Virus record (IMG/VR): IMGVR_UViG_3300042507_001041
Span: 1 to 25,229 of that record
Source: a virus
Reading direction: 5' to 3' (one strand)
Length of the DNA stretch: 25,229 bases
The translations under genes and the position numbers were made by a program. Under the pieces are notes generated by a model. The model was not told the origin of the DNA and ran no database searches. It saw only the letters and a list, made by a program, of their open reading frames with translations. The stretch's first letter is position 1; each line of letters begins with the position of its first letter. Shown piece after piece: positions 1-25,229 of the stretch.

Positions 1-472
1 CTTCTTCTTCGATAGCTAACTCAACTTCCGTTTCTTTAACCTCTTTTAATTTGCTTAGTTCAGCTTTTAAAGTTTCGTTCTCTTCTTTTAGTTTTTCTAT
101 TTCAGAAAAGAAAGTTTCTTTAACTACGCTTTCGATTGTTTTCTTAGCAGTTGGTTTTTCAGTTTCCATTTCTTCCTTTTTCTCGGTTTCAACTTCTACC
201 TCAGCCTCTGGCTCTTCAACTTCTTCTTCTTTTTCTTTAACTTCGGAAATAACACCCTCTTCAATTACGATTAACATACGTCCATCTTCAAACTCATACT
301 CACCTACTGGCAAAGGAATTTTTTGTTCGTCTTCCGTTACGATAAATACTTCGTTACCTGCTTCGAATGAGTCAGCTTCTAAAACTGTTACTCCATCCAT
401 TAATTTCATTTGCTCAAGTTTTACTTCCATTCCGAGCAAAGTTTTGATTTGGTTTATTAGGCTATTTTTCAT
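1..472 (-). CDS. Head-assembly (scaffold-like) protein, 3' end beyond left edge
   Basis: The gene starts with ATG at 470-472 and is open to the window edge, so 157 codons are visible and the C-terminus is missing. The N-terminal ~75 residues are a compact beta-rich module (MDGVTVLEADSFEAGNEVF, then PLPVGEYEFEDGRMLIVIEEG). A strongly acidic Glu/Val/Lys stretch follows (about residues 75-105), then a predicted coiled coil (EKLKEENETLKAELSKLKE). I associate this arrangement with proteins encoded just upstream of the major capsid protein in Bacteroidetes phages; a scaffold or capsid-assembly role is inference. It is the last visible gene of the late operon, 14 bases after the 131-residue gene. 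Near the end it carries TEVELA, resembling the HEVEL motif of its neighbours. Confidence 0.75.
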   Translation of the reverse strand, partial: MKNSLINQIKTLLGMEVKLEQMKLMDGVTVLEADSFEAGNEVFIVTEDEQKIPLPVGEYEFEDGRMLIVIEEGVISEVKEKEEEVEEPEAEVEVETEKKEEMETEKPTAKKTIESVVKETFFSEIEKLKEENETLKAELSKLKEVKETEVELAIEEE

Positions 473-486
473 TTTTATTTTATTTA

Positions 487-882
487 TTAAAAATTATCAG
501 TTAAATCCAAATAATTTAATTCGAATTTTTCAATTGCTTTTCTTAGTTCAAACAAGTCACTATCTTCTGCTATTGCTTCTTTTAAATTTGCCGTAACATT
601 TGCAGGAATTTCAACTCCTAAATCTTTAGCTTGTTTTGAAATTAAATCGTAATCTTTTCGGGCTTGTTCAATTTTTTTCCTTGTTGTATCAATTATTGGC
701 AAGGTTGTATTTACTAATGCACTAACCGATTTTCTACCTGTTGCTGCAACATTTCTTCCTGCGCCTTTAATTTCTTCTAAAACTTTATTCAAGTTATCTA
801 TTGAACCTAACTGAACTTCATGCGAAGCCAACTTAGTTTCCTCTTTGAATAGTTTACTGAAAACTGTTTTTAGTGTATTCAT
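487..882 (-). CDS. Small head-module protein with HEVQL motif, paralogue-like
   Basis: The 131-residue protein is mostly helical and soluble, with no signal peptide or membrane segment. It begins with an amphipathic stretch (MNTLKTVFSKLFKEE), followed by KLASHEVQLGSIDNL at about residues 17-31. The same arrangement (KLAKHEVELASIDKF) occurs in the 120-residue protein two genes upstream. Both continue with a long helix rich in Lys/Glu/Ile and a K.LG segment, so they are probably diverged paralogues. The position between the protease and the scaffold-like gene suggests a head assembly or maturation role. I do not recognise a named family and assign no function. Confidence 0.75.
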   Translation of the reverse strand: MNTLKTVFSKLFKEETKLASHEVQLGSIDNLNKVLEEIKGAGRNVAATGRKSVSALVNTTLPIIDTTRKKIEQARKDYDLISKQAKDLGVEIPANVTANLKEAIAEDSDLFELRKAIEKFELNYLDLTDNF

Positions 883-919
883 AACTTATTAACTTTTATA
901 ATTTTTACTTGTTCCTTTT

Positions 920-1114
920 TTATCCGTTTTGACGTACGATCGTTCTTACTCCGTCTATTTCTGTAATCGTTACGTTTTGTGGCGTTACACTCGCTGTTTT
1001 ACCTATCCCTTGAGCTTGTAAACTTCCGTCGCAACATTCTTTAGAGTATTTACCGTCTTTACATAAACAACCCCTTTTACCACCACGTGGACTTACTTTG
1101 CTTTCCGTTCTCAT
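920..1114 (-). CDS. Small cysteine-rich phage protein (CLCKDGKYSKECCDGS)
   Basis: This 64-residue protein has a basic N-terminus and a cysteine cluster at about residues 16-29 (GCLCKDGKYSKECCDGSLQA). The four cysteines (C-x-C, then C-C) could bind a metal. The C-terminal half (TPQNVTITEIDGVRTIVRQ) looks like two beta strands. I recall closely similar small proteins near head genes of Bacteroidetes phages, but know of no function. It sits between the two HEV(E/Q)L proteins, 4 bases after the 120-residue gene stops. The conserved-looking cysteine core supports a real gene. Confidence 0.75.
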   Translation of the reverse strand: MRTESKVSPRGGKRGCLCKDGKYSKECCDGSLQAQGIGKTASVTPQNVTITEIDGVRTIVRQNG

Positions 1115-1118
1115 TTAT

Positions 1119-1481
1119 TTACAATATTGATTTTAATTTATCGTTTATGAATACTAATTCATCAAAATCATTTTGAATATCATTTTTTAAAAATTCAAAG
1201 TCTTTTATTTCATCGGTTAAACCTAAAGATTTTAAGCCTATAATAGTTTTTTGTATTTTTTCGTTGTATGTTCCAACTTGTTCAATGCCTTTTAAAACGT
1301 TAGTTCTAATTGCTTGAATTTGTTCAATATACTTTGTAGTATTACCGCTTTGTATTTTATTGTATTCGCTTCTAAATTTATCAATAGAAGCAAGTTCAAC
1401 TTCGTGTTTTGCTAATTTGACCTCGTTAGCGTTTGATTCCATCTTTGAAATCATTTTTAGAATGTTATTCATTTTTTTCAT
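1119..1481 (-). CDS. Small head-module protein with KHEVEL motif
   Basis: The 120-residue, largely helical protein begins MKKMNNILKMISKMESN, and carries KLAKHEVELASIDKF at about residues 22-36. The rest is Lys/Ile/Asn-rich helix ending in a hydrophobic DKLKSIL. The internal methionine at residue 4 is an alternative start. It follows the XkdF-type protease by 2 bases and probably shares its mRNA. The motif and overall plan resemble the 131-residue protein downstream, so the two are likely paralogues. The location points to procapsid assembly or maturation; no specific activity can be assigned. Confidence 0.75.
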   Translation of the reverse strand: MKKMNNILKMISKMESNANEVKLAKHEVELASIDKFRSEYNKIQSGNTTKYIEQIQAIRTNVLKGIEQVGTYNEKIQKTIIGLKSLGLTDEIKDFEFLKNDIQNDFDELVFINDKLKSIL

Positions 1482-1483
1482 TT

Positions 1484-2389
1484 TTATTTATTTTTGATTT
1501 GTTCTAACTTTCTTTGCGCCCATTCTATTCCAGCGTCACCACCCCAGCTTAGCCACATTAAACGACCGCATCCATCCCCTAACTCCTTTTGTGAACTTTG
1601 TCTATGTCGCTCAAAACTTGCCATTCGTGAAATTGTATCTTCGCTTATATTCTCTCCGTTTGCTAATTGGTTGGCACGGGCTTTTCCTACTGGAGTTCCG
1701 CAATCACCCCATCCGTTTTCTTCAGCATAACGTAAAGCTATTTTAGCATTTTCACTTGCTTCTTTTGGATAGTCGTTGTAAGTTTCTAATTTGTATTGTT
1801 CGTCTTTTAGTATCAAATCACGAATAGCATTAATCAATCTATCATCTTCAGTTTCTTGTAAACTCATTTCGTATTTATCTACAAAGTAACCCTCAATGCT
1901 GAATCCTTTTACTTCACCTGCTTTTACCTTGTTCCAGATTTCATCGTTGTTTACTTTCATTGAAATCATCCAAGTGCCTTTAGGTAAATTGAAGTTATAT
2001 AATCGACTTTTATCCGTCTTTTCGTCTTCAATAATCCAGCTTTCAACAACCGACATCCCGTCAAGCATTTTCTTTTCGTGTTCTAACGTGGCGTTGTTTT
2101 GGTTAGCTCGCATTAAAAATAACTCCGATGCTTTGCGTACTGTTTCCTCACTAAAATAAATATAGAATTCTTTGTCTCCGTTTTTACGGTAAATCTGTTT
2201 GTTAGGAACTAAAGCCGCACCCATTAAGATACGCTTTTCTCCGTCTACTTCTTTAAGTTCAACTTCGTGTTTTTTTAAGGCTACAAAATTCTCTTCTATT
2301 GCTGGACTTTCAACAACTGAAACCGCATTGATACCGCTTTCGATTTTATTCTCATCAATAAGCAGTTCTATAATTTCCATCTTTGCCAT
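1484..2389 (-). CDS. XkdF-type prohead protease-like protein
   Basis: The protein has 301 residues. After a short leader containing VSVVESPAIEENFVALKKH, residues ~45-175 match the XkdF-type putative phage serine protease fold: RILMGAALVPNKQIYRKNG, YFSEETVRKASELF, LEHEKKMLDGMSVVESWII and GEVKGFSIEGYF. The histidine in NATLEHEKK and the serine in KGFSIEG are the obvious catalytic candidates. The C-terminal ~110 residues are a separate module with ENGWGDCGTPVGKARANQ, MASFERHRQ and GCGRLMWLSWGGDAGIEWA, which I recall attached to head proteins of Bacteroidetes phages; its role is unknown. It presumably processes head proteins. It follows the tape-measure gene, which is an unusual order. Confidence 0.82.
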   Translation of the reverse strand: MAKMEIIELLIDENKIESGINAVSVVESPAIEENFVALKKHEVELKEVDGEKRILMGAALVPNKQIYRKNGDKEFYIYFSEETVRKASELFLMRANQNNATLEHEKKMLDGMSVVESWIIEDEKTDKSRLYNFNLPKGTWMISMKVNNDEIWNKVKAGEVKGFSIEGYFVDKYEMSLQETEDDRLINAIRDLILKDEQYKLETYNDYPKEASENAKIALRYAEENGWGDCGTPVGKARANQLANGENISEDTISRMASFERHRQSSQKELGDGCGRLMWLSWGGDAGIEWAQRKLEQIKNK

Positions 2390-2400
2390 AACTATCTAAC

Positions 2401-4389
2401 TTATAATGTTGCGTTTTGTAACCTATTTCTATCTAAACTTTGAGCCGAAGTAACCTCACCACTAACTACATAAGCTTTTGTAGGCTGTTGTTGTAATGTT
2501 GCTAATTGGTTTATCCCGCTTGTTCCGATAGTTTGAAATTGAGGAGCTTGTACCTGACCGCCACCACCTCCACCAGCAGGCGCACCACCACCGCCACCAC
2601 CTTGCGAACCGCCTTCAAACTTTTGTGATGCAATCTTTGCCACGTTTACTAAACCTGCAGCAACTGCTAAACCTGCTGCAATACCACCACGAACGGGAGA
2701 CGTTGGGTCAGGAACTGGTAAGAACTGCGAAGCATAAGCACCCGTAGCACTTTGATAAGTATTGATTAATGCGCTTGCAACTTGAGCAGCCTTTTGAACT
2801 TGGAATGCGCGTTTGGCTTGTTTCTCGGACTTCTTACCGAATAATTCTGTAATACTTGAAACTATTTCTAAGCCTTGTTGAATTGACTTAACTTTAAATG
2901 AGTTAGCTTGCTCGTCTATTCTTTGCGCTCTTACTGCTTGAGCTTCTAAGATTTTTGTTTTTAATTCAGCTGCTTTACGTTCTGCCTCAACTTCTTCGTT
3001 TAATTGACCTTGTAAAGTTTGAGTTCTTGATTCACCAAGTATTTTTAATTTATCAAGTTTTACAGTTTCCTGCTTTAAAAGATTGTTATTGTCTTCATCA
3101 ATAGCTTTACGTAATTTTTCAGCGTTGTTTTCTCTTGCAAGTTCTAATTGCGCACCTGAAAGGTTTTCTAACTTTAATCTTTTATCGAGTAAATCTTTTA
3201 ATATCTTTTCATCCGTGTTTGCCTTCTTTATTTCAAGTTCTATTAAAGCGTCAAGTTCGGCTTTCTTAGTGTCAACTGTTGACTGACTTCCTTGCTTATC
3301 TATTTGTTGAATTGCTAAAACATAACCAGCTCTTTTGTTTTTTAAATCTGTTAATTGCTTTTGTGTTTCTTCTTGTAACTTAATACCATCCTCCTTTACT
3401 TGTTCAGGGTCAAATAATAATTTAGCGCCTTTTTCCGCCATTGAGTCAAAGAACTTATTAGCTTCTTTTAATGGTTCTAAATCAATTAATTTACCACCAC
3501 CTAACGCTTCACTCACATAATTAGCACCTTTAATTAAAAGGTCAATTTGTGCTATCATTGCCGTTACAGGAATTAAAGCAATCTTAGTAATTGCTGCAAT
3601 AACCTTTTTAGCTATTTCAAAGTTTCTAATTGTTGCTTCTTCTTGAGCTTTAGCCGTAATTTGATTTTGCTTTATTTGTTCTTCTGTAGCAGCTATAACT
3701 AAATCTATTTGCTTAATTTTAAGTTGTAAGATTTGCTTTTCTGATTTACCTTGTAATTTTAAAATGTTGTCTTGAGAATCTAACGCTGTTAATTTTTCGT
3801 TTTCAATAGTTACATTCTTTTCCGCCTTTTTGTTTAACGCTTCTTGTTCATCACTTACACCGCTAACAGCTTCTTTAATATCGTCCCAATATGCTACAAT
3901 ACTTCCTAACGCAATAACTAAAAGACCAATACCAGTAGCAGCTATTCCAGTTCTAATACCTTTTAAAGCAGTCATAGCAACAGTTCCTAATTGCTTAAAT
4001 GAATCTTTAGCCTCCATTAAACCTTGAATACCTTGAGAAAGTGCCATTGCAGACTGAACTTTCAGCATAGCTTCTTCTACTGCTTGACCCTCAACACCTA
4101 TTAATCCAAGTCCGCCTTGAACAGCCTGAAAACCATCTAAAACACCACCAATAGACCTACTTAATGCAGTAAATTTAGCATCAGGATTAAATGCGTCTAC
4201 TAAATCATTTGTAAACCCAATTTGGTCTTTTAATTCAGCAGCTTTTTGAGCCGCCTTAACAGCTTCCGCAGAAGTTTCTCCATAGGCTGCCGCAACATTC
4301 TGTAATTCTTTTACAGCGTCTTTATATTGTTGTTTAAGGGTTTTACTATTATCTTGTATTTCTAACTCAATCGTTCTTTTTTCTGCCAT
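2401..4389 (-). CDS. Tail tape measure protein
   Basis: This 662-residue protein fits a short tape measure protein, the internal ruler of a siphovirus tail. The N-terminal ~100 residues are Ala/Lys/Glu-rich helix (YKDAVKELQNVAAAYGETSA). Hydrophobic segments follow at about residues 140-170 (GIAATGIGLLVIALGSIVAY) and 255-290. Residues ~370-520 form a long coiled coil of ELKTKILEAQAVRAQR type, with another Ala/Gly-rich segment at ~565-590. The end is a poly-glycine linker (GGGGGGAPAGGGGGG) followed by AYVVSGEVTSAQSLDRNRLQ, a terminus I recall in Bacteroidetes phage tape measures. The ATG at 4387-4389 overlaps the preceding 52-codon gene by 23 bases in another frame. Confidence 0.85.
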   Translation of the reverse strand: MAEKRTIELEIQDNSKTLKQQYKDAVKELQNVAAAYGETSAEAVKAAQKAAELKDQIGFTNDLVDAFNPDAKFTALSRSIGGVLDGFQAVQGGLGLIGVEGQAVEEAMLKVQSAMALSQGIQGLMEAKDSFKQLGTVAMTALKGIRTGIAATGIGLLVIALGSIVAYWDDIKEAVSGVSDEQEALNKKAEKNVTIENEKLTALDSQDNILKLQGKSEKQILQLKIKQIDLVIAATEEQIKQNQITAKAQEEATIRNFEIAKKVIAAITKIALIPVTAMIAQIDLLIKGANYVSEALGGGKLIDLEPLKEANKFFDSMAEKGAKLLFDPEQVKEDGIKLQEETQKQLTDLKNKRAGYVLAIQQIDKQGSQSTVDTKKAELDALIELEIKKANTDEKILKDLLDKRLKLENLSGAQLELARENNAEKLRKAIDEDNNNLLKQETVKLDKLKILGESRTQTLQGQLNEEVEAERKAAELKTKILEAQAVRAQRIDEQANSFKVKSIQQGLEIVSSITELFGKKSEKQAKRAFQVQKAAQVASALINTYQSATGAYASQFLPVPDPTSPVRGGIAAGLAVAAGLVNVAKIASQKFEGGSQGGGGGGAPAGGGGGGQVQAPQFQTIGTSGINQLATLQQQPTKAYVVSGEVTSAQSLDRNRLQNATL

Positions 4390-4525
4390 TGTACTTTCGT
4401 TTCTGCTGTTTATAAATCTTTTTTAGGCTCGAAGTGTATTCGTGTTTTCCTTTCGCTATGTCGACAATCTCACTTACATTAAAGAAATCATCGGTTTTTA
4501 AAAGTTCTAATATTTGTAATATCAT
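4367..4525 (-). CDS. Small basic protein between baseplate and tape measure genes
   Basis: This 52-codon frame fills what would otherwise be a 132-base gap. Its ATG (4523-4525) overlaps the TGA of the 781-residue tail gene as ATGA, the coupling used throughout this phage, and its end overlaps the tape-measure start by 23 bases. The product begins MILQILELLKTDDFFNVSEI and ends in a very basic tail (KKIYKQQKRKYNGRKK). The overlaps at both ends support a real gene. The function is unknown; position suggests a tail role. Confidence 0.6.
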   Translation of the reverse strand: MILQILELLKTDDFFNVSEIVDIAKGKHEYTSSLKKIYKQQKRKYNGRKKND

Positions 4526-6867
4526 TCTTGAGCTATTATTATTGTTGTATATCCAATTGAGCCATTAGCATACGTATAAGTAACGTCTAATTCTATTACT
4601 TGTACTGAGCTTTCTTCAGTAATTAGGTTTTGACCTATTTCTGTAATTATTGGGTTCGTGTTTTCGGCTGTTATATTGCTTGTAGTGTTAGCATTCGCAG
4701 GAATACAAACTTCTACTAACTGATTTTCTGTTATAGTGCTTGGAGTAATTGTAACACCAACAGTACTTGAAGCAATCGTTGCACTAACTACGCCATTTGG
4801 AAAAGGTATATTAACGTCTAAACATTGAGCGTTAGGATCAGGGTTAATTGGGTCTTGAGCAATTAAAGGCCTGAAGTCTAAATATAAACTAAAATTTACT
4901 TCACCAGTTGTTAGGTTACTTTTCATTTCGTTTATAATATATCTTTTGTCTCGTATTATAACCCTATCGTTTAATCTAAGCTCTGTTAATAGACTAATTG
5001 GTAAAATTGTCTTAACGTTAATTAAACGTTGCTTTAAATCGAATAAATTACTTAGGTAAGGAAAATAATACGTAGCGTATAACCCGTTGTTTATAGTTTC
5101 TAAATGTATTATTGAATTGTCAGCCCCAAAGTTTAAACTATATTTCGTGTTTTGGTAACTTAAATCCTGCCCGAATAAAGCATAACTATCAATGTTTAAA
5201 TTAGTAGTCCCATTATAGAATCTTATATCATGCGGCAAAGAATCACTTGCTCCATAAAAATAAAATAAACAAGGTTTTGGAGTGTATGCGTTATAACTTT
5301 CATTTAAGGCATATCCTAATATCGCATATTGATTTGAATTGTCTACGCTTCTTGCAAATAATAAGTTTTCAAATGGGCTTTCTATTACATACTCGCTTCC
5401 GTCATAATCAAATTGATATTCTAAGTTTCCGTATTGCTGATTATAAGTTTTAAAATAATTCTTATTTACAAACGATTCGCTTTCTTGATATTTGAAGTTT
5501 ATTTTCTTGAACAATTTAACACGTTCAATGTCTATTGAATCTAAATCCGTATATTCGGTTATGTCAACAAGCGCACCTTGACTATACCATAAATCTAAAG
5601 GTAAAACTTGATAAACGTTTTCTTCTACACCTATACAAGTCATATTAAACTCTAATAAAATACCACGCAGAAAGTCCTCAACTTTCATGTCAGGCATTAC
5701 GTTGTTTAAGTTTATGTTTCCACTTAACGTGTTCGAAGAAGTTGAAAGAATTGAATAGTTGTTGTCGTATTCAGGCAAATTAGTTATAGGGTCATAAAAA
5801 ATACCTTGTATCGTATAAACAATAGAATAATCTAAAGTCATTGCAGCACCTGCTCTAACTTTAAACGTTATAATTGAATTTAAACCTGCTGTATTATCTA
5901 TGTAAATTACAGGCAAGCCACCAACAACATCCGCAGTTAAAGTTCTATTGTAGTTCCCGTCTTGGAAAACATCTATGTAAAATGTTCCTGAAGCACTTTT
6001 AGAAGTTACAGAAATTTCTATTTGATGCGTTTGAACGTCTTGTAAATATTGAAGGTTTATTGTGTTATCTAATAAGTCTATATAATCGCTTGGGTCGTAA
6101 GGATTTAAACCACCTACAAGCGTATATACTATTGCGTCTAAGTCAATATCCTGAGCTTCACTTACCCATTGATATTCATTCGTGTTTTTGCCCCATAAAA
6201 ATAAACGTCTAAATCGTTGGTCATTAAAAAACGAACTTTCAAATGTTATTCCGTATTTATTTTCAATAGCTTCAAATATCTTACTTACCTTAACTGCAGG
6301 AAAAAGCTCATCATATTGAATAGCGTGTGCGTTTTGTGTTATATCCTGCGTTCCATGATGATATTCCCATAATCTTGAGTTAGCGATTAATGGATAGCGC
6401 ACATCGTATTCTGTTACTGAATCCGTTATCCTGTCATAAATATTGTTTCCAGTAAAAGCAAATTCTAAACTACTAAAATCTAAGTCTTTTAATTTGTCTT
6501 CTCCAAACTTATCTTTTAACGCAAGTATATCGCCATAAAAAGTAATAGTGTAACTTTCTACTTGTCCGTTTTTTACATTCGCCTTTTCGAGCTGTATCTT
6601 TCCACGCCTAAAAAAAGTAAGGTCTATTTCAATAAAAGCATCACGTCGTAAATTTTGGTCTATTGTTGGGTTTACATCTGACTGATAAAAGTGTTCAAAT
6701 ATCTCGTTGTTATGAGGCGTAGCAGGAACGGTGAAACTTTGCGAAAAGTCAGTAAATACTTTTGATATATCCGAAATGTTTTGAACGCTTGAAGTAACGT
6801 TTATTTGTTCGTCGTTGAATAACTCTACTTGAACACCCTCTATAAATACGCCTACTATCCGATTCAT
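4522..6867 (-). CDS. Large tail/baseplate structural protein
   Basis: The 781-residue protein is rich in beta structure, Asn, Tyr and Thr, with no membrane segment. The N-terminus (NRIVGVFIEGVQVELFNDEQ, then FTDFSQSFTVPATPHNNEIF) is what I associate with a distal-tail/baseplate protein of Bacteroidetes siphophages. The middle has aromatic-rich repeats, including NNVMPDMKVEDFLRGILLEF at about residue 390. The last ~90 residues (from CLDVNIPFPNGVVSATIASS) resemble an Ig-like or carbohydrate-binding domain, which could contact the host surface. The ATG overlaps the TGA of the preceding tail gene as ATGA, and the stop overlaps a small downstream gene the same way. The tail assignment is fairly safe; the exact subunit is not. 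Confidence 0.78.
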   Translation of the reverse strand: MNRIVGVFIEGVQVELFNDEQINVTSSVQNISDISKVFTDFSQSFTVPATPHNNEIFEHFYQSDVNPTIDQNLRRDAFIEIDLTFFRRGKIQLEKANVKNGQVESYTITFYGDILALKDKFGEDKLKDLDFSSLEFAFTGNNIYDRITDSVTEYDVRYPLIANSRLWEYHHGTQDITQNAHAIQYDELFPAVKVSKIFEAIENKYGITFESSFFNDQRFRRLFLWGKNTNEYQWVSEAQDIDLDAIVYTLVGGLNPYDPSDYIDLLDNTINLQYLQDVQTHQIEISVTSKSASGTFYIDVFQDGNYNRTLTADVVGGLPVIYIDNTAGLNSIITFKVRAGAAMTLDYSIVYTIQGIFYDPITNLPEYDNNYSILSTSSNTLSGNINLNNVMPDMKVEDFLRGILLEFNMTCIGVEENVYQVLPLDLWYSQGALVDITEYTDLDSIDIERVKLFKKINFKYQESESFVNKNYFKTYNQQYGNLEYQFDYDGSEYVIESPFENLLFARSVDNSNQYAILGYALNESYNAYTPKPCLFYFYGASDSLPHDIRFYNGTTNLNIDSYALFGQDLSYQNTKYSLNFGADNSIIHLETINNGLYATYYFPYLSNLFDLKQRLINVKTILPISLLTELRLNDRVIIRDKRYIINEMKSNLTTGEVNFSLYLDFRPLIAQDPINPDPNAQCLDVNIPFPNGVVSATIASSTVGVTITPSTITENQLVEVCIPANANTTSNITAENTNPIITEIGQNLITEESSVQVIELDVTYTYANGSIGYTTIIIAQE

Positions 6868-7940
6868 ATTACATTGTTAATTGCATTGTAAGCAAATTCA
6901 AACTCCATTTGGTAGTTAATCATTTTCGTGTTTATGCTTTTGAATAACTCCGTGCTTTGCGTGTTTAGTTTTACTGGCAAAGAATTAAGTAATATCCTTT
7001 CACTCAACATTAACTGCTTAACTATTTCTTTAAAGTCTTCACGCACCCAATCTGTATTTACTTTAATTGTTTTTTTGCCGTTTACGTTAAATGATTTTCT
7101 TTGTCCTACTAAAGTGCTGTAATTAGGAAAAGTTCCTTGCATTAAATTATAATCCGTCTTTTCAACGCTTAACGTATCATTAGAAGCGCCGAAAAACCAC
7201 GTCCTTTGCCAACCTCCATACTTGTTTACAAAGTCGCATACAATCGGAGTATACTTACAGTTTAAATAAGGCTCAAAATATGCAGTATATAAAACAACAC
7301 CTGACAAAACATAAAATATTTCTAACTTGTTTCCATCTGCATAATAAGATTGATGAACTTTACGAACATCAATTACTGAACTATTGCTTATTGATTGAAC
7401 TTGAGTTGCTCCAGTTCTTAAATTAGTCCATCTTGCGCTTACTGCTGTTGAGGTTGTAGCTACAGTTATAAAGTTACTTCTATAATCCGTGTTTGTGCTT
7501 GGATTAATATTAGAATCATAAGCATAAAAGAAAGTCCCTTCATCATGTAAAATATCGTAGCTTAAAGTTGGGTTATAACCTTGCTCATAATAACCAAACC
7601 CATCAAATGCTTTATAGCTTGTAGTGTCTAATAAAGTGTAAGTTGTTCCGTCTAATTTATAACGTTTTACTTGCACGTTACACCATTGAGCTGTTGGAGT
7701 AGTTGTATTGTTATTCCAGTTAGTTTGACGTTCATCAAAATTTAGGTATTCACGAATGTAAGGTGAGATATTATAATACGTGTTTACGTTGTTTGAAGCT
7801 GGAATTAATTTGCTAAGTGTATATTGAGGGTCTGTTGGAGCTGAACCAGTGCCATTCCAAATTCTTAATTCTATCTTTGAACCTTCTTGTCCAGATTCGG
7901 CTATTGTTACTATAAAAGGTGAACGTGCAAAAATACTCAT
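6864..7940 (-). CDS. Tail structural protein (probable distal tail component)
   Basis: This 358-residue beta-rich protein starts MSIFARSPFIVTIAESGQ and continues with KIELRIWNGTGSAP and YYNISPYIREYLNF. Many Asn/Thr/Tyr residues and no membrane segments suit a virion structural protein. The C-terminus (VKLNTQSTELFKSINTKMIN, then YQMEFEFAYNAINNVI) looks like a strand-rich assembly region. It lies between a gp10-like tail-completion protein and the 781-residue baseplate candidate, overlapping each by ATGA. I recall comparable proteins in this position in Bacteroidetes phages but cannot name the subunit. A distal tail or adaptor role is inferred from order. Confidence 0.72.
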   Translation of the reverse strand: MSIFARSPFIVTIAESGQEGSKIELRIWNGTGSAPTDPQYTLSKLIPASNNVNTYYNISPYIREYLNFDERQTNWNNNTTTPTAQWCNVQVKRYKLDGTTYTLLDTTSYKAFDGFGYYEQGYNPTLSYDILHDEGTFFYAYDSNINPSTNTDYRSNFITVATTSTAVSARWTNLRTGATQVQSISNSSVIDVRKVHQSYYADGNKLEIFYVLSGVVLYTAYFEPYLNCKYTPIVCDFVNKYGGWQRTWFFGASNDTLSVEKTDYNLMQGTFPNYSTLVGQRKSFNVNGKKTIKVNTDWVREDFKEIVKQLMLSERILLNSLPVKLNTQSTELFKSINTKMINYQMEFEFAYNAINNVI

Positions 7941-8461
7941 TTTATATTTTTTAAGTTTTGATTTAATATTGAATTTAAAAGCGTTTCGGCGTCTAATCCG
8001 TATTTATCTATTAATACATCAGGAAGCTTTTTAAATGCTTTCTCAAATGGCTTAGTAAAGAATAAAGAAGGTTTGATTCCGTATTTTTGTATATGCGCTG
8101 CCAAAGCAAATTTAATTCCTGAACGCGAAGCGAATTTTCCACTTTTTGTTCTCGGTGCTAACCCTTTACGAACTACCCATTTATCAAAATGTCTTGGGCT
8201 TGGTCTATTTGATAAACCTGATTTATATGAATAATCTGTATTGTATTTTTTATCTGTACCAGAAACTCCTTTATCCTGAAAGTTCCCGTAATCCTCCATG
8301 TCAAAGTAAATACCTATTGAGTTAGGAAACTCTTTAACCTCGCCTTGTATTGATTGTGCTAATTTACCAGACGAGTTTTTATTTTGGCGTTTAAGTTCGG
8401 CTTTTGCTTCCTTAACAACCTCATCTCTGAATTTCTCTAAAGCCTTTAGAACTTCACTCAT
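7937..8461 (-). CDS. HK97-gp10-like head-tail connector / tail completion protein
   Basis: An upstream TTG at 8467 is in frame, but the ATG at 8459-8461 overlaps the preceding TGA as TGATG and is the better start, giving 174 residues. The N-terminal helix (MSEVLKALEKFRDEVVKEA) is followed by NSSGKLAQSIQGEVKEFPNS and by YFDMEDYGNFQDKGVSG, the helix-strand-YG..QDKG pattern of HK97 gp10-type neck proteins. The C-terminal part (SLFFTKPFEKAFKKLPDVLI) also fits these proteins, which are basic and terminate the tail or join it to the head. It follows the probable tail-terminator gene and precedes tail structural genes, consistent with that role. Confidence 0.75.
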   Translation of the reverse strand: MSEVLKALEKFRDEVVKEAKAELKRQNKNSSGKLAQSIQGEVKEFPNSIGIYFDMEDYGNFQDKGVSGTDKKYNTDYSYKSGLSNRPSPRHFDKWVVRKGLAPRTKSGKFASRSGIKFALAAHIQKYGIKPSLFFTKPFEKAFKKLPDVLIDKYGLDAETLLNSILNQNLKNIK

Positions 8462-8916
8462 CAGCAAATTGTCATTGAGTTAGGAACTAAAATATCTAAG
8501 GTCATTGTCCAACCTGCTAAATAGTTTTCAAATCTTTCTGCAAATGGTTCTACTGTTGCGTTGCCGTCAACCATAAAATTATCGCTGAATAAGTCTCCAC
8601 GTCTTAGACTTTCGTAAAGTCTATTTTGAACAGCAAACATTGTATTTAAAACGTCTTGTTCGTTATTGTCTCCGATAAATATATTCGTGTTTTCGTTCTT
8701 TGAAATGTCAACAATATCCATACATAAAATAGATACATTAAAACGAATGATATTATTTTCAATTGAACTTGAATTAACTATCAAATGAGCCAACGGAAAA
8801 ATAGTTTGCTTAGATAAATCAACCGCAAATATATCGCCTTCAGTAACCGTATTAATAAACGCGTCGTTATCGAAGTGTCCTTTTAAAGTGTCAAGTAAAT
8901 TATAATAGTTACCCAT
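8461..8916 (-). CDS. Probable tail terminator / tail completion protein
   Basis: The 151-residue alpha/beta protein begins MGNYYNLLDTLKGHFDND, contains VDLSKQTIFPLAHLIVNSSS and RFNVSILCMDIVDISKNEN, and ends AGWTMTLDILVPNSMTIC. The run of strands with a VPN.MTIC terminus is a pattern I associate with tail-completion proteins of Bacteroidetes phages. It lies directly upstream of the gp10-like protein, with the stop overlapping that start as TGATG. Its own start codon overlaps the end of the -1-frame chaperone extension, tying it to the tail chaperone gene. The assignment rests on position and pattern. Confidence 0.65.
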   Translation of the reverse strand: MGNYYNLLDTLKGHFDNDAFINTVTEGDIFAVDLSKQTIFPLAHLIVNSSSIENNIIRFNVSILCMDIVDISKNENTNIFIGDNNEQDVLNTMFAVQNRLYESLRRGDLFSDNFMVDGNATVEPFAERFENYLAGWTMTLDILVPNSMTIC

Positions 8917-9187
8917 GTCTCATTTTTCTTTTTAATTCGTTATTCTCTATTTCAGTTCTTTGTCTTTCGTAAGTAAGGTAGGTAAGGCACTTCCGTATTC
9001 CCAATTTGGTAACTTCATCAAACTTTGTAACATCTCCTTTAGCGAGTGCATAGATTGAATTATACCATCCCCATTGCTTGTTGAACTGAGCGCGCTCTGA
9101 ATAGTCGTTTGTAGCTCCTTGTTCTTCATCATCTCCTGCTCCAAAGAGATAAGCGTAGCTTGAACTAAGTCGTTTCCTAAACGATAA
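8909..9187 (-). CDS. -1 frame extension of the tail chaperone (GT-like)
   Basis: This 92-codon stretch is open in the -1 frame relative to the chaperone gene from the nine-U run (9186-9194) to a TAA at 8909-8911. It has no usable start until an ATG near the end, so it needs a frameshift. Its codons have A/T-rich third positions like other genes here, and it encodes QWGWYNSIYALAKGDVTKF followed by YLTYERQRTEIENNEL, a tryptophan-rich then helical tail I recall from chaperone extensions in related phages. The TAA overlaps the ATG of the next gene. The start given assumes a slip at U UUU UUU, predicting a 256-residue fusion; the true slip could lie further downstream, because the first ~15 residues in this frame look less natural. 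A homopolymer sequencing error is the alternative. Confidence 0.68.
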   Translation of the reverse strand, partial: LSFRKRLSSSYAYLFGAGDDEEQGATNDYSERAQFNKQWGWYNSIYALAKGDVTKFDEVTKLGIRKCLTYLTYERQRTEIENNELKRKMRHG

Positions 9188-9678
9188 AAAAAAACCGAAG
9201 CAGCCATTGCAATATCTAACGGAGCGTATTTCATTAGTTCGGCAAATTCATCCGTTCCTGAATAACCCATTATTTCATACGTGCCTTGTTTCGTCTTTTT
9301 GGTTATCGGTCTGTATAAAACCGACATTGCTTTATGGAAACTTTCGACCTTACCGATATTATGGTCTAAGTCTACATACTCACCGAAACTCATATCCTCG
9401 AGATTAGGAATGAAGCCAAACTCCATACCTTGTATTTTAAATGTTGTTTTGAACTCCGTCTTTTGCTGGAATAGTTCGTTAAAATGATTCGCTAACCCAA
9501 CAACATCGCTCCATTTAATCTTTAATACGTCTTTCATATTTAAACCGCAGAAAATCTCAATAGACTTTTGTGCTATTAACTCTTCATCGTTTGAACCCTC
9601 AACAAGTTTTATAAACTTTTGATAGTTCATTAATGGAATTTCACTTAAACTTGTAGGAATTACTATTTCCGTTGTCAT
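8947..9678 (-). CDS. Tail assembly chaperone-like protein (0-frame, G-like)
   Basis: The 0-frame product has 243 residues. It begins MTTEIVIPTSLSEIPLMNYQKF and contains KFIKLVEGSNDEELIAQKSI, EFGFIPNLEDMSFGEYVDL, FHKAMSVLYRPITKKTKQG and APLDIAMAASVFFYRLGND, a set I associate with tail-assembly chaperones of Bacteroidetes phages. From about residue 165 the last ~78 residues overlap a long open -1 frame that has no start codon and encodes a typical chaperone extension. In this overlap the 0-frame third positions are unusually G/C-rich (GAG, AAG, CTC, GCG). A nine-U run, codons GUU UUU UUU UAU, marks the upstream edge and includes an in-frame U UUU UUU heptamer. The order after the terminase is unusual. 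Confidence 0.72.
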   Translation of the reverse strand: MTTEIVIPTSLSEIPLMNYQKFIKLVEGSNDEELIAQKSIEIFCGLNMKDVLKIKWSDVVGLANHFNELFQQKTEFKTTFKIQGMEFGFIPNLEDMSFGEYVDLDHNIGKVESFHKAMSVLYRPITKKTKQGTYEIMGYSGTDEFAELMKYAPLDIAMAASVFFYRLGNDLVQATLISLEQEMMKNKELQTTIQSALSSTSNGDGIIQSMHSLKEMLQSLMKLPNWEYGSALPTLLTKDKELK

Positions 9679-9690
9679 AATTATTTAACT

Positions 9691-9861
9691 TTATATTTGA
9701 TAATTGTAGTAAGCTAAGGCAATATCAAACGCTTTCGCTAACATTTGAGTATGTATTCGTATTTTCATAGGATCATCAAACACTATCCTAACCCTAATAC
9801 CTTTTTTTTCTAAGATGAATTTCTCAACTATGCGCACCATTAACGGTAGGTCATCTGTCAT
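9691..9861 (-). CDS. Small protein between terL and tail chaperone
   Basis: This 56-codon frame starts with ATG at 9859-9861, 9 bases after the terminase stop, and ends in TAA 12 bases before the chaperone start. It fills an otherwise empty 190-base gap. The product starts MTDDLPLMVRIVEKFILEKK and continues with strand-like RVRIVFDDPMKIRIHTQMLA and a helical end. No cysteine cluster, signal peptide or membrane segment is present. The good fit between flanking genes and natural-looking composition support it; the function is unknown. Confidence 0.6.
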   Translation of the reverse strand: MTDDLPLMVRIVEKFILEKKGIRVRIVFDDPMKIRIHTQMLAKAFDIALAYYNYQI

Positions 9862-9870
9862 TTATGTAAA

Positions 9871-11031
9871 TTAATGAATAAAATACTGCCCATAATGAGG
9901 GTTAACTCCCAACACTTCCATTTCGTGGTAACGGATTGCGTCTATTGAGTGGTTATTAAAGTCGATAGGCTTATTAAGACGAACGCCAGTTTTATCAGTG
10001 TCCCAAATGTAACCGCGCAATTCTTTGATTAGATTAGTGCTGTTTGAGGTTACCAAATACTCTTGGCTTTGCATTATTTGAATACCGAAGTTTATTGAGT
10101 CTTTGCCTTTTGTTACGCCTTTAATCGTCTTTCCGTATCTTCTTATTTCTTCGATTGACTTAGGTTCTGAGCTGTCCGCATAAATTGGTACGTTACCAGG
10201 TAGCACTTTAGCTATGTCGCTGTTTATCATTCCTGTTTTGTAAACAAGTTCGTTTAAGATTCTTTGACCATTCCATGTATAAACTTCAACGGCTGCTGTT
10301 GGGTCGTTTGTATATCCAAAGTCAAGTCCTATTCCTATCAATCTCGCATCACTTGGAACTTTGTCTATTTGTTTCCAGTTGCTGAATATAACGCCTTCTA
10401 ACATTCCTATTTCACCTAAACCATATACACGCCACCAATTACTCCAATAAGTGCTTGTAAGAGCTTTTTCTCTATTCTTTTCTATTTGGTCAATAATTGA
10501 CTTGTCAAGAGCTTCGTTGTCTTTGTAGGTTAGAATTATAAAGTCTGCATCAGGTTCGTCTTTTAGTTCGGTATGTACCCAGAATTCGCTGGTAGGGTTA
10601 AAATCTAAGTAAACAAATTTCTTTGTTCTAATATTAAGCTGCTGGAAACTTTCAAAGTTTACGTTGTTACATTCGTTTATAAATAGAATATCACGCCTTG
10701 CACCCCTTAATTTGTCGGGTTGGTCTGCGCTAAAAAATTCAATGTAACTGCCTTTATTAAATCGATATGTGAGACTTGACTGATTGAAATTACCTTCGTT
10801 AAAATTACCTATCCATCGCATTATTTTTATAAAATCTTTTAATGCTCCTCTTTTAATATGTGGTATTGATTCAGCAACTACCGATATTTCGCTGTTCGGG
10901 TTATCAATAGCATACTGAATTAAAAAAGTAAGTATTGTAAACGTTTTCGAACTTGAAGTTCCGCCCTGGATAATTCTAATTCTTTTTTTTAATTGTGCTA
11001 TTTTTTTCTGCGCTGTTGTTTTAGTCAACAT
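9871..11031 (-). CDS. terL: Terminase large subunit
   Basis: This ATP-driven DNA-packaging motor and nuclease has 386 residues, a usual though short length. The Walker A motif GGTSSSKT is at residues 23-30, followed by a Walker B-like segment (RDILFINECNNVNF) and the coupling region VYLDFNPTSEFWVH. The C-terminal RNase H-like nuclease is marked by IGIGLDFGYTNDPTAAVEV, PIYADSSEPKSIEEIRRYG and NHSIDAIRYHEME; the aspartates in the first, second and last of these are the likely metal ligands. Its ATG overlaps the small-subunit stop by 11 bases. It ends 9 bases before a small gene and, unusually, no portal gene follows. Confidence 0.93.
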   Translation of the reverse strand: MLTKTTAQKKIAQLKKRIRIIQGGTSSSKTFTILTFLIQYAIDNPNSEISVVAESIPHIKRGALKDFIKIMRWIGNFNEGNFNQSSLTYRFNKGSYIEFFSADQPDKLRGARRDILFINECNNVNFESFQQLNIRTKKFVYLDFNPTSEFWVHTELKDEPDADFIILTYKDNEALDKSIIDQIEKNREKALTSTYWSNWWRVYGLGEIGMLEGVIFSNWKQIDKVPSDARLIGIGLDFGYTNDPTAAVEVYTWNGQRILNELVYKTGMINSDIAKVLPGNVPIYADSSEPKSIEEIRRYGKTIKGVTKGKDSINFGIQIMQSQEYLVTSNSTNLIKELRGYIWDTDKTGVRLNKPIDFNNHSIDAIRYHEMEVLGVNPHYGQYFIH

Positions 11032-11371
11032 CTATATCAAGTTTATTAAATATAGGTTTTTCAGCTTCTTCGGTTACCGTGTGGTTCATTGCCAATTTAC
11101 GTAGCTCTTCAGGTGAAGCAATCAGTTTCATTAACGCCATTTGTAAAGCTGGTGCGTTTGACTTATACCATTTTGAACGCATTGAAACTTTTAATTCAGT
11201 TCTGTTTTGGTTTAATAATTCTTTTAGCTCCTCCGATTTTTCCATTTCCCAAGCATAAAATGTACTGGAGGAAATAGGAAGGTAGGCTATAATATCATCA
11301 AAAAAAAACAATCGGTGTTTAACAATCATTTCTTTTGCTTGTTCGTATATCTTTTTTTTATCGTATCCCAT
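11021..11371 (-). CDS. terS: Terminase small subunit
   Basis: The 116-residue protein is encoded immediately upstream of terL with an 11-base overlap, as expected for the DNA-recognition subunit of the packaging motor. The N-terminal half contains a helix-turn-helix-like segment (HRLFFFDDIIAYLPISSSTF, then YAWEMEKSEELKELLNQNR). The middle has RSKWYKSNAPALQMALMKLI, typical of small terminases of Bacteroidetes phages, and the end is acidic. It starts 22 bases after the folE stop, so packaging genes follow the DNA-modification cassette directly and may share its transcript. Confidence 0.82.
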   Translation of the reverse strand: MGYDKKKIYEQAKEMIVKHRLFFFDDIIAYLPISSSTFYAWEMEKSEELKELLNQNRTELKVSMRSKWYKSNAPALQMALMKLIASPEELRKLAMNHTVTEEAEKPIFNKLDIDVD

Positions 11372-11392
11372 TGTACGTTGTAATTTCGTTGT

Positions 11393-11938
11393 TTATTTTA
11401 TTAAATTTAAAAATTCATTACGAGCGTTTAAATCAGTTTTGAATACTCCTAACATTTTGGATGTTGATGTCCATGTATCATGTTTTTTAACGCCTCGCAT
11501 ACACATACAAAGGTGCTGCGCCTTTAAATGAACTGCTACTCCTTTTGGATTAAGTTCGTTTTGTAATCGTTCTGCAATTTGTGATGTTATTCTTTCTTGG
11601 TTTTGAAAACGATTTGCGTATAAATCAACCGTTCGTGCTAATTTACTTAAACCTACTATTTTTTCATTAGGAATATAAGCTACGTCAGCAGTACCAAAAA
11701 ATGGTGCAGTATGGTGTTCACATATCGAATAAAAAGGAATATTTGTTTGAATTATCATTTCATCAGTTCCTTCAGCATCAAAAGTTGTAAAATTAAATTC
11801 CTTTGGTTCTAAAAATTCACGCATAAATTTGATGTAACGCTTTGGTGTATCTTTTAAACCTTCTCGATTAGTATCTTCTCCTAAATGTTCTAAAATAGCT
11901 TTAAAATGCCATTCAGGGCTGTTTATAATATATTCCAT
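11393..11938 (-). CDS. folE: GTP cyclohydrolase I
   Basis: FolE converts GTP to 7,8-dihydroneopterin triphosphate, the first step of preQ0 and folate synthesis. At 181 residues it is near the usual core length. The zinc site is intact: C73-E-H75-H76 in YSICEHHTAPFFG and C144 in QHLCMCMRG. Other family blocks are NREGLKDTPKRYIKFM, IVGLSKLARTVDLYANRFQ and LKAQHLCM. The start overlaps the queE stop by 16 bases, making it the last gene of a queC-queD-queE-folE run downstream of dpdA. In this setting it supplies the 7-deazaguanine pathway, not primarily host folate. Identity is very safe. Confidence 0.95.
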   Translation of the reverse strand: MEYIINSPEWHFKAILEHLGEDTNREGLKDTPKRYIKFMREFLEPKEFNFTTFDAEGTDEMIIQTNIPFYSICEHHTAPFFGTADVAYIPNEKIVGLSKLARTVDLYANRFQNQERITSQIAERLQNELNPKGVAVHLKAQHLCMCMRGVKKHDTWTSTSKMLGVFKTDLNARNEFLNLIK

Positions 11939-12525
11939 ATTTTATGATTTTGAAGTGATAATTTCCATTTTGGATTTTGTATACATAAGTCAATGCAATG
12001 TTTTAAATTATCCGTGTTTATGTTAAAACCATCTGAATGCGGACTTAACCAATAATGATTTGCTTGTATACTTGGTTCGGGAATAGATTGACCTTTATGT
12101 CTTACATAACGTAATTCACTTACTCCGTTTTGAAAGTTTTTTTTTATTACGTGTTCTGCTACCTTTGGAGAAACACAGATAAAATCTAAGCCTTCGGGTG
12201 CAGGATGAAGACCGCTTGTTTCTACTGCTTGATAATATCCGTTTTGTTTAAAATAACAAATAATTTCAAAAGTTAATTGGTCTAAAGGTTCACCACCAGT
12301 CCAAGTAATTTCTTTACATCCATTTGCGTTTTCACTAATCCAATTTTCAATTTCTTGGATTTTCATTTCTTTGCCGCTTTCAAATTCAGTATCGCATTTT
12401 ATTCCAGCCGAAAAACAAGCATTTTTTGCTTTGCAACCTTGTAATCTTATAAATATTGTTGGCGTTCCTATTCTGGCTCCCTCACCTTGAAGGGAATAAA
12501 AAATTTCACTTACTTTTAATTTCAT
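11923..12525 (-). CDS. queE: 7-carboxy-7-deazaguanine synthase (radical SAM)
   Basis: QueE rearranges 6-carboxy-tetrahydropterin to 7-carboxy-7-deazaguanine. The 200-residue protein shows the family start FYSLQGEGARIGTPTIFIRL and the SAM-binding TWTGGEPLDQ. The iron-sulphur region reads LQGCKAKNACFSAGIKCDT, so the cysteines are C31, C37 and C44 (C-x5-C-x6-C) in place of the usual C-x3-C-x2-C, while the following Asp-Thr is kept. ETSGLHP and VSPK motifs further along match QueE. It overlaps queD by 20 bases and folE by 16. The variant spacing does not exclude activity, since other QueE branches also have expanded cysteine loops. Confidence 0.92.
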   Translation of the reverse strand: MKLKVSEIFYSLQGEGARIGTPTIFIRLQGCKAKNACFSAGIKCDTEFESGKEMKIQEIENWISENANGCKEITWTGGEPLDQLTFEIICYFKQNGYYQAVETSGLHPAPEGLDFICVSPKVAEHVIKKNFQNGVSELRYVRHKGQSIPEPSIQANHYWLSPHSDGFNINTDNLKHCIDLCIQNPKWKLSLQNHKIWNIL

Positions 12526-12919
12526 AAATAACGTTTGAAGATTCTGTTTCTGCTAATTGTATTTCGGTTATTTTTAAACCTGTTTCGTTTTGTATTCGTG
12601 TAAATAACCAAATTGCCATGTTTTCTGCTGAGGTTTCAAAAGGTAGTTTTTTAATTGGTTCATTTGCTAACTCCAAAACAAACACCAGTGGGTCGTTTTC
12701 ATATAATAAAAACCAGTGACAATATTCTTTTATAATTGGTTCAACCAATTTATCAATATCTGAAAATAAAAATGTAATTCCTCCTTCGTTAATTTGTTCA
12801 AATTTAAACTTACATTTTACTTTGTAAGTATGCCCGTGAATGCGACCACATTTTTCACCACCAGCTTTATTTCTATGCGCTGCGTAAAAGTGATATTTTT
12901 TTTCTATTATCATAACCAT
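12506..12919 (-). CDS. queD: 6-carboxy-5,6,7,8-tetrahydropterin synthase
   Basis: QueD, of the PTPS family, converts dihydroneopterin triphosphate to 6-carboxy-tetrahydropterin. The protein has 137 residues, or 135 if it starts at the second ATG (12911-12913), which overlaps the queC TGA as ATGA and is probably the real start. In 137-residue numbering the zinc histidines are H15 (HFYAAHRN), H28 and H30 (CGRIHGHTY), and C24 is the expected catalytic cysteine. LFSDIDKLVEPIIKEYC and SAENMAIWLFTRI are further family blocks, and the AETESS glutamate near the end matches the substrate-binding residue. It lies between queC and queE in one overlapping unit. Confidence 0.94.
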   Translation of the reverse strand: MVMIIEKKYHFYAAHRNKAGGEKCGRIHGHTYKVKCKFKFEQINEGGITFLFSDIDKLVEPIIKEYCHWFLLYENDPLVFVLELANEPIKKLPFETSAENMAIWLFTRIQNETGLKITEIQLAETESSNVIYEIKSK

Positions 12920-13572
12920 CCTTTTTGTTTTGCTTCATAATAACCTTTAACTCTTAATTCAGTTGCTGGATTATTATTTAATCCATAACCCCACTCATTT
13001 TTTATCATATTTCCATTATAATCTGTTAATGTATCATTTATTATTACATCTAAACAATTCAAATCTTTTGCCATTTTCCATGTTTCTGCTTTATTCAAAT
13101 ACATTAAAGGAGTGTGTATTTTAACGTCTCCAATTCCCAATCCGAGGCTCAAAGATAATTCAATTGCATCAATAGTTGTCTGTCTGCAATCTGGGTATCC
13201 TGAGTAATCCGTTTGACACACTCCCGTAACTATATTATTTGCTCTAATTTCAGCACAATAAGAACCTGCAATAGTCAAAAATAAAATATTTCTTCCAGCT
13301 GTAAAACTTGCTGGTAATTCTTGATTAATTTTACTTTTTTTATTGTGATTTGTGTTTTCTGTTAAACTACTCGGCGCAAGTAAATTTTTTACGTCAAATA
13401 TTTTATAATTAACATCAATATTATTCGCTATTTTTTGAGCCTGTATTAATTCTTGTTTATGCATTTGTCCGTAATCAAATCCAATAGCATAAATCTCTTT
13501 AAAATGTTTTTTTGCCCAATATAAACAGGTTGTTGAGTCCTGACCTCCGCTTAATAAAATTACTGTTTTCAT
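12910..13572 (-). CDS. queC: 7-cyano-7-deazaguanine (preQ0) synthase, zinc site lost
   Basis: QueC uses ATP and ammonia to turn 7-carboxy-7-deazaguanine into preQ0. The 220-residue protein has the PP-loop SGGQDST at residues 8-14, then IGFDYGQMHKQELIQA, LPASFTAGRNILFLTIAGS, GVCQTDYSGYPDCR and HTPLMYLNKAETWKMA, all as in the family. The C-terminal zinc site normally formed by four cysteines (CYNG ... C-x2-C-x2-C) is gone: the equivalent residues appear to be D184, L198, N201 and T204 in TDYNG ... GYGLNNNPATELR. The surrounding sequence and length are kept, so this looks like a tolerated variant and not decay. The start overlaps the dpdA stop as ATGA. Confidence 0.92.
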   Translation of the reverse strand: MKTVILLSGGQDSTTCLYWAKKHFKEIYAIGFDYGQMHKQELIQAQKIANNIDVNYKIFDVKNLLAPSSLTENTNHNKKSKINQELPASFTAGRNILFLTIAGSYCAEIRANNIVTGVCQTDYSGYPDCRQTTIDAIELSLSLGLGIGDVKIHTPLMYLNKAETWKMAKDLNCLDVIINDTLTDYNGNMIKNEWGYGLNNNPATELRVKGYYEAKQKGWL

Positions 13573-14300
13573 AAATTGTTTTCTGCGTATTTTGAAAATT
13601 TAACCCATTCGTTAAAATTATTTAGAGCCGTCATATTTGTTTTAACTCTTTGTCCTATTTCTTTATTTCGTTTTTTCATTGTTTTTCCATCAAACCAATA
13701 AACAGAACCAAATCTATTGCCCGATAACCATGATGTACTATCAACAGAATAAAATTTATATTTTTCTAATCCTTTTAAATTTGTAAATCCTAATCCGTGA
13801 ACTTTACAGTTATTTTGTTGTGCTATTTTTAATAATGGAAAAAAAATATTGTATTGACTGCTTTTTATTTCTTTAGTAACAATTCCACCAATAGCAATAA
13901 AATTATATTCTTTACACATTTGTTTCCAATATTCTAACCCTCTTGACTTATGCCATACAGGAATACACTGTTTATTTGTCAATTTTTCAAGTTTATTTCT
14001 TAATCTCTCAACCTCTTTTATTCCTACAATTGAATCAATATCTAATTCAAAAAAATATTTTACATTGTATTTATTAATAAAATTAGCATATTCAACTATA
14101 TAATTATCCCAATTTAAGTTCGAACCTGATTTATTCATATAAGTAAACGCACCACTATCCAATAAAAACATATTATATTTTAATATATTTTTTTCTTCAC
14201 CTTTTATATAAACAAAACTTTCAAGTCTATTAAAATCAAAAAAATCTCTATTTTCCCAACAATGCTGATTCCATCCACTTCCTGCTAAAAAAATTTTCAT
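13569..14300 (-). CDS. dpdA: DpdA-like DNA 7-deazaguanine transglycosylase
   Basis: This 243-residue protein matches short phage DpdA proteins, relatives of tRNA-guanine transglycosylase that exchange guanine in DNA for a 7-deazaguanine such as preQ0. It shows LLDSGAFTYM with D48, ELDIDS with D87 and D89, PVWHKS with H117, AIGGIV (G138-G139), HGLGFTNL at 168-175, and YSVDSTSWLSG with D187. D48 and D187 are the expected catalytic aspartates. The cysteine zinc site of bacterial Tgt is absent, as expected for compact phage forms. ATGA overlaps join it to the ParB-like gene upstream and queC downstream. The gene is markedly AT-rich. Identity is strong; base product and site specificity are not visible. 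Confidence 0.87.
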   Translation of the reverse strand: MKIFLAGSGWNQHCWENRDFFDFNRLESFVYIKGEEKNILKYNMFLLDSGAFTYMNKSGSNLNWDNYIVEYANFINKYNVKYFFELDIDSIVGIKEVERLRNKLEKLTNKQCIPVWHKSRGLEYWKQMCKEYNFIAIGGIVTKEIKSSQYNIFFPLLKIAQQNNCKVHGLGFTNLKGLEKYKFYSVDSTSWLSGNRFGSVYWFDGKTMKKRNKEIGQRVKTNMTALNNFNEWVKFSKYAENNL

Positions 14301-14839
14301 AAACCTAATAATTTAAAAACTATCTGTTCTTTGCTTCCGCTATGTTTTTTAAATGCTTCGGTTACACTTTCAAAATCTTCATCCGTATATTCTAAAATAA
14401 TTTTATTTTTCTGTTCTTTTGATTCGTTATTCTCTTCAAAAAAATCTTCCAAATTTATATCGTTATTAAATATAGGAACTTCTAATCCCCACTCATTTAA
14501 CTTTTCAGAATCCCATTCGTTTGCAAGTGCATCCCATTCCCATTCTCCAAAACCTACGTTGTCTTTTATTAAAAATTCGTGTTTTTGTTCCTCAGTCCAT
14601 TCGTCTGCTACTATAATTGGTATTTCTTTTAATCCTATCTCTTTACACGCTTTTAAACGCATATTACCACCCAAGACAACGTATTTATTATCTACGTCCG
14701 TAAAAACGATTAAAGGTCGTTTATTTAGCATATCAGGGAACTCCTTTATTGAAGTTACTAACTTATTAAATTTTCCGTCTTTTATTATTCTTGGGTTCTT
14801 TGGGTTTGGTTTAACCTCACTTATTTTAACTAACTTCAT
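14297..14839 (-). CDS. ParB-like nuclease-domain protein coupled to dpdA
   Basis: The 180-residue protein has an N-terminal ParB/sulfiredoxin-type domain: LVKISEVKPNPKNPRIIKDG, RPLIVFTDVDNKYVVLGGNM with RLKACKEIG, and KEIPIIVADEWTEEQKHEF. A segment KDNVGFGEWEWDALANEWD follows, then an acidic linker and a C-terminal piece (ILEYTDEDFESVTEAFKKH). Proteins of this kind often sit beside phage DNA methyltransferases. Here the stop overlaps the dpdA start as ATGA, so the two are probably made together, and it may be a DNA-targeting or loading partner of the transglycosylase. That partnership is inference; a nuclease or regulatory role is also possible. Confidence 0.82.
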   Translation of the reverse strand: MKLVKISEVKPNPKNPRIIKDGKFNKLVTSIKEFPDMLNKRPLIVFTDVDNKYVVLGGNMRLKACKEIGLKEIPIIVADEWTEEQKHEFLIKDNVGFGEWEWDALANEWDSEKLNEWGLEVPIFNNDINLEDFFEENNESKEQKNKIILEYTDEDFESVTEAFKKHSGSKEQIVFKLLGL

Positions 14840-15079
14840 TTAATTAGAATTATATTTATATGTGTTGAATTCGTCTTTTGTTACTGCGTGTATTTCTAAA
14901 GAATACAACTTGTAATCAATAAACACACAGTAGTTTATTTCTGCTACTTTCATTATTAATCTTAAAGCGTTCCAGTCTGATTTATGTTTACTTGGATTCA
15001 TAAATACTATGTAATAATCGCTTTTAAGAATTAAGCTACACACTTTTTTCGTTCGTGTTTTTGGAAAGGTTATCTTCAT
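14840..15079 (-). CDS. Small phage protein of unknown function
   Basis: The 79-residue basic protein starts MKITFPKTRTKKVCSLILKS and continues with strand/helix-type segments (DYYIVFMNPSKHKSDWNALR). It has no membrane segment or recognisable domain. Its TAA is directly followed by the ATG of the ParB-like gene, suggesting co-expression with the DNA-modification operon. The first 44 bases overlap the end of the 56-codon RCM gene in another frame, so one of the two starts could be misplaced; an internal Met start (residue 27 or 43) would shorten it. I do not recognise the family. Confidence 0.62.
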   Translation of the reverse strand: MKITFPKTRTKKVCSLILKSDYYIVFMNPSKHKSDWNALRLIMKVAEINYCVFIDYKLYSLEIHAVTKDEFNTYKYNSN

Positions 15080-15206
15080 AACTTGTAGAACAAACTGCTA
15101 AACGTTGGTCTATGTCTTCGTATTCACTTACCATTGTGTCATCAGTCATGCATCGTTGAATGAAATCCGACTTTGTTTCTTCTGCTGTTGGTTTAGGAAT
15201 TGGCAT
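15036..15206 (-). CDS. Small phage protein with MPIPKP...RCM motif
   Basis: This 56-codon gene starts with ATG at 15204-15206, overlapping the preceding gene by 14 bases, and ends in TAG inside the start of the next. The product reads MPIPKPTAEETKSDFIQRCM, then VSEYEDIDQRLAVCSTSYED. The IPKP...F..RCM...(E)...QR.AVC pattern is one I recall in many phages, alone or at the N-terminus of head-module proteins. Its role is unknown. The strong motif makes the gene credible despite its size and the overlap. Confidence 0.75.
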   Translation of the reverse strand: MPIPKPTAEETKSDFIQRCMTDDTMVSEYEDIDQRLAVCSTSYEDNLSKNTNEKSV

Positions 15207-15591
15207 CTTCGTAAGTGTTATAAACTTGTTTTAATTGGTTTACTCTTTCTAAAATACATGACCCGCAGCTTGTTGGTTCGTTACGTACTCCAAACACTCT
15301 TGAATGAATTGCAAGTATTGTTTTTTGTTCACTTGGTTTTATTGCTTCCGCCTTTTTGTCAAACCATTCTTTTAACCAATCGTACTCAGCTTGTTCTAAA
15401 CACTTCGCCTTTCTGTACGGAAACAACTCGTTTAACTTTGCTTTGCGTTCATCGCACCCGCAATCTTCACCTAATAACCATTTAGCTACCTTTGCTACTC
15501 CAGTTGCTTCTAATACCTTTTCTACTGTATCTCCTAATCCTTCACTTTGTGCTGCTAATATTTCAGCTTTAGTTCGTCTTTTTCTTGCCAT
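15193..15591 (-). CDS. Cysteine-containing phage protein, unknown function
   Basis: The 132-residue protein starts MARKRRTKAEILAAQSEGLG with a basic, Ala-rich N-terminus, continues with VLEATGVAKVAKWLLGEDCG and CDERKAKLNELFPYRKAKCL, and near the end has NEPTSCGSCILERVNQLKQ. The CGC and CGSC pairs could bind a metal. The mixture of helix and cysteine motifs is one I recall from a Bacteroidetes phage family without known function. It follows the sigma-like gene closely and overlaps the RCM gene start. A DNA-binding or packaging role would be guesswork. Confidence 0.72.
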   Translation of the reverse strand: MARKRRTKAEILAAQSEGLGDTVEKVLEATGVAKVAKWLLGEDCGCDERKAKLNELFPYRKAKCLEQAEYDWLKEWFDKKAEAIKPSEQKTILAIHSRVFGVRNEPTSCGSCILERVNQLKQVYNTYEDANS

Positions 15592-15595
15592 GTTT

Positions 15596-16138
15596 TTATT
15601 TTATTAATTCATAATCCTCGTTTTTGTAGTCCTCATAATGTTCGCCTACTTCTATTTTTAAACTATCCTTGCAGTATTTTAACGTTTGCCATACTGACTT
15701 AAAACTTATTCCAGTGCATTTTTGTATTTGGCGTGTACTCATTCCAGTATCTCGGTAAAGTTCATATAGTAATTTGTCGTACCAATGCCAACTATTTACT
15801 GTTTCGTTTATTTTATTTTCTAATTCTATTTGTGCTTCCGTCTTTTCGGTTGGTTCGCTTTCATCTATTAATTGTATTGCCTCCGTTATATCGACTTTTT
15901 GAAGCCTTTGTTTAGATTTTTCAAAGTCGTAGTACATATTTCTTAAAACAACCCACACAAACCCCTTGTAAATAACTCCATTTCGGTAAAATCTTTCTTT
16001 GTTTTCGTGTTTTGCTAACTTTAAATACATCTCTTGCACTATATCCTCTGCTAAACTATACTCGCCAAACGATTTAACTACCTTAATCCAGTGTTTATGT
16101 TCAACATACAAGTCATTCAGAAATTGATTAGAGTCCAA
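15596..16138 (-). CDS. Sigma-70 family (ECF-like) RNA polymerase sigma factor
   Basis: The 180-residue protein has the two-domain plan of a compact sigma factor. Region 2 covers about residues 10-75 (SFGEYSLAEDIVQEMYLKLA, then KGFVWVVLRNMYYDFEKSK), and region 4 about 120-165, where YRDTGMSTRQIQKCTGISF and KSVWQTLKYCKDSL form the helix-turn-helix expected to contact the -35 element. An acidic, Glu-rich linker joins them. It would redirect host RNA polymerase and is well placed to drive the modification, packaging and virion genes downstream. No specific target promoter is evident. The start overlaps the membrane-protein gene by 11 bases. Confidence 0.8.
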   Translation of the reverse strand: MDSNQFLNDLYVEHKHWIKVVKSFGEYSLAEDIVQEMYLKLAKHENKERFYRNGVIYKGFVWVVLRNMYYDFEKSKQRLQKVDITEAIQLIDESEPTEKTEAQIELENKINETVNSWHWYDKLLYELYRDTGMSTRQIQKCTGISFKSVWQTLKYCKDSLKIEVGEHYEDYKNEDYELIK

Positions 16139-16328
16139 TTAAAATAAACATTAAAACAACAATCATTCCTATAATAACACGAACTAAACTTTTACCCATT
16201 TCAACCTCATTAAACAACCATTTATGAATCGTAATACTTGGAATGTTCCACGCAAAAAGTAAAACAGCCCTATCCAAAACGAATAAGGCTATTATAAAAG
16301 GAAATAAAAGTATAGTTAAATATCTCAC
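16128..16328 (-). CDS. Small membrane protein, GTG start
   Basis: The 66-residue protein has two hydrophobic segments: residues ~4-25 (LTILLFPFIIALFVLDRAVL) and ~49-65 (VRVIIGMIVVLMFILIGL), with a short polar stretch between. It starts with GTG at 16326-16328, overlapping the upstream TGA as GTGA, the same coupling geometry as the ATGA junctions here. It overlaps the sigma gene by 11 bases. The topology would suit a holin or inner-membrane protein, but lysis genes lie elsewhere and no function is assigned. Confidence 0.68.
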   Translation of the reverse strand: MRYLTILLFPFIIALFVLDRAVLLFAWNIPSITIHKWLFNEVEMGKSLVRVIIGMIVVLMFILIGL

Positions 16329-16681
16329 GCAACTAAGTTATACAATTTTCTTTTATAGTTCATCAAACGCCCTAAAGCTAAACTACAAATTTCTAATTTA
16401 TAGACGTATTTTTCTGCTAATTGGTCTAACATACCTTTTTTACAATGCTTAATAGTATCGGAATGGCAACGCATTCTTACCTGCATACCTTGTATTAAAT
16501 CGTTTACTTGGTCTATTTTCTCAAGTAGTTCGTCTTTATCTACTACTCCGCCAGTTCCATCACATACCATACAAGTATAATCAATTTCATTTTGCTCGTA
16601 AGGTATATCAGTATCGTTAATATCGATAGTTACATAACCAGCTGCATCGCACTCAGGGCATTTTTTAAATAAATCTTTCAT
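16325..16681 (-). CDS. DnaJ-type zinc-finger phage protein
   Basis: The 118-residue protein has two Cys pairs, C8-P-E-C11 followed by AAG, and C37-M-V-C40 followed by DGTGG. This is the CxxCxGxG-like half of a DnaJ cysteine-rich zinc finger. The rest is helical (DELLEKIDQVNDLIQGMQVR, then KYVYKLEICSLALGRLMNYK). Such proteins are common in phages and may act as adaptors; no specific partner is visible. It is the first gene of the sigma/ParB/modification operon, 24 bases downstream of a clear TATATTTG promoter box. Confidence 0.72.
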   Translation of the reverse strand: MKDLFKKCPECDAAGYVTIDINDTDIPYEQNEIDYTCMVCDGTGGVVDKDELLEKIDQVNDLIQGMQVRMRCHSDTIKHCKKGMLDQLAEKYVYKLEICSLALGRLMNYKRKLYNLVA

Positions 16682-16704
16682 AATTTTTAGTTTTAATTGT
16701 TGAA

Positions 16705-16734
16705 CAAATATAATACTTTTTAATATAACTACAA
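16705..16734 (-). promoter_or_regulatory. Bacteroidetes-type promoter for the 16681 operon
   Basis: On the minus strand TATATTTG (16705-16712) is preceded by TTG (16732-16734) with a 19-base spacer, a good fit to the Bacteroidetes primary-sigma promoter. The leader from the -7 box to the ATG contains AACAATTAAAA. An intrinsic terminator lies just upstream, so this site separates two transcription units. Confidence 0.75.
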
Positions 16735-16742
16735 AATTATTT

Positions 16743-16773
16743 AAAAAAAAAGCGGAATTTTTTACGTTCCGCC
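16743..16773 (-). terminator. Intrinsic terminator after the structured RNA region
   Basis: On the minus strand GCGGAA (16757-16752) pairs with itself reversed as TTCCGC after a 9-base loop, followed by nine T residues. It would end transcripts coming from the recombination genes and the tRNA-like segment, just before the next promoter. Confidence 0.85.
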
Positions 16774-16911
16774 TTAATGTAACTTTTGCTATACAACACC
16801 TAAAAGAGTTACCAACTTTGCCTACTTACGATTAGGACAACCTGAGCGCACAGTTCTAATGGGATGTGAGTTGTGTTTACGTTCCCGTGTACTTAGGGCA
16901 AATTAAATTTT
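16774..16911 (-). ncRNA. Structured non-coding segment (candidate small RNA)
   Basis: No gene fits here, and the composition is more G+C-rich than the flanks. Read on the minus strand, TTGCCCTA (16901-16894) can pair with TAGGCAA (16824-16818) with one bulge. Inside are ACAAC/GTTGT and CACA/TGTG helices and a GGAA tetraloop closed by ACG/CGT. Further on, GTAACT pairs with AGTTAC. The segment lies between the tRNA-like element and the terminator, so it would be the 3' part of the same transcript. It matches no RNA family I know. Confidence 0.4.
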
Positions 16912-16913
16912 AG

Positions 16914-17009
16914 TAGTCAGGGGAGGACTCGAACCCCCAGCGCCCTGTTCATATCTTTACAGTGGAGCACCTGATAATGGCTGCGTTACCCATACTTCGC
17001 ATCCTGACT
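16914..17009 (-). tRNA. tRNA-like structure, anticodon arm not canonical
   Basis: The minus strand has a 7-bp acceptor stem (AGTCAGG / CCTGACT), a D-arm-like hairpin (GCG, loop AAGTATGGGTAA, CGC) and a standard T arm (GGGGG TTCGAGT CCTCC). The centre is odd: about 44 bases separate the D and T arms. They fold as a weak arm with loop ATTATCA and a longer hairpin (GCTCCACTGT with ACAGGGCGC). No 7-base loop with a convincing anticodon sits on a clean 5-bp stem; a Tyr-like CTGTAAA is present but its flanks do not pair. CCA is not encoded. It follows the HTH gene stop by 6 bases and ends upstream of the structured segment. It may be a divergent tRNA or a tRNA mimic. Confidence 0.55.
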
Positions 17010-17015
17010 AACCTT

Positions 17016-17219
17016 TTATTTACTAAAAAACTCACCCAGCTTTTCTATTGACCTACTGGATAAACTACTTCCACTCATAAATTTATGTAAGTTAGGTTGT
17101 TTTATCTCTACTAACTTAGAAAAAGCGTTTAAACTTAATTCGTGTTTTTGTAAGTAGTGTCTAATCATTAACCTCGTTAGTTCATTTGCTTCGCTTAAAA
17201 CCTTTGCTTGTTGTTTCAT
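17016..17219 (-). CDS. Small helix-turn-helix DNA-binding protein
   Basis: The 67-residue protein is nearly all helix. SLNAFSKLVEIKQPNLHKF at about residues 29-47 is a good helix-turn-helix of the XRE/Cro type, followed by MSGSSLSSRSIEKLGEFF. The length fits a minimal phage repressor or Cro-like regulator. Its ATG overlaps the upstream TGA as ATGA, and it is the last protein gene before the tRNA-like element and terminator. It could regulate the inverted-repeat region at 23818-23919, but nothing in the sequence links them directly. Confidence 0.75.
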   Translation of the reverse strand: MKQQAKVLSEANELTRLMIRHYLQKHELSLNAFSKLVEIKQPNLHKFMSGSSLSSRSIEKLGEFFSK

Positions 17220-17458
17220 AGGTTATTTAAAAAGTCATCAAACTCTTTTCCGTATTGCGGTCTGCCTTGCGGCTTCGCTTGTTCCTGAACTGGTTTAAAA
17301 CTTAGGCTTTGAAACTTTCCTTTTGCTCCGTCTTTTACCCAACTTGAAACATAATATTCTACGCCTCCGATTGTAGCCTTACCTTGATAGTGCGGATGCG
17401 TTTCCTTTTCTCTTTTGTCGTTAGTAAATAACGCTCCTGAATTGTCTCTTTTTTCCAT
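17216..17458 (-). CDS. DUF736/SSB-like small protein
   Basis: The 80-residue protein contains DNSGALFTNDKREKETHPHY and GKATIGGVEYYVSSWVKDGA followed by GKFQSLSFKP. This strand pattern resembles DUF736-type OB-like proteins, in which an NxGALF...W.K...G..F.SL.F core recurs. A proline/glutamine-rich linker leads to an acidic, hydrophobic tip (KEFDDFLNNL) like the protein-interaction tip of single-stranded DNA-binding proteins. It sits a few genes downstream of the ERF annealing protein and exonuclease, consistent with a single-strand-binding helper. The role is inference. Confidence 0.65.
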   Translation of the reverse strand: MEKRDNSGALFTNDKREKETHPHYQGKATIGGVEYYVSSWVKDGAKGKFQSLSFKPVQEQAKPQGRPQYGKEFDDFLNNL

Positions 17459-17464
17459 TTTTAT

Positions 17465-17800
17465 TTATTTATGATTAATCCAAATTCCATCTTTACCGCC
17501 ATTCTTTTTTATTTCGTCTTTTGCGTAATTAATGCGATCTAAAGTCATATCTAAGTCGTCGGTTATAATCATTCGTGTAAACCCAAACTCATCACCCTCC
17601 AGCTTTTTAAATAAAGATGCTTCATAATGAAACCACATTGTTTCGTTTAAAGGTGAAGCACCAATATAATACACTACGTCATCTTGGCGTTTATATGCTT
17701 CGCTTTCTTTTAACAACTTATAAATATCTTCTACAAACTTAAAGTAGGCCTCGTTGCCTATAATGCTTATAAATTCTGTTTCTGTAATTGCTTTTTCCAT
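17465..17800 (-). CDS. Hypothetical phage protein
   Basis: The 111-residue acidic protein starts MEKAITETEFISIIGNEAYF and reads as an alpha/beta fold (ADVVYYIGASPLN-like strand at DDVVYYIGASPLNETMWFHY, then EFGFTRMIITDDLDMTLDRI). No motif or domain is recognised, and there is no membrane segment or signal peptide. It lies in the recombination operon between a 61-residue unknown and the SSB-like gene, with only short gaps. Start and frame are supported by spacing of 2 and 6 bases to the neighbours. Confidence 0.68.
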   Translation of the reverse strand: MEKAITETEFISIIGNEAYFKFVEDIYKLLKESEAYKRQDDVVYYIGASPLNETMWFHYEASLFKKLEGDEFGFTRMIITDDLDMTLDRINYAKDEIKKNGGKDGIWINHK

Positions 17801-17802
17801 TT

Positions 17803-17988
17803 TTACTTTGTTTTAATATATAATCGTTTAAATCTTTCAACTGAACAGCAGAACTCCGTTATAGGATTTGTTTCGTGTTGCCTTATAGTTTCGTACCAAA
17901 GTTTGTCTTTTTTAAAATCTTTGATTTGAACTACTTGGTCTCTGGTTACGTTCTTGTAGTAACCCATTACTTTTAAATCTTCTTTCAT
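17803..17988 (-). CDS. Small basic hypothetical protein
   Basis: The 61-residue lysine-rich protein starts MKEDLKVMGYYKNVTRDQVV and continues with QIKDFKKDKLWYETIRQHET, then TEFCCSVERFKRLYIK. The pattern suggests a small strand-rich nucleic-acid-binding-like domain, but no family is recognised. Its ATG overlaps the exonuclease stop as ATGA, so it is translated with the recombination genes. The Cys-Cys pair is isolated and unlikely to form a zinc site alone. Confidence 0.65.
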   Translation of the reverse strand: MKEDLKVMGYYKNVTRDQVVQIKDFKKDKLWYETIRQHETNPITEFCCSVERFKRLYIKTK

Positions 17989-18656
17989 AATTCTTGGATT
18001 AAATTGTTATAATATTCACGTGCTAACTCTATTCTTTCTTTAATTTGTTCTATTACACTTTCGTCTTTTGCTATTTTAAAGACTTTCACTCGTTTTTCTC
18101 TTGGGATATGGTCAAAGTTATGTTTAGACTGCACAAAGTCTCTTACATCCAAACTTTCATCTATTAATCCTTGTTTCCAATGTTCGCGTCTAACCTCATC
18201 CTCTACAATTTGAAAAGGTGTGTTTACAAGGCAGTAACAAAGTAATGCTTCAGATTTACCTGATAACCATAAGTAACCCTGAAGCTGGTAGTAATAATCT
18301 TTGTTCGGGCATTCGGTTTCAAAAAACGGAAACGTTGTAGCATCCCAACTGCATTTAACATCCAAAAGAATTTCATTCGTGTTTACGTCTGGCGTTCCTG
18401 TTAGATAATCATTGGTTAGATTCTCGTCATTTTTATAGATAAATCCCAAATCAAGAACATCGTTAACCAATTCGATACCTTCGTTTTCTACTTCGTTACC
18501 TTTATCCGTATATCTGCTCCAAAACTCCTTACGTATTCCGTATTTATGTTCGATTGCAAGTTCTTGAATGTAGGTCTTTGTAGTTTTAGAAATAACCTCC
18601 CCTTTTGTTTTAGGGGAAGTCATTAATTTTCCTATTTGTGAAGCTCGTATTTTCAT
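17985..18656 (-). CDS. YqaJ/lambda-exonuclease-type recombination nuclease
   Basis: The 223-residue protein has the PD-(D/E)XK core of phage 5'-3' exonucleases: YLTGTPDV with D90, ILLDVKCSW with D99 and K101, and a following YYYQLQGYLWLSGKSEALL. The N-terminal ASQIGKLMTSP and DKGNEVENEG segments match the conserved start and the acidic helix of the YqaJ family. It resects double-strand ends to leave single strands for the annealing protein. The ATG overlaps the ERF stop as ATGA, the typical exonuclease-annealase pair. The active site looks complete, so the enzyme should be functional. Confidence 0.85.
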   Translation of the reverse strand: MKIRASQIGKLMTSPKTKGEVISKTTKTYIQELAIEHKYGIRKEFWSRYTDKGNEVENEGIELVNDVLDLGFIYKNDENLTNDYLTGTPDVNTNEILLDVKCSWDATTFPFFETECPNKDYYYQLQGYLWLSGKSEALLCYCLVNTPFQIVEDEVRREHWKQGLIDESLDVRDFVQSKHNFDHIPREKRVKVFKIAKDESVIEQIKERIELAREYYNNLIQEL

Positions 18657-19219
18657 ATCAGTAATAATGCTTTTTGTTGAACTTCATTTAATTCGAACTT
18701 TGCTTGTAGCTCTTCGGCTGTAAATTCACCGTTACGGATAGCTTCTACTGCTTTTAAGAATCGTTCACCTTGTATGGTTTGTTTTTGTTTGCTTTTTTCT
18801 TCTTCTAATCTTTCAGCAAATTTCTTTGGTTCCGTCTTTACGGCTTTTATTTGTTCTCCAGCTGCATCAACGTCTTTATCGGTTACAATACCTAAAATCG
18901 AAGATAGTGCGTAACGTCTTAAATAAGTAATTGCAGAACCTAATACTTGAAAATCATTCATTCCTTTTAATTGTACTCCTTGCGGAATATCCGTTTTACT
19001 TTCTATGCTTTCTCCACTTTCACAATGGAATAAACACGTTACTATTGTTTGACCATTAATTAATTGGGTAAAGCCTAATCCGTGTTTTTGTAATAACGGG
19101 TTAATAACTTCAAAGATTTTAGGAAGGTCAGCATACGAATATCCGTAGCCTTGTGTTCCTTTGTGAATTACTGGCACTTCTTGCTGAAATGCTGCTAAAC
19201 TTTTAAATAGGTTTTTCAT
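18653..19219 (-). CDS. erf: ERF-family single-strand annealing protein
   Basis: ERF proteins anneal complementary single strands in phage recombination and genome circularisation. The 188-residue protein carries the family blocks AFQQEVPVIHKGTQGYGYSY and ADLPKIFEVINPLLQKHGLG near the start, and FQVLGSAITYLRRYALSSIL followed by GIVTDKDVDAAGE in the core. The C-terminal ~60 residues are a charged helical region (EERLEEEKSKQ-like) usual for the variable tail. It starts an operon 22 bases below the TATATTTG/TTG promoter and overlaps the exonuclease start by four bases. Identity is strong. Confidence 0.88.
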   Translation of the reverse strand: MKNLFKSLAAFQQEVPVIHKGTQGYGYSYADLPKIFEVINPLLQKHGLGFTQLINGQTIVTCLFHCESGESIESKTDIPQGVQLKGMNDFQVLGSAITYLRRYALSSILGIVTDKDVDAAGEQIKAVKTEPKKFAERLEEEKSKQKQTIQGERFLKAVEAIRNGEFTAEELQAKFELNEVQQKALLLI

Positions 19220-19241
19220 AATATAAATTTTAATTGTTTGA

Positions 19242-19271
19242 CAAATATAACTATTCTTTTTAATATAACAA
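19242..19271 (-). promoter_or_regulatory. Bacteroidetes-type promoter for the recombination operon
   Basis: On the minus strand TATATTTG (19242-19249) is preceded by TTG (19269-19271) with a 19-base spacer. The 22-base leader to the ERF start contains AACAATTAAAAT, shared with other promoters in the window. This is the best promoter seen here, together with the one at 16705. Confidence 0.77.
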
Positions 19272-19287
19272 TGGAATCAAAAAAAAA

Positions 19288-19650
19288 TTATAAAAATTTC
19301 TTTAATCCAGTCGCGCATCGTTCAATGCTGTTTGCTCGTTCCTGAAGGCTTTTAATTTGTTCTTGGATAGTTTCCTTACAATCGCTTGTAAAGTAGCCGT
19401 TAGAAGTAGCTATTAAAGGAATAATGCCGTTTGTACGTATGTAGTTTACCATTTTACGCAAACGTACCCCAGTCATTTTAATTTTATAACCTTTCGTGTT
19501 TAGGTATTCGTTCATTCGGGTTACTATTAATTCGCTTTTAATAGGGTTCGCCTTTTTGTAGTTTCGGAATCCGTGAACCACTACTGGCAGAATCTCCATT
19601 TCTTCGCTTGTAAGTTCGTGTGTGAACTCTTCAAAATTTGTTACGCTCAT
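19288..19650 (-). CDS. Small winged-helix-like phage protein
   Basis: The 120-residue protein starts MSVTNFEEFTHELTSEEMEI, and its centre (SELIVTRMNEYLNTKGYKIK, then GVRLRKMVNYIRTNGIIPLI) reads as a winged-helix-type DNA-binding fold. It continues with ATSNGYFTSDCKETIQEQIK, a wing strand plus helix, and a Lys-rich end. I recall such proteins near recombination or replication genes of Bacteroidetes phages without a defined role. It is a single-gene unit: promoter-like TACTTTTG lies upstream, and its stop is followed by the ERF promoter. Confidence 0.7.
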   Translation of the reverse strand: MSVTNFEEFTHELTSEEMEILPVVVHGFRNYKKANPIKSELIVTRMNEYLNTKGYKIKMTGVRLRKMVNYIRTNGIIPLIATSNGYFTSDCKETIQEQIKSLQERANSIERCATGLKKFL

Positions 19651-19673
19651 AATTTAAGTTTTAATTGTTGGTT

Positions 19674-19703
19674 CAAAAGTAATTATATTTTTTAATATTA
19701 ACT
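19674..19703 (-). promoter_or_regulatory. Weaker promoter for the 19650 gene
   Basis: On the minus strand TACTTTTG (19674-19681) fits the TAnnTTTG box, but no TTG sits at the expected upstream place. The leader again contains AACAATTAAAA 11 bases upstream of the ATG. The upstream part overlaps the end of the NinG-type gene. Confidence 0.5.
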
Positions 19704-20216
19704 TATATCTTTTATCTTTTTTTTATAGATGTTAATTATTTCTTTCAGCTCGTCTTTTGTAAACTTCCGTGTTTTATGACCTTCCGATTCTAAAAGTGTT
19801 AATTGTTCTTCTCCTATCTTGTTAATTAATCCTTTTCGATATTCAATTAGGTTTCCACTTAAATAGGTATTGCAGTGTTCGCATTGAAGATGGACATTTA
19901 ACTCATTAAATCGAACGTTCCAATGATTGTTAGCATTGAAGTAATGACCTGCGTTTTCTTTTAATGGTTTCTTTTGGCAGCTTATACAAACTTGACCTTT
20001 ATCTCGTAATCTGATATACTTGTTAAAAATAATTTGAGTAGCTTTTATCAATTCCTGAACAGTCTCTAAATCGTTTTTCATTTTTGCTTTCGTCTTTTTC
20101 CAAGTCTTAGCCTTTTCAGATTCTACCCAAACACGAACGCAATCATCTTTTAAGCAGTATTTCTGCAGGAACTTTACAGGCTCAAATTTCTCTTTGCAGT
20201 TTTTACAACGTGACAT
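19698..20216 (-). CDS. ninG: NinG-type recombination nuclease
   Basis: The 172-residue protein matches the lambda NinG/Rap family. It starts MSRCKNCKEKFEPVKFLQKY with C4 and C7, and C21 and C26 follow. The core reads QVCISCQKKPLKENAGHYF, then NVRFNELNVHLQCEHCNTYL, the HNH-like Cys-Cys/His cluster, ending with NLIEYRKGLINKIGEEQL. NinG proteins act on recombination intermediates such as Holliday-type junctions. It follows the coiled-coil protein with a 14-base overlap and precedes the ERF module, so it belongs to replication and recombination. Confidence 0.85.
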   Translation of the reverse strand: MSRCKNCKEKFEPVKFLQKYCLKDDCVRVWVESEKAKTWKKTKAKMKNDLETVQELIKATQIIFNKYIRLRDKGQVCISCQKKPLKENAGHYFNANNHWNVRFNELNVHLQCEHCNTYLSGNLIEYRKGLINKIGEEQLTLLESEGHKTRKFTKDELKEIINIYKKKIKDIS

Positions 20217-20496
20217 CTTTAAAATTTAATTGGCTTTTTAAATCTTGAACTTTGAATTTCTCTTCTTGAAGTAACCTTTCAAGTCTAAAATTTTGCTGTA
20301 AAGCTGCTCGATATTCTTTTTCCATAGTTGCGTAAACTAAACTAATTTCTTGAAGGTCTGCTAAAGTTCTTTCCATTGAATCGATTATATCTTTTCTATT
20401 TGGGTGGTTCGTCTTTATCTCTTCTAAACTTATTTTAACTTTCAAGAAAGTAGTTTGTATTCCTACTTTGGCTGATATAATATTCAATTCGTCCAT
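20203..20496 (-). CDS. Coiled-coil hypothetical protein
   Basis: This 97-residue, almost all helical protein starts MDELNIISAKVGIQTTFLKV. LADLQEISLVYATMEKEYRA and NFRLERLLQEEKFKVQDLKS form a long coiled coil likely to drive self-association. No catalytic or metal motif is seen. It overlaps the NinG-type start by 14 bases and may act with it. A 28-base gap to the preceding gene contains a copy of the strand-biased TTCGTGTTTTTG element but no promoter box. Confidence 0.68.
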   Translation of the reverse strand: MDELNIISAKVGIQTTFLKVKISLEEIKTNHPNRKDIIDSMERTLADLQEISLVYATMEKEYRAALQQNFRLERLLQEEKFKVQDLKSQLNFKDVTL

Positions 20497-20524
20497 TTAT
20501 TCGTGTTTTTGCTTGTTATAATAA

Positions 20525-20902
20525 TCAATTTAATTCTTCTCCATTTAATGCAAAGTATAAATTTTGAAGTTCGTGAACATATTTAATAGAAGTAACATAA
20601 TAACATCCTGCATCCGAACTATCATTGTTGTAACACCATTCACAATCTTCATAATCATAACGTACTGAATTATAATATTTACCTGCTTTAATTTTATAAT
20701 TATTGTAAAAATTACTATATTCAAAACCTAATTTTAATAACCATTCTTTTGTTATTTCAATAGGTGTCAAACAAATTCCAACATAAAAACTACTCGTATT
20801 ATCGTGTATTTTTACACTGTTATTTGTTCTAATTTCAGTCACTATAACGTGACCTTGTTTTCCGTTTAAATAGTTTCCTATTCTTAATTCATTTGTTTTC
20901 AT
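20525..20902 (-). CDS. Hypothetical phage protein of the ELRIGNY type
   Basis: The 125-residue protein starts MKTNELRIGNYLNGKQGHVI, a start shared by many small Bacteroidetes phage proteins I recall, and contains VTEIRTNNSVKIHDNTSSFY and PIEITKEWLLKLGFEY. It ends with KYVHELQNLYFALNGEELN. The fold looks strand-rich with a terminal helix; function is unknown. It follows the RecA/DnaB-like ATPase by 2 bases and probably shares its mRNA. Confidence 0.75.
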   Translation of the reverse strand: MKTNELRIGNYLNGKQGHVIVTEIRTNNSVKIHDNTSSFYVGICLTPIEITKEWLLKLGFEYSNFYNNYKIKAGKYYNSVRYDYEDCEWCYNNDSSDAGCYYVTSIKYVHELQNLYFALNGEELN

Positions 20903-20904
20903 AA

Positions 20905-21870
20905 TTAAAAAGGGTTTTGTTTCATTTTTTCGCTAAACGAAAGTAATTGTTTTCCGTTAACTATATCAGGTTCAATTAAAGGTAGTTGTTTAGCTGGAAA
21001 ACTATTTGACATTTTAGGTCTTACACTTTGCAATGGGTCAACTCCATTAACTTTAAATCCTAATCCTGAATTAAAATCAAACATAATAGGGTCATTCAAT
21101 GCTGTGTGCTTACCTCCTGTGTCCATATCTTTTACTTTCTCAACATTTACCCACGTTACATATTTCATTGTTTCGTGTTTTACTAACCTATGAATTACAA
21201 ATAAGTCATCGCAACGATTTGAAAAAGCCTTACCGCCTTCAATATGGTCTTTTAATGGTGCTTTTAAATGTCCTTTATATTCGCCTTCTTGATAAATATT
21301 ACCAGTGCGACCACTTTCGCTGTTTGGATGCGTGTTTATGTATATCGTAACTCCGAACTTATTGCAGAAATCACGGCAAGAATTTAAAAAATTATAGTTA
21401 GATTGGAAGTCCATTTGTCTATCTAACCCAGTAAATGGGTCAATTAATGCTACATTGCACTCGCTTTCTTCAAACAACTTCAATAACTCATTTGGCTTGT
21501 AAAGATTTTTATTGCTTATGAATTTAAACTGCTGTTCAAGTATTGTTATTCCTGAATTTATTTGTTGATAGGTTAAATCCTTAAATCTTATTCCATAATA
21601 CATCTGAAGCAAGTCACGTAATATTGTAGCTTTTTTATTTTCACCGCTCCAAATGCAAAACTTTAAATCGTGTTTAAGTGCAAGTGTTAAGAAATACCAA
21701 TTAATCCAATAGGTCTTACCAACGTTATCGTGTCCGAGAATTATGTTTAGTTGGTTAGGTTTAAATCTAATGTATTCATCTAAATCGCAACCTATTTTTA
21801 GTCCGTCTTTTATTTTGCCGTCTTTGTAATCTAAAAGATATTGTAGGCAATCGCCTTCTTGTGTTATCAT
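20905..21870 (-). CDS. RecA/DnaB-like replicative ATPase (helicase)
   Basis: The 321-residue protein has a single RecA-like ATPase core without a DnaB N-terminal domain. Walker A is GHDNVGKT at residues 46-53, Walker B is NVALIDPFTG at about 139-148, and VTIYINTHPNSESGRTG is a sensor-like strand. GGKAFSNRCDDLFVIHRLVK and KVKDMDTGGKH resemble the late motifs of DnaB/RepA-type hexameric helicases. It probably unwinds phage DNA during replication. The start overlaps the DUF6291-like replication gene as AATGA. A RepA-like or KaiC-like ATPase is the alternative. Confidence 0.8.
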   Translation of the reverse strand: MITQEGDCLQYLLDYKDGKIKDGLKIGCDLDEYIRFKPNQLNIILGHDNVGKTYWINWYFLTLALKHDLKFCIWSGENKKATILRDLLQMYYGIRFKDLTYQQINSGITILEQQFKFISNKNLYKPNELLKLFEESECNVALIDPFTGLDRQMDFQSNYNFLNSCRDFCNKFGVTIYINTHPNSESGRTGNIYQEGEYKGHLKAPLKDHIEGGKAFSNRCDDLFVIHRLVKHETMKYVTWVNVEKVKDMDTGGKHTALNDPIMFDFNSGLGFKVNGVDPLQSVRPKMSNSFPAKQLPLIEPDIVNGKQLLSFSEKMKQNPF

Positions 21871-22454
21871 TGTTTAGGTTTTAGGAATCCGAGTTTAATT
21901 GCTTTCAGTTCTTCAGGTGAAATACCTTCCGTTTGTTTAGGTTGGTTTCTATTTAACCAATTTTTAGCTGTCAAATATAAAGAACTAAATTTTTTATTTT
22001 GAGAATAATTTTCGATTTGGTCTAAAATATCATCAACCTGTTGTTTAGTATAATCAATGCATAACTTGTTAAACTCGTCAACTGAAATAGATAAATGTTT
22101 AAATGCTCTATATATATTTTCTTTATTATTATCATTATCATTATCATTCTTATTATCGGCTTTTTTGGGTTTTTCAAAAACCACTTGGGTTTTTTGGGTT
22201 TCAGTGGTTTTTTTTGGTCGACCACCTTTAGAACCATTATTCCTATTGCGTTCACACGTTAAATTGTATTTTTCTAAATCACGTTCAAATTGATTTTTAA
22301 ACGGAATAAAAGCCATACGCATCGCAAAATCTAACTCAGGTTCTTTTCCTGAATTATAATCTCGAATCGCTTTAAATAAAATTCCTGCTTGTTCGTTTGT
22401 TAGTTCATCTAATACCGACAAACTGTCTAAGTGTAAAATAAATCCTGTTTTCAT
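21867..22454 (-). CDS. DUF6291-like replication protein
   Basis: The 195-residue protein starts MKTGFILHLDSLSVLDELTN and continues with EQAGILFKAIRDYNSGKEPE and MAFIPFKNQFERDLEKYN, a pattern of the DUF6291 proteins found upstream of phage helicases in Bacteroidetes. RNRNNGSKGGRPKK follows, then a low-complexity linker of DND repeats from tandem GATAAT units (around 22126-22150). The C-terminal domain (DEFNKLCIDYTKQQVDDILD, then LTAKNWLNRNQ) resembles replication-initiator proteins that load helicase. Its stop overlaps the ATPase start. A replication-initiation role is inferred from order and plan. Confidence 0.75.
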   Translation of the reverse strand: MKTGFILHLDSLSVLDELTNEQAGILFKAIRDYNSGKEPELDFAMRMAFIPFKNQFERDLEKYNLTCERNRNNGSKGGRPKKTTETQKTQVVFEKPKKADNKNDNDNDNNKENIYRAFKHLSISVDEFNKLCIDYTKQQVDDILDQIENYSQNKKFSSLYLTAKNWLNRNQPKQTEGISPEELKAIKLGFLKPKQ

Positions 22455-22456
22455 AT

Positions 22457-22555
22457 TTACTGCTCTAAAATGAAAAACGCCTTTAAACTTTCGGGGAGCA
22501 GCCCTACTTGTCTAAAGACGTTCAATAATGTTTTTAAAAGTTCCTGCTCGAACAA
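22457..22555 (-). CDS. Possible 32-residue protein or structured leader before DUF6291 gene
   Basis: Between the promoter box at 22559 and the replication gene, one frame is open for 32 codons from a TTG (22553-22555) to a TAA 2 bases before the next ATG. It reads EQELLKTLLNVFRQVGLLPE then SLKAFFILEQ, an amphipathic helix-like, natural-looking sequence. No ATG is available, and the TTG lies almost at the expected transcript start. The same DNA has hairpin potential (GTTC/GAAC, GTCT/AGAC, GAGCAG/CTGCTC), so a structured leader RNA is a real alternative. Confidence 0.35.
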   Translation of the reverse strand: MFEQELLKTLLNVFRQVGLLPESLKAFFILEQ

Positions 22556-22558
22556 TTA

Positions 22559-22585
22559 CAAATATAATAATTATTTTTTAATCAA
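22559..22585 (-). promoter_or_regulatory. Promoter-like site upstream of the replication genes
   Basis: On the minus strand TATATTTG (22559-22566) is preceded by TTG (22583-22585) with a shorter 16-base spacer. It would produce a roughly 95-base leader before the DUF6291 start. The leader differs from the AACAATTAAAA leaders of the other promoters. Confidence 0.55.
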
Positions 22586-22740
22586 AAATGATTTTCTTCT
22601 AAAATTGTTGGTATTAATTCATCAAGTTGATAAAACTCATCCATTTCACGAATACCATTTGAATAAGTAGCACGATAATAACTTAACCAAGTTTCAGGGT
22701 TAGTTTCTAAAATTGCTTTTTTTAATACGTATCTATACAT
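22582..22740 (-). CDS. Small hypothetical early protein
   Basis: An earlier ATG at 22765-22767 is in frame, but the ATG at 22738-22740 overlaps the TAG of the 39-codon gene by 8 bases and fits the tight packing here, giving 52 residues. The product starts MYRYVLKKAILETNPETWLS, then YYRATYSNGIREMDEFYQLD, and ends with acidic ILEENHF. No motif is recognised. It is followed by a promoter-like box, so it probably ends the first early transcript. Confidence 0.6.
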   Translation of the reverse strand: MYRYVLKKAILETNPETWLSYYRATYSNGIREMDEFYQLDELIPTILEENHF

Positions 22741-22852
22741 CGTTTTCAGGGTTTTTATAATATCCATTCGCTACGTTAACACGAACCCTCCATTGCTTTA
22801 TTTTACGATAGTCAATCTTTTGCTTAGGGTTGTACAATATAAGAACTCTCAT
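22733..22852 (-). CDS. 39-residue early protein
   Basis: The ATG (22850-22852) overlaps the TGA of the preceding 60-residue gene as ATGA, and the TAG overlaps the next start by 8 bases. The basic product begins MRVLILYNPKQKIDYRKIKQ and continues WRVRVNVANGYYKNPEND. It fills a gap of about 110 bases that would otherwise break the run of overlapped early genes. Function is unknown; the junction geometry is the main evidence. Confidence 0.6.
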   Translation of the reverse strand: MRVLILYNPKQKIDYRKIKQWRVRVNVANGYYKNPENDV

Positions 22853-23031
22853 AGCTTTTCTATTTTATAATCCCACTCAATATATTGTTGCAAAGTGTCA
22901 AGTTCATTTTCTTTGCCAGTGTAATCATAATCAACTTGCCTTAAATATCCATCACCATTATCAAAACAATACCACCAAAAACCACCATTTGGATCCACTG
23001 AATCTTCTAACCATACTCTATAATTTTTCAT
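22849..23031 (-). CDS. 60-residue early protein rich in aromatic residues
   Basis: The product starts MKNYRVWLEDSVDPNGGFWW and continues YCFDNGDGYLRQVDYDYTGK, ending EWDYKIEKL. It is acidic, with many Trp/Tyr/Asp residues, and looks like a small beta domain; no family is recognised. The ATG overlaps the previous stop as ATGA and its own stop overlaps the next start in the same way. Both junctions carry the same 17-base sequence. It may be an early host-takeover protein, but this is only suggested by position. Confidence 0.62.
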   Translation of the reverse strand: MKNYRVWLEDSVDPNGGFWWYCFDNGDGYLRQVDYDYTGKENELDTLQQYIEWDYKIEKL

Positions 23032-23216
23032 AGCTTTTCTATTTCTGTTATAACTTCTTTTAAAAACTTAATCCGTGTTAATGTAAGCGTTTCCTGGATA
23101 CGCTGGTGACAAGTAAATATAGCGCAGTTGCGTGCCGTCTTATAGTCTTTAATATGCAGTCCTACATAGAATTTATCTACTAATTCAACAGCGAACTTTT
23201 TAGGATCTTGGTTCAT
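23028..23216 (-). CDS. 62-residue early protein (NCAIF...HQRI type)
   Basis: The product starts MNQDPKKFAVELVDKFYVGL and continues TARNCAIFTCHQRIQETLTL, ending EVITEIEKL. The DKF...A.NCA....Q..I pattern is one I recall in small proteins of many Bacteroidetes phages; no function is known. It is mostly helical with two buried-type cysteines. ATGA overlaps link it to genes on both sides. It belongs to the early cluster of tiny genes below the control region. Confidence 0.68.
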   Translation of the reverse strand: MNQDPKKFAVELVDKFYVGLHIKDYKTARNCAIFTCHQRIQETLTLTRIKFLKEVITEIEKL

Positions 23217-23428
23217 ACGTTTGATTTTATAATTATTTCGTTATGGTTAATTACTTTAAAGCTACGCATTCTTTCGTATTTCTGCATAAACTGAAGGTTC
23301 ATTTTATCGTAAACATCCTCGTGATATTCTTTGCCTTGTAAAAGCAATTCTTTTAAACGTTCTATTTGCTGCAATAAGACGGATTCATTCGTCCATTCGA
23401 ACACCGCTGTAACTTCTTTTGCTTTCAT
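23213..23428 (-). CDS. 71-residue helical early protein
   Basis: The product starts MKAKEVTAVFEWTNESVLLQ, continues QIERLKELLLQGKEYHEDVY and ends with a strand-like FKVINHNEIIIKSNV. The central leucine-rich helix suggests dimerisation. No domain is recognised. The ATG overlaps the preceding TGA as ATGA, and its own TGA overlaps the next ATG. The position in the first operon after the control region suggests early expression. Confidence 0.65.
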   Translation of the reverse strand: MKAKEVTAVFEWTNESVLLQQIERLKELLLQGKEYHEDVYDKMNLQFMQKYERMRSFKVINHNEIIIKSNV

Positions 23429-23595
23429 ATTCTAATCATATTATTGTTTTCATCAAATCTTACATTATAGGCTTTAGCCTCACAAATACGCATATAAAGT
23501 TCAATGTTAAACCTACCTAAATTCTTTTTCTTTTGGTCGTGCCAATAGTTAATTATTTCAAGAAAAGTTGGTTTCGTGTTTTTCTTCGTTCTCAT
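23425..23595 (-). CDS. 56-residue basic early protein
   Basis: The frame extends upstream to an ATG at 23667, but the ATG at 23593-23595 overlaps the TGA of the small membrane-protein gene as ATGA and is the better start. The product begins MRTKKNTKPTFLEIINYWHD and continues with basic QKKKNLGRFNIELYMRICEA and a strand-like end. It is probably a small nucleic-acid-binding or regulatory protein, but no family is recognised. Confidence 0.62.
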   Translation of the reverse strand: MRTKKNTKPTFLEIINYWHDQKKKNLGRFNIELYMRICEAKAYNVRFDENNNMIRI

Positions 23596-23738
23596 CGCAT
23601 AAAAATTAAAAGTGAATACAATGCACCAATCGTTACAAGAAGTAGCGGGAAAAAGCCTAAAAAGCACCTTAAAATGTCTTTATGTTCTTCATTCGCTGGG
23701 GTAACTTGGTCTAACAAGTCGTAAAAGTAATTTTTCAT
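23592..23738 (-). CDS. 48-residue membrane protein, first early gene
   Basis: The ATG is at 23736-23738, 25 bases below a TATATTTG box, and the TGA overlaps the next ATG as ATGA. The product starts MKNYFYDLLDQVTPANEEHK and ends with a hydrophobic segment (FLGFFPLLLVTIGALYSLLI), so it probably spans the membrane once near the C-terminus. As the first gene after the early promoter it may act on the host envelope, for example in superinfection exclusion; that is a guess from position. Confidence 0.6.
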   Translation of the reverse strand: MKNYFYDLLDQVTPANEEHKDILRCFLGFFPLLLVTIGALYSLLIFMR

Positions 23739-23763
23739 AGTTTAAATATTTAATTGTGTTGAG

Positions 23764-23771
23764 CAAATATA
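23764..23771 (-). promoter_or_regulatory. TAnnTTTG box of the early operon
   Basis: On the minus strand TATATTTG lies at 23764-23771, and its leader ends at the 23738 start. No TTG is found at the usual upstream distance, so an activator may be needed. The leader contains ACAATTAAA, a shortened form of the leader shared by other promoters. Confidence 0.6.
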
Positions 23772-23817
23772 CTATTCTTTTAAATATAATGTTACATTTT
23801 TAACAAAATATTTTTTC

Positions 23818-23919
23818 AGAATTAAGAATCAGCAATAATTGCTTACGGGGGTATCTCTTAGAAATTTAATTCATTTATACATATATACCCAATAGGAGTG
23901 TTTCTTAATTCTTAATTCT
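23818..23919 (-). other. Nested inverted repeats in the gene-free control region
   Basis: AGAATTAAGAA at 23818-23828 is inverted as TTCTTAATTCT at 23902-23912 and again at 23909-23919, so the right arm is present twice with a 7-base period. Inside are the near-perfect palindrome AGCAATAATTGCT (23831-23843) and an inverted pair GGGTAT/ATACCC near 23848 and 23885. The stretch has no gene. It lies between a terminator and the early promoter, so it may hold operators or a replication origin; no direct evidence distinguishes these. Confidence 0.5.
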
Positions 23920-23925
23920 ATAAAC

Positions 23926-23951
23926 TAAAAAACCCCTACCGAAGTAGAGGT
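23926..23951 (-). terminator. Intrinsic terminator with UUCG loop
   Basis: On the minus strand ACCTCTAC (23951-23944), TTCG (23943-23940) and GTAGGGGT (23939-23932) form an 8-bp stem with a UUCG tetraloop and one G-U pair, followed by a run of T residues. It would stop transcripts from the lysis genes, or the short transcript starting just upstream of it. Confidence 0.88.
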
Positions 23952-23987
23952 TTCCTAACAATTAAAATTATGAAATATGCAAAAATC
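23926..23987 (-). ncRNA. Candidate short RNA between promoter-like site and terminator
   Basis: A TATCTTTG box at 23992-23999 with TTG 18 bases upstream points leftward into the terminator only about 40 bases away, so transcription here would give an RNA of around 60 bases and no protein. It contains CATAATTTTAATTGTT, the complement of the AACAATTAAAA leader found at the ERF, 19650 and 16681 genes. It may be a trans-acting antisense RNA; a chance promoter match at the end of the lysis operon is the alternative. Confidence 0.4.
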
Positions 23988-23991
23988 AGTA

Positions 23992-24020
23992 CAAAGATAT
24001 TATTTTATTCTACGTAACAA
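23992..24020 (-). promoter_or_regulatory. Promoter-like site at the end of the lysis operon
   Basis: On the minus strand TATCTTTG (23992-23999) is preceded by TTG (24018-24020), spacer 18. The TTG lies inside the end of the 24000 gene. The only thing downstream before the terminator is about 60 bases of non-coding DNA. Confidence 0.45.
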
Positions 24021-24221
24021 AACTTTTTTTAATATTTTTCCTACTAACTTGAAAAAACCGCCGTTAGCCTCAACTTTCACCTCAGACCCTTCGGCAGTCT
24101 TCTCAACCTTTACATCTAAATTCTTAGAATCGTAATCTACTTTTACTTCTCCGTCTTTGCGTTCAACCTTAACGTCTATGTTTTCGGTATCTACTTCTAC
24201 TTTTAAATTTTTCTTTGCCAT
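24000..24221 (-). CDS. Small beta-repeat protein with cationic amphipathic tail
   Basis: The first ~50 of 73 residues are a repeated strand pattern (LKVEVDTENIDVKVERKDGE, then VKVDYDSKNLDVKVEKTAEG), alternating Val with Lys/Asp/Glu. A Gly-Gly then leads to FFKLVGKILKKVLLRRIK, a strongly cationic amphipathic helix of the kind seen in membrane-active peptides. It follows the endolysin with a one-base TAATG overlap, so it belongs to the lysis cassette. A membrane- or outer-membrane-disrupting helper is plausible but inferred; the beta part has no recognised family. Its stop (24000-24002) almost touches the promoter-like site. Confidence 0.65.
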   Translation of the reverse strand: MAKKNLKVEVDTENIDVKVERKDGEVKVDYDSKNLDVKVEKTAEGSEVKVEANGGFFKLVGKILKKVLLRRIK

Positions 24222-24739
24222 TATGCTTCATTTGTTGTTATTACTCCTTTTGGCTCTAAATGCACTTTGCGCACGTTTGAAGGCTGCGCTATCTTCCATG
24301 CTGTTCTACGTGCCTGATTCAATCTATTCTTAGCGATACGTGAAACGCTTACTGAATTGTTTTGATTACCACCCAACACGTGATAGTGCGTTTGGTCTTC
24401 ACCTACATAAATTCCTACGTGTCCGCCTCCATTTCTTTTGAATGTAAGAACATCGCCTAACATTGGTTCAGTTACTTTAGTTCCGTATTTATTCCAGTTT
24501 AAAGCCCATAACGGACGCTCAACTACTTGAAGCCCCGCGGACTTTGCGCAGTAAGCTATAAACAAACCGCACCAAGGTATCTCATCATTCGTGTAAACAT
24601 TTGATAAACCTAAGTCTTTAGCCCACCCTAATATTATAGGATTATGCGTTTTACCTACAAACTCTTTAACTCCAAGTTGTTTAACTGCCTGAACTAATAT
24701 TCTCGGAGCCTTTTGTTTTTTTAACCAGTCGTAACTCAT
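24221..24739 (-). CDS. Endolysin, NlpC/P60/CHAP-type amidase or endopeptidase
   Basis: The 172-residue protein has no signal peptide, so it needs a holin. Catalytic-type motifs are EIPWCGLFIAYC with C57 and GGGHVGIYVGED with H107, separated by LWALNWNKYGTKVTEPMLG and DVLTFKRN. This is the layout of TIGR02594-like cysteine peptidoglycan hydrolases. The N-terminal region (PRILVQAVKQLGVKEFVGKT) is typical of the same family. The C-terminus (SRIAKNRLNQARRTAWKIAQ) is basic and may help wall binding. It lies between the holin-like gene and the cationic small protein. Confidence 0.87.
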   Translation of the reverse strand: MSYDWLKKQKAPRILVQAVKQLGVKEFVGKTHNPIILGWAKDLGLSNVYTNDEIPWCGLFIAYCAKSAGLQVVERPLWALNWNKYGTKVTEPMLGDVLTFKRNGGGHVGIYVGEDQTHYHVLGGNQNNSVSVSRIAKNRLNQARRTAWKIAQPSNVRKVHLEPKGVITTNEA

Positions 24740-24951
24740 TCTTCGTTTATTTCGTCTTTTGGTATTACAGCGTATTTACTTGTATCGTTTACATCTTGAT
24801 GAACTGCGGAACTATTGCCTTTTCCGTAACAGTCGTAAAGGCGGTGTTTTAATTCCTGAACTTCGCTATGCGTATACCATAACCATAACGCAAGTACTCC
24901 AGTAGCGCCTTGCTTTTTAATTATTTCTAAAAATTTGGTTATATCAATCAT
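24736..24951 (-). CDS. Holin-like small membrane protein
   Basis: The 71-residue protein has one short hydrophobic segment, GATGVLALWLWYTHSEVQE at about residues 15-33, an amphipathic start (MIDITKFLEIIKKQ) and a polar, acidic tail. This is a pattern I recall from single-helix proteins before endolysins in Bacteroidetes phages. Its TGA overlaps the endolysin ATG as AATGA, the usual holin-lysin coupling. A true holin normally has a longer membrane span, so a spanin- or accessory-type function is not excluded. Confidence 0.65.
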   Translation of the reverse strand: MIDITKFLEIIKKQGATGVLALWLWYTHSEVQELKHRLYDCYGKGNSSAVHQDVNDTSKYAVIPKDEINEE

Positions 24952-24956
24952 TGTAA

Positions 24957-25205
24957 TTAATTTTCTATTGGTGGGAATGGTGGTGTTGTTACTTCAAAAG
25001 TTTCTGGTTCTCCTAAAACAGCTTTTAAACTATCATCAAAAATAATATACCAAAATATTGGAGTATCATATTCAGCTGTTTGATAGTTAACCCAATTTTG
25101 CGTAACGTCATCTGGTGAAACTGGAATACCATAATAAGAATCTATTTGCTCTCTTGCATTAATAGCATCTTGTTCATTCGTATATTTATATCCTACAATT
25201 TCCAT
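24957..25205 (-). CDS. Small hypothetical protein at right edge
   Basis: The 82-residue acidic, aromatic-rich protein starts MEIVGYKYTNEQDAINAREQ and continues IDSYYGIPVSPDDVTQNWVN and FWYIIFDDSLKAVLGEPETF, ending in a proline-rich TTPPFPPIEN. The fold looks ferredoxin-like (strand-helix-strand). I recall similar small proteins near tail-fibre or lysis genes of Bacteroidetes phages, without function. It leads the lysis cassette and ends 5 bases before the holin-like start. The remaining 24 bases to the window edge show no feature. Confidence 0.7.
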   Translation of the reverse strand: MEIVGYKYTNEQDAINAREQIDSYYGIPVSPDDVTQNWVNYQTAEYDTPIFWYIIFDDSLKAVLGEPETFEVTTPPFPPIEN

Positions 25206-25229
25206 TAGTATATTGAATAATAAGTATTA

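Follow-up and report, generated by a model that had tools for sequence, protein, structure and literature searches.

A predicted phage 7-deazaguanine DNA-modification operon in which a ParB-like gene accompanies dpdA

Introduction

DNA of the phages CAjan and Rosebush carries dPreQ0, as found by mass spectrometry, and modification in CAjan requires DpdA (PMC6884629). In bacteria, Dpd islands are described as marking self from non-self together with a restriction operon (PMC11888242). Their DpdB protein, a member of the ParB superfamily, generally accompanies DpdA (PMC6392294) and is presented as a ParB-like ATPase that serves in insertion, dispensable in certain clusters (PMC12839542). The 2019 mycobacteriophage paper also proposed ORF1 of phage CRB2 as a possible dpdB homologue (PMC6392294). 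ParB-fold domains are known beside other modifying enzymes: fusions to DNA methyltransferases have been reported (PMC12704722, whose text contains neither 'transglycosylase' nor 'queu'), and ParBc neighbours of CmoX are described as having no precisely known function (PMC12783734). Our literature search returned no published link of ParB-like proteins with queuine tRNA-ribosyltransferase or with queuosine in phage DNA modification; among the 10 of 85 matches listed for DpdA and a clamp, one, PMC10002423, contains both DpdA and sliding clamp.

The operon described here bears on the way in which DpdA locates guanines in duplex DNA and on the role of the many ParB-fold proteins beside phage DNA-modifying enzymes. 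It lies in the viral record IMGVR_UViG_3300042507_001041, the whole 25,229-base stretch of which is referred to as the window. This compact gene set probably enables the phage to produce a modified guanine and to exchange it into its genome.

Results and discussion

Operon organization

Six overlapping open reading frames, all on the minus strand between positions 11393 and 14839, encode in transcription order a ParB-like protein, DpdA, QueC, QueD, QueE and FolE (Table 1), in agreement with an earlier note on this DNA. The junction overlaps calculated from the coordinates are 4, 4, 10, 20 and 16 bases from the 5' to the 3' end of the operon. No family match to QueF, ArcS, Gat or DpdC was found with PHROGs among 30 window ORFs, with the exception of FolE itself, which gives weak QueF matches below the cut-off; as these 30 are a subset of the window ORFs and the completeness of the record is unstated, this absence carries little weight. 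Likewise, neither PADLOC (six cassette proteins) nor PHROGs (30 ORFs of a possibly incomplete record) reported DpdC or the restriction genes DpdD-K. The gene content is that of the phage group in which dPreQ0 was found by mass spectrometry (PMC6884629). Judged by its sequences, the operon appears to be a divergent form of phage 7-deazaguanine DNA modification with dPreQ0 as its most likely product.

Table 1. Genes of the operon, in transcription order, with their principal family matches.
Gene product	Position	Strand	Length (aa)	Family evidence
ParB-like	14297..14839	-	180	PF02195 7.3e-10; ParB/Srx N-domain at about residues 1-99 plus short C-terminal part
DpdA	13569..14300	-	243	phrog_887 1.3e-58; predicted DNA-guanine transglycosylase, TGT fold
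QueC	12910..13572	-	220	PF06508 6.5e-59; TIGR00364 199 bits (cut-off 150.3)
QueD, 6-carboxytetrahydropterin synthase type	12506..12919	-	137	PTPS PF01242 1.4e-22; TIGR03367 7.7e-18 (below cut-off)
QueE, radical SAM	11923..12525	-	200	phrog_2076 5.2e-24; TIGR04508 5.5e-34 (below cut-off)
FolE, GTP cyclohydrolase I	11393..11938	-	181	GTP_cyclohydroI PF01227 3.8e-65; TIGR00063 212.1 bits (cut-off 181.6)

The preQ0 genes and the predicted product

Family matches were obtained for FolE, QueD, QueE and QueC, with QueD and QueE scoring below the NCBIfam equivalog cut-offs, which bears out the reading of these genes and dpdA as a preQ0 cassette; synthesis of preQ0 by it would follow from the named families. 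The simplest product is dPreQ0, as had been suggested, because the gene set is the same as in the dPreQ0-bearing CAjan and Rosebush (PMC6884629). QueC retains the SGGxDS (SGGQDS), YxQxHxxE (YGQMHKQE) and YPDC motifs as well as the zinc-region tyrosine. Its canonical zinc motif C(x)8CxxCxxC, treated as a QueC hallmark in PMC13329287, is missing and is replaced by NDTLTDYNG...NNNPATELR (DY...NNNPAT), a feature that the earlier note overlooked. Five residues of QueD (C24, H28, H68, E99 and E124) are invariant in a nine-row alignment, and QueE has three cysteines which, as aligned, show the unusual spacing CX5CX6C. The lack of zinc cysteines in QueC and the odd cysteine spacing in QueE make the preQ0 output less than certain.

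A cassette whose QueC has lost its zinc site might instead deliver another base, such as one of the intermediates ADG or CDG, for insertion by DpdA. The missing hallmark favours this, as does the occurrence of an NP-type tail without CxxC (identified by a simple pattern) in 36 of the 51 QueC proteins from window-type viral representatives, while the QueC of dPreQ0-bearing CAjan keeps its zinc cysteines. Against it, the same zinc-less tail is present in seven of the 11 QueC matches (E of 1e-20 or better) from 148 Bacteroidota genomes, and in two of these seven (L324/L313 and L326) queC is flanked by QueD and QueE, with a QueF-II gene adjoining them, a preQ1/queuosine context that needs preQ0. 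Given these loci and the motifs that QueC retains, we consider a different base improbable. A branch of QueC keeps its operon context without the zinc motif.

Identity and predicted fold of DpdA

The 243-residue protein has no Pfam match, and the NCBIfam DpdA model matches residues 132-192 only (24.7 bits versus a cut-off of 200), so that its identity had to be approached through profiles and structure. Profile-profile comparison with seven Queuovirinae-type DpdA sequences (hhalign; CAjan not among the rows) gave an E value of 7.8e-42 and a probability of 100. The AF2 model (pLDDT 94.7) superimposes on TGT with a Z score of 15.7 and an r.m.s.d. of 3.4 for 236 aligned residues; the whole model is aligned, and the protein corresponds to the TGT barrel alone. 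Asp48, His117, His168 and Asp187 are invariant in alignments of 25 and 50 rows. These Asp and His residues are of catalytic type; their putative mapping to the general base and nucleophile of TGT is helped by the motif alignment. A PDB sequence search retrieved the DNA-guanine transglycosylase 7ui4 (E 0.01) ahead of a TatD hydrolase (E 0.57), and another PDB search gave chance matches.

By sequence and model, the protein belongs with phage DpdA, as anticipated. The proposal that it is not DpdA was dropped, the profile kinship and the TGT fold outweighing the missing Pfam match. From the families named here, it would exchange bases in DNA. The TGT fold is common to tRNA enzymes, and the genes might accordingly raise queuosine in host tRNA, with the DpdA homologue acting on tRNA rather than DNA; such a role is discussed in PMC6884629 for phages without DpdA. 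Here the protein consists of the barrel alone and its profile joins phage DpdA strongly, and no queuosine-specific family was found among the 30 ORFs scanned, which together render action on tRNA highly improbable.

The ParB-like protein

The only Pfam family matched by the 180-residue protein at E of 1 or below is PF02195 (ParB_N); at the same threshold there is no match to HTH_ParB, the parS-reading domain. No ParA family was detected with PHROGs among the 30 ORFs scanned of this possibly incomplete record. The AF2 model has a pLDDT of 85.6 and a pTM of 0.59, and its top structural matches in the PDB are CTP- or CDP-bound ParB proteins (Z score of 14.4 for 94 residues, model range 1-99). Arg61, in the G-x-x-R loop, is nearly invariant across 58 window-type rows and is replaced in five rows (L018, L020, L023, L024 and L029) of a more diverse dpdA-linked set of 21. 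The equivalent Box II arginine is required for NTP binding by ParB-fold proteins, the nucleotide specificity of which is not reliably predicted by sequence analysis or AlphaFold3 (PMC12704722); with Arg61 lost in these five rows, NTP binding cannot be assumed across the whole dpdA-linked set. Relatives of the protein occur within annotated phage DNA methylases, and it matches the N-terminal region of the DNA methyltransferase family phrog_498 (1.2e-25), which indicates that this module goes with DNA-modifying enzymes.

The earlier note regarded the coupling of a ParB-like gene to dpdA as undescribed; the CRB2 proposal and the published account of DpdB cited above place it partly in print already. 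By sequence family, the window protein is not DpdB. It has no match to the DpdB/DndB family models, whereas bacterial DpdB scores 388-476 bits on NF041060 (above the cut-off) and also matches PF14072, and hhalign against DpdB gives a probability of only 3%. The identification of the protein as DpdB was therefore dropped as unproven. The protein may instead be a divergent functional stand-in for DpdB, an ATPase that drives exchange of the base in duplex DNA and not a DNA clamp or targeting factor: bacterial DpdA adjoins DpdB in both loci examined, the ATPase role and the mycobacteriophage precedent are those of PMC12839542 and PMC6392294, and the profile comparison aligns LGGNMR of the window protein with the GQQR loop of DpdB. 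Set against the family and hhalign results and the reported dispensability of DpdB in certain clusters, this is a less likely reading.

Neighbours of dpdA across phages

The viral scans covered the best 80 of 397, the best 80 of 256 and the best 80 of 307 relatives, so that the sample follows three query types. In all, 310 loci were reduced to 224 representatives at 90% DpdA identity, and leaving out 40 with short flanks gave 184. The window protein and seven isolates supplied the seeds for the ParB and clamp profiles. A gene was counted as beside dpdA at up to 700 bases, a distance at which one small gene may intervene (e.g. Funsized, Typha and Roos). An independent PF02195 search matched in 17 of 33 records and overlooks ParB-like genes found by the seeded profile or annotation in Funsized, Finch, L003, L004, L013 and L018.

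A ParB-like gene lies within 700 bases of dpdA in 118 of the 184 non-redundant loci, and 61 encode a DNA-polymerase sliding clamp no more than 1.5 kb downstream; five loci have neither and none has both. This division of dpdA loci into ParB-like-linked and clamp-linked neighbourhoods is new here. The idea that the coupling is a local accident was dropped in view of the 118 loci; the survey of neighbourhoods proposed in the earlier note thus finds the ParB-like gene recurrent. On the same strand and within 700 bases, the gene is present in all 46 window-type viral and all 28 window-type genome loci, in 38 of 51 Sonali/Funsized-type viral loci and in six of 15 isolates. The most frequent junction, with ORFs counted from the first start codon, is a 4-base overlap (a gap of -3 in 52 window-type representatives). 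No ORF in the 310 loci matches both profiles as a ParB-DpdA fusion would. In 18 of 29 genome loci with the pair, the fetched stretch holds no que or folE gene, which ties the ParB-like gene to dpdA rather than to preQ0 synthesis.

The complete order ParB-DpdA-QueC-QueD-QueE-FolE is common to Arthrobacter phage Sonali and Rhodococcus phage Finch, whose DpdA proteins are 23% and 20% identical to that of the window. The pair also occurs in phages of Cellulophaga, Faecalibacterium, Arthrobacter, Rhodococcus and Fusobacterium and on a contig (L299) of an Archaeoglobus MAG. On the DpdA tree the ParB label is clustered, requiring 11 changes versus a shuffled mean of 37.5, with a value as low in none of 200 shuffles; these labels follow a narrower adjacency rule, under which L115, L118, L135, L183 and L248 are scored as ParB-less though each has a ParB-like gene, which in four cases adjoins a doubled dpdA. 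As the ParB/clamp split tracks DpdA clades, it may represent inherited gene order.

Inherited order alone would suffice if the ParB-like gene were an independent phage gene (a regulator, partition remnant or nuclease) that merely shares the operon. Its relatives occur in 238 phage records, foremost those of Microbacterium (64) and Streptococcus (55) phages, and these leading groups differ from those of the dpdA search; phage phiFN37 has three ParB-like genes, of which one is beside dpdA. Among 39 complete window-type cassettes, ParB divergence shows no special relation to that of DpdA (Spearman 0.37, partial 0.05) and is closer to that of QueC (0.72, partial 0.53) and FolE (partial 0.36), and the Box II arginine is lost in the five rows noted above. 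What speaks for a link is that the two genes stay paired down to 20-23% DpdA identity, in phages of five host genera and in the Archaeoglobus MAG contig, and in genomes with no preQ0 gene nearby; neither HTH_ParB nor ParA was matched in the scans described above, and no terminase is annotated in the fetched stretches of phiFN37, phiSM, Sonali or Finch. The explanation that the gene sits there since ParB genes adjoin terminase was dropped as weak on the strength of the same four stretches. We regard an independent gene as unlikely; the steady companionship of the ParB-like gene and dpdA in many distantly related phages points to a possible helper role.

A possible mechanism

We propose that the ParB-like protein is a nucleotide-binding ParB-fold module dedicated to DpdA, which in its nucleotide-bound state would engage DNA, DpdA or both and would thereby load, hold or license the enzyme on duplex DNA. 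A comparable function may fall to the sliding clamp whose gene adjoins dpdA in the other large lineage of phage DpdA. We give this nucleotide-dependent accessory an even chance. The genes, their predicted folds, the conserved pairing and the ParB/clamp split are observations; nucleotide binding, contact with DpdA and equivalence of the clamp are inferences, as is the targeting or processivity role put forward earlier. In a more specific version, which we think rather unlikely, phage DpdA would need a DNA tether, supplied in one lineage by the replication sliding clamp and in the other, including the window, by a minimal ParB-fold nucleotide switch that acts as loader or clamp without a sequence-reading domain. 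With one enzyme class accompanied by a ParB-fold gene or by a clamp and never by both, the question is reduced to two genes and becomes approachable in E. coli.

Comparison with known systems

The gene order of the window is that of Sonali. Funsized has the same order with one extra gene, QueF-like, between ParB and dpdA, a difference from the window. In Funsized and Typha the terminase lies two genes after folE, an arrangement likened to that of the window; the fetched Typha stretch gave no recognisable QueC. The DpdA proteins of the CRB2/Funsized-type mycobacteriophages and Sonali are 21-23% identical to the window protein, and the window QueC differs from those of the CRB2/Funsized/Sonali cassettes in lacking the zinc cysteines. 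Rosebush is listed with the same pathway genes (PMC6884629).

Queuovirinae-type phages (CAjan, Iggy, Vid5 and VpKK5) resemble the window in combining DpdA with FolE, QueD, QueE and QueC or a Gat-QueC type. They differ from it in gene order and in having no ParB-like neighbour, with dpdA instead adjoining a DNA polymerase processivity factor. No ParB-like gene is annotated within 25 kb around dpdA of CAjan, the DpdA of which is needed for modification; a ParB-like helper is thus not universally required. The bacterial Dpd island (DpdA-DpdB-DpdC, DpdD-K) shares with the window a TGT-like DpdA beside a ParB-superfamily protein, although its DpdB is a DndB/DGQHR protein of 352-376 residues, unlike the shorter window protein. 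Finally, the window resembles two further arrangements, the ParB-fold/DNA methyltransferase fusions of phages and the ParBc proteins neighbouring CmoX, in which a ParB N-domain is joined to a DNA-modifying enzyme or encoded next to it; in the window this domain is a separate polypeptide and its partner is a predicted transglycosylase.

Cassette organization

The window spans the whole of a virus record (25,229 bases). Its six cassette ORFs run head-to-tail with successive overlaps of 4, 4, 10, 20 and 16 bases; these positions bear out the six tightly overlapping genes claimed in the earlier note, and family searches back each of the six. FolE to QueC would make preQ0, which DpdA would exchange for guanine in the phage DNA, and the ParB-like protein may load, tether or power DpdA.

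Features of the cassette and its surroundings
Feature	Position	Strand	Remarks
Six-ORF cassette	14839 down to 11393	-	ParB-like, DpdA, QueC, QueD, QueE, FolE in order
QueC	12910-13572	-	SGGQDS, YGQMHKQE, YPDC kept; canonical zinc cysteines absent (DY...NNNPATELR)
QueE	11923-12525	-	three radical-SAM cysteines, CX5CX6C
Small ORF	11021-11371		no clear family; beyond FolE end of cassette
Terminase large subunit	9871-11031		beyond FolE end of cassette
79-aa ORF			upstream of cassette; no matches
132-aa ORF			upstream of cassette; unknown function
Sigma-factor-like ORF	15596-16138		upstream of cassette; weak phage RNA polymerase sigma factor match (phrog_1740, 1.2e-6)
ORF	1484-2389		phrog_24921 (5.2e-49); weaker matches to head maturation protease and DNA methyltransferase families

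DpdA

The window DpdA has no match in a Pfam search and only a short match to the NCBIfam DpdA model; phrog_887 spans residues 1-231 (1.3e-58). A 50-row alignment of this protein matches seven Queuovirinae-type DpdA proteins with an E of 7.8e-42 (probability 100) and one bacterial DpdA with an E of 5.7e-7 (probability 92). The AlphaFold2 model (pLDDT 94.7) superposes as a whole on tRNA-guanine transglycosylase (TGT; Z 15.7, 236 residues, r.m.s.d. 3.4). The 243-residue protein therefore joins the phage DpdA profile and has the TGT fold, as its proposed DpdA-like identity demanded. D48, H117, H168 and D187 are invariant in both 25 diverse rows and 50 rows; with the help of a motif alignment with bacterial DpdA, we take D48 and D187 to be the TGT general base and nucleophile.

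ParB-like protein

The ParB-like protein matches ParB_N (7.3e-10) and no other Pfam family at E up to 1. Its model (pLDDT 85.6, pTM 0.59) finds its best structural matches in CTP- or CDP-bound ParB (Z 14.4, 94 residues, range 1-99), with the second half matched poorly. Among phage proteins its relatives lie within annotated DNA methylases and stand-alone ParB-like proteins; in phages the ParB fold is described both as a short protein of one domain and fused to methyltransferases (PMC12704722). According to the same source, NTP binding needs the Box II arginine and nucleotide specificity is not predictable from sequence; its text contains neither 'transglycosylase' nor 'queu'. The equivalent arginine here is R61 of the G-x-x-R loop. 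Across 58 rows of the window type G58 never varies, and R61 and N94 hardly do. G58 remains invariant in 21 more diverse dpdA-linked rows, five of which replace R61 by T or V (loci L018, L020, L023, L024 and L029); judged by sequence, this branch is possibly nucleotide-independent or binds differently. A CPxC cysteine pair, perhaps a metal-binding tail, ends eight of the 21 rows (including L008, L011, L012, L015, L016, L017 and L018) and is absent from the end of the window protein.

Neighbourhood survey

DpdA relatives were drawn from viral contigs (the best 80 of 397, of 256 and of 307), bacterial and archaeal genomes and 17 annotated-collection records. The 310 loci, including the window, gave 224 after 90% clustering and 184 after 40 with short flanks were dropped. 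A ParB-like gene was counted within 700 bases of the dpdA ORF and a sliding clamp within 1.5 kb downstream.

The earlier note's expectation of ParB-like neighbours in other dpdA phages is supported by their recurrence at 118/184 loci: 46/46 viral and 28/28 genome loci of the window type, 38/51 Sonali/Funsized-type viral, 0/44 Queuovirinae-type viral and 6/15 isolate loci. A clamp lies downstream of dpdA at 61/184 (none of the window-type viral or genome loci, 10 Sonali/Funsized-type viral, 43 Queuovirinae-type viral and eight isolates); the three tested all belong to phrog_947, a DNA polymerase processivity factor. By these distances no locus has both, and five have neither (L019, L106, L152, L167 and L176).

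The clamp alignment finds the family in 8/17 annotated-collection records. None of these eight is matched by PF02195 at any position, and their fetched stretches lack a ParB-like gene; eight of the remaining nine carry a ParB-like gene by dpdA, and in Bacteroides phage BS162P1 neither was found. In Cellulophaga phage phiSM a ParB-like gene adjoins dpdA and an annotated processivity factor, too divergent for detection by our clamp alignment, lies 2.5 kb off.

On a tree of 114 DpdA proteins the neighbour label changes 11 times, versus 37.5 in shuffles. This makes the pairing an old one that goes with DpdA lineages; it did not arise independently in each phage, and the ParB/clamp split reflects few evolutionary events.

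The pair occurs with none of QueC, QueD, QueE or FolE in the fetched stretch at 18/29 genome loci. Fusobacterium phage phiFN37 (L017) likewise has no preQ0 genes in the stretch, and the second gene downstream of dpdA encodes a queuosine-precursor transporter. The phiFN37 region has three ParB-like genes: one by a PAPS-reductase gene, one by dpdA and one apart.

Two long DpdA ORFs are present at 8/184 loci. A doubled dpdA stands beside a single ParB-like gene in L115, L118, L135 and L248, one copy being split over two ORFs in L248; two enzymes could serve two motifs.

Role of the ParB-like protein

The best explanation, to which we give an even chance, is that the ParB-like protein is a nucleotide-dependent accessory of DpdA. 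Recurrent pairing and the resemblance to nucleotide-bound ParB are consistent with this. Against a tight partnership, R61 is not conserved across all dpdA-linked lineages, the DpdA of CAjan functions with no ParB-like gene next to it, and no ORF in the 310 loci matches both profiles. In 39 complete window-type cassettes ParB distances correlate weakly with those of DpdA (0.37, partial 0.05) and track QueC (0.72, partial 0.53). An independent gene, which would suit these distances, is the least probable of the three readings considered for the protein.

That the protein is a DpdB-like ATPase is also unlikely, if slightly less so. The 299 genomes searched yielded two bacterial dpdA loci, whose neighbours score 388-476 bits on NF041060 DpdB and also match PF14072 DndB. 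The window protein matches neither model and reaches an hhalign probability of 3% against DpdB, with the G-x-x-R loops lined up. On this evidence the two share a superfamily and belong to different families.

The accessory reading extends, at its boldest, to ParB-fold proteins and sliding clamps as alternative DNA tethers for DpdA. The generality of a ParB-like partner is now better supported than sequence alone allowed.

preQ0 genes

Curated cut-offs are exceeded by FolE (TIGR00063) and QueC (TIGR00364). QueD and QueE hit their own families too, but at scores under the NCBIfam equivalog cut-offs. QueD keeps C24, H28, H68 and E124 in a nine-row alignment. The QueE cysteine spacing is shared with close relatives (L003, L010 and L013), versus CX3CX2C in 5/12 aligned rows.

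With QueC motifs, including the zinc motif, defined as in PMC13329287, a simple pattern assigns the tails of 51 window-type viral representatives to an NP type (36) or CxxC (15). The same zinc-less tail occurs in 7/11 QueC matches from 148 Bacteroidota genomes. At L326, and at L324 and L313 (one place), zinc-less QueC sits in a chromosomal row of QueF-II, QueD, QueC and QueE, with QueF confirmed by family search; from this gene context the variant is probably functional. Such operons sit ill with the zinc motif as a mark of all preQ0-making QueC.

Comparison with known systems

Phage preQ0/DpdA cassettes are well known, and that of the window is a divergent version of this type. CAjan and Rosebush have the same gene set as the window cassette and swap preQ0 into their DNA, a precedent for the exchange (PMC6884629). 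The coupling of ParB to dpdA, which the earlier note had not seen described, has a published suggestion behind it for phage CRB2 (PMC6392294), and a paper on a subcluster B5 mycobacteriophage mentions ParB-like along with dpdA-like genes (PMC10893344); the portions of the literature searched neither survey the link nor mention a ParB/clamp split. In bacterial Dpd systems dpdA adjoins a DndB-type DpdB (NF041060), a ParB-like ATPase used in insertion and dispensable at times (PMC12839542), whereas in the window it adjoins a ParB_N-type protein.
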